Part shown: positions 1 to 64,000 of the stretch, piece after piece
Layout of the letters: each line of letters begins with the position of its first letter
Position numbering within the stretch: the first letter of the stretch is position 1
Source of the DNA: an uncultured Selenomonadaceae bacterium
GTDB taxonomy: Bacteria; Bacillota; Negativicutes; Selenomonadales; Selenomonadaceae
DNA length: 64,000 nt
Direction of reading: 5' to 3'
Assembly (NCBI GenBank): GCA_905234175.1
Contig: CAJOGX010000001.1
Coordinates: 1 to 64,000 of the forward strand
Program-made: the position numbers and the translations under genes
The notes under the pieces: model-generated
The model's input: only the letters and a program-made list of their open reading frames with translations
What the model was told of the DNA's origin: nothing
Databases searched by the model: none

Positions 1-75
1 CATTGAGACCATCGACGCCACGAAAACCGAGCGGAACCGCGTCGAAATTACAGTTTTCCTTCCGAAAAGTTCCAT
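1..75 (-). CDS. Partial CDS (N-terminal 25 aa MELFGRKTVISTRFRSVFVASMVSM), cut by window edge; possibly a membrane protein
   Basis: ATG 4 nt after the stop of the preceding minus-strand gene; open to window edge; hydrophobic start. Confidence 0.4.
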   Translation of the reverse strand, partial: MELFGRKTVISTRFRSVFVASMVSM

Positions 76-79
76 TAGC

Positions 80-1384
80 TCATCCTTCGAGAATCGTGGA
101 AATCATTCGGCTTTCGTCCTGCAGCGCGAGAACAATTTCATTGAAAATCGCGGCGAATTTTTCCATAGCGGTTTCGGAATAGCGGCTGGCGTCGTAGTCG
201 AGCTCGATGAAATATTTATCCTCGTCGAGGTTAAGTTCAATGTCGAGAGAATTTTCAACGGCGGAAATTTCGTTCAGCGGCAGGTCAATCATTTCAGCGG
301 GCTTGCCGATAAAAATCATTTCGTTCAAAGCGCCGAGCGCCCTTTTCTGGAAAATAAACGTCGCGCAGTCGTCTTCAAGCCCCTCGTCGTAAACCGTGCC
401 GAGACTGCGGCGGTAGCGCATACCAGTTTGAATTTTCGCGCTGAGCCCGCTGAGAAATTCCTCAACGCTCAAATCTTCCGTAAAATCCCAGCTGATTGGA
501 AACTGTTCAATCATAATCCCCATAAGGCGGCGTTCCTGCGCGGTATTCCTGCCGTTGTGAATCCAGCTCATGATAGATTTTTTGACGTCGGCGTTTTTAG
601 CGATAGCGAGCATGGAGGCGGCAAGAAAGAAAACATTTTCCGCGCAGTCGACTTTCGCAAAATATTTGTGCGTGATATTTTCAATGTCGAAGATAAGATT
701 ATTCTGCCGCCATGCCTCAGGATTTTCAATGTCGGGCGGCGGCAGGTGATTGGTTTCGTTGAAGCCCCGCAGCGTTTCGCGCCAGAATCTGTTGCCTTCA
801 GCGAGTTCCTCCGGCGAAACTTTCAGCTCGTCCAAAATGAAGTCTGCGTATTTCAGCGGCTGGCGCGTAATTTTTTTGCCGCGATACCGCATTTCCAGTT
901 CCCGCCAGAAAAGAATCATCAGCGCCGTGCCGTCAATTATCGCGTGGTAAAAATCAGCGTACATGTATTTTGCGGTCGGCGTCTCGAAAATGTAGAAACG
1001 GTACAGCGGCCTGTTGATTAAGAGGTAAGGCTCCATGAGATTTTTTTTGCGGACTTCAAACTCTTCGTCGGAAATTTTTTCAACGGTCACGGGCTCAACT
1101 TCGCCGTCAAAACGCTGACACAAATCGTCGGTGCCTGGGTGAAAAATCAGCCGCACGTGAAAAATATCGTAGGCGCTGAGCAAATCCGTCGCCGCCCTGG
1201 CAAGCCGTTCAAGGTCAATTGACGCGTCAACTTTAACCAGCGCGCCGGCGTTCATCATCGTGGACTTCGCCTTGTTGAAATGCGTGTCTATAAGCCAGCG
1301 CTGCATTGCGCGCAGCGGGTAGAAGCCGCTGGTTTGCAGTGCGTAATTCACAATTCGAGTTTCGTAATTTGTTTCCACATTCAT
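80..1384 (-). CDS. Standalone condensation-domain-like acyltransferase (434 aa)
   Basis: ORF; HxxxDG-type motif in DFYHAIIDGTALMILFW; paralogous to the next gene. Confidence 0.75.
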   Translation of the reverse strand: MNVETNYETRIVNYALQTSGFYPLRAMQRWLIDTHFNKAKSTMMNAGALVKVDASIDLERLARAATDLLSAYDIFHVRLIFHPGTDDLCQRFDGEVEPVTVEKISDEEFEVRKKNLMEPYLLINRPLYRFYIFETPTAKYMYADFYHAIIDGTALMILFWRELEMRYRGKKITRQPLKYADFILDELKVSPEELAEGNRFWRETLRGFNETNHLPPPDIENPEAWRQNNLIFDIENITHKYFAKVDCAENVFFLAASMLAIAKNADVKKSIMSWIHNGRNTAQERRLMGIMIEQFPISWDFTEDLSVEEFLSGLSAKIQTGMRYRRSLGTVYDEGLEDDCATFIFQKRALGALNEMIFIGKPAEMIDLPLNEISAVENSLDIELNLDEDKYFIELDYDASRYSETAMEKFAAIFNEIVLALQDESRMISTILEG

Positions 1385-1397
1385 TTTCCCTTTTGCT

Positions 1398-2654
1398 TTA
1401 AAGAATTTCAGAAATCATTTTGCGTCCGTCCTGAAGCGCGCGGACAATTTCGTCAAAGGTTGCGGCAAAATTTTTCATGGCGGTTTCGGAATAGCGGCCG
1501 GCGTTGTAGTCGAAGTAAATGAAATATTTGCCGTCATTGCTGAGGTTGAGTTCAAGGTCGAGAAAATTTTCAGCGGCGGCGTATTCGCTGGGCGGAAGGT
1601 CAATCATTTCCACGGGCAGACCGGCGAACTCCGTTTCGTTGAAGGCGCCAATCTCCTTTTTGTGGAAAATCAGTGTCGCGCAGTCGTCTTCAAGCCCTTC
1701 GTCGTAAATCGTGCCGAGACTGTGGCGGTACTTCATTCCAGTTTGAATTTTTTCTTCGAGCCCGTCAAGAAATTCTCCGGCGCTCAAATCTTCCGTGAAA
1801 TCCCAGCTGATTGGAAACTGTTCAATCATAATCCCGACGAGGCGGCGTTCCTGCGAAGTGTACCTGCCGTTGTGCACCCAGCTCATGACGGAATTTCTGG
1901 CGCCGGTCGTTTTGGCTATTGCGAGCATTGTCGCGGCGATAAAAAAAGTATTTTCCGTGCGCGCGGTCTGCGTGAAAAATTCGTGCGAAATATTTTTAAG
2001 GTCGATTATCAGCGTATTCTGCTGCCACTGCTGCGAATCGTGAACGTCGGGCGGCGGCAGGTGCTTAGTTTCGTCGAACCCGCTGAGCATTTCGCGCCAG
2101 AATTTATTTCCTTCCTCAAGTTCCTCCGGCGGAATTTTCAGCTCCTTCAAAACGTACTCGGCATAATTCATCGGCCTGCGCGAAATTTTTTTTCCACAGT
2201 ACCGCATTTCGACTTCCTTCCAAAACAGAATCATCGCCGCAATTCCGTCCAGCATTACGTGATAGCAGTCGAAGAACACATACTTCGCGGTCGGCGTCAC
2301 GAAAAATTCCAGGCGGTACAGCGGCCGGTTAATCAGCTCGTACGGGCGTATCAGCTTTTTTTTGCGCTGCTCAAATTCCTCGTCGGAAAGTTTTTCGATA
2401 AACAGCGGCTCAATTTCCCCGTCGAAACGCTGACACCACTCGCCGGTTACTGGGTGTTTCACGAGCCGCGCGCGAAAAATATCGTGAGCGTTGAGCGATT
2501 CCATTGTACATTTAATCGCCTGCTCTAAGTCAAACTTTTGGTCGAACCTGAACAGCGCCGAAATATTCATCATTGTGGAATTTGGCCTGTTCAAATGCGT
2601 TTTGAGAAGCCAGCGCTGCATTGGGAGCAGTGGGTAAAATCCGTCAGTTTCCAA
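1398..2654 (-). CDS. Standalone condensation-domain-like acyltransferase, paralog (418 aa)
   Basis: ORF; DCYHVMLDGIAAMILFW motif; extensive similarity to 80..1384. Confidence 0.75.
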   Translation of the reverse strand: METDGFYPLLPMQRWLLKTHLNRPNSTMMNISALFRFDQKFDLEQAIKCTMESLNAHDIFRARLVKHPVTGEWCQRFDGEIEPLFIEKLSDEEFEQRKKKLIRPYELINRPLYRLEFFVTPTAKYVFFDCYHVMLDGIAAMILFWKEVEMRYCGKKISRRPMNYAEYVLKELKIPPEELEEGNKFWREMLSGFDETKHLPPPDVHDSQQWQQNTLIIDLKNISHEFFTQTARTENTFFIAATMLAIAKTTGARNSVMSWVHNGRYTSQERRLVGIMIEQFPISWDFTEDLSAGEFLDGLEEKIQTGMKYRHSLGTIYDEGLEDDCATLIFHKKEIGAFNETEFAGLPVEMIDLPPSEYAAAENFLDLELNLSNDGKYFIYFDYNAGRYSETAMKNFAATFDEIVRALQDGRKMISEIL

Positions 2655-2656
2655 AA

Positions 2657-4099
2657 TCAGCCATCCTTTCTTTCAGCGGCAACGATTTGTTTCAGGCCGT
2701 GGAACTTCGCAAACGTAATGTTGCGGTTGCCTTTGAGTTCGGGTTCCAAATCGCCGCCCCACAAGAGCGTTGGTTCGTCCCAGGTGCGCGTTCCCAGGAA
2801 AGTGCCGCTCCACGCAGGAATTTTCAGCGGCGGCACAATTATCAAATCGTCATTCTTATGCGCCAAAACGTATTCCATTCGCGCGTCGAGCTGGTCGCTC
2901 AAATCTTTTTCGACGTACAGGCAGCCTAGCACGCTCAACGCCCAGACGCACGCGAAGACTGTTCCGGCGAGATTTATTTTTTTCGTGTAGCGCGCATAAA
3001 TTTTTTCTAGCTCCGGCAAAATTTCTTTAAGCGCCGCCGCCGCCGCTACCAGCAGGAAAATCGTTGACGGGAAGCCCGCGCGCTCAGGAAATTCCGGCGA
3101 AAACATCATCATCAGCAAAACCAAAATCGACGCCGCCGAGAAAATCAGCACGAACTTCGCCGCGTCGCTCGAACGGTTCGCCCGCGTCAAAAAGTAAACC
3201 ACCGGAACGAACAAAACCAGTTCCCGCGCGAATACCGGCAAAAATCCCATGACAAAATTTATCGCGAACATTTCAGCCGTCCACTGCACGTCCGGCGGTA
3301 TCAGTTCGTCCGGCTCCAGCGCGTTCGTCAGCTCCATTCGCGCGAAATTCCCTGGCGATAACATCAGAATCGCGAAGCCAATCAGCGCGAAGATAAATCC
3401 GACTTTCATCCACGGCTGTAAATTATTTTTCTGCCGGAAATACATGCAGAGCATGAACGCCGTGAAAACCGTGACCGCCGCGCCTGGCTCAATCGACCAG
3501 CCCGCAATTAATCCAAGCAACGCCATGAGCGGCAACGGCACGCTGAAATTTTTCCGCCAGAATGCAAGTGCGAACGGCAGCAAAAATAAAAGCTCGAATA
3601 CCGACGTCCAGAGATAATTGCACGCGCCCGTTAGCCAGACCGTCGCGATAATCAGCGCCGGCGCGCAGAACCAGATTCCCGCCAGAATCAGCACTAAAAA
3701 TTTTTTATTCATTTCGCGCAGGGTTAAGCCCGTCGCAACTTTGAAAATTAAAATTACCAGCGCCGCCAGCATGAAAACGTTAACCACGTCGAAAAAACCT
3801 TTGCCCTGCCAGACGAAAAACTGTACGAAAATATGAGCGATTGTCCGCCCGCCCCAGTGAAAATAATGCTCCCACTGCGAAACTAAAATGTCGCTGAAAC
3901 TTTCGACGCGGTGAAAATTGTTCGGGTCAATGCCGTCAAGCAAATTTCCCAAGTGCTCGCCGTCCCAGGTGAACGCGTAGGAATAATCGTCGGCGATTAT
4001 CGGAAGCAGCAAATTTCGCAGGAGCGCTACCAGCAGGAACGCCGCGAAAATTATCTGCCATGACAGATTTTTTAGTACGTGCAAAATCCTCAACTCCAT
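2657..4099 (-). CDS. Polytopic membrane protein, DUF6056/glycosyltransferase-like
   Basis: ORF of 480 aa, many hydrophobic segments, N-terminal ADDYSYAF motif. Confidence 0.6.
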   Translation of the reverse strand: MELRILHVLKNLSWQIIFAAFLLVALLRNLLLPIIADDYSYAFTWDGEHLGNLLDGIDPNNFHRVESFSDILVSQWEHYFHWGGRTIAHIFVQFFVWQGKGFFDVVNVFMLAALVILIFKVATGLTLREMNKKFLVLILAGIWFCAPALIIATVWLTGACNYLWTSVFELLFLLPFALAFWRKNFSVPLPLMALLGLIAGWSIEPGAAVTVFTAFMLCMYFRQKNNLQPWMKVGFIFALIGFAILMLSPGNFARMELTNALEPDELIPPDVQWTAEMFAINFVMGFLPVFARELVLFVPVVYFLTRANRSSDAAKFVLIFSAASILVLLMMMFSPEFPERAGFPSTIFLLVAAAAALKEILPELEKIYARYTKKINLAGTVFACVWALSVLGCLYVEKDLSDQLDARMEYVLAHKNDDLIIVPPLKIPAWSGTFLGTRTWDEPTLLWGGDLEPELKGNRNITFAKFHGLKQIVAAERKDG

Positions 4100-4162
4100 T
4101 GAAAAATTTGTGAGAAATTATACCACAGCGGCGGCGGCTTGTCATTCAAAAAATAAAATTCG

Positions 4163-4191
4163 TTGACACAAAGCCATTCAGCCTGTAAAAT
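4163..4191 (+). promoter_or_regulatory. Sigma-A-type promoter of pyrH (TTGACA-N17-TAAAAT)
   Basis: TTGACA 4163-4168, 17-nt spacer, TAAAAT 4186-4191, upstream of pyrH ATG 4217. Confidence 0.75.
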
Positions 4192-4204
4192 TGGCGGCGT
4201 ATAA

Positions 4205-4927
<723 letters not shown>

Positions 4928-4930
4928 GCT

Positions 4931-5518
4931 ATGGACGCTGAAAATTTCGTCGCGGTGAACGTTTCCGCTGAAAATTTTAGTCTCGACGGCGAAAATGTTC
5001 TGCGCGTCGTCAAAACCGCCAAACTCATGGATTTCGATACGAACAGCATTGCGAAACTGCGCGGCGTCGACTTCCACAACGGCACGATTGAAGTTAAAAT
5101 GCTCAGCCGCCTTCTTCCAGACGCGCCGGACTTTGCGCGCGGCTTTATCGGCATTGCCTTCAGAATCAGCGCGAACGACGACGCCTTTGAAAGTTTCTAC
5201 ATTCGCCCGACAAATTCCACGACCGCCGACCCCGTCAGAAAGGCGCACGGCTGCCAGTATTTTTCCTATCCGAAGTACACGTTCGCTTATTTCCGCGAAA
5301 ATAATATCACGGCTTACGAGTCGCCGGTTTCGCACGGTCTGAACGAATGGGTTGCGCTCAAAGCCGTCGTGGAAGATTCTCGCGCGGAATTTTATCTGAA
5401 CGGGAAACTTGCGCTGGCGGTTGACGATTTGAAGCTCGGCGGAAATTCTCACGGCGCAGTTGGATTTTTCGTCGACATTGGCACCGAAGCTTTTTATAAA
5501 GATTTGCAGATAAATTGA
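4931..5518 (+). CDS. ConA/LamG-like (DUF1080-type) domain protein, no signal peptide
   Basis: ORF between pyrH and frr; beta-sandwich-like sequence ...EFYLNGKLALAVDDLKLGG...GAVGFFVDIGTEAFYKDLQI. Confidence 0.6.
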   Translation: MDAENFVAVNVSAENFSLDGENVLRVVKTAKLMDFDTNSIAKLRGVDFHNGTIEVKMLSRLLPDAPDFARGFIGIAFRISANDDAFESFYIRPTNSTTADPVRKAHGCQYFSYPKYTFAYFRENNITAYESPVSHGLNEWVALKAVVEDSRAEFYLNGKLALAVDDLKLGGNSHGAVGFFVDIGTEAFYKDLQIN

Positions 5519-5533
5519 GGAGGGAATTTTCAA

Positions 5534-6091
5534 ATGACTACTGAAGTTATCAACGGCTCTGAGGACAAGCTCAAGAAAAGCCTTGACGCGCTCAAGAAAG
5601 AGTACGGCACCCTTCGCGCAGGCCGCGCCGCTCCCAGTTTGCTTGATAAAGTGCTGGTTGATTACTACGGCACGCCGACGCCCGTCAATCAAATCGCTAA
5701 CGTCACAGTTCCCGAACCGCGCCTGATTATGATTAAGCCGTACGAAAAAAAATCGCTCAAAGACATCGAACGCGCGATTCAGAAATCTGACCTGGGCTTG
5801 ACGCCAAATTCTGACGGCACGGCGATTCGTCTGACAATCCCGCAGCCTACGCAGGAACGCCGCAAGGAACTCGTCAAAGTCGTCGGCAAAAAGGCTGAGG
5901 AAACTAAAGTCGCCATGCGCAATATCCGACGCGACGCCAACGAGGCGATTAAAAAGCTCGAAAAGGACAAAAAAATTACCGAGGACGACCGCAAGGACGC
6001 TCAGGATCAAATGCAGAAAATGCTCGACAAGTACATCAAACTCGTCGACAGCACAAAGGCTGCCAAAGAGAAAGAGGTTATGGAAGTTTGA
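5534..6091 (+). CDS. frr: Ribosome recycling factor
   Basis: LRAGRAAPSLLDKVLVDYYGTPTPVNQIANV motif. Confidence 0.97.
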   Translation: MTTEVINGSEDKLKKSLDALKKEYGTLRAGRAAPSLLDKVLVDYYGTPTPVNQIANVTVPEPRLIMIKPYEKKSLKDIERAIQKSDLGLTPNSDGTAIRLTIPQPTQERRKELVKVVGKKAEETKVAMRNIRRDANEAIKKLEKDKKITEDDRKDAQDQMQKMLDKYIKLVDSTKAAKEKEVMEV

Positions 6092-6825
6092 ACGAGGGCG
6101 AATTGCTGAGCCGAGTCGACAGAGCAAAACTGCCGCGTCACGTGGCGATAATCATGGACGGCAACGGGCGCTGGGCAATTGGGCGCGGGCTTTTACGCAG
6201 CGCGGGACATTTCGCCGGAGTCAGGACGCTCAAAAAAATTCTGACGACTGCCGTCAACCTTGAACTCGAAGCGCTCACCGTCTACGCTTTTTCTACGGAA
6301 AACTGGAAACGACCTTTAGCCGAGGTCGAATTTCTAATGCATTTGTTTTCGGAATATCTGGAGCGGGAAAAGCGCGAAATGCACGAAAAAAATGTGCGCA
6401 TTCGGTTTCTCGGACGCACGGAAGATTTTTCGCCGCTGATTCAAAACCAGATGTGTGACGCTGTGGAACTCATGAAAAATAACACCGGCGTCAAGTTTAA
6501 CATTGCGGCTAACTACGGCGGGCAGGACGAAATTATTCGCGCGGCGCAGAAACTCGCGCAGAAAGTTTCCAACGGCGAAATGCCCGCTGAAAATATTACC
6601 GCTGAAATTTTCGAGCGCGAACTCGATACCGCCGGTCAGCCGCCCGTAGATTTGCTGATTCGTACCAGCGGCGATATGCGGCTCAGTAATTTCCTTTTGT
6701 GGCAGGCGGCGTACGCAGAATTTTGGTTCACGAAAACGCCCTGGCCGGAATTTACGCCCGAAGAATTTATCGACGCGCTGATAGATTTCAGCAAACGCAA
6801 AAGAAGATTCGGCGGCGTGACTTAA
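6088..6825 (+). CDS. uppS: Isoprenyl (undecaprenyl diphosphate) synthase
   Basis: HVAIIMDGNGRWA...LTVYAFSTENWKRP; TTG start overlapping frr stop. Confidence 0.96.
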   Translation: MNEGELLSRVDRAKLPRHVAIIMDGNGRWAIGRGLLRSAGHFAGVRTLKKILTTAVNLELEALTVYAFSTENWKRPLAEVEFLMHLFSEYLEREKREMHEKNVRIRFLGRTEDFSPLIQNQMCDAVELMKNNTGVKFNIAANYGGQDEIIRAAQKLAQKVSNGEMPAENITAEIFERELDTAGQPPVDLLIRTSGDMRLSNFLLWQAAYAEFWFTKTPWPEFTPEEFIDALIDFSKRKRRFGGVT

Positions 6826-6840
6826 GGAGGAAGTGGGCTT

Positions 6841-7737
6841 TTGGCTTTACGAATAATCACAGGGATAATCGGAATAATCATCGCGGCGGTGGTGATACAG
6901 CTGGGCGGCGCGCCGTTCGCTGGCTTCGCGATATTTCTTTCGCTTGTAGCCTGGCACGAATATTCCAGCGCATTCCGTCGCGCGGGCTTCGACACGGCTT
7001 ACATTCTGAGCGCGCTGACTTTAGTTTTGCTTTTGTGTTGCGCGTGGCTGGGCAACATCGAGGAGCTACTGGCGGTTTTGACGCTGGGCTCGCTGGCGAT
7101 ATTTCTGCTGACGGTTTTGCTTTCAATGCGCCCAACTGAGGCGTGCATTTCGGTGGCGGGAGTTTTCTATATCGGGCTGCCGTTCGCGCATTTGGTAATG
7201 CTGAGGTTTCTGGCGGACGAGCCGCATCAGATAGCGTCGCTGGTGAACTTTGCGAATTTCGTCAGCGAAAAAACTGTGGAAGTCGGTCAGATTAATTTTT
7301 TCCACACGATAGCGAGTCTGAACATGGACGACGGCTGCGCGCTTGTCTGGATACTTTTCGCGTGCACTTGGGCGAGCGACACGTTTGCTTATTTTATTGG
7401 CACGGCGATTGGTTCGCACAAGCTGGCGCCGTCAATCAGCCCGAACAAAACTATCGAAGGGATTATCGGTTCGCTTGTCGGCACGACGATTACAGCGGTC
7501 GTTGTCGGCTGTTTCCTTTTCGGCTTCCCGCTGACGCAAATGGCGGCAGCTGGCGTGCTGATTGCGATTTTTGCGACGCTCGGCGATTTGGTTGAGTCCG
7601 CCATAAAAAGATTCACCGGCGTCAAAGATTCCGGCATTCTTTTCCCAGGGCACGGCGGCGTTTTGGACCGCTTCGACAGCGTGCTCTACACCGCGCCGGT
7701 TTTTTACTATTTTATTGTTGTTTCAAAAATTATCTGA
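6841..7737 (+). CDS. cdsA: Phosphatidate cytidylyltransferase
   Basis: SDTFAYFIGTAIGSHKLAPSISPNKTIEG...DLVESAIKRFTGVKDSGILFPGHGGVLDRFDS; TTG start. Confidence 0.95.
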   Translation: MALRIITGIIGIIIAAVVIQLGGAPFAGFAIFLSLVAWHEYSSAFRRAGFDTAYILSALTLVLLLCCAWLGNIEELLAVLTLGSLAIFLLTVLLSMRPTEACISVAGVFYIGLPFAHLVMLRFLADEPHQIASLVNFANFVSEKTVEVGQINFFHTIASLNMDDGCALVWILFACTWASDTFAYFIGTAIGSHKLAPSISPNKTIEGIIGSLVGTTITAVVVGCFLFGFPLTQMAAAGVLIAIFATLGDLVESAIKRFTGVKDSGILFPGHGGVLDRFDSVLYTAPVFYYFIVVSKII

Positions 7738-7746
7738 GGCGGCGGA

Positions 7747-8376
7747 ATGATTACGAAACCTATGGCGATTGAAACGCGCAGCATGGAAATTATCGCGCCG
7801 CACCTTGACGGTCTGAACCTGAGCGACGACGAGACGAAAATTTTTTCGCGGATAATTCACGCGGCGGGCGACGTTGACTACGCGCCGATTATCAAAATTC
7901 ATCCTGCGGCGATTGGCGCGGCTAAGGCGGCAATTCTCGCTGGCAGAAATATTTTCACCGATGTTGAAATGGTTCGCACGGGAATTAACAAGCGCGCGCT
8001 GAAAAAATTTGGCGGCGAAGTTTTCTGCAAAGTTGCTGACGACGACGTTAAGGAAATTGCTCAGCGCGAAGGAATTACGCGTTCGATGGCGGCTATGCGA
8101 AGTTTCGGCGAAAATCTCAGCGGCGGGATTGTGGCGATTGGCAACGCTCCGACGGCGCTTTTTGAAGTCCTCCGGCTCGTTCGTGAGGAAAAAATTTCGC
8201 CGGCAGTGATTATCGGCGTGCCCGTTGGATTCGTCGGCGCCGCTGATTCCAAGGCTGAACTTATCGCGCAGGAGAAAATTCCTTACGTCACGGTTACCGG
8301 CACGAAGGGCGGCAGTTCAATTGCCGTCGCCGCCGTCAACGCGATTCTGTACCTTCTTGACAACAGGAGAGACTAA
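7747..8376 (+). CDS. cbiC: Precorrin-8X methylmutase
   Basis: MEIIAPHL...RIIHAAGDVDYAPII...VGFVGAADSKAELI...TGTKGGSSIAVAAVNAI. Confidence 0.93.
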   Translation: MITKPMAIETRSMEIIAPHLDGLNLSDDETKIFSRIIHAAGDVDYAPIIKIHPAAIGAAKAAILAGRNIFTDVEMVRTGINKRALKKFGGEVFCKVADDDVKEIAQREGITRSMAAMRSFGENLSGGIVAIGNAPTALFEVLRLVREEKISPAVIIGVPVGFVGAADSKAELIAQEKIPYVTVTGTKGGSSIAVAAVNAILYLLDNRRD

Positions 8377-8381
8377 CGATT

Positions 8382-8726
8382 ATGAAAAAGTGCAAGCTTA
8401 CGATTTTGAAAACGACACTGCAGGAAGATTTGGCAAAAGAATACGGCATACCGAATTTCTCGACGTGCCCGCTTATGAAGGAAGGGCAGGTTTTCTACGC
8501 GTCCTCAGCGAAGCCGTGTGGATTCTGCGACGAGGCGTGGAAGGCGATTTATCAGTACGTATTCGCGCTGGCTCACGGCTCCGAAGGCTGGTACTTCAAC
8601 GACTGGATTGACCCCAAACACAAGGGCGTTGCGATTTGCTCATGTAACGACGGCCTGCGTCCGGTGATTATTAAAGTCGAGCGCACCGACGAAGATGACA
8701 CTCCCGAAGAATTTGACGTGCGCTGA
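8382..8726 (+). CDS. TIGR04076 family protein
   Basis: 114 aa; KKCKLTILKTTL...STCPLMKEGQVFY...CGFCDEAW...DGLRPVIIKVER. Confidence 0.65.
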   Translation: MKKCKLTILKTTLQEDLAKEYGIPNFSTCPLMKEGQVFYASSAKPCGFCDEAWKAIYQYVFALAHGSEGWYFNDWIDPKHKGVAICSCNDGLRPVIIKVERTDEDDTPEEFDVR

Positions 8727-8732
8727 ACTGCC

Positions 8733-10106
8733 ATGAAAAAAATTCCAAGGATAGTCATTGCCGCGACGCAAAGCGGCTCAGGGAAAACTACGATAACCAG
8801 CGGGATTCTGGCGGCGCTTAAGGCGCGCGGCTTCGACGTGCAGGCGTTCAAAGTCGGTCCCGATTACATTGACACGGGCTACCACGAAACTGCTTCGGGA
8901 CGCCCCACTCATAATTTAGACAGCTGGCTCGTCGGGCGCGAAAGGCTCGGCGAGATTTTTTTTAATGCCCTCAGCGCGCCCACAATCGCCGTTATCGAGG
9001 GCGCAATGGGTCTGTATGACGGAGGAGTCCAAAACATCAGTTCGACCGCCGAAATTGCCAAAATTCTGCGCGCGCCGGTCGTTCTGGTTATCGACGCAAA
9101 GAGCATGGGCGCTTCCGCCGCCGCTATCGCGCTGGGTTTCCGCGACTTCGACAAAGATTTGAACTTCGCCGGCGTCATTCTCAACCGCCTCGGTTCCGAC
9201 AGCCACGCCAAAATGATTCTCGACGCGCTTGAAAAAATTGGCGTGAAATGTTTCGGCGCCGTCAGACGCAACGCAGAATTTTCCCTGCCCGAACGCCACC
9301 TCGGTCTTGTCCCGACAAGCGAAAATAATTTCAGCGCGACGATTAAAAAAATCAGCGCCGCCGTTACCGAGCAGATTGACCTTGACGCGCTGATTGAACT
9401 TGCTGAAAGTGCGCCGCCGCTCGACTTCAAAGTTTCCGCCGCTGAAAAAGTTTCCAAAGCCTGCAGGATTGCCGTAGCGCGCGACGCCGCGTTCAACTTT
9501 TACTACGGCGAGAGTCTTCGCGTGCTTGAAAATCTCGGCGCGGAAATTATTTTTTTCAGTCCGCTTGAAAGTACCAGCCTGCCGGAAAATATCGACGGGC
9601 TGATAATTGGCGGCGGCTTCCCAGAAATTTTCGCTGGCGAGCTTGAGCGCAATAAAAAAATCCGCACGGACATTCGGCTGGCGGCAGAAAGTGGTCTGCC
9701 GGTCTTCGCCGAATGCGGCGGCTTTATGTATCTGATGAACTCGATTTCTGATTTCAGCGGGGAAATTTTTGAGATGTGCGGCGTGATTCCTGCGCGCGCG
9801 GCGATGACTGAAAAGTTGCAGATGGTCGGCTACGTCGAGGCAGAAATTCTGCGCGACTGCGTGATTGGCAGGGCTGGCGATAAACTTCACGCGCACGAGT
9901 TTCATTTTTCCATAGCGGAAAGTTCCGGCGCGGAAAATTTTCTGGACTGCACGCGGCTCCGCACTGGCAGGAACTATCGCGCGGGTTTCGCTGAAAAAAA
10001 TATTGCGGCGTCGTACCTGCACATCCACTTTGCCGGTTGTCCTGACGCCGCCAGAAATTTCGTCAACGCGTGTAAAAATTTCAAACTTCAACGTTCAGCT
10101 TTTTGA
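8733..10106 (+). CDS. cbiA: Cobyrinate a,c-diamide synthase
   Basis: IVIAATQSGSGKTTITSGILAAL...KVGPDYIDTGYHETASGRPTHNLDSWL and C-terminal glutaminase-like AECGGFMYL. Confidence 0.93.
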   Translation: MKKIPRIVIAATQSGSGKTTITSGILAALKARGFDVQAFKVGPDYIDTGYHETASGRPTHNLDSWLVGRERLGEIFFNALSAPTIAVIEGAMGLYDGGVQNISSTAEIAKILRAPVVLVIDAKSMGASAAAIALGFRDFDKDLNFAGVILNRLGSDSHAKMILDALEKIGVKCFGAVRRNAEFSLPERHLGLVPTSENNFSATIKKISAAVTEQIDLDALIELAESAPPLDFKVSAAEKVSKACRIAVARDAAFNFYYGESLRVLENLGAEIIFFSPLESTSLPENIDGLIIGGGFPEIFAGELERNKKIRTDIRLAAESGLPVFAECGGFMYLMNSISDFSGEIFEMCGVIPARAAMTEKLQMVGYVEAEILRDCVIGRAGDKLHAHEFHFSIAESSGAENFLDCTRLRTGRNYRAGFAEKNIAASYLHIHFAGCPDAARNFVNACKNFKLQRSAF

Positions 10107-10818
10107 GCGCCTCACTTGCAGCGATTTTTTCAGCCGCCTGCTTGGATTTGCCAACGCCCGTGCCGAAAATTTCGTCGTTGAGCTTGACGCCGCATTCAAA
10201 AGTTTTGTCGTGCGGCGGGCCGTCCTCGCTGATTTCAAAGTACTCAATCTTAATCGTGTGGTCGGTGCCTTGAATGTATTCCTGCAGCTCGGATTTGTAA
10301 TTCGGCTCGACCTTGCCAATTTTGACATTTTTAAATTCGGTCGCGAGCTGACGCCAGACGTACTCCCGCGCGACTTCCCAGCCATGGTCAAGGAAAATCG
10401 AGGCGATAACGGCTTCAAAGGCGTCTTCAAGATTCGAGGCGCGTTTTCTGCCGTCGTTAGCCTCTTCGCTTTCGCTCAGCAGGAGCATTCTGCCAATTCC
10501 AAGTTTGTCGGAGAGCTTAGAGAGCGTCGAGCCGCAAACGACATTCGCGCGGGTAACCGTCAATTCGCCCTCGGACAGATTTGGAAAATTTTCGTAGAGA
10601 TGAATACTTGTCGCCAGTTCCAAAAGCGCATCGCCCAGAAATTCCATGCGCTCAAAATTTTCAACGCCTTCGTGTTCCTTCGTGTAGGAAGAGTGCGTCA
10701 GCGCAGTATCCAACAGCGAAATATTTTTAAACTGCACGCCGAGTTTTTCCTGAAACTCTTCAAGAGAGCGGCGGCGTACCGCGTCAATTTTGTGTTCCGT
10801 CATAAATTCAAACCTCAT
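10081..10818 (-). CDS. rnc: Ribonuclease III
   Basis: NFERMEFLGDALLEL motif and C-terminal dsRBD. Confidence 0.96.
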   Translation of the reverse strand: MRFEFMTEHKIDAVRRRSLEEFQEKLGVQFKNISLLDTALTHSSYTKEHEGVENFERMEFLGDALLELATSIHLYENFPNLSEGELTVTRANVVCGSTLSKLSDKLGIGRMLLLSESEEANDGRKRASNLEDAFEAVIASIFLDHGWEVAREYVWRQLATEFKNVKIGKVEPNYKSELQEYIQGTDHTIKIEYFEISEDGPPHDKTFECGVKLNDEIFGTGVGKSKQAAEKIAASEALKKLNVEV

Positions 10819-11413
10819 CCGGCGGCTGCCCGTCGTGCGCCTGCCACTGGCATTCCGTCATTTTGAAATCTGTGAACACCGCCCTGAACGACGAATCTTC
10901 CGGCGAGCACGCGTAAATTCCAAAGCGAATTTTTCCGCCGCCTTTTTGCATGTGACAAATTCGCATTTGCTGAAACTTCACGCCGTCGGTCGAGCATTCA
11001 ACGCGGTAATCGTCTTCGCGGCGGCTGAGCCTGTACCACATAGATTTTGTCGCCGCAGGAATTTCCGTCGTCGCCCAGTCAGAATAGCCGCCGTTCGTCA
11101 CGACGCTGCCGAGGTGCTGAAATTCTTCGTTTTCGTACTCAATCGACGCCTTGAGCCAATTTTCGCTGTCAAGGTACATGACGACGCCGCATTGGTCGAA
11201 GCGGTGGTGACTTTCAGCAAAATCCGTCTTAACTACGAAACTGAAAAATTTCTCGTCAGTTTCCAGCTGAAACGCCGGCGCGGAATCGTTCTGAAAATGG
11301 TAATACGTCCGCTGCCATAAATCCGTATGCGCCTCGGTTACAATTTCCACGCGGTCAGCCGCGACCGTGTAAACTTTCGGCGGGCGCGTCCACTCAAATT
11401 TTTTTAAATCCAT
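10808..11413 (-). CDS. DUF1349 (ConA-like) domain protein
   Basis: 201 aa; DFAESHHRFDQCGVVMYLDSENWLKASIEYENEEFQHLGSVVTNGGYSDWATT. Confidence 0.75.
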   Translation of the reverse strand: MDLKKFEWTRPPKVYTVAADRVEIVTEAHTDLWQRTYYHFQNDSAPAFQLETDEKFFSFVVKTDFAESHHRFDQCGVVMYLDSENWLKASIEYENEEFQHLGSVVTNGGYSDWATTEIPAATKSMWYRLSRREDDYRVECSTDGVKFQQMRICHMQKGGGKIRFGIYACSPEDSSFRAVFTDFKMTECQWQAHDGQPPDEV

Positions 11414-11414
11414 T

Positions 11415-12659
11415 TCAATCCTCCACTTTTTTCAGCGCAATGCACGCGTTGTGCCCGCCGAATCCGAAGGAATTGGAAATTGCAACGCGGACATTCTGTG
11501 CGCGGGAATGATTCGGCACGTAGTCAAGGTCTAAGCCTTCGTCGGGCGTCTCGTAGTTAATCGTCGGCGGAATAATTCCCTGGTCGATAGCGAAAGCCGT
11601 CGCAATGACTTCAACGCCGCCAGCCGCGCCGAGCATGTGCCCCGTCATGGACTTCGTGGAGGAAACCGCCAGCTTGCGGGCGTGGTCGCCGAAAACTTTT
11701 TTAATCGCCAGAGTTTCACTGAGGTCGTTGTAGTGAGTGGAAGTTCCGTGCGCGTTGATATAGTCGACTTCCTCCGGCCTGAGCCCCGCGTTGTCAAGGG
11801 CGAGCTGCATACATTTCGCCTGGTATTCGCCGTCGGGCGCAGGCGTCGTGACATGGTAAGCGTCGTCGTTCCTGCCGTAGCCGACAACTTCCGCGTAAAT
11901 GTGCGCGCCGCGAGCCTTAGCGTGCTCAAGCGTTTCCAGCAGGACAATTCCGGCGCCTTCGCCCATAATAAAGCCGCTGCGGTTTTTGTCGAAAGGGCGC
12001 GACGCGTGAGCCGGATCATCATTATGATCCATGCACAGCGCCTTCATCGAGGCAAAACCTGCGACGCCCGCCTGAGAAACTGCCGCCTCGGTGCCGCCAG
12101 CGAACATCATGTCGGTTTCGCCGCTTTGAACTGACAGAAACGCATTGCCAATCGCATTCGCACTGCTCGCGCAGGCGGTTACGACGCATTCGCTCGGCCC
12201 GTGAATTTTCAGCGCGATAGAAATTTGTCCAGGCGCCATGTTCGCAATGACCATCGGAATAAAAAACGGACTGACCTTAGACGGACCCTTATCAAAAAGT
12301 TTCTGGTACTGCACATGGAGCGTTTGCATTCCGCCAATCCCGTTGCCAATGAAAATCCCAATGCGGTCGCGATTTTCAGCGTCAAGGTCGAGTTTGGAAT
12401 CAGCCAGCGCCAGTTTAGCTGCGGCAATGGCAAGCTGCGTGTACCTGTCCATTCGCTTGGTCTCTTTCTTGTCAATAAAATCCTCAGGATTGAAATCCAG
12501 AACTTCGCCGGCAATCTGGCAGGCGTATTCCGTCGGGTCGAATCCCTCAATCCTTGCGATACCGTTCCTGCCTTCCCTCAGCCCCGCGAAAAATTTTTCC
12601 TTGCCAATTCCAATCGGCGTCACCGCGCCCAGCCCAGTTATCACCACTCGATTTTTCAT
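11415..12659 (-). CDS. fabF: Beta-ketoacyl-ACP synthase II
   Basis: VVITGLGAVTPIG...VVTACASSANAIG...NAHGTSTHYND...MTGHMLGAAGG. Confidence 0.96.
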   Translation of the reverse strand: MKNRVVITGLGAVTPIGIGKEKFFAGLREGRNGIARIEGFDPTEYACQIAGEVLDFNPEDFIDKKETKRMDRYTQLAIAAAKLALADSKLDLDAENRDRIGIFIGNGIGGMQTLHVQYQKLFDKGPSKVSPFFIPMVIANMAPGQISIALKIHGPSECVVTACASSANAIGNAFLSVQSGETDMMFAGGTEAAVSQAGVAGFASMKALCMDHNDDPAHASRPFDKNRSGFIMGEGAGIVLLETLEHAKARGAHIYAEVVGYGRNDDAYHVTTPAPDGEYQAKCMQLALDNAGLRPEEVDYINAHGTSTHYNDLSETLAIKKVFGDHARKLAVSSTKSMTGHMLGAAGGVEVIATAFAIDQGIIPPTINYETPDEGLDLDYVPNHSRAQNVRVAISNSFGFGGHNACIALKKVED

Positions 12660-12660
12660 T

Positions 12661-13623
12661 TCAGACGCTCCCTTCGCTGCCGTAAATTTCCTCCGCCTCG
12701 CTCACGAGCTGGCTCACAATTTCCTTAACCGGCAAAATTTTTTCGATTCGCGGCATATATTCTCCGGTGAAAACTAAGCCGGTCTCAATGTCGCCCTGTT
12801 GCGCCCGCATCAACGCTCGAACGATACAGAAATTGTGCTTGCACGCCTTCAGGCACGAGTCGCAAATTTTCGGCGGAACCGGCCCCGCCATGACGCGCTT
12901 TGAAAACGGCGTCCGTACCGCACGGCCAGGCAATCCGACAGGACTTTGAATCACGACGACATCTTCCGGCTGCGACTTCAGATAATATTCCTTAAGCGAA
13001 GGCGCCGCGTTCGATTCGACGCTCGCCGCAAACCTTGAGCCCAGCTGTACGCCGTTCGCCCCCATTTTCAGCATTTCCACAATATCCCTGCCGCTTAAAA
13101 CGCCGCCCGCCGCTATCACCGGAATTTTCACCGCCGCGCGTATCGGCTCAATCAGCTCACGAACTGAAATATCCGTTCCCAAATGCCCGCCGGCTTCCTT
13201 GCCCTCCACGACGATTGCCGCCGCGCCCAGCTTCTCCGAAATTTTTGCCAGCTTCACCGACGACACGATTGGCACGATTGGCGTTCCAGATTCCTTGCCC
13301 CACGCGAAAATATCACGCGAAAACCCCGCGCCCGCCACGATTAAATCTATTCCCACGTCCATTGCCGTCCGCACTACGCCCGCGAAGTCCGACGCCGCCA
13401 CCATGATATTTATCCCGACAACGCCGTCCGTCAGTGCCCGCGCCAGCTTTATTTCGTAGCGCAATTCGGGGTGCGTCATTCCCGACGCCGCGATTAATCC
13501 TATTCCGCCCTCGTTCGCAACCGCTGACGCCAGCCGCGCCGTTGAAAGCCGTATCGCCATTCCGCCCTGTACTATCGGGATTTTCGCAACCTTGTTTCCA
13601 ATTCTCAGTTCCGGAAGTTTCAC
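12661..13623 (-). CDS. fabK: Enoyl-ACP reductase FabK / nitronate monooxygenase family
   Basis: IPIVQGGMAIRLSTARLASAVANEGGIGLIAA; fab cluster context. Confidence 0.85.
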   Translation of the reverse strand: MKLPELRIGNKVAKIPIVQGGMAIRLSTARLASAVANEGGIGLIAASGMTHPELRYEIKLARALTDGVVGINIMVAASDFAGVVRTAMDVGIDLIVAGAGFSRDIFAWGKESGTPIVPIVSSVKLAKISEKLGAAAIVVEGKEAGGHLGTDISVRELIEPIRAAVKIPVIAAGGVLSGRDIVEMLKMGANGVQLGSRFAASVESNAAPSLKEYYLKSQPEDVVVIQSPVGLPGRAVRTPFSKRVMAGPVPPKICDSCLKACKHNFCIVRALMRAQQGDIETGLVFTGEYMPRIEKILPVKEIVSQLVSEAEEIYGSEGSV

Positions 13624-13704
13624 CGAATCACCTCCGCTTTAAAAAATCCCGCGAAGAATTTTCAACTTCACGGGATAGATTTTTGTCACTGTATGCAAGC
13701 CGGT

Positions 13705-13944
13705 TTACTGTTGCGCCTCTATGTACTTCACAACGTCTTCCACGGTCTTGATTTTTTCGGCCTTCTCGTCGGGAATTTCGATATTGAACGCCTCCTCGAA
13801 CGCCATAATCAGTTCGACAATGTCCAGCGAATCCGCGCCGAGGTCGTCCACGAAAGTTGAAGTCATCTGCACTTCGTCCGCCTCTACGCCGAGTTGCTCC
13901 ACGACGATTTTTTTCACCTGCTCAAATGTTGACACCCAGGTCAC
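13705..13944 (-). CDS. acpP: Acyl carrier protein
   Basis: [27 protein letters not shown]. Confidence 0.96.
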
Positions 13945-13962
13945 CCCCTTTCAAAATCGCGC

Positions 13963-14724
13963 TCACATTGCCAGCCCGCCGTCAACATTTATGACCTGAC
14001 CGGTAATGTACGCCGCCTGCTCTGATACCAGGAACGCCACGAGATTCGCAACGTCTTCGGGAGCGCCTGCTCTCCCCATTGGTATTTGCTCCAACATTTC
14101 AGTTTTAATTTTTTCGGAAACCGCCGCCGTCATATCCGTGCCAATAAACCCTGGCGCGACCGCGTTCACGGTTACCCCGCGCGACGCCAGTTCCTTCGCG
14201 GCAGATTTCGTAAAGCCGATAATCCCCGCCTTCGCCGCCGCGTAATTAGCCTGGCTGACATTCCCCGTCAACCCGACGACCGAACTCATATTAATAATCC
14301 GCCCGCCGCGCTGTTTCATCATGATTCGCGTGACGGCCTTCGTGCAGTTGAATACGCCCTTGAGATTCGTGGCGATAACCGCGTCGAAGTCAGCCTCGCT
14401 CATTTTTATCAGCAGATTGTCGCGGGTAATTCCGGCGTTGTTCACCAGAATATCCAGCCTGCCCCACGCGTCGACGATTTTTTTGACGATTTCGCTGACC
14501 GTCTCGAAGTTGGAAACGTCGCCCTGCACGAGCATAGCCTCGCCGCCGAGCGCTTCAATTTCCGCCTGAACTTCCTGCGCCTTAGCAAGGTTTCCAGCAA
14601 AATTTACAGCAACTTTCGCGCCGCCGTCTGCCAGTTTAAGCGCAACCGCACGACCAATTCCGCGCGAACCGCCCGTAACCAGCACCGTCTTTCCAGCCAG
14701 ATACTTCCCAAAAACTTCGACCAT
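13963..14724 (-). CDS. fabG: 3-oxoacyl-ACP reductase
   Basis: VTGGSRGIGRAVALKLADGG...YAAAKAGIIGFTKSAAKELASRGVTVNAVAPGFI. Confidence 0.96.
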   Translation of the reverse strand: MVEVFGKYLAGKTVLVTGGSRGIGRAVALKLADGGAKVAVNFAGNLAKAQEVQAEIEALGGEAMLVQGDVSNFETVSEIVKKIVDAWGRLDILVNNAGITRDNLLIKMSEADFDAVIATNLKGVFNCTKAVTRIMMKQRGGRIINMSSVVGLTGNVSQANYAAAKAGIIGFTKSAAKELASRGVTVNAVAPGFIGTDMTAAVSEKIKTEMLEQIPMGRAGAPEDVANLVAFLVSEQAAYITGQVINVDGGLAM

Positions 14725-14781
14725 TCCGCGTCAGCCTCCCGCGAAAATATATCACAAACTAATCGCGCTGTCTACAAAAAT

Positions 14782-15126
14782 TCAAACGAGCTCCATCAAA
14801 ACCATTGGCGCAGCGTCGCCACGGCGCGGACCAAGTTTCAAAATGCGCGTATAACCGCCCGCCCTGTCACCGTACTTTTCGGGAGCTTCCTCAAAAACTT
14901 TGTGCACAACGTCCACGTCCGCAACCGCCTGAATTGCAAGACGCCGCGCGCTGAGATCCCCGCGTTTCGCCAGCGTGATAACTTTGTCAGCGAATTTGCG
15001 CAGTTCCTTAGCCTTCGCTTCGGTCGTTTCAATCCGCCCGTGAGTAAAAAATGCGGCGAGGAGACTCTTGAACACGGCCTTACGCGCGCCGGAGTTCCTG
15101 CCGAGCCTTCTATAACTCATCTTCAA
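14782..15126 (-). CDS. rplQ: 50S ribosomal protein L17
   Basis: MSYRRLGRNSGARKAVFKSL...; position after rpoA. Confidence 0.96.
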   Translation of the reverse strand: MKMSYRRLGRNSGARKAVFKSLLAAFFTHGRIETTEAKAKELRKFADKVITLAKRGDLSARRLAIQAVADVDVVHKVFEEAPEKYGDRAGGYTRILKLGPRRGDAAPMVLMELV

Positions 15127-15141
15127 ATCCTCTCTTCAAAC

Positions 15142-16191
15142 TTATTCTTCCGGTATGTTGAGACTCGGCTTAAGCGACAAGCCGTAATCATTCAGTTTCT
15201 TCTTGACTTCCTCGAGCGACTTGCGCCCAAGGTTGCGAACCTTCATCATATCTTCTTCCGTCCGCGAAACGAGGTCGCCAACGACGCTGATTCCCGCGCG
15301 CTTGAGGCAGTTGAAAGAGCGTACCGACAAATCCAGGTCCTCAATCGTCATATCAAGAATGTGCTTTTCCTTGTCGACCGGCGGCGCCGACGGCTGCTGC
15401 TCAACACTCGCTTCAAAATCAAGTTTCAATTCGTCGCCGAAATTTTCCTCGTCGTCATTTTTTGCGTCGTCGTCAATCAGCGTTTCGGGAACTATCGCTT
15501 CCATGTCCTGGAAAAGTTTCAAGTGATCTGTGAGAATTTCCGACGCCTTGGAAACCGCCTCGTCCGAGCGAATCGTGCCGTTCGTCCAAACTTCCAGAAC
15601 CAGCTTATCGTAGTCCATGACGTTGCCAACGCGCGTGTCCTGCACTTCGTACTTGACGCGCTGAACCGGCGAGAAAATTGAATCAATAGGAATTGTGCCG
15701 ATAGCGTCATCGACCTTTTTGTTTTTCTCCGCAGAAACGTAGCCGTAGCCGCGCTCAACCGTCATTTCAATCCGCAGATTTCCCTTTTCGTTGAGCGTCG
15801 CAATGTGCAGCCTGGGATTTTTAACCTCAACGTCCGCGTCGCAAATAATATCCGCGCCTGTGACTTCCCTGACAACGCCCTTTTCGCCGTCCACGTCAAT
15901 TCTGATTGTGTGCGGCTCGTCGCCGTCCATTTTAAGGCAGAGCTGTTTGATATTCAGAACGATATTCGTAACGTCTTCGCGCACGCCTGGAATAGTTGAA
16001 AATTCGTGGAGAACGCCGTCGACTTTTATTGACGTGACAGCCGCGCCTTCCAGCGAGGAAAGGAGCATTCGCCTGAGCCCGTTGCCAATCGTGTGCCCGT
16101 AGCCAGGGTGCAGCGGCTCGCAGATAAACTTTCCGTAGCGCCCGTCCGCGCTCATTTCCTCTATTTCGATTTTCGTTTCAATGTCTGTCAT
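15142..16191 (-). CDS. rpoA: DNA-directed RNA polymerase alpha subunit
   Basis: [31 protein letters not shown] and alpha-CTD. Confidence 0.97.
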
Positions 16192-16241
16192 TTAAGCATA
16201 AACCTCCTGCCGGTGTCGATAAAAATCACGACGGCAGTTTT

Positions 16242-16835
16242 TTACCTGGAGTACAACTCAACGATAGACTGTTCATTAACGGGAACGTCAATTTCATCGC
16301 GGCTGGGGAATCTGACAACACTGCCCTTAAGATTCGCCTGGTCGGACTCAAGCCACGCCGGCGCGCTGAGGGCGTTGTTCGTTTCCTTCATCATCTTGAA
16401 AAATTCGTTGCTCTGGCTTTTTTCACAGACTTCAATCGTGTCGCCGACTTTAATCAGTGCGGACGGAATGTCGACGCGCTTGCCGTTCACGGTAATGTGG
16501 CCGTGGCGGACAATCTGGCGCGCCTGCCTGCGCGTATTCGCAAAGCCGAGACGGAAAACCACGTTGTCAATGCGGCGCTCCAAAAGCAGCAAAAGATTTT
16601 CGCCCGTAACGCCAGGCATCGTCTTCGCCTTTTCGTAGTAGTTGCGGAACTGGCGCTCCAGCACGCCGTAAATGAATTTCGCCTTCTGTTTTTCCTTGAG
16701 CTGTAAACCGTACTCGCTGACTTTCCGCACCACGCGCTGAGCCTTGCGTTTGGACTGGCGCGCGCGGCCGAGGAAGCTGGGCTCAATTCCGAGCGAGCGG
16801 CAGCGTTTCAAAGCCGGTACTCTATCTATCGCCAT
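16242..16835 (-). CDS. rpsD: 30S ribosomal protein S4
   Basis: S4 domain [31 protein letters not shown]. Confidence 0.97.
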
Positions 16836-16853
16836 AAAATCTTTGCACCTCCA

Positions 16854-17246
16854 TTATACTCTTCTGCGCTTGGGCGGACGGCAGCCGTTGTGCGGAATCG
16901 GCGTCACGTCTTTAATCATGTTGACTTCCAGCCCCGTCGCCTGCAGGGAGCGGATAGCCGCCTCACGCCCCGCGCCAGGACCTTTAACGTAAACTTCCAC
17001 CTGCTTAAGGCCGTGCTCCATTGCCGCCTTAGCCGCAGTTTCTGCCGCCTGCTGCGCCGCAAAGGGCGTGCTCTTACGCGAACCGCGAAAGCCCAGACCG
17101 CCCGCCGACGCCCATGAAAGTGCATTGCCGCTCTTGTCGGTTATCGTGACGATTGTATTGTTAAACGTGGAACTGATATGCGCCACGCCGTATTCTATGT
17201 TCTTGCGGACTTTTTTCTTGGAACGAACCGTTCTCTTAGTTGCCAC
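16854..17246 (-). CDS. rpsK: 30S ribosomal protein S11
   Basis: [30 protein letters not shown]. Confidence 0.97.
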
Positions 17247-17262
17247 AGATTTTGCCTCCTAA

Positions 17263-17634
17263 CTACTCTTTCTTCTTGCCCTGGACGAGTTTCTTCGGAC
17301 CCTTGCGCGTGCGAGCGTTGTTTTTCGTATTCTGTCCACGAACCGGAAGACCGAGACGGTGGCGGCGTCCGCGATAGCAGCCAATATCAATGAGTCGCTT
17401 GATGTCCATCTGAACGTCGCGGCGAAGGTCGCCCTCCACTACGTAATTGTGGTCGATGGCATCACGAAGCTTAACAACTTCGTCATCCGTGAGATCCTTC
17501 GTGCGGGTATCGGGATTGACGCCCGTCATCTCCAATATTTTCTGCGACGTCGGAAGTCCAATTCCATAAATGTACGTCAACGCGTATTCGATTCTCTTAT
17601 CACGTGGCAAATCTACACCGGCTATACGTGCCAT
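17263..17634 (-). CDS. rpsM: 30S ribosomal protein S13
   Basis: [26 protein letters not shown]. Confidence 0.97.
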
Positions 17635-17658
17635 AAATTTTTCACCTCCTCAAAAAAA

Positions 17659-17772
17659 TTATCCCTGACGCTGTTTGTGCTTGGGATTTTCACAAATGAC
17701 CATGACGCGACCTTTGCGCTTGATGATTTTGCATTTGTCGCAAAGACGCTTGACTGACGGCTTAACTTTCAA
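17659..17772 (-). CDS. rpmJ: 50S ribosomal protein L36 (37 aa, TTG start; absent from ORF track)
   Basis: Manual translation: (M)[36 protein letters not shown]. Confidence 0.95.
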
Positions 17773-17836
17773 AATTACCGCCTCCTCTTGACGAATTACT
17801 AATTTACCATATTTTCCCGCCGCTGTCTAGCATTTT

Positions 17837-18055
17837 TTATTTAAAACGATAGGTAATTCTTCCGCGCGTCAAATCGTACGGCGTGAGCTCAATCGTCACC
17901 TTGTCGCCTGGCAAAATTCGGATAAAGTTCATTCTGATTTTGCCGGAAACGTGCGCCAGTACCGTGTGCCCGTTTTCAAGCTGAACCTGGAACATTGCGT
18001 TCGGCAGCGCCTCCAGAACTTTGCCTTCCACTTCGATTACGTCCTGTTTCGACAT
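17837..18055 (-). CDS. infA: Translation initiation factor IF-1
   Basis: [51 protein letters not shown]. Confidence 0.97.
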
Positions 18056-18065
18056 GGCTGTTACC

Positions 18066-18719
18066 TCAATCCTGCACCGCGCTCAAGACGCGCACGAGTT
18101 CCTCGGTGACCTTCGCGATTGGCTGTCTGCCGTCAATTTCCGTGTAAACGCCGGCTTTTTTGTAGTAGTCAATCAGCGGGCGCGTGGATTCTTCGTAGAC
18201 GCTCAGGCGATTTTTCATCGTCGCTTCGTTATCGTCCGCGCGCTGGAAAAGTTCTCCGCCGCAGTTATCGCAGGCGTCAGCCTTTTTCGGCGGATTGAAT
18301 TTCACGTGGTAAGTCGCGCCGCATTTTTTGCAGATTCTGCGCCCGACCGCGCGCTCAATCAGATCTTCAGCCGGAACGTGAATATTCAGCACGCGCGTCA
18401 GTTTCATATTCAAATCGCTGAGAATTTTCGTGAGCGCGTCCGCCTGCTCGACCGTGCGCGGAAAACCGTCCAGAATAAATCCGCCCCTGCAGTCGTCCTT
18501 AGCAAGCCGCTCGCGAACGATACCAATCGTAACTTCGTCAGGAACGAGCGTACCGGCGTCCATGCAGGCCTTAGCCTTCTTACCGAGCTCTGTGCCTTCC
18601 TTGACAGCCGCGCGGAACATGTCGCCCGTCGAAATCTGCGGGATTGAAAATTTCTTAACAAGTTCGGCCGCCTGCGTACCTTTTCCGGCACCAGGAGGTC
18701 CCATAAGTAAAAGCTGCAT
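18066..18719 (-). CDS. adk: Adenylate kinase
   Basis: [17 protein letters not shown]...[10 protein letters not shown] and zinc lid CKKCGATYH. Confidence 0.97.
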
Positions 18720-18726
18720 TGCAGTT

Positions 18727-18984
18727 CCGTTACTGAAAACTTATAAAAAGCTAAAAACTTTTATGTTTCATTCCTGCTTCAACGCGTCCGCTTTGGTCGA
18801 AACTACTTGCGCTGGTATGACGCTCCACAGGCTTAAATTCCCCGCTAACGTACGGGTATGCGCTTAGGATTTTACAGCGACAACGCACACGAGTTACCAA
18901 CCGCAGATCCCAGCGCTTTAAATAACCGCCGAGATTATACATTTGGCATTTTAAGCAGTCAACACAAAAATTTCTCAGTAACGG
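18727..18984 (-). repeat. Ribosomal-operon intergenic element, copy A (secY-adk)
   Basis: CCGTTACTG at 18727-18735; shared core ATTCCTGCTTCAACGCGTCCGC...CGCTCCACAGGCTTAAATTCCCCGCTAACG; distal CAGTAACGG at 18976-18984. Confidence 0.85.
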
Positions 18985-19014
18985 CATTCACCTCCTATTT
19001 TTTAGTGATAGAAA

Positions 19015-20271
19015 TTATTTCATGAAGCCTTCGTAGTGCCGCATAACGACCATCGCTTCGATTTGTTTCATTGTGTGCATTGCGACGCTGACAACGATTA
19101 GCAGCGCCGTTCCGCCGAAGTAAACTCCCTGAATGTTTGTCGCGCCGGCTATCAGATTCGGCAGTACCGCGATAAACGCGAGGAAAACCGAGCCCGCCAG
19201 CGTAAGGCGAGTCAGCACGTGGTCTATGTAATCCGCCGTCGGCTGCCCTGGGCGTATTCCTGGCACGAACCCGCCGTACTTTTTCAGATTCTCCGCCATG
19301 TCCGGAATTTTTATCGTGACCGCCGTGTAGAAGTACGTGAAGAAAATTATCAGCACGACATAAATTGACGTCTGGAGCGGCGTGCCCCACTGCAGATACG
19401 CGGCGATTTGCTTGACCCACGGAGTGTCCACGAACTGCACGACCGTCAGCGGGAACATTAACACGCTCGACGCGAAGATTATCGGAATGACGCCCGCCTG
19501 ATTTACTTTCAGCGGAATGTGGCTCGTGTGTCCGCCGTAAGCTCTCGCTCCGACGACGCGCTTTGCGTAGGTTATCGGAATGCGCCGGTAGCCCGCCTCG
19601 ACGAAAATTACAAATACTATCATTCCAACGGCGATTGCCGCGAAGAGCACGACGCTGAAATAATTTATCGTTCCCGCCTGCAGGTACTGATAGATTGTCC
19701 CAATATTTTTCGGCAGAGCCGCCACGATTCCCGCGAAGATTATCAGCGAAATTCCGTTGCCGACGCCCTGCGCCGTAATTTGCTCGCCAATCCACATGAG
19801 CAGCGTCGTCCCAGCCGTGAGCGTTATCGCGATGATTAAAATATTCACGGGGTTGGGATTTAAAATCGCCGCCTTCAGACCAATCGACATTCCGACGGCC
19901 TGGAAGAACGCAAGCACTACCGTCAGCTGCCGCGTGACGCGCGTAGTTTTCTTGTGCCCTTCCGCGCCTTCCTTTGACCATTGTTCCAGCGTCGGCACGA
20001 CAACCGTCAGCAGTTGCATGATAATCGCCGCGTTGATGTACGGCGTTATGCTCATTGCGAAAATCGAGAATTTGCTGAACGCGCCGCCGGAAAATAAATC
20101 CAGCAGCCCGAACAGGCTCCCGTTGTTGAAAAGCTGCTCAATCGCTGTCGGGTCGACGCCTGGAACCGGAATGTGCGTTCCCATTCTGAACACGGCGAAC
20201 ATTATCAGCGTGAAAATTATCCGCTGGCGCAGTTCAGGGATTTTGACGATGTTTGAAAGTGCGTCGAGCAC
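19015..20271 (-). CDS. secY: Preprotein translocase subunit SecY
   Basis: Polytopic ORF with SecY motifs (FRMGTHIPVPGVDP, GMWYFGG-equivalent region, operon position). Confidence 0.96.
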   Translation of the reverse strand: MLDALSNIVKIPELRQRIIFTLIMFAVFRMGTHIPVPGVDPTAIEQLFNNGSLFGLLDLFSGGAFSKFSIFAMSITPYINAAIIMQLLTVVVPTLEQWSKEGAEGHKKTTRVTRQLTVVLAFFQAVGMSIGLKAAILNPNPVNILIIAITLTAGTTLLMWIGEQITAQGVGNGISLIIFAGIVAALPKNIGTIYQYLQAGTINYFSVVLFAAIAVGMIVFVIFVEAGYRRIPITYAKRVVGARAYGGHTSHIPLKVNQAGVIPIIFASSVLMFPLTVVQFVDTPWVKQIAAYLQWGTPLQTSIYVVLIIFFTYFYTAVTIKIPDMAENLKKYGGFVPGIRPGQPTADYIDHVLTRLTLAGSVFLAFIAVLPNLIAGATNIQGVYFGGTALLIVVSVAMHTMKQIEAMVVMRHYEGFMK

Positions 20272-20272
20272 C

Positions 20273-20713
20273 TCAAATCACCTCAGTTTTACCGCCCGCC
20301 GCCTCGATTTTCTGAACAGCGGATTTGGTAAATCCCTGCGCTCTGACCGTCAATTTCTTCGTGAGTTCGCCGCCGCCGAGGATTCTTATGCCGTCAAGAA
20401 CGTTTTTGAGAATACCGGCTTCGACGAGAGCAACCGCGTCAACTTCGGCGCCGTCGTCAAAACGGTTGAGCGTTTCGACGTTGACTTCGGCGTACTGTTT
20501 CGCCCAGATATTTTTGAAACCGCGCTTGGGAAGACGGCGGTAAATCGGCATCTGCCCGCCTTCAAAGCCAGGACGAACGCCGCCGCCCGCGCGAGCTTTC
20601 TGCCCCTTGTGACCGCGACCGGAAGTTTTGCCGACGCCGGAGCCAGTGCCGCGCCCAACGCGAACTTCCTTCTTGCGCGAACCTTCAGCAGGTTTGAGTT
20701 CATGTAATTTCAT
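20273..20713 (-). CDS. rplO: 50S ribosomal protein L15
   Basis: [41 protein letters not shown]. Confidence 0.97.
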
Positions 20714-20895
20714 TCCGCGACCTCCTCGACCGTGACAAGGTGCTTGACTTTGAAAATCTGCCCGCGAATTGTCGGGTTGTCCGGCAGAATCGATACCGAG
20801 TTGAGCTTGTGCAAGCCGAGCGCTTTGACCGTTCTTATCTGCGTTTCGGGACGGCTTATCAGGCTGCGCGTCAGTTTTACTTTAAGTTTCGCCAT
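20710..20895 (-). CDS. rpmD: 50S ribosomal protein L30
   Basis: [33 protein letters not shown]. Confidence 0.96.
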
Positions 20896-20908
20896 GATTC
20901 AGCCCTCC

Positions 20909-21436
20909 TTAAACAAAAAGTTCTCCGACAGATTTACCGCGAAGAGCCGCAACATTTTCGGCGCGCTTGAGCATTTTGAGACCGGCGAGCGTCGCGCGAA
21001 CCATGTTGTTCGGATTGGACGAGCCGAGCGATTTCGTCAAAATGTCGTGGACGCCGGCGAGTTCCAGAACCGCACGTGCGGGACCGCCAGCGATAACGCC
21101 AGTACCTTTGGACGCCGGACGCAGCATAACTCTGCCCGCGCCGAAAACTCCAACGACGCCGTGCGGAATTGAGCGTTCCTTGAGCGCAACCTCGACGAGA
21201 TTTTTCTTAGCGTCATCTACGCCTTTACGAATAGCTTCGGGAACTTCAGCCGCCTTGCCGAGTCCGACGCCGACTTTGCCGTTGCGATTGCCGACGACTA
21301 CCAGCGCACTGAACGAAAAGCGGCGGCCGCCCTTGACAACCTTGGCGACGCGATTTATAAAAACAACTTTCTCCTCGTATTCGGGAGTTTCGTTTTCGAT
21401 TCTGTCATTCCTGTCGTTTCTGTCATTTCTAGGCAC
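20909..21436 (-). CDS. rpsE: 30S ribosomal protein S5
   Basis: [31 protein letters not shown]. Confidence 0.97.
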
Positions 21437-21454
21437 CGATTTACCCTCCTTCGT

Positions 21455-21814
21455 TTAGAATTTGAGACCGCCTTCGCGCGCCGCCTCTGCCAGAGCCGCA
21501 ACGCGCCCGTGGTAAATGTAACCGCCGCGATCGAAAACAACTTCGCTGATACCTTTTTCGAGCGCCTTTTTCGCGATAGCCGCGCCGACTTTTTTTGCTC
21601 CGGCGACGTTGCTGCCGCTGCCCTCGAAGTCTTTATCCATTGAACTTGCCGCCGCCAGCGTCATGCCTTTTTCGTCGTCGATAATCTGCGCGTAAATGTG
21701 CGCAAGGCTGCGGAAAACGTTCAGGCGCGGACGCTCTGCCGTGCCGGAAATATGGTTCCGAACGCGCATATGACGTTTCTGGCGGTTTTTATTTTTATCT
21801 GCCTTCAGAAGCAT
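21455..21814 (-). CDS. rplR: 50S ribosomal protein L18
   Basis: [36 protein letters not shown]; start chosen from SD position. Confidence 0.95.
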
Positions 21815-21848
21815 CTGTAACTCTCCCTTCACCAAAATTCAGCCGCAA

Positions 21849-22394
21849 TTATTTCTTGCCGCCGGCCTTGCCTTCCTTGCGGAGAATGTGCTCGCCAGCG
21901 TACTTGATACCCTTGCCCTTGTAAGGCTCAGGCTCACGCCAGCCGCGAATGTTAGCGGCAATCGCGCCGACCATTTCCTTATCGATACCGTGAACGGTGA
22001 TAGTCGTGGCGGTAGGCGCCTCAAGCGTGATACCGGCGGGCGGCTCGATAATGACGGGGTGGGAATAACCCAGCGCAAGCTGAAGATTTTTCCCCTGCTT
22101 CGCCGCGCGGTAGCCGACGCCGACGATTTCAAGATTTTTGGTGAATCCCTGCGTGACGCCGACTACCATGTTGTTAATCAGCGTGCGGGAAAGTCCGTGG
22201 AGACTTCTGTGAGTCTTATCATCAGAGGGGCGCGCAACCGTGAGAACATTGCCCTCGATGCTTATTTTCATATCCTGATTGATCTTGCGGGACAGTTCGC
22301 CCTTGGGACCTTTGACGTGCACCAGATTATCTTCGTCGACTTTGACGGTTACGCCGACGGGAATTTCAATCGGTGCTCTTCCAATTCGTGACAT
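21849..22394 (-). CDS. rplF: 50S ribosomal protein L6
   Basis: [15 protein letters not shown]...[18 protein letters not shown]. Confidence 0.97.
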
Positions 22395-22410
22395 TTCAGC
22401 ACCTCCAAAA

Positions 22411-22809
22411 TTACCAGACGTAAGCGATAACTTCGCCGCCGAGCCCGTGCTTGCGCGCCTGCTTGTCGCTCATAATTCCATGTGAAGTGGAAATGATAGC
22501 GATACCGAGTCCGCCCAAAACGCGCGGGAGATCTTTTTTGCGCGAATACTGACGCAAGCCAGGTCTGGAGATACGCTGAATGCCGGTGATGACTTTTTCA
22601 CGTTCGGCGCCGTACTTGAGGAACACCGTCAAGATGCCCTGCTTGTTGTCCTGCGCGAAGGTGTAGTCCTTGATGTAGCCTTCCTGCTTGAGAACTTCCG
22701 CAATCGCGGTCTTGATTTTCGAGCCAGGAATTTCAACTTTTTCGTGATAGACAGAATTTGCATTACGAATGCGCGTGAGCATATCCGCAATAGGATCAGT
22801 CATTGCCAT
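22411..22809 (-). CDS. rpsH: 30S ribosomal protein S8
   Basis: [31 protein letters not shown]. Confidence 0.97.
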
Positions 22810-22837
22810 AGGAAACCGATATCCTCCCTTCTAAAAA

Positions 22838-23023
22838 TTACCAGCTGGATTTCGTGACGCCAGGAATTGCGCCGGCGTAGCTCTGTTCACGGAAACAAAT
22901 GCGGCACATTTCAAATTTTCTCATGTAGCCGTGCGGACGCCCGCAGATTTTGCAGCGGTTGTAGCGGCGCGTCTTGAACTTCGGTTCCTTGCTCCACTTT
23001 TCGATTAACGCTTTTTTAGCCAT
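22838..23023 (-). CDS. rpsN: 30S ribosomal protein S14 type Z (zinc-binding)
   Basis: 61 aa; [23 protein letters not shown]. Confidence 0.97.
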
Positions 23024-23033
23024 TTGATAATCA

Positions 23034-23210
23034 CCGTTACTGAAAACTTATAAAAAGCTATAGAAACTTTTATGTTCCATTCCTGCTTCAACGCGTCCGC
23101 TTTTGCATTTGCTACTCGCGTTGGTATGACGCTCCACAGGCTTAAATTCCCCGCTAACGAACGGGTACATACCGCACCAGTAACCTTTTCCTTTCGTAAT
23201 ATTTACCAAA
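23034..23210 (-). repeat. Ribosomal-operon intergenic element, copy B (rplE-rpsN)
   Basis: CCGTTACTG at 23034, shared core, CCAGTAAC at 23177-23184. Confidence 0.93.
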
Positions 23211-23212
23211 AA

Positions 23213-23758
23213 TTAAGCGTTGGCGAACGGCATACCCATCAGCGACAGAAATTCGCGCGCCTCTTCGTCGGTATGCGCCGTCGTGACGATAATAATATCC
23301 ATACCGCGAATCTTGTCAATCTTGTCGTACTCGATTTCGGGGAAGATGAGCTGTTCCTTGACGCCGATAGCGTAATTCCCGCGCCCGTCGAAAGAGTTGC
23401 GATTTACCCCGCGAAAGTCACGGACGCGCGGCAGAGCGATATTCATAAACTTATCCAGAAAATCATACATTCTCTCGCCGCGAAGAGTCACCTTGCAGCC
23501 GATAGCCATGCCCTTGCGCAGTTTCCACGCCGCCAGAGATTTTTTCGCGCGGGTGATTACAGGTTTCTGACCGGTGATGGTTGTCAAATCGCCGACCGCC
23601 GCTTCAAGCGCCTTCGGGTTGCCAATAGAATCGCCAGCCGCAATGTTGATGACGATTTTTTCAAGCTTCGGCACCTGCATAACATTTTTGTACGCGAATT
23701 TTTCAGTAAGCGCGCTGACAACTTCGCCCTTGTATTTTTCCAAAAGTCTGCTGCTCAC
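23213..23758 (-). CDS. rplE: 50S ribosomal protein L5
   Basis: [38 protein letters not shown] start. Confidence 0.97.
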
Positions 23759-23764
23759 AATATC

Positions 23765-23966
23765 CCGTTACTGAGAACTTATAAAAAAGCCGTGGCTTTT
23801 AAGTCCCATTCCTGCTTCAACGCGTCCGCTTTTGCATTTGCTACTCGCGTTGGTATGACGCTCCACAGGCTTAAATTCCCCGCTAACGAACGGGTACATA
23901 CCGCCGATACCAGTAACTTCCATCCTTTCTTAATATTTACCAAAAGTCTTTCTGTCCAGCACACCA
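23765..23966 (-). repeat. Ribosomal-operon intergenic element, copy C (rplX-rplE)
   Basis: CCGTTACTG at 23765, shared core, CCAGTAAC at 23910-23917, AAAGGA SD-like motif upstream on transcript. Confidence 0.95.
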
Positions 23967-23968
23967 AA

Positions 23969-24301
23969 TTATTTCGCCGCGTCAACGACCTCGCCGCACT
24001 TTTTGCAGACGCGGACGTTTTTGCCGTCAACCGTCTTGTGGCCAATGCGCGTGGGCTTGTTGCAGGCGGGGCAGATAACCATAACTTTGCAAACGTCCAG
24101 CGGCATTTCCTTAGCGATAATTCCACCCTGCGGAGCCTTCAGACTCGGCTTAGTGTGGCGCTTGACCTTGTTAATTTCTTCGACGACGACCTGACCTTTT
24201 TTCGGCAGCGCCTGGATAATTTTGCCCTGCTTGCCTTTATCCTTGCCGGAAAGCACAACGACGGTGTCGCCTTTTTTTACGTGCAACTTTGTGAGTGACA
24301 A
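23969..24301 (-). CDS. rplX: 50S ribosomal protein L24
   Basis: [27 protein letters not shown] start after AGGAGG. Confidence 0.97.
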
Positions 24302-24317
24302 TTCGGCGCCTCCTCTC

Positions 24318-24686
24318 TTACAAAACTTCCGGCGCGAGGGAAATAATCTTCATGAAATCTTTTTCGCGCAGTTCGCGGGCAACGGGTCCGAAAATACGGG
24401 TGCCGCGCGGAGTTTTATCTTCCTTAATCAGAACCGCCGCGTTTTCGTCAAAGCGAATGTAGGAGCCGTCCGGACGACGGAGCCCCTTGCAGCTGCGAAC
24501 GACGACCGCCTTAACCACGTCGCCTTTTTTAACCTGCCCGCCAGGCGCCGCAGATTTGACTGACGCTACGATAATATCGCCGATGTTTGCGTAGCGGCGG
24601 AACGAACCGCCCAGAACGCGAATGCACATGATGTCCTTGGCGCCGGTGTTGTCGGCTACGTTGAGCATTGTTTGCTGTTGAATCAC
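24318..24686 (-). CDS. rplN: 50S ribosomal protein L14
   Basis: [28 protein letters not shown]. Confidence 0.97.
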
Positions 24687-24706
24687 GAGTTGACCTCCTT
24701 CCGAAA

Positions 24707-24973
24707 TTATTTAGCGCGTTCGAGAATCTTCACGAGGCGCCAGTGCTTTTCTTTCGACAGCGGCCGCGTCTCCATGATGGAAACTCTGTCGCCAATATGA
24801 GCCTCTTCATTTTCGTCGTGCGCCTTGAATTTAATCGTGCGCTTGACGGACTTTTTGTAAAGTTTGTGCTGAACGAGCTCTTCAATCGCCACGACAATGG
24901 TTTTCTGCATTTTATCGCTGACGACGCGACCGACGCGGGTTTTGCGCTCGTTGCGTTTAGTTTCTTCGCTCAC
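24707..24973 (-). CDS. rpsQ: 30S ribosomal protein S17
   Basis: [22 protein letters not shown]. Confidence 0.96.
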
Positions 24974-24984
24974 GGTGAACCTCC

Positions 24985-25194
24985 TTACTGGCGAATTTTC
25001 AGTTCAGCTTCGTGCTGGATTGTCTTAATGCGCGCGATTGAGCGTTTCACGTCGCGCAGGCGCATGGGATTTTCCAGCTGACCGGTGGCGTGCTGAAAGC
25101 GCAGGTTGAAAAGTTCTTCCTTGAGTTCCTTGAGTTTAGCCGCCTGTTCGTCCGCGCTCAAATCGCGAATCTCCTTAACCTTCATGTGCGTCAC
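24985..25194 (-). CDS. rpmC: 50S ribosomal protein L29
   Basis: [54 protein letters not shown]. Confidence 0.96.
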
Positions 25195-25717
25195 CGCCTT
25201 TTTCAGCTTCAGCCTCTGCCTCGGCTTTCTCTTCCTCGAACGCCGCGTGCGCCGCCTTCTTCGCGTCCGCTAAAGTTTCGTTGACGACTGGAACATAAAC
25301 GTCGCCCTGCCCCTCGTTCTCGATGAACTTGGTTTTAATGGGGAGTTTGTGACCGGCAAGACGCATTGCCTCAGCCGCAATTTCGCGCGGGACGCCAGCC
25401 ATTTCAAACAGCACGCGCCCAGGCTTGACGACTGCAACCCAGTATTCCGGCGAGCCCTTACCTGAACCCATGCGCGTTTCTGCAGGCTTCGCGGTAACCG
25501 GCTTGTCGGGGAAAATTTTAATCCAGACCTGACCGCCACGGCGAATGTAACGCGTCATTGCAATACGCGCCGCCTCAATCTGGCGGTTGGTTATCCACGC
25601 CGGCTCCAGCGCGACGAGCCCGTACTGACCGTGAGCAATCTGGTTGCCCTTGTTGGACTTGCCCTTCATTCTGCCGCGAAACTGCTTGCGGTACTTGACC
25701 CTCTTCGGCATCAACAT
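25175..25717 (-). CDS. rplP: 50S ribosomal protein L16 with acidic C-terminal extension
   Basis: [23 protein letters not shown]...; tail ends [23 protein letters not shown]. Confidence 0.95.
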
Positions 25718-26394
25718 TACTCGTCACTCCCTTCGGCGGGTTGAACGCGTTCGACGCGCTCTTTCTTTTCGGGGAGAATTTCGCCCTTGAAAATCCAAAC
25801 CTTGATACCAATGCGCCCGTAAGTCGTGTTCGCCTCAGCAAAACCGTAGTCAATATCCGCGCGCAAAGTGTGAAGCGGAATGCTGCCTTCGCGGTAAGAT
25901 TCGGAACGGGCAATTTCAGCGCCGCCCAGACGACCACTGCACATGATTTTAATTCCCTTCGCACCCAGACGCATTGTGCGACCGACGGACTGTTTCATAG
26001 CGCGGCGGAAAGCAATACGACGCTCCAGCTGCCCCGCAATATTTTCAGCTACGAGCTGCGCGTCCATATCCGGCTGGCGAATTTCCATGATGTTAATATC
26101 GAGCCGCTTGTCCGTAATTTTCTTCAAGCTGTTCTTAATTTCCTCAATTCCCGAACCGCCCTTGCCGATAACCTGACCAGGCTTGGCGGTGTGTATCGTC
26201 AGTCTGAGACGGTTTTTAGAACGCTCGGTTTCTACGCGCGAAACGCTGGACTGAGCAAGCTGGCGCTGAATTTCGCGGCGAATTTTAATATCTTCGTGCA
26301 GATTTTTCGCGAAATCCCTGTCAGCGTACCACTTGGCGTCCCACGTCTTGACGATACCGAGGCGAATACCATGCGGATGTACCTTCTGACCCAA
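25717..26394 (-). CDS. rpsC: 30S ribosomal protein S3
   Basis: [24 protein letters not shown] and KH domain. Confidence 0.97.
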
Positions 26395-26409
26395 ACCGCA
26401 ACTCCTCCT

Positions 26410-26769
26410 TTAATTATTTTCAGCCGCCGCTTCTTTTTCCGAGACGACAACCGTGATATGCGAAGTGTGTTTCAAAATACTGAACGCCTGCCCACGGGAA
26501 CGCGGATGAATGCGCTTGAGCGTAGGACCCTGGTCGACGAAACATTTCGCCACGTAAAGATTATCGGTGTCCATGTCAAAATTATTTTCGGCGTTGGCGA
26601 TAGCGGAGCGGAGCACCTTGTCCAGGAGCACGGAGCCGCGTTTTGACGTGAATTTCAAAATCGCCAGCGCGTCAGCCACGTCCTTGCCGCGAATCAAATC
26701 TGCAACGATACGAACTTTGCGCGGCGCGATTCTCACGTACTTCGCAATAGCCTTGACTTCCTTTGCCAC
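26410..26769 (-). CDS. rplV: 50S ribosomal protein L22
   Basis: [25 protein letters not shown]. Confidence 0.96.
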
Positions 26770-26802
26770 GAAAAAACCTCCTTTCGGCGCAATTTCAACG
26801 GT

Positions 26803-27084
26803 TTACTTCAGCTTCGTCTTGCGTTCCTCGCCCGCGTGACCTTTGAAAGTGCGCGTAGGAGCAAATTCGCCGAGCTTGTGCCCGACCATATCTTCAGTGA
26901 TGTAAACCGGAACGTGCTTTCTGCCGTCGTGAACCGCGATTGTGTGCGTGATAAACGCCGGAAGAATTGTCGAACTGCGCGACCACGTGCGAACAACTTT
27001 CTTGTCATTGGCGGCGTTGAGCGCCTCGATTTTCTTCAAAAGTTTTTCCGACACGAACGGTCCCTTTTTAACAGACCTTGACAC
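26803..27084 (-). CDS. rpsS: 30S ribosomal protein S19
   Basis: [23 protein letters not shown]. Confidence 0.97.
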
Positions 27085-27104
27085 AAAAATTCCTCCTTCC
27101 GCGA

Positions 27105-27932
27105 TTATTTACGACGACGCACAATAAGTTTGGTGGACGCCTTTTTCCTGCGGCGCGTCTTGGTACCCATAGCGCATTTGCCCCACTTGGTAACAGGATT
27201 CTTGCGCCCGACGGGGCTGCGGCCTTCACCGCCGCCATGCGGATGGTCAACCGGATTCATGACGACGCCACGGTTAGCCGGACGAATACCCAGCCAGCGC
27301 GAACGTCCCGCCTTACCAATCGAAATGTTTTCGTGGTCGAGATTGCCAACCTGTCCGATAGTCGCGCGGCAGTTGATGTGCACCTTGCGAACTTCGCCGC
27401 TCGGCATACGAAGCGTGGCGTAATTGCCTTCCTTCGCCATGAGCTGAGCCGCCGCGCCAGCACTGCGAACCATCTGCCCGCCCTTGCCGATTTTCAGTTC
27501 GATATTGTGAATCAGCGTGCCGACGGGGATATTTTTCAGCGGCAGAGCGTTGCCGGTTTTAATATCAGCCTCGGCGCCGGATTCAACCTTATCGCCAACT
27601 TTCAGCCCGTTCGGAGCGAGAATGTAGCGCTTTTCGCCGTCCGCGTAGTGCAGGAGAGCGATTCGCGCGCTGCGGTTCGGGTCGTATTCAATCGTCGCAA
27701 CTTTCGCGGGGATACCGTCTTTGTTGCGCTTGAAGTCAATAATTCTGTAGCGGCGCTTGTGTCCGCCGCCCTGGTGCCGTACCGTTAATTTTCCCTGCTG
27801 GTTGCGTCCGCCGTGACTTTTGAGCGGCGCGAGCAGGGATTTTTCCGGCTTGTCGGTCGTGATTTCTTCAAACGTAGAAACCGTCATGAAGCGGCGACCG
27901 GCAGAATACGGCTTAAATGATTTTATTCCCAC
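27105..27932 (-). CDS. rplB: 50S ribosomal protein L2
   Basis: [25 protein letters not shown]...[17 protein letters not shown]. Confidence 0.97.
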
Positions 27933-27976
27933 TATTTAACCTCCTTCAGATTTTTTGCTGAGCTGGAAAATTTTCG

Positions 27977-28168
27977 TCACTTCATGAGCATGTACAAAAT
28001 GTACGCCACGACGACGAACCACAGGATTTCCTTGAAAAATCTCACGACGAAAATTATCACGACAATCGCGACCGCCGTTGCAACTACGGCTTCCGGCGAG
28101 CCGAAAAATTCCACAAGCTTATCCCAGAACGCGTTGCCAAAAACGAACATCAGCAGTGCTTTTACCAT
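27977..28168 (-). CDS. Small membrane protein (63 aa) inserted between rplW and rplB
   Basis: GGAG SD upstream of ATG; two hydrophobic segments in MVKALLMFVFGNAFWDKLVEFFGSPEAVVATAVAIVVIIFVVRFFKEILWFVVVAYILYMLMK. Confidence 0.7.
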   Translation of the reverse strand: MVKALLMFVFGNAFWDKLVEFFGSPEAVVATAVAIVVIIFVVRFFKEILWFVVVAYILYMLMK

Positions 28169-28190
28169 GACGCCAATTCTCCAGCAGATT

Positions 28191-28472
28191 TTACGCGGTA
28201 AAGAACTCGATGGTTTCGCCAGCCGCCAGTTTCACGATAGCTTTTTTGTAGCTGGCGGTTTTGCCGACGGTACGGCCGCGACGTTTGGTTTTGCCCTTGA
28301 CGTTTACCGTGTTCACGTCCTCAACTTTGACGTTAAAAATTTCGTGAACGGCGTCAGCAATCTGAATTTTGTTGGCGCGCCTGTCGACGACGAAAACGTA
28401 TTTGCCGTCAGCCATCAGGTCGGTGGTGCGCTCGGTAATCAGCGGGCGAATCAGAATATCCCTTGCCTCCAT
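28191..28472 (-). CDS. rplW: 50S ribosomal protein L23
   Basis: [38 protein letters not shown]. Confidence 0.97.
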
Positions 28473-28483
28473 TTAAGCGTACA

Positions 28484-28717
28484 CCGTTACTGAGAACTTA
28501 CAAAAAGCCACAGCTTTTAAGTCCCATTCCTGCTTCAACGCGTCCGCACTACTTGCGTTGGTATGACGCTCCACAGGCTTAAATTCCCCGCTAACGAACG
28601 GGTACATATCGCAAATTACCTCGCGATACCAGTAACTTTGTCCTTTCTTGATATTTACCAAAAGTCTGTCTGTCCGACACACAAACTGTCATTGCCTGAT
28701 TTTCGCTAAGTTTGTGT
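28484..28717 (-). repeat. Ribosomal-operon intergenic element, copy D (rplD-rplW), with 5' extension
   Basis: CCGTTACTG at 28484-28492, shared core, CCAGTAAC at 28629-28636, extra ACACAAAC/GTTTGTGT stem at 28679-28717. Confidence 0.95.
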
Positions 28718-28747
28718 AAAAATTCGACGTTACCTCGAACGTCTGCC

Positions 28748-29377
28748 TTAATTGCCGTACACTTCCTGAATCGTTTCAACGGCGTCCTTCGTGAGGAAAA
28801 CTTTTTCGCAGTTCAAAATATCGTAGACGTTGAGCTGGAGCGTGCTGATTGTCTTAGCGTTCTGCAGGTTGTTAGACGAGAGCACGACGTTTTCCACGAG
28901 TTCCTTCGTGATAAACAGAGCCTTGCAGGCGTCGACGCCGAAGTTTTTCTGGAACTCGACGAACTTTTTAGTTTTAGGCGCGTCGAAGTTCAAATCGTCC
29001 AGCACGATAAGATTTTCGGATTTGACTTTATCGCTGAGCACGCACTTGAGCGCAAGACGGCGCTGCTTGCGGGGCATTGTGAAGGCGTAGGAGCGGGGGT
29101 GCGGACCAAAAATCGTACCGCCGCCGCGCCAGAGCGGACTTCTGCGGGAACCCGCGCGAGCACGTCCAGTGCCTTTCTGCCGCCAGGGTTTACGGCCGCC
29201 GCCGCGTACCATTCCGCGCGTTTTCGTCTGGTGCGTACCGAGCCGCCATGACGCCATTTGCATAACTACCGCCTGATGAACGAGACCGGCATTCATTTCC
29301 ACGTTGAAAATTTCTTCGCTGAGTTCGATGTCGCCGACCTTCGCGTTTTTCATATCGTATACTGCCAATGTGGGCAT
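28748..29377 (-). CDS. rplD: 50S ribosomal protein L4
   Basis: MPTLAVYDMKNAKVGDIELSEEIF...RGGGRKPWRQKGTGRARAGSRRSPLWRGGG. Confidence 0.97.
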   Translation of the reverse strand: MPTLAVYDMKNAKVGDIELSEEIFNVEMNAGLVHQAVVMQMASWRLGTHQTKTRGMVRGGGRKPWRQKGTGRARAGSRRSPLWRGGGTIFGPHPRSYAFTMPRKQRRLALKCVLSDKVKSENLIVLDDLNFDAPKTKKFVEFQKNFGVDACKALFITKELVENVVLSSNNLQNAKTISTLQLNVYDILNCEKVFLTKDAVETIQEVYGN

Positions 29378-29385
29378 CTGTCACG

Positions 29386-29634
29386 CCGTTACTGAAAACT
29401 TACAAAGGTTACAAAAAACCTTCAGTTCCATTCCTGCTTCAACGCGCTCGCTTTTGTCGAAACTACTCGCGTTTGGTACAGCGCTCCACAGGCTTAACTT
29501 CCCCGCTAACGAACGGGTACATATCGTAATTGTTTTCACGATACCAGTAACTTTTGTCCTTTCGTAATATTTACCAAAAGTCTTTCTGTCCAGTGCACAA
29601 ACCGTCATTGCTTGGTTTTCGCTCTTGCTTGTGC
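29386..29634 (-). repeat. Ribosomal-operon intergenic element, copy E (rplC-rplD), with 5' extension
   Basis: CCGTTACTG at 29386-29394, shared core, CCAGTAAC at 29544-29551, GCACAAAC/GCTTGTGC arms at 29595-29602 and 29627-29634. Confidence 0.95.
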
Positions 29635-29735
29635 AAAATCCGACGCCGTCCCCGTTCTCGTCAATTTAATGACCGCAGCGACCACATTATGAACCGATTG
29701 GCACGTCGACCTTATGCTTCATAAGGATTTAACTT

Positions 29736-30386
29736 CTATTTTTTCTGTTTCGCAGGTTTAACGGTTTCGCGGACGATAACAAAGCCTTTCTTCGGACCAG
29801 GAACGGCGCCTTTAATCAGCAGCAAATTCCTGTTCACGTCGACTTTGACAATCGTCAGGCGCTGAATCGTGGTGCGGACGCCGCCCATTCTGCCAGGGAG
29901 CTTTTTGCCCTTGATAACGCGACCGCCAGGCCCCGAAAGCATTGCGCCGGTGGAGCCAGGTTCACGGTGAGATTTGGAGCCGTGCCCCATAGGTCCGCGC
30001 GCGAAGTGGTGCCGCTTGATACTGCCGGCGAAACCCTTGCCCTTGGACGTGCCGATAACGTCAACCAGATCGCCTTCCGCGAAAACGTCAACGCCAATCA
30101 CGTCGCCGGTTTTGTATTCGGACTCAGCGGCGAGGCGGACTTCACGAATGTACTTGACGGGCTTGACGCCGAATTTTTTGAACTGCCCAGCGTCTGGCTT
30201 GTTGACTTTGTTTTCATTGACTTCGCCGAAGCCGAGCTGAACGCTGTAATAGCCGTCCGTGTCAACGGTCTTGTTGCGAATCACGACGTTGTTGCCGCTC
30301 TCGATAACCGTCACGGGGATAACTTTGCCGTCCTCGGTGAAAATCTGAGTCATGCCCAGCTTGATTCCCAAAATTGTTTTAGCCAA
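29736..30386 (-). CDS. rplC: 50S ribosomal protein L3
   Basis: (M)AKTILGIKLGMTQIFTEDGKVIPVTVIE; TTG start 8 nt after AGGAGG. Confidence 0.96.
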   Translation of the reverse strand: MAKTILGIKLGMTQIFTEDGKVIPVTVIESGNNVVIRNKTVDTDGYYSVQLGFGEVNENKVNKPDAGQFKKFGVKPVKYIREVRLAAESEYKTGDVIGVDVFAEGDLVDVIGTSKGKGFAGSIKRHHFARGPMGHGSKSHREPGSTGAMLSGPGGRVIKGKKLPGRMGGVRTTIQRLTIVKVDVNRNLLLIKGAVPGPKKGFVIVRETVKPAKQKK

Positions 30387-30399
30387 TGCCTGCACCTCC

Positions 30400-30726
30400 T
30401 CAATTTACCTTGAGCTCGATTTCGACACCGGCGGGAAGGTCAAGGCGGACAAGCGCGTCCACGGCTTTCTGATTCGGCTGAAGAATATCGATAAGGCGCT
30501 TGTGAGTGCGCATTTCAAACTGTTCGCGCGAATCTTTGTTGACGTGCGGCGAACGCAGAATCGTATAGATATTTTTTTCAGTCGGCAGCGGGATAGGTCC
30601 CGAAACCATTGCGCCATTTTTGCGCGCCGTCTCGACGATTTTTGCCGCGCTCTGGTCAAGCGCCTTGTGGTCGTACGCCTTCAGCCGTATGCGCAGCCGT
30701 TTTTTCTGTGGTTGTTTAGGTGGCAA
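30400..30726 (-). CDS. rpsJ: 30S ribosomal protein S10 (TTG start)
   Basis: [42 protein letters not shown]. Confidence 0.95.
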
Positions 30727-30734
30727 TTTTCTTT

Positions 30735-30980
30735 CCGTTACTGAAAACTTAAAAAGGTTAAAAAACCTCAGTTCCATTCCTGCTTCAACGCGTCCGCTTT
30801 TGCCGAGGCTACTCACGTTTGGTATAACGCTCCACAGGCTTAAATTCCCCGCTAACGAACGGGTACATACCGCAATTTTTTTCGCGATACCAGTAACTTC
30901 CGTCCTTTCGTAATATTCACCAAAAGTCTTTCTGTCCAGCACACAAACCGTCATTGCTTGGTTTTCGCTCTTGTTTGTGC
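30735..30980 (-). repeat. Ribosomal-operon intergenic element, copy F (tuf-rpsJ), with 5' extension
   Basis: CCGTTACTG at 30735-30743, shared core, CCAGTAAC at 30890-30897, ACACAAAC/GTTTGTGC arms at 30941-30948 and 30973-30980. Confidence 0.95.
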
Positions 30981-31076
30981 AAAATGTCAGGCTTTTATTT
31001 TGACAAAAATTAAGGAAGAGGAACCGGCAAGGCGCCAATTCCCACTTCCCGAAAAATCTTTTGAGCCGAATTTAAA

Positions 31077-32288
31077 TTACTCGTTGATTTCGATAACGCG
31101 GCCGGAACCGACGGTGTGACCGCCTTCACGGATAGCGAAGAGCAGACCTTTTTCAATAGCGATTGGCGTGATGAGCTCAACGTCCATTTCGATATGGTCG
31201 CCAGGCATGCACATTTCAGCGGGGTTGCCGTCAGTGTCGCGCAGGTTGCCAACTACGCCGGTAACGTCAGTCGTGCGGAAGTAGAACTGCGGGCGATAGT
31301 TCGCGAAGAACGGAGTATGGCGACCGCCTTCTTCCTTCGTAAGGACGTAAACCTGAGCCTTGAATTTCGTGTGAGGATGAATCGTGCCAGGTTTAGCAAG
31401 AACCTGACCGCGTTCAATTTCTTTACGGTCGACGCCACGGAGCAGAACGCCAACGTTATCGCCGGCAACCGCGCTGTCGAGCAGCTTGCGGAACATTTCA
31501 ATACCAGTAGCAACAGTCTTACGAGGCTCGTCGCGCAGACCAACGATTTCAACGGGGTCGTTCAGTTTCAGTTCGCCGCGTTCGACACGACCGGTAGCAA
31601 CGGTGCCGCGTCCAGTGATTGTGAAAACGTCTTCAACCGGCATAAGGAACGGCTTATCCTTGTCGCGTTCCGGCGTCGGAATGTAAGCGTCAACTTCGTC
31701 AAGCAGCTTGAGAATGTTGGCTTCCTGTTCCTTGTCGCCCTGCAGCGCGAGGAGTGCGGAACCCGCAACAATCGGAATATCGTCGCCAGGAAATTCGTAC
31801 TTGCTGAGCAGTTCGCGGACTTCCATTTCAACGAGTTCAAGGAGTTCGGGGTCGTCAACCTGGTCAACTTTGTTGAGGAAAACGACGATAGCTGGAACGC
31901 CAACCTGACGCGCAAGCAGGATATGTTCACGAGTCTGGGGCATCGGGCCATCAGAAGCCGCAACAACGAGAATCGCGCCGTCCATCTGAGCCGCGCCGGT
32001 GATCATGTTTTTAATATAGTCCGCGTGGCCAGGGCAGTCGACGTGCGCATAGTGGCGCTTTTCGGTCTCGTATTCAACGTGAGCCGTGTTAATCGTGATA
32101 CCGCGTTCGCGCTCTTCCGGCGCCTTGTCGATGTTTTCGTAGGATTCGTATTTCGCGAAGCCCTTCTGAGAAAGAACTTTCGTGATAGCCGCAGTAAGCG
32201 TCGTTTTGCCGTGGTCGATATGTCCAATCGTACCAATGTTAACGTGCGGTTTACTGCGGTCAAACTTTTGCTTTGCCAAATTTAACAC
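31077..32288 (-). CDS. tuf: Elongation factor Tu
   Basis: [27 protein letters not shown]. Confidence 0.98.
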
Positions 32289-32496
32289 TCCTTTATTCAG
32301 GAAAAAATTTTCGTCATTTTTATAAACTCAAGCGGCTTGCCAATTCCTCAGCGTACTCGCCCTATCGGTTGCGTCAATCGTCGGCAGCCTGCCTTTGTTT
32401 CCAAATAAAACCCTTCGGCGAATTTTTGAACTCCCGCTTAATTTTACCCGACGAATCTGAATCAGACTTGAAATTTCCGCCGGATTTTAAGCAGCC

Positions 32497-34572
32497 TTAT
32501 TCGCCCTTGTTTCTCGCAACAATCGCGTCGGAGATAGTTTTAGGAACTTCGTCGTAGTAAGCGACTTCCATGGAATAAGTGCCGCGCCCCTGCGTCTTGG
32601 AACGCAGCTCCGTCGCGTAGCCAAACATCTCGGAAAGCGGAACGAAGCCGTGAATAACCTGCAGACCGCCGCGCGCGTCCATACCGTCAATCTTGCCGCG
32701 CCGCGCATTCAGGTCGCCAATCACGTCGCCCATGTAACTTTCGGGAACGGTGACTTCAACCTTGACGTACGGTTCCAGCAGAACTGGCTTAGCTTTTTCA
32801 GCCGCCGCCTTGAAGGCAAGCGAACCGGCAACTTTGAACGCCGCCTCGCTCGAATCGACTTCGTGGAAACTGCCGTCGTAAACAACAGCCTTCACGTCAA
32901 CCATTGGGTAGCCCGCCAGCACGCCGTTTTCCATAGCCTGCCTGACGCCCGCCTCAATCGGATTGATGTATTCTTTGGGAATGACGCCGCCGACAATTTT
33001 GCTCTCGAACTCGAAGCCCTTGCCGACTTCGTTGGGGAAAATCTCAATCCAACAGTGACCGTACTGCCCGTGCCCGCCGGTTTGACGAATGAATTTGCCC
33101 TCGGCTTTGGAACTCTTACGAATCGTCTCGCGGTACGCAACCTGCGGCTCGCCAACTTTGCAGTCAACTTTGAACTCGCGGAGCATTCTGTCAACGATAA
33201 TCTGAAGGTGAAGTTCGCCCATGCCGGAAATAATCGTCTGACCGGTTTCAGGGTCGGTGCGGACTTTGAACGTGGGATCTTCCTCAGCAAGTTTCTGCAG
33301 CGCGATGCCCATTTTATCCTGGTCATTTTTCGTGGAAGGCTCAACCGCAACCGAAATGACTGGGTCGGGAAATTCCATTGACTCAAGAATAATTGGCGCC
33401 TTTTCGTCGCAGAGCGTATCGCCCGTCGTGGTGTCCTTCAAGCCGACCGCCGCCGCAATGTCGCCGCTGTAAACGGTATCAATTTCGGTGCGGTTGTTCG
33501 CGTGCATTTGCAAAATCCTGCCAATGCGCTCCTTCCTGCCCTTCGTCGAATTGTAAACGTAGGAGCCGGATTTGAGCACGCCGGAATAAACGCGGAAAAA
33601 CGCCAGCTTGCCAACGTACGGGTCAGTCATAATCTTGAAAGCGAGCGCGGAAAAAGGTTCCTCGTCGCTTGCCGGACGGAAGTCTTCTTCGCCGCTGGGA
33701 TTAACTCCCTGAATCGGCGGAATATCAGTTGGCGCGGGCATGTAGTCAACGATAGCGTCCAAAAGTGGCTGAACACCGCGATTTTTGTAAGACGTGCCGC
33801 AGGTAACGGGCGTCATTTTGCAATCGATAACAGCCTTGCGAATGACAGCTTTAATTTCGTCAACGGTAACTTCCTCACCGCCGAGATACTTTTCCATGAA
33901 GTCATCGTCCTGCTCAGCGCACGCTTCAAGCAGTTTGTCACGGTAATCGCGCGCCATATCGAGCATATCTTCGGGAACGTCAATTTCCTCGGAAACTTTG
34001 CCCAAATCGTCTTCGTAAACAATCGCTTCCATGCGAACGAGGTCGACAATCCCTTTGAAACTGTCTTCCGCGCCAATAGGAAGCTGAATCGCCACGGCGT
34101 TTGTGTGCAGGCGGTCGCGCATCATCTGAATGACGTTGTAAAAATCTGCGCCGGTAATGTCCATTTTGTTGACGTAAGCCATGCGCGGAACATTGTACCT
34201 TTCAGCCTGCCGCCAGACGGTTTCGGTCTGAGGCTCGACGCCGCCGCGTGCAGTAAGAATCGCCAGCGCGCCGTCCAGAACCCTGAGTGAACGCTCAACT
34301 TCAACCGTGAAGTCCACGTGCCCAGGCGTGTCGATAATGTTTATGCGGTGGTCTTTCCAAAAACAGGTCGTTGCGGCGGAAGTGATTGTAATGCCGCGCT
34401 CCTGCTCCTGAACCATCCAATCCATCGTCGCCGCGCCGTCATGCACCTCGCCAATTTTGTGATTGATTCCCGTGTAAAAAAGAATGCGCTCAGTCGTCGT
34501 CGTTTTACCGGCGTCAATGTGCGCCATGATTCCTATGTTGCGAGTTTTTTCCAGTGAAAACTCTCTTGACAC
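32497..34572 (-). CDS. fusA: Elongation factor G (GTG start; the ORF-track start at 34956 is too long)
   Basis: (M)[40 protein letters not shown] upstream; 691 aa. Confidence 0.97.
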
Positions 34573-34687
34573 TTGAATTTCGCCTCCTGCAATTGCGATG
34601 AATAAGAGCAATTGCTCTTTGTACGCAATTTTCAAGATTAAAGCTGAAAACTTTGCGCACTTCGCCAGAAAAATCCAGGTGTCAAAA

Positions 34688-35170
<483 letters not shown>

Positions 35171-35174
35171 TCAA

Positions 35175-35558
35175 TTATTTTTTCTTCGGTTTAGCCTTTT
35201 TGGCGCCGTACTTGGAGCGGGACTGATTTCTGTCCTGAACGCCGGCGGTATCGAGTGAGCCGCGAATAATATGATAACGAACGCCAGGCAAATCCTTGAC
35301 GCGCCCGCCGCGAATCAAAACAACGCTGTGTTCCTGCAAATTGTGACCGATACCAGGAATGTAAGCGGTAACTTCAATGCTGTTAGTCAAGCGGACACGC
35401 GCCACCTTGCGCAGCGCCGAGTTAGGTTTTTTCGGCGTCGTAGTATAAACACGAGTGCAAACGCCGCGCTTCTGCGGGCATTCTTTCAAAGCCGGAGCTG
35501 TCGATTTTACTACAAGGCTCTGGCGGCTTTTTCTCACCAACTGGTTTATCGTGGGCAC
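35175..35558 (-). CDS. rpsL: 30S ribosomal protein S12
   Basis: (M)[17 protein letters not shown] start 8 nt after AGGAGG. Confidence 0.96.
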
Positions 35559-35581
35559 GTATTCCACCTCCTTTCGATACT

Positions 35582-35616
35582 AAAAAAAATATTCCTTCCA
35601 AAACGCAAGGAATATT
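35582..35616 (-). terminator. Terminator-like inverted repeat upstream of rpsL, overlapping the rpsL -10
   Basis: AATATTCCTT-N9-AAGGAATATT (35588-35616), followed on the minus strand by U8. Confidence 0.65.
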
Positions 35617-35640
35617 ATCATTGTTAAAAAAGCTTGTCAA
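35612..35640 (-). promoter_or_regulatory. Strong sigma-A-type promoter for rpsL (TTGACA-N17-TAATAT)
   Basis: Minus-strand TTGACA at 35640-35635, 17-nt spacer, TAATAT at 35617-35612. Confidence 0.75.
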
Positions 35641-35720
35641 GTCGCGTCAGAACGCCAATTTTATTTACAAGTTGTCTTGTTGAAAAACTTTCAATTTGTC
35701 AAAAAAAGTATAGTTTTCCC

Positions 35721-36797
35721 TCAGCGCTCAGCCAATTTTTTTTCGAGCTCAGCAATCCGACCGTTCGCCACCGCCAACATTTTTTGCTGCGTGTTTATAA
35801 GACTGCAGAGATACGCAACCAATTCTGCGTGCTCGCCCGTTTCTTCCCCGAACTGTTCGAGGAAAATTTTGTAGACTTCGTACGGCTGAAGATTAGCGCA
35901 GTCTTTGAATATCGTGTTGAAACCCCAGCTTGCCAGATTTCCCATCCAGGCATAGCGGTACTGCGGATTTTTCTCAAGGAACTCAGTTTTTTCGGCGACG
36001 AGATTCATATTTTTCGGACCGGTCAATATCGAGTACATGATGAATCTGATATGCTCAGCCGCCGAATTTTTGTTCCGCGTGATAGAATTTTTGTTTTCGC
36101 GACATATATAGAGCGGCGTCGGGATAATCAGCATTCTCTTTGCGTGCAGTATTAACTGCATCGTCCAAAAATTATCTTCGTTCGCATAAACGCGCGGGAA
36201 ATAAATTTCGTTCTCGATTAAAAGTTCCCGCCGCGAAAATTTTAGCCAGGGCATTACGACAAATTTTCCTCTAAACAAGTCTGTCATACGCTCGGCAGGA
36301 TTTTCGTTCTCCCAGGACGGAATTTCCGCCAGTTCCGGCTGTATGTAGGGACATGCGACAATTTTCAGCTTCGTCGGAAATGGCTTGTCTGCCTCGATGT
36401 CAAAAACAAAATGTTTCCGCATACAAACGACATCAGCCTCGTACGTTTCCGCTGTGGTAAAAAGCTCCGCCAGCGCGTTGTTCATCAGCAAATCATCACT
36501 GTCCATGAAGTACACGTACTTTCCGCGTGAAAGATTCAGCCCTCTGTTACGCGGAACGCAGGGATTTCCGAAATTCTTTTTTAAGCGCAGGAGATGAAGT
36601 TCTATACCCCCCCCCGCTAGTTTTTGTACGTAATTTTCAACTATGTTATAGCTGTTGTCCGTTGAAGCGTGATCTACCACGATAACTTCAAAATCTCTGA
36701 ACGTCTGCGCGAAAAGGCTTTCAAGGCAGGGCGCGATAAATTTCTCCGCGTTGTACATTGGAATGACGACGGAAATAGCGGGGAGTTTCTGCTCCAA
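35721..36797 (-). CDS. Family 2 glycosyltransferase containing a G9 tract
   Basis: ISVVIPMYNAEKFIAPCLESLFAQTFRDFEVIVVDHASTDNS...FMDSDD; TTG start after GGAGG. Confidence 0.9.
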   Translation of the reverse strand: MEQKLPAISVVIPMYNAEKFIAPCLESLFAQTFRDFEVIVVDHASTDNSYNIVENYVQKLAGGGIELHLLRLKKNFGNPCVPRNRGLNLSRGKYVYFMDSDDLLMNNALAELFTTAETYEADVVCMRKHFVFDIEADKPFPTKLKIVACPYIQPELAEIPSWENENPAERMTDLFRGKFVVMPWLKFSRRELLIENEIYFPRVYANEDNFWTMQLILHAKRMLIIPTPLYICRENKNSITRNKNSAAEHIRFIMYSILTGPKNMNLVAEKTEFLEKNPQYRYAWMGNLASWGFNTIFKDCANLQPYEVYKIFLEQFGEETGEHAELVAYLCSLINTQQKMLAVANGRIAELEKKLAER

Positions 36798-36799
36798 TT

Positions 36800-37219
36800 T
36801 TACGCCTCCAGTTTGGAATACTGCTCGTCGTCGACCGGCTCCAGCCATTCGTTTGAAGAACCTTCCGCCGGAATTTCTACCGCCAGATGAGAAAACCAGC
36901 TGTCAGCCGCCGCGCCGTGCCAGTGCTTCATTTCGGGCGGAATGTTTACCACGTCGCCAGGTTTTAAAGCCTGCGGAGCCTTGCCCCATTCCTGATACCA
37001 GCCGCGCCCGCCAGTCACCAGCAAAATCTGTCCGCTTTTATGATGAATGTGCCAGTTGTTCCGGCAACCAGGCGAAAACGTCACGTTGACGATTGGTCCT
37101 CCCTTGTCCGTGAGGCGATTGTTATACGCCTGCCCGATAAAAAACGGCTCGTACTGTTTGGGAAGTTTGTCGCCGACTGCGAAGACGCTCGGATTTTTAA
37201 TTTCACTCAAGCTAATCAC
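36800..37219 (-). CDS. Cupin domain protein (carboxymuconolactone decarboxylase-associated type)
   Basis: [36 protein letters not shown]...[17 protein letters not shown]. Confidence 0.88.
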
Positions 37220-37282
37220 CCTCCTAAAATTTCTGCTGATATTATAACCCGCGCGAAAATTCTAGTCAAAAATTTTTTCAGC

Positions 37283-37311
37283 TTGCATACGCGGCGGAAA
37301 TGCGCTAAAAT
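37283..37311 (+). promoter_or_regulatory. Promoter of ilvD (TTGCAT-N17-TAAAAT)
   Basis: -35 at 37283-37288 and -10 at 37306-37311, upstream of ATG 37352. Confidence 0.6.
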
Positions 37312-37351
37312 TTTTTGGCTTAAAATTATTTTCAAGGGAGCTAAGAAAAAA

Positions 37352-39007
37352 ATGAGAAGCGACATTGTCAAGAAGGGCGCCACGCGCTGCGCGCACCGCT
37401 CACTGTTCAACGCCAACGGTTTCGGCTCTGAGGAACTCAGTCGCCCGCTTATCGGCATTTGCAATTCGTTCAACGAAATTATTCCTGGGCATATTCACCT
37501 TCGCTCGATTACCGAAGCGGCGAAACTCGGCGTAGCGGCGGCGGGCGGCACTCCAATCGAATTTCCCGCTATCGGCGTCTGCGACGGAATTGCGATGGGT
37601 CATACTGGCATGAAATATTCTCTTGCCAGCCGCGAACTTATCGCCGACTCGATTGAGGCCGTCACAATGGCGAGCGGTTTCGACGCGCTGATTTTAATTC
37701 CGAACTGCGACAAAGTTGTTCCTGGAATGCTCATGGCGGCGGCGCGGCTCAACATTCCGGCGGTTATCGTCAGCGGCGGCCCCATGCTTGCCGGTCGACT
37801 TCACGGAAAAAATATCAGCGTCAGTCAGGCTTTCGAGGCGGCGGGCAAATTCGCTGCCGGTAAAATGACTCAGGAAGAAATGACTGAGCTCGAAGCCCAC
37901 GCCTGCCCCAGTTGCGGTTCCTGCGCCGGTCTTTTCACCGCAAATACGATGAACTGTCTCAGCGAGGCGCTCGGTATGGCGCTGCCTGGCAACGGCACGA
38001 TTCCTGCTGCGTACAGCGGCGCCCGCGCGATTCTGGCTAAGCGCGCCGGTAAAGTCGTCATGGATTTGCTTAAAAAAAATATTCTCCCGCGCGACATTCT
38101 TACGCTCAAAGCTTTTGAAAACGCTATCACGGTCGACATGGGAATTGGCGGCAGTTCCAACACGGTCTTGCATTTGACGGCGATTGCTCACGAATGCGGC
38201 ATTGACATTCCGGCTCAGCTCTTCGACGAAATTTCTGCGCGAACTCCTTACATCACCAAGCTCAGTCCCGCCGGTACGCACCACATGCAGGATTTGGAAG
38301 AGGCTGGCGGAATTTCTGCAGTCATGCACGAACTCTCTAAGAAAAATCTTTTACATCTTGACGCGCTGACGGTCACGGGCACTCTTGCTGAAAGAATTTC
38401 TGGCGCGGAAATTGAACGCCCCGACGTGATTCGCACGGTTGACAATCCCTACAGACCGACCGGCGGCATTGCGATTCTGCGCGGAAATATCTGCCCCGAC
38501 TGCGCGGTTGTCAAGGCGTCCGCCGTCGCTGAAGACATGCTGGTTTACAGCGGTAAGGCGAAGTGTTTCGACAGCGAGGAGACGGCGATTAACGCGATTA
38601 TGGGCGGCGAAATTCACGACGGCGACGTTGTTGTTATCCGCTACGAAGGTCCCAAGGGCGGTCCTGGTATGCAGGAAATGCTCAACCCGACGGCGGCTAT
38701 TACCGGCGCGGGATTGAAGGTCGGTCTGATTACTGACGGCAGATTTTCCGGCGCGAGCCAGGGCGCTTGCATTGGGCACATTTCTCCCGAAGCAATGGAA
38801 GGCGGCCCAATCGCGCTGATTCACGACGGCGACACGATTTCGATTGACATTCCCAACCGCAAACTTCAGCTCGAGGTCAGCGACGAGGAACTTGCCGAGC
38901 GCCGCAAGAATTGGGTTAAGCCGGAGCCGAAAATTAAAACCGGCTACCTTGCGCGCTACGCTAAGATGACGACTTCCGCCTCAAAGGGCGCTATCGTTCA
39001 GGCTTGA
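37352..39007 (+). CDS. ilvD: Dihydroxy-acid dehydratase
   Basis: [24 protein letters not shown]...[24 protein letters not shown]; 551 aa. Confidence 0.97.
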
Positions 39008-39040
39008 GAAATTTTTTGAAGTGGAGGGAATTTTTTTCTC

Positions 39041-39949
39041 ATGGACGGATTTGGAAAGCGGCTCGGCGAAATTCTGAGCAGCGAGCAATTTATTTTCAAC
39101 GCGCCGATGAGCGAGCACACGACTTTCAAGATTGGCGGGGCGGCGGACGTTTTAATTTTCCCGTCGAGCGCCGAGGAAGTCGCGCAGATTTTCCGGCTGG
39201 CACGTGAGTTCAAAATTCCCTGCACGATTCTCGGCAACGGCTCCAACGTTTTAGTTTTGGATAACGGCATTCGCGGCGCCGTCCTCAAGTTCAGCGATAA
39301 ATTTTTCGGGAACTTTCGCGCGGAAGGTACAAAAATTTTCGCAGGCGCGGGCGCTAAGCTAAAGGACGTTTGCAGTTTCGCGGCGGAAAATAATCTCAGC
39401 GGAATGGAATTTGCCTGCGGGATTCCTGGCAGTATCGGCGGCGCGGTTTACATGAACGCGGGCGCGTACGACGGCGAAATGAAAAATGTTGTCGCGAACG
39501 TCACGGCAGTTTCTGAGACTGGCGAGCTAAAAATTTTCAGCGGCGACGAACTCAATCTCGGCTACCGGCAGAGCGTTTTTCAGACGAACGGTTTTGCTAT
39601 CTGCGAAGTCGAACTGAATCTTTCGCGCGGAAACTTCGACGAAATTAAAAATAAAATGGCGGACTTCACGCAGAAACGCGAGAGTAAACAGCCGCTCGAA
39701 CTTCCAAGCGCTGGCAGTACGTTCAAGCGCCCGAAAGGTTATTTCGCCGGCACGCTGATTGATAATACCGGCCTGAAAGGTTTGCGCGTCGGCGGCGCGA
39801 TGGTTTCTGAAAAGCACGCGGGCTTCGTAGTAAACGTCGGCGGGGCTACGGCGGCTGACGTTCTCGCGCTGATTGAGGAAGTTAAACGGCGCGTCTACGA
39901 AGTCCACGGCGTCACGCTCATGCCGGAGGTTAGAATTATCGGCGAGTAA
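39041..39949 (+). CDS. murB: UDP-N-acetylenolpyruvoylglucosamine reductase
   Basis: MSEHTTFKIGGAADVLIFPSS...ILGNGSNVLV...GIPGSIGGAVYMNAGAYDGEM. Confidence 0.97.
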   Translation: MDGFGKRLGEILSSEQFIFNAPMSEHTTFKIGGAADVLIFPSSAEEVAQIFRLAREFKIPCTILGNGSNVLVLDNGIRGAVLKFSDKFFGNFRAEGTKIFAGAGAKLKDVCSFAAENNLSGMEFACGIPGSIGGAVYMNAGAYDGEMKNVVANVTAVSETGELKIFSGDELNLGYRQSVFQTNGFAICEVELNLSRGNFDEIKNKMADFTQKRESKQPLELPSAGSTFKRPKGYFAGTLIDNTGLKGLRVGGAMVSEKHAGFVVNVGGATAADVLALIEEVKRRVYEVHGVTLMPEVRIIGE

Positions 39950-39961
39950 GGAGCTGATTTC

Positions 39962-41176
39962 ATGATTCACGTTTGTTACGGCACGAGCGAGCTTTACGCT
40001 AAATTTGCCGCAACGTCTATGGTATCTATTTTTGAAAATGTTACTCTGCCTCCACCGTCTGTAACGATTCATGTAATTCACGACAATTCTTTCTCAGTCA
40101 AAAGTCGCGACAACTTTATTTATCTTGCTGGTCGATATAATCAACTGGTTGAATTTCACAACGTCGACGAACTTTGCGCACCTCAAATCCAATTTCTGCG
40201 CGAAAAATTATTCAATCAGATAAATAAGCGTTTTGGAATATATTCGTTTTTTCGCCTGCTCATTAAAAGTATTGCTTTCAAAAACGTATCAAAATTAATT
40301 TATCTTGATTCGGACACTATTGTTAATCTGGATATTCGCGAGCTCTGGAATTACTCACTCGAAAATTACGCGCTGGCTTCCGTCCCAGAATTTGAGGCGA
40401 CGCGAACTTACATGATTACTGATAAGTACGTACTCCATACTGATAAAGTCAAGCTTGAGGATTATTTTTGCGCCGGCGTCATAATGGTCAATCTCGACAA
40501 ACTCAGCGATAATCTTTTTGAAGAAGGCGCTCAGTGGCTGGTAGATAATCCTCAATGCGAAAGCGTAGAACAAGATGTTTTCAATTATTTTTTCTCGACG
40601 AATTATCTCAAGCTGCCGGAAAAATTTGACGCGTTCGTTGGCGTCTGCCGGTATCTTGATAACAACACGCTCCTGCCGAAAATTTACCACTACGCCGGAA
40701 ACTGCCTCGGTCTGAATTTCGACGACGCCTACGACAGACTTTTTTACACGCACTTCGTAAAGACACCGTGGTTCGGGCTTGAAACGCTCCAGCACGCTTA
40801 CGAAACCATGAGCACGATTTACGTCGAGCGCCAGACTTTCGCAATTCAGGTCGCAAATCTTCTGGCTGACAGAAAGCGCGCGTTTCTGGTTGGGGAAAGA
40901 AACGTTGAAGCCTTGAAGGAAATTTTCACGGTACGTGACGACGAGGAAATTTTGTCTACCGCTGACGCCGACGCTTTTTATAAATTGCTCGACTCTCTTA
41001 ATGCCGACCGAGGCAAAAAAGTTTTTTTCATTCTGGTTGACAATTTCGTCGAAGTCAAAGCCGCGCTAACTCAGCTGGGATTTGTCGCTGGCGAAGATTT
41101 TCTGGACGTGACGGCGTTCCTGCACGACGGGCACGGCGTCCCGCTGCAGGCGTTCACGCTCGTAAAATTGCTCTAG
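39962..41176 (+). CDS. Family 8 glycosyltransferase with about 130-aa C-terminal extension
   Basis: IHVCYGTSELYAKFAATSMVSIFEN...LIYLDSDTIVNLDI. Confidence 0.88.
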   Translation: MIHVCYGTSELYAKFAATSMVSIFENVTLPPPSVTIHVIHDNSFSVKSRDNFIYLAGRYNQLVEFHNVDELCAPQIQFLREKLFNQINKRFGIYSFFRLLIKSIAFKNVSKLIYLDSDTIVNLDIRELWNYSLENYALASVPEFEATRTYMITDKYVLHTDKVKLEDYFCAGVIMVNLDKLSDNLFEEGAQWLVDNPQCESVEQDVFNYFFSTNYLKLPEKFDAFVGVCRYLDNNTLLPKIYHYAGNCLGLNFDDAYDRLFYTHFVKTPWFGLETLQHAYETMSTIYVERQTFAIQVANLLADRKRAFLVGERNVEALKEIFTVRDDEEILSTADADAFYKLLDSLNADRGKKVFFILVDNFVEVKAALTQLGFVAGEDFLDVTAFLHDGHGVPLQAFTLVKLL

Positions 41177-41184
41177 GAGTTTTT

Positions 41185-42564
41185 ATGGCTAAACAGAAAA
41201 CTAAATTCGTCTGTCAGGAATGCGGCGCGGATTTTGGCAAGTGGCTCGGTAAATGCCCAGCCTGCGGGAAGTGGAACACGCTCGTTGAGGAAATTGACAG
41301 CGAAATTGAGGATAAGCCGCGCCACGCGCTGACTACCGCCTACGAAAGCCCGCGCCGTATCGCTGAAGTTGACCTCGCGGAGCTGCCGCGCTTTTCTACT
41401 GGCTCCGGCGAACTCGACAGGGTTTTGGGCGGCGGCTTAATTCCTGGCTCAATCATTTTGATAGCTGGCGACCCTGGCGTTGGCAAATCCAGTCTGACGC
41501 TGGCGGTTTGCGCGTACGTAGCCCGCAACGACCGCAAAGTTTTATACGTGACCGGCGAGGAAAGCGCCCGCCAGATTCGTATGCGCGCCGAAAGGCTCAA
41601 CGCGCTGGCTGACGAACTTTTCATCTGCGCGGAAAATAATCTTGAACGAATTGTTCAGCACGTCGAAAAAATTGAGCCCGACCTTCTGGTTGTCGACTCG
41701 ATTCAGACGATTTACAAATCCGAAATTGAGAGCGCGCCAGGTAGCATTTCGCAGGTTCGCGAATGTTCCGCGTCGCTCATGCGCCTTTCCAAAAGCCACG
41801 GCGTCACGACTTTCGTTATCGGGCACGTCACCAAGGACGGCAATCTGGCGGGGCCGCGCGTGCTGGAACACATCGTCGACACGGTTTTATTTTTCGAGGG
41901 CGAACGCAACGCTGATTTCCGAGTTCTCCGCGCGATTAAAAATCGTTTCGGCGCCACGTCTGAAATTGGTCTGTTTGAAATGCGCAACACGGGCTTAGCG
42001 GACGTTCCCGACGCGTCGAAACTTTTTCTGCCGGATAAAACTGACGACATCGGCAGCGTGATTGTCCCGACAGTCGAAGGCACGCGCCCGCTCCTTGTCG
42101 AAGTTCAGGCGCTCGTTGCCCCGACGCCCTTTATGCCGCCGCGCCGGACAAGCGATTCGATTGACATAAAGCGTATTCAACTTTTGCTCGCCGTACTCGA
42201 AAAGCGCCTGTATCTGAAAATTGGCGCCTGCGACGTTTACGTTAAAACCGCCGGCGGAATTAAAGTTGACGAGCCCGCCACCGATTTGCCGATGACAATC
42301 GCGCTGGCGTCCAGTTTCGCTAACAGGAAAATTCTGCCGCAGTGCGTGATTTTCGGCGAAGTCGGTTTGAGCGGCGAAATTCGTGCCGTCAGCAAAGCCC
42401 GTCAGCGCGTCGATGAATCTGTTCGCATGGGCTTTCAAAATATTATTCTGCCGCGAAAAAATTTCAACGAAGTTTCAAAAGCTCCGGCGGGCGTAAATTT
42501 ACTGCCGGTCTCGAACCTGCGCGAGGCGCTGAAAATTTCCATGCCGAGGGAGGCGGGCGAATGA
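41185..42564 (+). CDS. radA: DNA repair protein RadA
   Basis: CQECGADFGKWLGKCPACGKWNT zinc finger, GDPGVGKSSL, KNRFG. Confidence 0.97.
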   Translation: MAKQKTKFVCQECGADFGKWLGKCPACGKWNTLVEEIDSEIEDKPRHALTTAYESPRRIAEVDLAELPRFSTGSGELDRVLGGGLIPGSIILIAGDPGVGKSSLTLAVCAYVARNDRKVLYVTGEESARQIRMRAERLNALADELFICAENNLERIVQHVEKIEPDLLVVDSIQTIYKSEIESAPGSISQVRECSASLMRLSKSHGVTTFVIGHVTKDGNLAGPRVLEHIVDTVLFFEGERNADFRVLRAIKNRFGATSEIGLFEMRNTGLADVPDASKLFLPDKTDDIGSVIVPTVEGTRPLLVEVQALVAPTPFMPPRRTSDSIDIKRIQLLLAVLEKRLYLKIGACDVYVKTAGGIKVDEPATDLPMTIALASSFANRKILPQCVIFGEVGLSGEIRAVSKARQRVDESVRMGFQNIILPRKNFNEVSKAPAGVNLLPVSNLREALKISMPREAGE

Positions 42565-43061
42565 TTATCGTGCATACCGGCGACGGCAAGGGCAAAACTA
42601 CCGCCGCGATTGGTCTGGCTGTCCGCGCGTGCGGCTCCGGCCTGAAAGTTTTGATTCTGCAGTTCATCAAGGGCGGGCAGATTTCCGGCGAACTCGAAGC
42701 GCTGAAACTCCTGCCAATAGAAATTCGCCAGTGCGGTTTAGGTTTCACTAATCGCGGCGAAATTTCTGAGCACCAAAAGGCGGCGGCGGAAACTTTAAAA
42801 GTCGCGCGGGACGAAATTTTATCCGGTCGCTGGAATTTAATCGTGCTCGACGAAATAAATTACGCCGTGAAATTCGGACTGATAACCGAAGCGGAAATGC
42901 TCGGCCTGCTGGAAATTTGTCCGCCGGAACTGCACCTTGTTTTCACTGGCAGAAACGCAACGGAAAAATTAATCGACGCGGCGGATTTGGTAACGGAAAT
43001 GACGCTGATTAAGCACCCGTTCCAAAAGGGCGTGGCGGCGCAGCGCGGAATTGAATTTTGA
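42561..43061 (+). CDS. cobO: Cob(I)yrinic acid a,c-diamide adenosyltransferase
   Basis: MIIVHTGDGKGKTTAAIGLAVRACG...QFIKGG. Confidence 0.92.
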   Translation: MIIVHTGDGKGKTTAAIGLAVRACGSGLKVLILQFIKGGQISGELEALKLLPIEIRQCGLGFTNRGEISEHQKAAAETLKVARDEILSGRWNLIVLDEINYAVKFGLITEAEMLGLLEICPPELHLVFTGRNATEKLIDAADLVTEMTLIKHPFQKGVAAQRGIEF

Positions 43062-43075
43062 CTGGAGGCGGTAAC

Positions 43076-43477
43076 TTGACGCACAAAACTTACAGGCGCG
43101 TAAGATTCTACGACACCGACGAAATGGGCGTCGCTCACCACGCGAATTATCTGCGCTGGTTTGAAAATGGGCGCGTGGAATTTCTGCGCGCGATTGGAAT
43201 TACGCTCGGCGAAATGGTTGACGACGGAATTTTGTTCCCGATTGTCGAAGTCAGTGCGAAATATTTTCACCCCGCGAAGTTCGACGATGAAATTGAAATT
43301 GAGACGACCGGCAAGGCTATCACGAAGGCGAAGTGGGATTTCAGCTACAAAGTCCGGCGCGTTTCAGATGGCGAAATTCTGGTGGAAGGCTTCAGCAGAA
43401 ATGTTTTCACGAACGCGGCGACGGGGAAAATTACCCGCCTGCCGGAAAAATATTTTTCAAAGTTCCCAGCGGCGTAA
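43076..43477 (+). CDS. 4HBT-family acyl-CoA thioesterase
   Basis: VRFYDTDEMGVAHHANYLRWFENGRVEFLRAIG; TTG start after GGAGG. Confidence 0.9.
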   Translation: MTHKTYRRVRFYDTDEMGVAHHANYLRWFENGRVEFLRAIGITLGEMVDDGILFPIVEVSAKYFHPAKFDDEIEIETTGKAITKAKWDFSYKVRRVSDGEILVEGFSRNVFTNAATGKITRLPEKYFSKFPAA

Positions 43478-43493
43478 CAGGCGCCGTTTTTTT
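43470..43493 (+). terminator. Rho-independent terminator overlapping the thioesterase stop codon
   Basis: CGGCG-TAACAGG-CGCCG followed by T7. Confidence 0.55.
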
Positions 43494-43494
43494 A

Positions 43495-43523
43495 TTGACA
43501 GAATTAACAACAATATATAAAAT
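43495..43523 (+). promoter_or_regulatory. Promoter for the rny leader (TTGACA-N17-TAAAAT)
   Basis: -35 TTGACA 43495-43500, -10 TAAAAT 43518-43523. Confidence 0.75.
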
Positions 43524-43526
43524 ATT

Positions 43527-43630
43527 GCGGTACAAAATGAATACGATAACCTGTTCTGCTGTGCGAAAGACCTGGAGGGAAAACTTGGCAAACCCTCGAT
43601 GTCGGGCAGCACGTAAATTTTGACTGCCGC
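43527..43630 (+). ncRNA. Candidate structured 5' leader of rny
   Basis: Closing stem GCGGUACAAAAU / AUUUUG-AC-UGCCGC with nested UGCUGU/GCAGCA, GAC/GUC and GAGGG/CCCUC pairings. Confidence 0.45.
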
Positions 43631-43775
43631 GTTAGATTTTGACGGTTTAGATAAATTTCGAGATGGTGACTGACAGAATTGAAATAAAAATGAGTGTGTG
43701 AGTATTGGCAAGTTTATTGCCCTCTACGGCGTGGAAATTTGGCTCAGCAGACAGATTTTCGCAAAGAGTTAGGGG

Positions 43776-45320
43776 GTGCAGGTTATTCTTATTACAATTT
43801 CAGTTGCAATCGTTGCGATAATTCTCGGGGCGATTGGTGGATATACGGCGCGGAAACGAACGGCAGAAGCGCAAATCGGCTCAGCAGAAGAGGAAGCGCG
43901 CAGGATAATCGCCGAGGCACAGGAAAAAAGCAGCGCGGAAAAAAAAGAATCCATTCTTGAAGCTAAGGAAGAAATTCACAGAATGCGGCAGGAACTGGAT
44001 CGCGATACCAAAGAGCGGCGCAGTGAAATTGCAAGACAGGAGCGCCGCGTCGTTCAGAAGGAAGAAAACCTCGATAAGAAAATGGAGTCGCTGGAAAAAA
44101 AGGAACAGCAGCTGAGTAAAAAGGAGGCGCGACTCACTGAAACGCAGGCGGAACTGGATTTAATGCAGGAAAAGGAAAATGCCGAGCTTGAACGCGTCGC
44201 CGCCCTTTCCAAGGAGGAAGCGCGCACGATTCTCATGGCGGAAGTCGAGGAAGACCTCAAGCACGATAAGGCGCTGAGGATTAAGGAGTACGAGACGCAG
44301 ATTAAGGACGAGGCGGACAAAAAGGCGCGCGAAATTATCAGCATGGCGATACAGCGTTCTGCCGCCGACCACGTTGCTGAGACCACGGTTTCCGTCGTGA
44401 CTTTGCCCAGCGACGACATGAAGGGCAGAATTATCGGGCGCGAGGGCAGGAACATTCGCGCGCTGGAAACTTTGACCGGAGTCGATTTGATTATTGACGA
44501 CACGCCCGAAGCGGTAATTCTTTCCGGCTTTGACCCGATTCGCCGCGAAATTGCCCGCGTTGCGCTCGAAAGGCTGATTACCGACGGCAGGATTCACCCC
44601 GCGCGAATTGAGGAAATGGTTGAAAAAGCGACGCGCGAAGTCGAAAACCGCATGAAGGAAAGCGGCGAGCAGGCAACTTTTCAAGTCGGCGTCCACGGCA
44701 TTCACCCAGAGCTTATCAAACTTCTGGGGCGGCTGAAATACCGCACGAGCTACGGGCAGAACGTTTTGAATCACTCAATCGAAGTCGCGAAACTTGCGGG
44801 GATTATGGCGAGCGAACTCGGCGTGGACGTGAATCTGGCTAAGCGCGCGGGACTTCTTCACGACATCGGTAAGGCAGTCGACCACGAAATTGAAGGACCG
44901 CACGTGACGATTGGCGCGGATTTGGCTAAGCGCTACCGCGAAAACAAATACGTGATAAACGCAATCGCGGCGCACCACGGCGACATTGAGCCGCTGACGG
45001 TTGAGGCGGTGCTGGTTGCGGCGGCGGACGCGGTTTCTGCTGCCAGACCTGGCGCGCGCCGTGAATCTTTGGAAATGTATCTCAAGCGCTTGAAAATGCT
45101 CGAAGAAATTGCCGAGTCCTTCGACGGCGTTGAGCGCTGCTTTGCAATTCAGGCGGGCAGGGAAATTCGCGTCATGGTTAAGCCGGACAAAATCGACGAC
45201 CTTGCGGCGGTTACTCTGGCGCACGATATTGTTAAGCGCATTGAAAAAGATTTGGAATACCCTGGGCAGGTCAAAGCGACGATTATTCGCGAAACGCGCG
45301 TGGTTGACTACGCAAAATAA
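43776..45320 (+). CDS. rny: Ribonuclease Y
   Basis: N-terminal TM, coiled coil, KH ([17 protein letters not shown]), HD ([13 protein letters not shown]); GTG start. Confidence 0.97.
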
Positions 45321-45328
45321 ATTCGTTC

Positions 45329-45363
45329 AGCGAGGGCGAGAAAATAATCCCCTCGCTTTTTTA
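45329..45363 (+). terminator. Rho-independent terminator after rny
   Basis: AGCGAGGG-N13-CCCTCGCT followed by T-run. Confidence 0.8.
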
Positions 45364-45390
45364 AACGCAGTGCGGAGGAGGTCTAGAGTA

Positions 45391-45915
45391 ATGTTCGATT
45401 TTTTGAAAAGGGAAAGAAAGCCGAATCCCGACGCGAGTCGGCTTTTGGCGTCAATTCTCGTGCTGTACCCGACAATCCAGTCGGTAACCTACGATTCGAA
45501 GGAAGATATTCTCGAACTCTCCTTCGCGCTGAACGGGAAATTTTCTCCCAGCGATTTTGAATACTTTTTGCATTACGTCGGCGAGTCGGTTAAGACGTTG
45601 CACCACCTTGAAGGCCTGAGCGGCGCGTCGATTGAACTCAACGTCGAGGGAATTTACGGCACGTGCTTTCTGAACGTCCGGCGGGATATGACCACGCTAA
45701 CCAGCCGCGAACTTTCGCTGCTGACGGAAATGGCGGCGAATTATTTTGGCGATAAACTGATTGAGGATTTTGACGGCTCAGTCCCCGACGAAGATTTTCT
45801 GCTGGAACAGGAAGATTATCTGGAACAGTGCCTGAACAATATGCGGCAGTTCCGCGTTGAAGGGAAACTTGTCGGCGTCCGCGAACAGGAACGCGTTGTG
45901 GTTTACGCCAGATAG
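45391..45915 (+). CDS. Conserved hypothetical protein (174 aa) between rny and ymdB
   Basis: ATG after GGAGGAGG; MFDFLKRERKPNPDASRLLASILVLYPTIQSV; context. Confidence 0.75.
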   Translation: MFDFLKRERKPNPDASRLLASILVLYPTIQSVTYDSKEDILELSFALNGKFSPSDFEYFLHYVGESVKTLHHLEGLSGASIELNVEGIYGTCFLNVRRDMTTLTSRELSLLTEMAANYFGDKLIEDFDGSVPDEDFLLEQEDYLEQCLNNMRQFRVEGKLVGVREQERVVVYAR

Positions 45916-45927
45916 AAAGGAAAATTT

Positions 45928-46710
45928 ATGCGAATTTTGATGGTTGGCGACGTATTTGGCAAGGCGGGCAGACGCACTTTCACTAAGTACACCGCGCAGC
46001 TGAGGCAGGAAAAAAATATCGATTTAGTGGTGGTGAACGGCGAAAATGCGGCGCACGGCAAGGGCTTAACGCAGTCCACCTTCAGCGAACTTTTGAGCGG
46101 CGGCGCGGATATTGTCACGACCGGCAACCACGTCTGGGACAACAGGGACGTTTACGCGATAATCGACAGCGAGCCTTACCTTCTGCGTCCGGCGAATTTT
46201 CCAGACGGCACGCCAGGCAGAGGCTTCTGCGTTTACCCGTACCGCGCGAAAAATATCGGCGTGATTAATCTTCAGGGCAGAGTTTTCATGCCGCCGCTGG
46301 ATTGTCCCTTCACGCGCGCCGGTGAAATTCTCCGCCAGCTGAAAAACGAATGCGATATAATTCTCGTCGACTTCCACGCCGAGGCCACTTCCGAAAAAAT
46401 TTCGCTTGGCTTTTTCCTTGACGGCAAAGTTACCGCCGTCGTCGGCACTCACACGCACGTTCAAACCGCTGACGAAAGAATTTTACCGCAGGGCACCGCC
46501 TATATCACGGATTTGGGAATGGTCGGCGTGCTGAATTCCTCAATCGGGCTCGGCATCGATTCGGCTATCGAAAAATATTTAACCTGCCGCTCGACAAAGT
46601 TCGACGTTCCCGAAACCGGCGAATGTATTTACTGCGCCGCGATTATCGATATTGACAACCACACAAATCGAGCAGTTTACATTGAACGCGTAAAAATTTT
46701 TGCGAATTAA
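45928..46710 (+). CDS. ymdB: TIGR00282 metallophosphoesterase (YmdB)
   Basis: MRILMVGDVFGKAGRRTF...NGENAAHGKGLT...TGNHVWDNRD...VGTHTHVQTADE. Confidence 0.95.
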   Translation: MRILMVGDVFGKAGRRTFTKYTAQLRQEKNIDLVVVNGENAAHGKGLTQSTFSELLSGGADIVTTGNHVWDNRDVYAIIDSEPYLLRPANFPDGTPGRGFCVYPYRAKNIGVINLQGRVFMPPLDCPFTRAGEILRQLKNECDIILVDFHAEATSEKISLGFFLDGKVTAVVGTHTHVQTADERILPQGTAYITDLGMVGVLNSSIGLGIDSAIEKYLTCRSTKFDVPETGECIYCAAIIDIDNHTNRAVYIERVKIFAN

Positions 46711-46765
46711 ATCCAATTGTCATTCACGAAAACGCAAGTATTACATTTTAACTCAACAATGAAGT

Positions 46766-46792
46766 GAAGGATTTCCGTTATATTTGAAGAAT
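46766..46792 (+). promoter_or_regulatory. Sigma-H-type promoter of spoVS (GAAGGATTT-N11-GAAGAAT)
   Basis: Full match to the B. subtilis sigma-H consensus RnAGGAwww-N11/12-RnnGAAT, about 60 nt upstream of spoVS. Confidence 0.65.
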
Positions 46793-46854
46793 TAACATAA
46801 CCAGATAGCAGACAAAAAATTTTTTTGGATGCAAAATGAAAGGATGAACTTGTT

Positions 46855-47115
46855 ATGGAAATTCTCAAGGTATCGGCGAAATCCAATCCCAACTCAGTTG
46901 CAGGAGCGCTTGCTGGCGTGATTCGTGAAAGCGGTATTGCGGAAATGCAGGCTATAGGCGCAGGAGCTCTTAATCAGGCTGTTAAGGCAGTCGCAATAGC
47001 TCGCGGCTTTGTAGCTCCTCACGGTATCGACCTCATTTGCATCCCCGCGTTTACTGAAATTGAAATTGACGGCAACGAGCGAACGGCGATTAAATTAATT
47101 GTTGAGCCGCGATGA
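46855..47115 (+). CDS. spoVS: Stage V sporulation protein S
   Basis: MEILKVSAKSNPNSVAGALAGVIRESGIAEMQAIGAGALNQAVKAVAIARGFVAPHGIDLICIPAFTEI. Confidence 0.97.
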   Translation: MEILKVSAKSNPNSVAGALAGVIRESGIAEMQAIGAGALNQAVKAVAIARGFVAPHGIDLICIPAFTEIEIDGNERTAIKLIVEPR

Positions 47116-47136
47116 TTTTTTTCGGAGGGAAAGTCC

Positions 47137-47964
47137 ATGCCCAGCGATTTGCACACGCACACGAATTTTTCTGACGGCACACTCTCGCCCGAAGAACTTC
47201 TGGCTGAAGCAAAAAATCTCGGTCTGAGCTATCTCGCGATAACCGACCACGATACCGTTGACGGCGTAAAATATCTTTACGAAAATGGCCTGTACCCTGG
47301 CAAGGGAATCAAAATCATTCCTGGCGTCGAGTTCAGCGCGAGCAATTCCGACCACGACGTTCACCTTGTCGGCTACAACATTGATATTTACAACGGCGCG
47401 CTTTCGGATATGATTAACGAAATTTCCGAGGCGCGGTGGACTCGCTTCAGCGAAATCGTCAGAAATCTTCAGGACAAAAAGTACAACATTCGCGAGGCGG
47501 ACGTTCTGCAAATCGCCGGCTCCAGCCGCTCAATCGGCAGGTTCCACATTGCCCGCGCGCTGATCAAAAAAGGCGCCTTCAAAACCGTCCGCGAAGCCTT
47601 TGAAAAAATGCTGGGCGTCGGCAAACCCGCTTACGCGCCGCGCTACTTTCCCGCTGTTGAAAAAATTATCGACGTTGTTCACCAATCCGGCGGGCAGGTC
47701 GTTCTGGCTCACCCCAAACTTGTCGGCGACGATTCGCTGGTTGAAGAAATCTGCGCGAAGGTCGACGGCATCGAAGTTTTCTACCCCTGCCACCAGCCGC
47801 AGGATACTCAGCGCTATTTGGACTTTGCAAAAAAATTTGATTTACTAATCGTCGGCGGCAGCGACTTCCACGGCACGGCGTCAAGATTTGTCAGCGCGCT
47901 CGGAGAGTTTACCGTCGCGGACGAACTCGCTCAAAAAATTTACGAACTTGGCACTCGCAACTAA
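47137..47964 (+). CDS. PHP-domain metal-dependent phosphoesterase
   Basis: MPSDLHTHTNFSDGTLSPEELLAEAKNLGLSYLAITDHDTVDG. Confidence 0.93.
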   Translation: MPSDLHTHTNFSDGTLSPEELLAEAKNLGLSYLAITDHDTVDGVKYLYENGLYPGKGIKIIPGVEFSASNSDHDVHLVGYNIDIYNGALSDMINEISEARWTRFSEIVRNLQDKKYNIREADVLQIAGSSRSIGRFHIARALIKKGAFKTVREAFEKMLGVGKPAYAPRYFPAVEKIIDVVHQSGGQVVLAHPKLVGDDSLVEEICAKVDGIEVFYPCHQPQDTQRYLDFAKKFDLLIVGGSDFHGTASRFVSALGEFTVADELAQKIYELGTRN

Positions 47965-47985
47965 ATCGACGGAGGAATTTCAGCA

Positions 47986-48831
47986 ATGGACGTAATCGCC
48001 TTAGTCGGTCCCAGCGGCACCGGTAAAAGTCACCGCGCACTTCAGGTCGCGCAGGAACACCACGCCGACGCTATTATCGACGACGGAATTTTGATAAAGG
48101 ACGGACACATTATCGCCGGCGAATCCGCTAAAACCGAGAAAAGCCGAATCATGGCTGTCCGGCGCGCAATTTTCGTTCTGCCAGGGCACGCCGAAGAAGT
48201 TCGCGCCGCTATCCGCAGAATCCAGCCGCACAGAATTTTGATTATCGGCACTTCGGAAAACATGGTTCACAAAATCGCCGAGACGTTAAAAGTTCCCTCG
48301 ATTCAGCTGATAATCCGCATTGAAGACATTGCCTCGCGCGCTGAAATGGAGCTCGCGCAGTTCCACCGGCTCAAGGAAGGCAAGCACATAATCCCCGTGC
48401 CGACGATTGAACTCAAGCCGCACTTTTCCGGCTACCTTATCGACCCGCTGCAGTCTTTGTTCAAGCGTTCCAGAGTGCGACGGCGAAAACTCGGCGAAAA
48501 ATCTATCGTGCGGCCGGTTTTCAGCTACTACGGCAAGCTCATAATCGACGATTGGGTTATCACCGCGATTGTCAAAAAAGTTGTCGGCGCGCGCGAATTT
48601 GTTCAGAGCGTCAAGCACGTAGCGATTGAGCACATTTTCAAGGACGACGAGGATCGCGGCTTACAAATTTCCTGCGACGTTGTTCTGAACTACGGCAACC
48701 ACATTCCCACGCTCGTCACGCAAACTCAGGCAAGCGTCCGCGAGGCAGTCGAGTACACAACCGGCATGACAGTTCACGCGATTAACATCAACGTCAAGGC
48801 GCTGTACGTCGATTCGCAACTTTTCCAATGA
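47986..48831 (+). CDS. P-loop ATP-binding protein with C-terminal Asp23/Gls24-like domain
   Basis: Walker A MDVIALVGPSGTGKS; C-terminal ...YTTGMTVHAININVKALYVDSQ typical of Asp23 family. Confidence 0.65.
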   Translation: MDVIALVGPSGTGKSHRALQVAQEHHADAIIDDGILIKDGHIIAGESAKTEKSRIMAVRRAIFVLPGHAEEVRAAIRRIQPHRILIIGTSENMVHKIAETLKVPSIQLIIRIEDIASRAEMELAQFHRLKEGKHIIPVPTIELKPHFSGYLIDPLQSLFKRSRVRRRKLGEKSIVRPVFSYYGKLIIDDWVITAIVKKVVGAREFVQSVKHVAIEHIFKDDEDRGLQISCDVVLNYGNHIPTLVTQTQASVREAVEYTTGMTVHAININVKALYVDSQLFQ

Positions 48832-48836
48832 AAAAA

Positions 48837-48872
48837 GCCCTCAGCCAGTTTCGACCGAGGGCAATTTTTTTT
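48837..48872 (+). terminator. Bidirectional terminator between convergent genes
   Basis: GCCCTC-N14-GAGGGC flanked by A6 and T8. Confidence 0.8.
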
Positions 48873-48885
48873 GCGCGGAAAAAAT

Positions 48886-50067
48886 TTAAATTTCGTCGCC
48901 GTCTTCGCTGAACTTTGTTTCGTCATTTTCAGTCGGCGGAGTTTCGGCGGGAGTTTCTTCAGCGGAAAAATCTTTGTCAGGCTTAGGCGCTTCGGTTTCG
49001 GCGACTTCAGGAATGGCGGGCTGAATGCCTTTTCTTATCAGCTCGTGAATTTTAGTTTCGATTTCGTCAAACATTTTTGGATTATCGCGCAGATATTTTT
49101 TGGCGGCGTCTCTGCCCTGCGCGAAATTTTTCAGCTCGTTGTAGGAATAGTAAGCGCCGCTCTTTTTGAGGACGCCAATTTCCGCGCCAATATCGACAAT
49201 ATCGCCGAATCTGTCGCAGCCTTCGCCGTAAATCAGGTCGAACGTGGTAGTTTTGAACGGCGGCGCGACTTTATTTTTAGCGACTTTGATTTTGACTTTG
49301 TTGCCGATAAGTTTTTTGTCTTCGTTGATAGCTTCGCCGCGCCGGACTTCGATTCGGACAGAGGCATAAAATTTGAGCGCGCGCCCGCCGGTGGTGACTT
49401 CGGGGCTTCCGAACATGACGCCGACTTTTTCGCGCAGCTGATTAATGAAAACGGCGACGGTTCCGGTTTTGCTGATAGTTCCGGCGAGTTTGCGCATTGC
49501 CTTGCTCATCATTCGCGCGTGGAGCCCGACGGACGCTTCGCCCATATCGCCGTTAATTTCAGCTTTCGGCACGAGCGCGGCAACGGAGTCGATAATAATA
49601 ATGTCAATGGCGCCGCTGCTGATTAATCTGTCGGCAATTTCAAGACCCTGTTCGCCGTTGTCGGGCTGGGAAATTATGAGCTCGTCGATATTGACGCCCA
49701 GTTTTTTTGCGTAAACGGGGTCGAGCGCGTGTTCGGCGTCGATAAAAGCCGCCGTGCCGCCGTGTTTCTGCGCAGAGGCAATCATGTGGAGCGTGACGGT
49801 AGTTTTGCCGCTGGCTTCAGGGCCGTAAATTTCCACAATCCTGCCGCGCGGAACTCCGCCAATCCCCAGCGCAATATCCAGCGTCAGAATTCCGGTCGGA
49901 ATTGCCTCAACGTCAAGATTCGTAATGCTGCCGAGCCTCATAACGGCCTTGCCGCCGCTGTCCTTGTACTTTTTGTTAATGTCCTCCATCGCCTTTTTGA
50001 GCGCTTCGGCCTTAGCCTCGGCGGTGGAAAGTTCCTGTTTGTCTTCCTTATCTTTTTTTGTAGCCAT
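48886..50067 (-). CDS. recA: Recombinase RecA
   Basis: [19 protein letters not shown]; full-length RecA with acidic tail. Confidence 0.98.
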
Positions 50068-50091
50068 GAAAATTAACTCCTTCGCAAAAAT

Positions 50092-50481
50092 TTAACTTTC
50101 AGAGCCTTCGGTTGCGCCCGTCCAGTTGACCAGCCCGCCAAATTCGTAAACTTTTTTGTAGCCCCTGTCAACGAGAATTTTCGCGGCATCTTCAGCGCGG
50201 CGCCCCGTCCAGCAGTAAATCAGCAGCGTGCGATTTTTATCGGGCAGCGCGTCGAACTTTCCGGCTCTGAGGTCATCTATCGGAACAAGTATAGCATTTG
50301 GAATGTGCTTTTTATCGTACTCTTCCTGTGTTCTAACGTCGACGACCAGAAAATTTTTTTCCGCCGCCATGAATTTAATCGCCTCGTCAGCGCTGAGGTG
50401 AGTGTAACTGCTGCCTGAACCGCAGCCGGTGAAAATCGTCAGCGCGAAAATCACCAGCGCGAAAAATTTAATCGCTTTCAA
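50092..50481 (-). CDS. Rhodanese-domain lipoprotein
   Basis: Lipobox FTGC; VVDVRTQEEYDKKHIPNAILVP...LLIYCWTGRRAEDAAKIL. Confidence 0.88.
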   Translation of the reverse strand: MKAIKFFALVIFALTIFTGCGSGSSYTHLSADEAIKFMAAEKNFLVVDVRTQEEYDKKHIPNAILVPIDDLRAGKFDALPDKNRTLLIYCWTGRRAEDAAKILVDRGYKKVYEFGGLVNWTGATEGSES

Positions 50482-50488
50482 AAAAATC

Positions 50489-53407
50489 TCAGCTCCTGTC
50501 CTTCAAAACTTCGGTGAGTGTCTCAATCATTTTGGGAATGTCGAGCGGCTTGGCAATGTGGCTGTTCATACCGGCCTCCTTCGCTGTCTGAATGTCCTCG
50601 GCGAACGCGTTGGCGGTCATTGCGATAATCGGAATCTGCGCGAGCGCGGGATTGTCGAGCCTGCGGATAGCGCGCGCCGAATCGTAGCCGTTCATCACGG
50701 GCATTTGAACATCCATCAAAATTACGTCGAAGTCGCCAGGCTTGGACGCCGCAACTTTTTCGAGCGCGTCTTTACCATCAACGGCGGTTTCAAGCTGGAA
50801 GCCAAATTCCTCAAGAATCAGCGACGCAATTTCGCGGTTGACTTCGTTGTCCTCGACGAGCAGAACTTTAATTTTCGTGAAGTCAAGTTCATTTCCGGCG
50901 GCGGCAGTGGAATTTTCGGCGGGCTCCGGTTCAGCTTCGACAATCGGAAAATCGACGCGGACGATAAATTCGGTGCCCTTGCCGAGCTCAGTCTTCACGT
51001 CAATCGTGCCGTTCATCAAATCGACAATGCTTTTTGTAATCGCCATGCCGAGCCCCGTGCCCTGAATTTTGTTGACGCTTCGGTCGCGCGTGTAAGCCTC
51101 AAAAACTTTCGCGGCAAATTCCGGCGTCATGCCCATTCCGGTATCCTTCACGCGAATTTCGTAGCTGCCGGTTTCGCCGTTCGAGCCGGTTTGCGCGAGC
51201 GTGACGGTAACGCTGCCGCCGGCTGGCGTGAACTTGAAGGCGTTGCTGATAAGATTCAAAAGCACGCGGTTCAAATGCGGCGCGTCACACATAACAATTT
51301 TGTCCGTGACTTTTTCCGCGCTGACGGTGTAGCTGACGCCCTTGGTTTCCATTTGCGTAGAAAAAAGGTCGCGCACTTCGTCCATGGTTTTGACGATATT
51401 TGTCTTTTCGACGTTCAGTTCCATTTTGCCGGACTCGATTCGGCTCATGTCAAGCACGTCGTTAATCAGCGCGAGTAAATGCTGGTTTGACGCTTCGATT
51501 TTGTCAAGGTACTCGACGACGTTGGGCGGGAGGTCGTGCTCCTTTTTAATCAGCGTCGTGTAGCCGATAATCGCATTCATTGGCGTGCGAATGTCATGGC
51601 TCATGTTCGACAGGAACGCGGACTTCGCCTTACTGCTCTGCTCGGCTTCGACTTTTTGAACTTCCATTTCCCTTTCGCGCGTCATCATCGAATTGTAAAT
51701 GTTGAACATGATAAAAAGCGCAATGGAAATCAGCGCCATTTGCAGAATGTTGTTGTTGGTCAGGGTCGCGCCGACGAAATCCATTTGCCGCTGGAGATAA
51801 TATTCGGCGTCGGCTTTTTCGCGGGCGTTGAACTCGGCGCCGTGCTCCTCAATTTCCTCGACGTAGTATTCGCTCAGGCTGTCAAGGACGGTTTTGGTAG
51901 TATCGTGCGTCGCCTCGCGCAGCCACAGCATTGACGTGAAGAAAATCAGAAACAGCAGCACTATCCAGACGACGGTGGATTTTCCGAAACGCCGCTGAGT
52001 GTCGCGCTGGAAAATGTAGCGGAAAAAGATAAAGCCCAGTATGCTCCAGCAAACCAGAATTAAATACGATTCGGTTGACATCGCACTGAGTGACCAGAAA
52101 TTCGGAATCATGAAGTACAGGAAAAAAATTACCGAGACCGCCACGCCGAAAATTCCCGTGATTCGCGGCAGAAAATTTCCAGCCTCGCGCGCCGTGATTA
52201 GCGTGACCGCCGAAGTGTACGCGTAGTCAATCGTCGCGCCAATCGTGTTCACGTCGATTATCCAGTTTATCGCCGTGCGCCCCAGGAACGGTATCGGCAG
52301 CGACAGCAGCATTATGAAAAAAATTGCGTTCTGCGGCGTCTTGAAGCGGTTGAGCTTTCCGAACCACGGCGGGAGCAAATCGTCACGCGTCAGCGCGAAA
52401 ATTAGCCGGCTCGCCGCGATATAATTTCCAACTAAGCCCGTCACGACGCCAGCTATTACCGTCGCCGCTAAAATTTTCAAGCCCGTTTCGCCTAAGAAAA
52501 AATTCACCGCGTGGAACGTTGGCAAACCTTCCAAGCCGGATAAATTCTGCAGGTTGCCAATGTACTCCACCCAGCTCGAATATCCCGCCGGTAAAGCCGA
52601 GACCGCCATTATAGTCAGGAAAATGTAGACCAGCGCGCTTGCCGCGACCGCGAAGAAAATTATCACGAAAGTTTTTTTCGGCGAAAACGTAAAGCCCTCG
52701 CTCGACTGCGAAATTGACTCGAAGCCCACGAACGCCCACGGCGCTAAAACTACAATTCCGAAAACCGCCGCGAAGGAATTTGTCTGCGGTCTGAACGCGG
52801 GCGCAATTTCAAAAATGTTGACGCCGCTCGCAATTACCGCGCCAATTCCAATCAGCACGCCGCCAAATAAAATGCACGCCGCAACCGTCTGAACCGCCGC
52901 CGCAACTTTCCCGCCGCGTATGCAGACGAAACCGAAAATCCACAGCGCGCTCAGCGATAGAAGCGCCTCGCCAAAATAAATTTCGTAACCGGCAATGTTG
53001 TAGTGGAAGCCAAACTGAAAAGTGTCGCCGAGGAAGTTGCGGAAAATAATCGGCAGCGCCGTCGCATTCGCCCAGGTTATCGCAATGTAGACAAGAATAA
53101 GAAACCACGCACTCATAAAGCCGTGGTCGTATCCGAGAACTTTTTTCGCGTAAGAGTAAGTGCCGCCGGCGTCGGGAAAGTGATTCATCATGTAATGATA
53201 GTTGTAGCCGATAACCAGCATGACGGCGCCGCCAATCGCCATTCCAAGGGCTGTCCCCAAAGGTCCGGCGATCGGCAGAAACGTCGTGCCTGGCATGACG
53301 AACGCGCCCCAGCCGACGGCACACCCGAACGATAGCGCCCAAACGTTGAGCGGCGATAAATATTTGTCTAAGTTTTTCTGTACTGTTCCGCTTTCTGCGG
53401 TTGCCAT
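50489..53407 (-). CDS. APC-superfamily permease fused to histidine kinase and receiver domain (972 aa)
   Basis: N-terminal permease (SFGCAVGWGAFVMPGTTFLP), H-box FLSNMSHDIRTPMNAIIGYT, HATPase (GTGLGMAITKSIVDLMNG), REC VLLVEDNEVNREIA...VILMDVQMPVMNGYD. Confidence 0.9.
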   Translation of the reverse strand: MATAESGTVQKNLDKYLSPLNVWALSFGCAVGWGAFVMPGTTFLPIAGPLGTALGMAIGGAVMLVIGYNYHYMMNHFPDAGGTYSYAKKVLGYDHGFMSAWFLILVYIAITWANATALPIIFRNFLGDTFQFGFHYNIAGYEIYFGEALLSLSALWIFGFVCIRGGKVAAAVQTVAACILFGGVLIGIGAVIASGVNIFEIAPAFRPQTNSFAAVFGIVVLAPWAFVGFESISQSSEGFTFSPKKTFVIIFFAVAASALVYIFLTIMAVSALPAGYSSWVEYIGNLQNLSGLEGLPTFHAVNFFLGETGLKILAATVIAGVVTGLVGNYIAASRLIFALTRDDLLPPWFGKLNRFKTPQNAIFFIMLLSLPIPFLGRTAINWIIDVNTIGATIDYAYTSAVTLITAREAGNFLPRITGIFGVAVSVIFFLYFMIPNFWSLSAMSTESYLILVCWSILGFIFFRYIFQRDTQRRFGKSTVVWIVLLFLIFFTSMLWLREATHDTTKTVLDSLSEYYVEEIEEHGAEFNAREKADAEYYLQRQMDFVGATLTNNNILQMALISIALFIMFNIYNSMMTREREMEVQKVEAEQSSKAKSAFLSNMSHDIRTPMNAIIGYTTLIKKEHDLPPNVVEYLDKIEASNQHLLALINDVLDMSRIESGKMELNVEKTNIVKTMDEVRDLFSTQMETKGVSYTVSAEKVTDKIVMCDAPHLNRVLLNLISNAFKFTPAGGSVTVTLAQTGSNGETGSYEIRVKDTGMGMTPEFAAKVFEAYTRDRSVNKIQGTGLGMAITKSIVDLMNGTIDVKTELGKGTEFIVRVDFPIVEAEPEPAENSTAAAGNELDFTKIKVLLVEDNEVNREIASLILEEFGFQLETAVDGKDALEKVAASKPGDFDVILMDVQMPVMNGYDSARAIRRLDNPALAQIPIIAMTANAFAEDIQTAKEAGMNSHIAKPLDIPKMIETLTEVLKDRS

Positions 53408-53468
53408 TTAAAATGCTCCTAATGAAATTGTCGCTGTGAAAACAGCACGGGATTTTATCAAGCGTGAA

Positions 53469-56400
53469 TTACATATAGTCGACGGAAGATTTGCGGCGTT
53501 CCTGTTTCATGAAGCCGAACTTTTCAGCGACCATTTCGACGATTACGAAGAAGACTGGGATAAGGAAAATTCCCATTGCGGTTGCGAAAATCATACCGCC
53601 GACGACCGCGACGCCCATACCGTTACGCGCCGCCGAGCCAGCGCCTTCAGCCATTGCCAGCGGTAAGCAGCCTATGATAAACGCCAGCGAAGTCATGAGA
53701 ATTGGGCGCAGACGCAGACCAGCCGCTTCAATCGCCGCCTTGACCGGCCTCATTCCTCTGTCGACGCGGACTTTCGCGAACTCGACGATTAGAATTGCGT
53801 TTTTCGCCGCTAAGCCGATTATCGTGATAATTCCAATCTGCATGTAAACGCTGTCCTGCAGACCGGCTTTCTGAATGTTGAACATTGCGTAGAGGATTGA
53901 CAGCGCCCATTCCGAAAAGACCGCGCCGAAAATTCCCGTGGGCACTGTCATCAAAACGGCGAACGGCACGCTCCAGCTTTCGTAAAGCGCCGCCAGCATA
54001 AGGAAGACGAATACTAGCGCAAGCGCGAGAACCTGCCCCGTCGAGCTGGACGCTTTCTTTTCTTCGCGGGACTGACCAGACCACTCGATATTAAAGCCGG
54101 TGCCAGCCTCTTCGCGAACGACTTCTTCAATCGCAGTCATCGCCTGACCGGAGCTGTAACCCTGCGCGGCGTTGCCCTGAATCGCCACTGCGCGGGAAAT
54201 GTTGAAACGGGAAATTTGCGTGGGACCAGTGCTGAGGCGCGGCGTTATCAAAGTGTCGAGCGGAATCATCTGCTCATCGTTGCCCTTGACGAAAATAAAT
54301 TTCGCGGCTTCAGCTTCCGAGCGGTAGAGCGTGTCGGACTGCAGCATAACTTTATACGTGCGCCCGAACTGGTTGAAGTCGTTGACCTGCATACCGCCGA
54401 AATTAACCTGCAGTGCGGTGAAAACGTCGCTCATGCTCACGCCGAGGAGTTTGATTTTTTCGCGGTTAATATCGTATTCGACCGTCGGCGAAGAAATATT
54501 GAACGTGGTGCGGACGCCCTGAAGTTCCGGTCGCTGATTAGCCTTCGCAACGATTCTGTTTGTAATTTCGTTGAGTTCCTCGTTGGTGTGCCCCGCCATA
54601 TCCTGCAGCTGCATAGACCAGCCGCCGACGTTGCCGAGGCCAGGGAGCGCCGGCGTGTTGAAGGCGATAACCATTGCTTCCGGCGCGTGAATCGCTCCAA
54701 GCTGGAACATTTTGCCAATACAATCGTTAATCGAGACGCCATCGCGTTCGCCCCAGGATTTCAGACTGCAGACGACAATTCCCGCGCTGGGTTTCGAGCC
54801 GCCGGAAAGAATATCAAATCCGACAGCCGACATGCACGCCTGTAAGCCAGGCATTTCGCGCATAACCGCCGCCGAAAGTTTGTCAATCGTTTCCTGCGTG
54901 TGGTTCATGGAAGTTCCTTCGGGCAGGCTGACGGCCGTCATGAAGAAGCCCTGATCTTCCTCCGGCACGAACGTTGACGGCAGCCGCGAATAGATCATTC
55001 CCATTAAAATGCAGACCACCGCCAGGCAGACGAACGCCAGCGCTGATTTTGAAATGAACGCCGCCACGATTTTTACGTAGCGATTTTTCGTGCGGTCGAA
55101 CCAGTTGTTGAAGGCGTTGAAAGCTTTGTCGAAGATACCTTTTTTAGCGTTGGGGTCTTTTGGTTTGAGAATCATCGCGCAGAGTGCCGGAGTCAGCGTC
55201 AGCGCTATGAACGCGCTCAAGCCCATGGAAATTGCAATTGTCAGCGCGAACTGCTTGTACAGAACGCCGGTCATTCCGCCTAAGAATGCAACCGGCACGA
55301 AAACCGCCGCCAGTACGAAGGCGATAGCTACGACCGGCCCCTGAACTTCGTCCATTGCGCGCTCCGTCGCGTCTACCGGATCCAGTCCGCTTTCCATGTG
55401 GTGCTCGACGTTTTCAATGACAACTATCGCGTCGTCGACGACCAGACCTATCGCCAGAACCATTGCGAAAAGCGTCAGCGTGTTTATCGAAAAGTCCAGC
55501 AGCACGAAACTGGCGAAAGTCCCGATAAGCGAAACCGGCACCGCCAGCAGCGGGATTAGCGTCGCGCGCCAGCTTTGCAGGAAGACGAAAATGACTATGA
55601 CGACCAGCGCCAGCGCTTCAACGAAGGTGTGCGCAACTTCCTCAATCGATTCGCGAATGTAATCCGTGCTGTCGAAAATCTGGTCGATGTACAGTCCAGG
55701 CGGAAGGTCGAGTTTACTGCGCTCGATAATTTCACGAACTTCGCCAACTGTCGTCATTGCGTTCGCGTCGCTCGTCAGCAGGATACCGAAGGCAACCGCC
55801 GCGTTCCCGTTGAACTTACTGGTAATGTTGTAGCCCTTCTGCCCAGTTTCAATGCGCGAAACGTCCCTGAGCCGCACGAAGCCGCCCCTGCCGTCACTCT
55901 TAACGATTATGTTTCCAAATTCCTCAATCGTAGCGAGGCGCCCCTGAACTTTGCCGGTGTACTGTTTTTCCTGCCCGATATTGACCGGCATTGCGCCAAT
56001 CGTACCGGCAGCCGCCTGCTGATTCTGTTCGTTAATCGCGGAGACAACCTGCGCAACGGTTAAATCCAGTTCGGCGAGCTTGTCGGGGTTGAGCCAGACG
56101 CGCATTGAATAATCCGCGCCGAAAATCTGAATATCGCCAACGCCGTCGACGCGCTTGATTTCGTCCATAAGATAAATATCGGCGTAGTTTTTCATGAACG
56201 CGCGGTCGTACCTGCCGTCGGGCGAATAAATTGAAAGCATGAGTGCCATCTGGCTGGAAGATTTGCGCGTGGTAACGCCAACCGCCTGCACCGCGCTGGG
56301 GAGGCTGGAATTTGCCACGGCGACGTTATTCTGAACTTTAACGGCGTCCATGTCGCTGTCTGTGCCGACTTCAAAAACGACGCTCAGGCTGTAGCGGCCG

Positions 56401-56654
56401 GTGTCGTCGGAGTTGGAACTCATGTAGTCCATGCCCTGCGTGCCGTTGACCTGCTGTTCGATAACCTGCGCTATCGTCTGGTCGACGACTTCCGCGTTTG
56501 CGCCGGTGTAGGTTGTGCTGACTGAAACCGTCGGCGGCGAAATTTGCGGGTACTGCGCGATTGGCAGTTGAAGTCCCGCCAAAATTCCGACCAGCACGAT
56601 TATCAGCGAGACGACGATTGCGAAAATTGGTCGGTGAATGAAAAATTTAGCCAC
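53469..56654 (-). CDS. RND efflux transporter, HAE1/AcrB-type
   Basis: 1061 aa; MAKFFIHRPIFAIVVSLIIVLVGILAGLQLPIAQYPQISPPTVSVSTTYTGANAEVVDQTIAQVIEQQVNG. Confidence 0.96.
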   Translation of the reverse strand: MAKFFIHRPIFAIVVSLIIVLVGILAGLQLPIAQYPQISPPTVSVSTTYTGANAEVVDQTIAQVIEQQVNGTQGMDYMSSNSDDTGRYSLSVVFEVGTDSDMDAVKVQNNVAVANSSLPSAVQAVGVTTRKSSSQMALMLSIYSPDGRYDRAFMKNYADIYLMDEIKRVDGVGDIQIFGADYSMRVWLNPDKLAELDLTVAQVVSAINEQNQQAAAGTIGAMPVNIGQEKQYTGKVQGRLATIEEFGNIIVKSDGRGGFVRLRDVSRIETGQKGYNITSKFNGNAAVAFGILLTSDANAMTTVGEVREIIERSKLDLPPGLYIDQIFDSTDYIRESIEEVAHTFVEALALVVIVIFVFLQSWRATLIPLLAVPVSLIGTFASFVLLDFSINTLTLFAMVLAIGLVVDDAIVVIENVEHHMESGLDPVDATERAMDEVQGPVVAIAFVLAAVFVPVAFLGGMTGVLYKQFALTIAISMGLSAFIALTLTPALCAMILKPKDPNAKKGIFDKAFNAFNNWFDRTKNRYVKIVAAFISKSALAFVCLAVVCILMGMIYSRLPSTFVPEEDQGFFMTAVSLPEGTSMNHTQETIDKLSAAVMREMPGLQACMSAVGFDILSGGSKPSAGIVVCSLKSWGERDGVSINDCIGKMFQLGAIHAPEAMVIAFNTPALPGLGNVGGWSMQLQDMAGHTNEELNEITNRIVAKANQRPELQGVRTTFNISSPTVEYDINREKIKLLGVSMSDVFTALQVNFGGMQVNDFNQFGRTYKVMLQSDTLYRSEAEAAKFIFVKGNDEQMIPLDTLITPRLSTGPTQISRFNISRAVAIQGNAAQGYSSGQAMTAIEEVVREEAGTGFNIEWSGQSREEKKASSSTGQVLALALVFVFLMLAALYESWSVPFAVLMTVPTGIFGAVFSEWALSILYAMFNIQKAGLQDSVYMQIGIITIIGLAAKNAILIVEFAKVRVDRGMRPVKAAIEAAGLRLRPILMTSLAFIIGCLPLAMAEGAGSAARNGMGVAVVGGMIFATAMGIFLIPVFFVIVEMVAEKFGFMKQERRKSSVDYM

Positions 56655-56667
56655 GCACGCCGCCTCC

Positions 56668-57939
56668 TTACTGCTGATTCAGATTGCCAGGCGCGTTGGG
56701 ATTGCCGCTGGTTGCGTTGGCAACGGTATCCGTTTGATAAGGCGTGGTGGGAGTGACGAGCGTGAAGCCCATTTCGCCGGCGGTGACGTTGGTAATTGCC
56801 AGGTCGACGCCTTCGCGCAGATTTGTCAGCCCTTCGACGATAATGTTATCGTTCGCCGTGAGCCCGCTGGTAACGACGTAGTAACTGCCAACCTGCGTGC
56901 CGAGCTCAACGGTTTTCGCCACGGATTTATCGCCTTCGCCGACGCACATGACGAAAGATTTGCCAAGGAGCTGCTGAACTGCGCGCTGAGGAACTAAAAT
57001 TGCATTGGGAATAGTTTCGCCGGTAAGTTTGACGCGCGCGAACATTCCAGGCATCAAAAGCCCGCTCTGATTCGGGAAAACCGCCTTCATAATCAGTGAG
57101 CCGGTATTATTCGCCAGTTCGCGGTCGGTCTCGACGATTCTGCCGGTGTAGGGATATTCCCTGCCGTCGGAAAGCGTGATTGTGACTTCCATTGGATTAT
57201 GATCCGCCTGCATGGACTGGATTGTCATAAACTTGAGATATTCGGTTTCGCTTATGGCGAACTGCGCGAAGATTGGATTGATTGAACCGATTGTGACGAG
57301 CGTGGTAGTTCCTGGCGCGGCGAAAGTTCCAATCGCAACGTCGTCAACGCCGAGCTGCCCCGACATTGGCGCGTAAATTTCTGTGTCCGCCAGATTTTCC
57401 ATCGCCAGCTGGACGTTAGCCGCCGCCGCCGCGCAGGCCGCCTTGCGTGATTCGACGAGCGCCGCCTGCGTCGTTACTGTTTGTTCGGCGATTGCGTTGT
57501 TCTGCAGGAGCATTTCGTTTCGCTGCAAGTCTATCTGCGCGTTCTGCAAATTAACTTCGGATTCCGCTAAAGTTGCCTGCGCCGCTAAAACCTGCGATTT
57601 GTACTGCCGGTCGTCGATTTTGAAGAGTAACTGCCCCGCCTCTACGAACTGTCCGCCGACCACGTGTTTTTCTACGACGTTGCCCGAAACTTTTGACTGG
57701 ACTTTGACTTCTTCGGTTCCGACTAACTGCCCCGCGTATTCGCTGGAGAGCGGCGTGTCGCGCTGGACGACTTTCATTACTTTGACTTGCTGTTTTGGTG
57801 CCTGAGCCTGCCGCTGTTGTTCTCCGCCGCAGCCGGTGAAAAGTGCTGACGCTAACGCCGTTATGAGTGCTGCCGAAATTAATTTTCGCTTAGAAAAAAA
57901 CACTTTGACTCCCTCCCATTTCGATTTGAATTTTTTCAT
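56668..57939 (-). CDS. RND periplasmic adaptor (membrane fusion) lipoprotein
   Basis: Lipobox FTGCGG; SSEYAGQLVGTEEVKVQSKVSGNVVEKHVVGGQFVEAGQLLFKIDDR. Confidence 0.94.
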   Translation of the reverse strand: MKKFKSKWEGVKVFFSKRKLISAALITALASALFTGCGGEQQRQAQAPKQQVKVMKVVQRDTPLSSEYAGQLVGTEEVKVQSKVSGNVVEKHVVGGQFVEAGQLLFKIDDRQYKSQVLAAQATLAESEVNLQNAQIDLQRNEMLLQNNAIAEQTVTTQAALVESRKAACAAAAANVQLAMENLADTEIYAPMSGQLGVDDVAIGTFAAPGTTTLVTIGSINPIFAQFAISETEYLKFMTIQSMQADHNPMEVTITLSDGREYPYTGRIVETDRELANNTGSLIMKAVFPNQSGLLMPGMFARVKLTGETIPNAILVPQRAVQQLLGKSFVMCVGEGDKSVAKTVELGTQVGSYYVVTSGLTANDNIIVEGLTNLREGVDLAITNVTAGEMGFTLVTPTTPYQTDTVANATSGNPNAPGNLNQQ

Positions 57940-58023
57940 AATTTTAAAATCTGGCAGGGAAAAAGTCAATTCACGTTGTAAGACTTGCGGGAATTTGGTA
58001 AACTTTTACTGCAAAAAAAATAG

Positions 58024-58109
58024 CGGAGAGGGTGGGATTCGAACCCACGGTGCCTTTCGACATCACCGGTTTTCAAGACCGGCTCCTTAAACCGCTCGGA
58101 CACCTCTCC
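58024..58109 (-). tRNA. tRNA-Ser (anticodon TGA)
   Basis: GGAGAGG/CCTCTCC acceptor, CCGGT-CTTGAAA-ACCGG anticodon arm, long variable arm, GGGTTCGAATCCC T-arm. Confidence 0.95.
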
Positions 58110-58184
58110 GTAATTTTGGAATTATACACGGTAAATTTTCAACTGTCAAATTGTTTCACGGTATTTTTAGTTGGAGGATTTTTT

Positions 58185-58826
58185 ATGATTTACATATTGC
58201 CAGTGATAGCGGCGGCGGCGCTCTTCGCGCTGTATAAATTTCTGCCCAACAGGAAAAGTTTTATTTATTTCTGCGGGACGCTCTTAGGAATATTTTGCAT
58301 TTCCGCCTTCGTGCAGGGACTTAGCAGTCAGCAGGCGCTGATAGATTTGGCGGAGGCGGACGAAATTCGCGCGCAGCAAAAAATTTTCAGCGACTGGTAC
58401 GCCGCCTACCAGAAAGACATCGACCACCTCGACCACAACTGGCAGCTCTATCACAGCCTCGTTGAAACGTTGAAGACCACGGACGTTTACGAGCTGTCGA
58501 CGTACGAGCAGCTGAGCGATTTGGAAGCCGACGCGCTGGCTGAGCAGACGCACATTCACGCGCTGAACGTTCCCTACGGGCTTGACGAGGAATGCAGCGC
58601 CGCCATTCTGGCAATTATTCGCAAGACCGGCGCCTACGTCGACGCGCAGACCAAAACAATTTCCGCTGCCCGCGACGCCGCCAATCCCGAAAATTTCATC
58701 AACCTTTACGTGCTCAACCGGCTTATTAAGAACATTACTATTCGCGAATCGCCCGCCGGACTTTTTACCGCTACCGAAATTTCAATCATTCGTGAAAAAT
58801 TAACAATTCCTGGGGAGGACGACTAA
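58185..58826 (+). CDS. Hypothetical protein with N-terminal TM segments (213 aa)
   Basis: ATG after GGAGGA; MIYILPVIAAAALFALYKFLPNRKSFIYFCGTLLGIF. Confidence 0.7.
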   Translation: MIYILPVIAAAALFALYKFLPNRKSFIYFCGTLLGIFCISAFVQGLSSQQALIDLAEADEIRAQQKIFSDWYAAYQKDIDHLDHNWQLYHSLVETLKTTDVYELSTYEQLSDLEADALAEQTHIHALNVPYGLDEECSAAILAIIRKTGAYVDAQTKTISAARDAANPENFINLYVLNRLIKNITIRESPAGLFTATEISIIREKLTIPGEDD

Positions 58827-59462
58827 TTGAAAAATTTTAAAACGCTCGCCGCCGGTGAAATTTTTTCCGCCGAGTACGAAGTCAAAAAATCTGTGTTCCT
58901 TGCCAGCGTCAGCCACGTCGAAACTGAAGACGCCGCCCGCGAGTTCGTCAGCCAGATTCGCAAAAAATATTTTGACGCTACGCATAACTGTTCCGCGTGG
59001 ATTTTGGGCGAGACCGGCGATAAACAAAAATCCAACGACGACGGCGAGCCTGGCGGGACTGCCGGAAATCCAATCCTCGACACGCTCAAAAAAAATGAGC
59101 TGACCAACATTTGTGCCGTCGTGACGCGCTATTTCGGCGGTATTAAACTCGGCGCGGGCGGCTTGATTCGCGCGTATTCACACACCACTTCCCTCGGTAT
59201 CGCCGCCGCCAAAATCGTCCGCATGACAACTTTCAAAAAAATCGCCGTGACCGTCGAGTACAGTTTCCTCGCGCAGGTCGAAAATTTTCTGCGCAATAAA
59301 AAAATCAGCGTCGCCAATTCCGAATACGCCGCCGATGTCACGCTGAATCTTCTGCTTGAGCCCGAGGCCGTCGAAGATTTTCTGGCTGAGCTGACCGAAC
59401 TCACCGCCGCCAGTTTCCTCGCTGAAGAGCAGGGCGAAATTTTAATCCCCGTCGCCGTCTAG
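58827..59462 (+). CDS. YigZ/IMPACT family protein
   Basis: KKSVFLASVSHVETEDAAREFVSQIRKKYFDATHNCSAW...DDGEPGGTAGNPIL...VVTRYFGGIKLGAGGLIRAY. Confidence 0.95.
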   Translation: MKNFKTLAAGEIFSAEYEVKKSVFLASVSHVETEDAAREFVSQIRKKYFDATHNCSAWILGETGDKQKSNDDGEPGGTAGNPILDTLKKNELTNICAVVTRYFGGIKLGAGGLIRAYSHTTSLGIAAAKIVRMTTFKKIAVTVEYSFLAQVENFLRNKKISVANSEYAADVTLNLLLEPEAVEDFLAELTELTAASFLAEEQGEILIPVAV

Positions 59463-59900
59463 AAATTTTTCCGCCGCCGCGCTGATAATTTCCGAGCTGA
59501 AACCCTTCGTCGTAAGGTGCTGACGAATTTTCAGCCTGTCAGGAATTTTGCCGCTGAACTTTTTTTCAAGAGCTTTGCTGGCGGCGCGCAGTTCGTGCTC
59601 GTAAGTGTCCGCCGGAATGAGCGTTTCTATATCGTCGGGCTCGAAGCCGCGCTGAATGAGTTTGGCGCAAATCTGCCGGACGCTCAAATTTCCTTCGGCG
59701 TAGAGAATTTTAAACTGGCTCGCGCAGGCGTCGGCGTCGTTTAGATATTTTTTTTCAGTCAGCGTTGCAATGGCGGCGTCGACTTCGGCTTCGTCATAGC
59801 TCCGCTCCAAAAGTTTGCGCCGCAAGACTTTCGAGCTCTGTTCCTGCCGCGCCAAAAGTTCAACTGCCTTCGCCAGCGCCGTCGGTTCAGGTTTTCGCAT
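59442..59900 (-). CDS. recX: Regulatory protein RecX
   Basis: ALAKAVELLARQEQSSKVLRRKLLERSYDEAEVDAAIATLTEKKYLND. Confidence 0.9.
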   Translation of the reverse strand: MRKPEPTALAKAVELLARQEQSSKVLRRKLLERSYDEAEVDAAIATLTEKKYLNDADACASQFKILYAEGNLSVRQICAKLIQRGFEPDDIETLIPADTYEHELRAASKALEKKFSGKIPDRLKIRQHLTTKGFSSEIISAAAEKFLDGDGD

Positions 59901-60669
59901 TTTTATTCCGCCTTCCAAAATAAATGAACGCGCCCGCCGCAACTACGAACGCCACGACGCTTGTGAGCTGCGCGCTTTTCAAAATTCCGAACGCCAAATC
60001 CATGTAGTCGCCGCGCAAATTTTCCAGCAGGAACCGCGCGACTGCGTAGAGCATGACGTACAGGCAGAAACATTGCCCGCGCGCGTAGTTCGTCGTGCGG
60101 AAAATCATCAGCAGCGCCATTATCACGATGTCTAGCTGGCACTCCCAGACTTCCGCTGGCCAGAGCGGTTGCGCGCCGTAAGTTCGATAGGCAAGCGTCG
60201 TTTCGGGGTAGATTATTCCGAAGTTCGAGCCGGTCGGTGCGCCGAATGCGTCGCCGTTCAGCAAATTTGCGCAGCGCCCAACTGCCTGCCCCAGAACTAT
60301 CGCCGGCGCCACCAAATCCGCCAGATGAATCACGTCCAAGCCCTTCGAGCGCGCGTAAAGCCCGCCAGCCAGCACGCCCAGAATTACGCCGCCCTGTACC
60401 GCCATTCCGCCCTGCCACACGTTCAGAATTTCCGTGAGGTGATTTTGATAGTAAGCCCAGTCGAAAAAGAAAACGTCCCAGAGCCGCGCGCCTAAGAGCC
60501 CGAAGAAACCGCCGACCATTCCAATATCGATAATAAATTCCTCGTAGCCGCGCCCGTCCGCCTTCGCGAAAAAATATCCAACGCCTATCGCCAAAATTAT
60601 CGCGCAGGACAAAACTACGCCGTACGCCCGAATCGGGAAGTCGCCCACGAAAAATAAATACTGGTGCAA
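59887..60669 (-). CDS. lgt: Prolipoprotein diacylglyceryl transferase
   Basis: PIRAYGVVLSCAIILAIGVGYFFA...VGGFFGLLGARLW...AVGRCANLLNGDAFG. Confidence 0.95.
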   Translation of the reverse strand: MHQYLFFVGDFPIRAYGVVLSCAIILAIGVGYFFAKADGRGYEEFIIDIGMVGGFFGLLGARLWDVFFFDWAYYQNHLTEILNVWQGGMAVQGGVILGVLAGGLYARSKGLDVIHLADLVAPAIVLGQAVGRCANLLNGDAFGAPTGSNFGIIYPETTLAYRTYGAQPLWPAEVWECQLDIVIMALLMIFRTTNYARGQCFCLYVMLYAVARFLLENLRGDYMDLAFGILKSAQLTSVVAFVVAAGAFIYFGRRNKNAKT

Positions 60670-60725
60670 AATTTTCGCCTCCGCCTATGATACGATACCC
60701 GCCGCCAAAAATCAAATCAGGGGGC

Positions 60726-60754
60726 TTGCTTTTTTCAAATCTTTGTGCTATAGT
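60726..60754 (+). promoter_or_regulatory. Promoter of tRNA-Pro (TTGCTT-N17-TATAGT)
   Basis: -35 60726-60731, -10 60749-60754, tRNA begins 60772. Confidence 0.6.
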
Positions 60755-60771
60755 ACCACAGTCAACGCACT

Positions 60772-60845
<74 letters not shown>

Positions 60846-60855
60846 CTAAATTTTT

Positions 60856-60885
60856 AATCGTCGTCAGAGTTGGCGGCGATTTTTT
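60856..60885 (+). terminator. Rho-independent terminator of tRNA-Pro
   Basis: AATCGTCG-N10-CGGCGATT followed by T-run. Confidence 0.7.
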
Positions 60886-60953
60886 AGTTGCGTCGAAGGA
60901 ATAAATATTTTCGCGGCGAAATTTCGATACAGGAAATCGAAAGGAGCCTGGAT

Positions 60954-62285
60954 ATGTACGGGATAATTTTAATCGCAGTTATGGTCGCAACCGGCGGCGC
61001 AATCGCTTTTATTGGCGACAAACTCGGTACAAAAATCGGCAAGAAACGCCTGTCAATTTTCGGCCTGCGCCCGCGTCATACCTCGATGGTTATCACCGTG
61101 CTCACCGGAATTTTAATCACGGCGTTTTCAATCAGCGCGATGGCCGTCGTTTCCAAGGACGTTCGCACAGCGCTTTTCGGCATGGAGGAGCTGAACGCGC
61201 AGATGACTTCGACTAAGCGCGCGCTGGACGAAACTACTGCGAATCTTGCGCAGATGCAGGAAGAATTTGAACACGCCGACGCCGAGCTTAACAACGCCCA
61301 TTCCGAAATTTCCCGCCTCAAAACTGAGCAGGACGAGCTTACCGCTGAATCCGAGCGCCTCAAAGCCGGAAATGAGCGCCTTGAACTCGAAAATTCCAGC
61401 CTGACCGCTAAAAATGAAAACCTCGCCAGCGCTAACGAAAATCTCGCCGCTAATAATAAGAAACTCGACGCGCAAAATAAAAATCTCGCCGACACCAATA
61501 AAAATCTGACCAACGCCAATGAAAAGCTCAGCAAGGCAAATTCCAAGCTGGAAAGCGATAACAAAAAGCTCAGCGAGTTCAACGTGACTTTGACTTCCGA
61601 CAACGAAAAACTCACGCAGAGCAACGCCGAACTTGAACAGCACGCTCAAAATCTGCGGCGCGGACTCATTGCGATTCGTGAAGGCGACATTGCGTTTCGC
61701 GCGGGGGAAATTCTGGCGACAAGCGTCATTCGTGGCAGCCGCGAAGTCGAGGAAATTGCCTTCGATTTGAACGTATTGGCTGATACCGCGTCGCGAAATA
61801 TCGCCGAGCGTTTCGGCAGCGGCGTTGACACTTCAGTCTGGATTTACCAGCCCGAATTTCAGGAGGCAGTTGAAAATATCGCCGCCAGCAACAAGGATAT
61901 GGTCGTACGAATCACGGCGGCGGGAAATCTCGTGCGCGGCGAGCCAATCCGCACCAGCCTTTCGATTTACCCGAACAACGAAGTTTACCGTGCCGGTGAA
62001 TTTGTTTTCGCGGAAGAGTACGAAGTTGCAAGCGAGGACGACGCCGATTCAATTGTTCAAAAATTCCTGGCTGAAATTAATCGCATCGCGGTTGCCAAAG
62101 GCGTCCTGCCCGACCCTATAACCGGCAGCGTCGGCGTCATGGAAGGCTCTCAGCTTTACGAACTGATTGACGAACTCGAAAATACGCGCGGAAAAATCAA
62201 GCTGACTGCCTACGCCCGCGAAGATACCCGCTCGATTGGGCCAATCCGCCTCAACATTCGCCTTGAGTGGGAAGCGAAAATTTAA
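60954..62285 (+). CDS. DUF3084-type membrane/coiled-coil protein
   Basis: MYGIILIAVMVATGGAIAFIGDKLGTKIGKKRLSIFGLRPRHTSMVITVLTG plus long heptad region. Confidence 0.85.
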   Translation: MYGIILIAVMVATGGAIAFIGDKLGTKIGKKRLSIFGLRPRHTSMVITVLTGILITAFSISAMAVVSKDVRTALFGMEELNAQMTSTKRALDETTANLAQMQEEFEHADAELNNAHSEISRLKTEQDELTAESERLKAGNERLELENSSLTAKNENLASANENLAANNKKLDAQNKNLADTNKNLTNANEKLSKANSKLESDNKKLSEFNVTLTSDNEKLTQSNAELEQHAQNLRRGLIAIREGDIAFRAGEILATSVIRGSREVEEIAFDLNVLADTASRNIAERFGSGVDTSVWIYQPEFQEAVENIAASNKDMVVRITAAGNLVRGEPIRTSLSIYPNNEVYRAGEFVFAEEYEVASEDDADSIVQKFLAEINRIAVAKGVLPDPITGSVGVMEGSQLYELIDELENTRGKIKLTAYAREDTRSIGPIRLNIRLEWEAKI

Positions 62286-62675
62286 ATGAGCGTTTTAGGT
62301 ATCGACCCTGGAAGGGACAAATGCGGCGTCGCGGTTTTAAATTCTGCTGGCGAAATTATTTTTCAACACGTTATCGCCACGGCGGATTTGGAAGCGGCGC
62401 TGAAAAATTTAGTCGCGCAGAATGAAATTGAGCTGGCGATTCTGGGCGACGGCACTACTCACAGGGCGGCTGAAAAAATTCTTCGTGCGGTTGGTCTCAG
62501 CGTTCAAATCGTCGACGAAAAGCATACTACGGAAGAAGCGCGCCGCCTTTACTGGAAAAAAAATCCACCGCGCGGCTGGCGGAAACTTTTACCAACGTCA
62601 ATGCAGGTGCCGCCGGAGCCCGTTGACGCTATCGTCGCAGAAATTTTAGTCCGGCGCTTTCTGGCAACGTCATAA
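62286..62675 (+). CDS. RuvC/YqgF-fold pre-16S rRNA processing nuclease-like protein
   Basis: SVLGIDPGRDKCGVAVLN...ILGDGTTH...VDEKHTTEEARRLYW. Confidence 0.8.
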   Translation: MSVLGIDPGRDKCGVAVLNSAGEIIFQHVIATADLEAALKNLVAQNEIELAILGDGTTHRAAEKILRAVGLSVQIVDEKHTTEEARRLYWKKNPPRGWRKLLPTSMQVPPEPVDAIVAEILVRRFLATS

Positions 62676-62744
62676 TGTATACAATATATTTCGTTGCAGG
62701 TACTATACAAAAAAATTATATCGTGGTAAAATCCTCGGCAGTAA

Positions 62745-64000
<1,256 letters not shown>

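Follow-up and report, generated by a model that had tools for sequence, protein, structure and literature searches.

A permease-like APC domain fused to a hybrid histidine kinase in a rumen relative of Selenomonas, and related modules carrying other signalling outputs

Gene, domains and neighbourhood

The window (the whole 64,000-nucleotide stretch of DNA that we analysed) comes from a rumen bacterium, a member of the Negativicutes related to Selenomonas, whose draft genome consists of 48 contigs and is 82% complete. Positions 50489-53407 of the minus strand hold a single intact ORF of 972 codons (ORF listing and Pfam), which starts with ATG and has AGGAG just 5' of the start. Its product combines a complete APC fold with a hairpin of two extra transmembrane (TM) helices, a HisKA domain, a HATPase domain and a receiver (REC) domain (Table 1). 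A sequence-only reading of this DNA had named the permease, HisKA, HATPase and REC parts, and the domain search that it proposed bears them out, with all Pfam calls lying above the curated gathering cut-offs: AA_permease_2 matches residues 17-438 (1e-28; 100.9 bits against a cut-off of 27), and HisKA, HATPase_c and REC are found at 3.5e-21, 6e-27 and 7e-25, respectively. The kinase motifs are intact (H604, N-box at 718, G1 at 755, G2 at 783 and D899 of REC). With the phosphoacceptor histidine, the N and G boxes and the receiver aspartate all in place, the protein is a hybrid histidine kinase, and the AA_permease_2 profile match together with a predicted LeuT fold with broken TM1 and TM6 assigns its membrane part to the APC superfamily.

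Table 1. Features of the permease-kinase gene and of the adjoining genes in the window.
Feature	Positions	Strand	Evidence
APC (LeuT-fold) transporter-like input domain, 12 TM, residues 1-470	51998..53407	-	Pfam AA_permease_2 and AA_permease above cut-off; AlphaFold2; Foldseek
Stalk: TM13, variable periplasmic helical turn, TM14, signalling helix; residues 479-590	51638..51973	-	Hydropathy, AlphaFold2
HisKA dimerisation/phosphoacceptor domain, residues 594-660, H604 in SHDIRTP	51428..51628	-	Pfam PF00512, motif
HATPase_c catalytic domain, residues 708-821	50945..51286	-	Pfam PF02518; N, G1 and G2 boxes intact
REC receiver domain, residues 848-964, D899 in DVQMP	50516..50866	-	Pfam PF00072, motif
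PspE-like rhodanese lipoprotein, 129 aa	50092..50481	-	Pfam Rhodanese; top NCBIfam match PspE, under its cut-off
RND efflux transporter gene, 61 bp upstream of the kinase gene	53469..56654	-	Pfam ACR_tran

The gene is flanked by genes for a membrane-fusion protein and the RND pump upstream and by the rhodanese gene and recA downstream; no response regulator or DNA-binding gene adjoins it in the window, in agreement with the earlier remark that a DNA-binding partner is not adjacent. The rhodanese gene starts 7 nt past the kinase stop, with an AGGAG within the last kinase codons, and is apparently translationally coupled to the kinase gene. The encoded PspE-like sulfurtransferase carries a lipobox, and its active loop reads CWTGRR. 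In 17 loci (from the window's genus and related genera of its family) the rhodanese gene is the first to follow on the same strand, whereas in 53 others it does not occupy this place. The RND pump and membrane-fusion protein genes lie upstream in the nearest relatives only (the window, L013/L109 and L028/L134), and a functional link of the pump to the sensor is uncertain. At the rhodanese position, several congeners carry a longer ORF (233-241 aa, against 129 here), and the one in L111 begins a second domain copy. The recA gene (48886-50067) lies about 25 bp past the rhodanese gene on the same strand and may therefore be partly co-transcribed with the sensor.

As a phosphorelay partner, the sequence-only reading had suggested an orphan Hpt or a response regulator. 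The 82%-complete genome yielded no stand-alone Hpt: its six Pfam Hpt domains all lie within larger ORFs of CheA or hybrid-kinase size, so the receiver may pass its phosphate to one of these or to a missed Hpt. The Hpt of a relative used as query found no match in this genome, a weak negative given that the search had no positive control, and neither a cognate Hpt nor a regulator was identified in this genome, none lying beside the gene in the window. In several other genomes the homologue is immediately preceded by an Hpt gene, confirmed by Pfam in L050 and L052 and recognised by sequence similarity in L053, L059 and L064. Other relatives have genes for REC-GGDEF (L033) or REC-GGDEF-EAL (L128) proteins nearby, and in L047 a nearby gene encodes an HD-GYP protein that weakly matches 5TMR. 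For the relatives, though not for the window protein specifically, these neighbours, together with the CheB, MCP and flagellin genes near the homologues in L124, L125 and L129, hint that signalling often ends in cyclic-di-GMP or motility. We also considered whether neighbours reveal the ligand; the rhodanese, RND pump, amidase and phosphate transporter genes vary between subclades, so that none of them fixes it.

Predicted fold, pocket and stalk

The AlphaFold2 model of residues 1-600, built on 31 aligned members (mean pLDDT 84, pTM 0.84), predicts a LeuT-type APC fold with TM1 broken at 31/34 and TM6 at 219-229. Foldseek matched it to AdiC, GkApcT, y+LAT1, LAT and BasC, with best target TM-scores of 0.73-0.81 (0.76-0.81 for AdiC, GkApcT, y+LAT1 and BasC). 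Only AA_permease families match the membrane part in Pfam, with no SSF match at E 1e-3, and no Amt match occurs in the 972-aa protein. The protein reaches no cut-off of a named NCBIfam amino-acid transporter, the best being TIGR00909 (84 bits against 557), and stays far below that of the CAT transporters (TIGR00906; 53 bits against 682).

Nine residues are invariant in the 31 members (G32, G34, W101, Y107, N114, P223, W224, G228 and Y261) and four more are nearly so (W33, F226, F229 and E230), and several of them fall within the pocket motifs GWG of TM1 (residues 32-34) and PWAFVGFE of TM6 (residues 223-230). With GkApcT, CAT and AdiC, the protein shares the fold and the pocket scaffold, that is the TM1 GxG, the TM6 aromatic gate and the TM7 tyrosine, although identity is about 20% and these proteins are free-standing transporters without outputs. 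After correction for the numbering of the profile used in this comparison, which runs 1 ahead of the window protein past about residue 200, W224 corresponds to the Phe231 gate, E230 to Asp237 and Y261 to Tyr268 (PMC5803215). The differences concern three GkApcT residues that bind the ligand carboxylate (Thr43), couple protons (Glu115) and form the Na2 site (Lys191; PMC5803215). The near-invariant W33 occupies the Thr43 position, and Glu115 and Lys191 have no equivalents, the respective positions in the APC-fusion family being V/T/A/S/C (position 106) and mostly I/L/V/F (position 179).

We at first read these absences as a loss of transport residues that had left a pure sensor, but dropped this idea: free-standing Staphylococcus and Ilyobacter relatives, by sequence inspection, have the same GWG and also lack the Glu115 and Lys191 equivalents, so pocket residues cannot separate receptor from transporter. 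As for W33 itself (window 53305-53311), it sits in the unwound region of TM1, where the usual residue next to the ligand carboxylate in APC transporters is Ser, Thr, Ala or Gly; being common to the free-standing Staphylococcus and Ilyobacter relatives as well, it may mark an unnamed APC subfamily.

The "extra TM/periplasmic segments" of the sequence-only reading resolve, by hydropathy and in the model, into TM13, a variable periplasmic turn and TM14. Hydropathy peaks at residues 478-496 and 553-575, with about 55 residues between them; AlphaFold2 predicts TM13 as a long helix (479-522) and residues 528-599 as one helix that runs unbroken from the periplasm through TM14 into the DHp. Neither Pfam nor the model gives a PAS, STAC or other domain at residues 470-594, between the membrane and the DHp. 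In members L054, L055 and L067 the periplasmic loop is nearly absent.

The 32 divergent kinase members, compared pairwise, are on average about 72% identical in their TM1/TM6 core; the corresponding figures are 46% (whole APC domain), 50% (HisKA-HATPase), 48% (REC), 33% (stalk) and 19% (periplasmic portion of the stalk). This disparity between core and periplasmic stalk argues that the ligand site is the conserved part. For the APC part, close pairs give dN/dS values of about 0.08-0.19 (dS being high in some), and in most of them the kinase has a similar ratio; the APC part is therefore no remnant in decay, and these ratios and the conservation of the pocket also speak against a decaying anchor. 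Conservation and dN/dS together indicate that the permease pocket is maintained and that the periplasmic loop is unlikely to be the ligand site.

Spread of the fusion and its outputs

A paralogue of the same design (963 aa, contig 12; 48% identical over the APC-to-HisKA part) is encoded in the same genome, in which only three AA_permease_2 genes were found, two of them fused kinases. Relatives with 63-78% identity over the APC-to-HisKA part occur in 17 of the 24 other congeneric genomes, some of their ORFs being cut by contig ends, and several of the 24 have one or two additional paralogues. Across the class (381 Negativicutes genomes from 102 genera), the APC domain was found at E below 1e-60 in 120 genomes and 19 genera; among the weakest matches, with E of about 1e-63 to 1e-65, a few are possibly permeases without a fusion partner.

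A species-level scan with one genome per species returned at least 80 loci. The APC domain is present in 42 of the 80 loci listed (joined to a kinase in 35 and to another output in three, free-standing in two Synergistota loci, and cut off in two), so that at least 35 loci from several phyla encode APC-kinase proteins in this genome collection. Among the matches listed, fused members belong mainly to the Bacillota (Selenomonadaceae, Lachnospiraceae, Oscillospiraceae and Erysipelotrichaceae) and are also assigned to Spirochaetota, Thermodesulfobacteriota (Desulfovibrio), Verrucomicrobiota and Mycoplasmatota, although the non-Bacillota members are mostly contigs of metagenome-assembled genomes whose assignment is possibly wrong, an exception being Treponema sp. 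JC4, which carries a strain label in its record. Further strain-labelled assemblies with the architecture are Butyrivibrio sp. MB2005 and Lachnospiraceae NK4A144 and AC3007. Ruminant-gut labels are attached to 29 of 42 APC loci as against 5 of 38 kinase-only loci among the matches listed (Fisher p 4e-7, with L057 and L058 counted as APC-domain loci), an excess that is partly relatedness because the query lineage was itself seen mostly in rumen samples. A plasmid scan gave APC-only matches with at most 34% identity and no fusion among them. The fusion is thus widespread, which the sequence-only reading had allowed for; that it might also be characterised did not hold, in that we found no description of APC-domain kinases or cyclases in the open-access literature, the scope of our search. 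The APC-kinase architecture is probably already listed in domain databases.

The kinase is one of several outputs. Besides HK-REC, as in the window protein, the APC module is joined to HK-REC-REC (L047), HK-REC-Hpt (L051), a kinase without REC (L124, L125 and L129), GGDEF (L062, L114, L126, L127 and L128, and two copies in L115, the second by sequence), PAS-GGDEF (L066) and HD-GYP (L067), and the TM13-TM14 stalk usually accompanies it in the fusions. The phylogeny that had been proposed for the fusion places these exchanges: the starred branches of the APC tree, a quick tree with an uncertain root, force at least two changes to GGDEF, one of which falls within the window's genus (L114, L115). 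Since the form of the APC module stays constant while its partner enzyme is exchanged, and the same module is joined to different outputs, the APC part behaves as an interchangeable input module. SLC5-STAC modules, which are fused to kinases and to diguanylate cyclases (PMC7096432, PMC9100948), provide a precedent for such modularity. That other bacteria, most of them from the rumen, carry the permease module on several outputs points to a family of "transporter-receptors" on which little has been written.

The kinases without REC occur as tandem pairs in the window's family (L124:7347-12326, L125:5995-10946 and L129:8507-13406), with gaps of 11-15 bp, and adjoin genes for CheB and an MCP (L124), CheB (L129) or flagellin (L125); they are possible heterodimeric sensors tied to motility. 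In L127 (904-9546), two same-strand APC-GGDEF genes and one APC-HK-REC gene share one genome stretch. In Synergistota, family members that stand alone as APC proteins (about 40% identical) adjoin a hybrid histidine kinase (L069:2597-5529) or an HD-GYP-like protein (L076:5986-7416), and these loci look as if the fusion partners had remained separate genes.

Proposed mechanism and its alternatives

The permease family of yeast Ssy1 is placed in the APC superfamily. Ssy1 resembles the window protein in being a receptor derived from an amino-acid permease family (PMC12958826), but it is eukaryotic and signals via Ptr3/Ssy5, with no fused enzyme. The SLC5-STAC histidine kinases CbrA, CrbS and RpuS, like the window protein, join an N-terminal LeuT-fold transporter domain to a histidine kinase and sometimes to a REC domain (PMC7096432, PMC9100948); the LeuT fold has been seen in the structure of CbrA (PMC13022988). 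The earlier idea of an APC-type counterpart to CbrA holds. Whereas the membrane part of CbrA, CrbS and RpuS is of the SLC5 family, with 13 TM helices, a cytoplasmic STAC-PAS linker and usually an associated response regulator, the window protein belongs to the APC sequence family, has a two-helix TM13/TM14 stalk with an extracytoplasmic turn, has no PAS before the DHp and lacks an adjacent regulator. The ammonium sensor kinase Ks-Amt5 is also a transporter repurposed as a receptor and fused directly to a kinase (PMC5764959), but has the Amt fold, is trimeric and has no REC; the window protein thus lacks the defining features of both the SLC5-STAC and the Amt groups while resembling both in design. 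5TMR sensor kinases (S-component fold) share a transporter-related membrane fold and interchangeable HK, GGDEF and EAL outputs (PMC11109136), but their fold is unrelated and has far fewer helices.

We consider it probable that the protein is a bacterial transceptor in which a ligand of the APC pocket, most likely an amino acid or amine, drives the stalk and the kinase, and that it does not serve mainly for bulk uptake. The fusions and the sequence conservation argue for this class, and the fold and the relatives point to an amino acid or amine as ligand. Flux sensing, as earlier proposed, is one option; pocket occupancy would suffice. The ligand would bind between the broken TM1 (GWG) and TM6 (PWAFVGFE), a site placed by homology at residues that are conserved. 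Closure of the pocket would then move the bundle and TM12 and thereby shift the TM13-turn-TM14 hairpin, and the predicted continuous helix of TM14, coil and DHp might alter the kinase/phosphatase balance at H604. Phosphate would pass to D899 of the attached REC and on via an Hpt, of the kind adjacent in several relatives, to a response regulator. In other family members, the same module would drive a diguanylate cyclase or an HD-GYP protein directly.

A less likely reading, to which we give perhaps a minor share, is a true transporter with a built-in regulator, in which the kinase would monitor the transport cycle of a substrate-importing APC domain and so couple uptake and signalling. The complete 12-TM LeuT fold, the intact and strongly conserved pocket and the purifying selection are compatible with it, CbrA as the best-studied analogue transports histidine and signals (PMC7096432), and the scarcity of AA_permease_2 genes, two of three being fused, means that the fusions might contribute to uptake. 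Against it stands the absence of the Glu115 and Lys191 equivalents, a weak point given that free-standing relatives also lack both.

That the APC domain is a mere anchor or scaffold, the stimulus being sensed by the periplasmic loop between TM13 and TM14, by the membrane or by the rhodanese lipoprotein, strikes us as improbable. The TM-loop-TM hairpin does resemble the sensor of ordinary small histidine kinases, the loop diverges fast and the periplasmic rhodanese is apparently coupled in translation; yet the pocket-forming TM1 and TM6 are the most conserved parts and the loop is among the least, some members almost lack the loop, and the rhodanese is limited to part of the family. The draft state of the genome invites the suspicion, raised in the sequence-only reading, of an assembly or gene-calling error that joined a permease gene and a kinase gene. 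Because the congeneric relatives and the same-genome paralogue share the architecture, as do many independent genomes including strain-labelled assemblies, such an artefact can be dismissed with near certainty.

Transceptors are described as rare and, in the strict sense, as almost wholly eukaryotic (PMC11109136). On balance, we lean towards viewing the window protein as part of an undescribed prokaryotic family of APC-fold transceptors, a counterpart of Ssy1, that would serve as interchangeable amino-acid or amine input for phosphorelay and cyclic-di-GMP enzymes and would have spread between rumen phyla. Such a large bacterial family, in which the fold known from human SLC7 and yeast Ssy1 is coupled to enzymes with easily assayed activity, would make signalling by a LeuT-fold pocket, without or together with transport, directly testable, and may reveal the amino acid or amine that many rumen bacteria keep track of. 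A distant free-standing Ilyobacter relative (28% identity) precedes gabT and a 4-hydroxybutyrate dehydrogenase gene, a context that offers, as a lead only, omega-amino acids such as GABA as candidate ligands.
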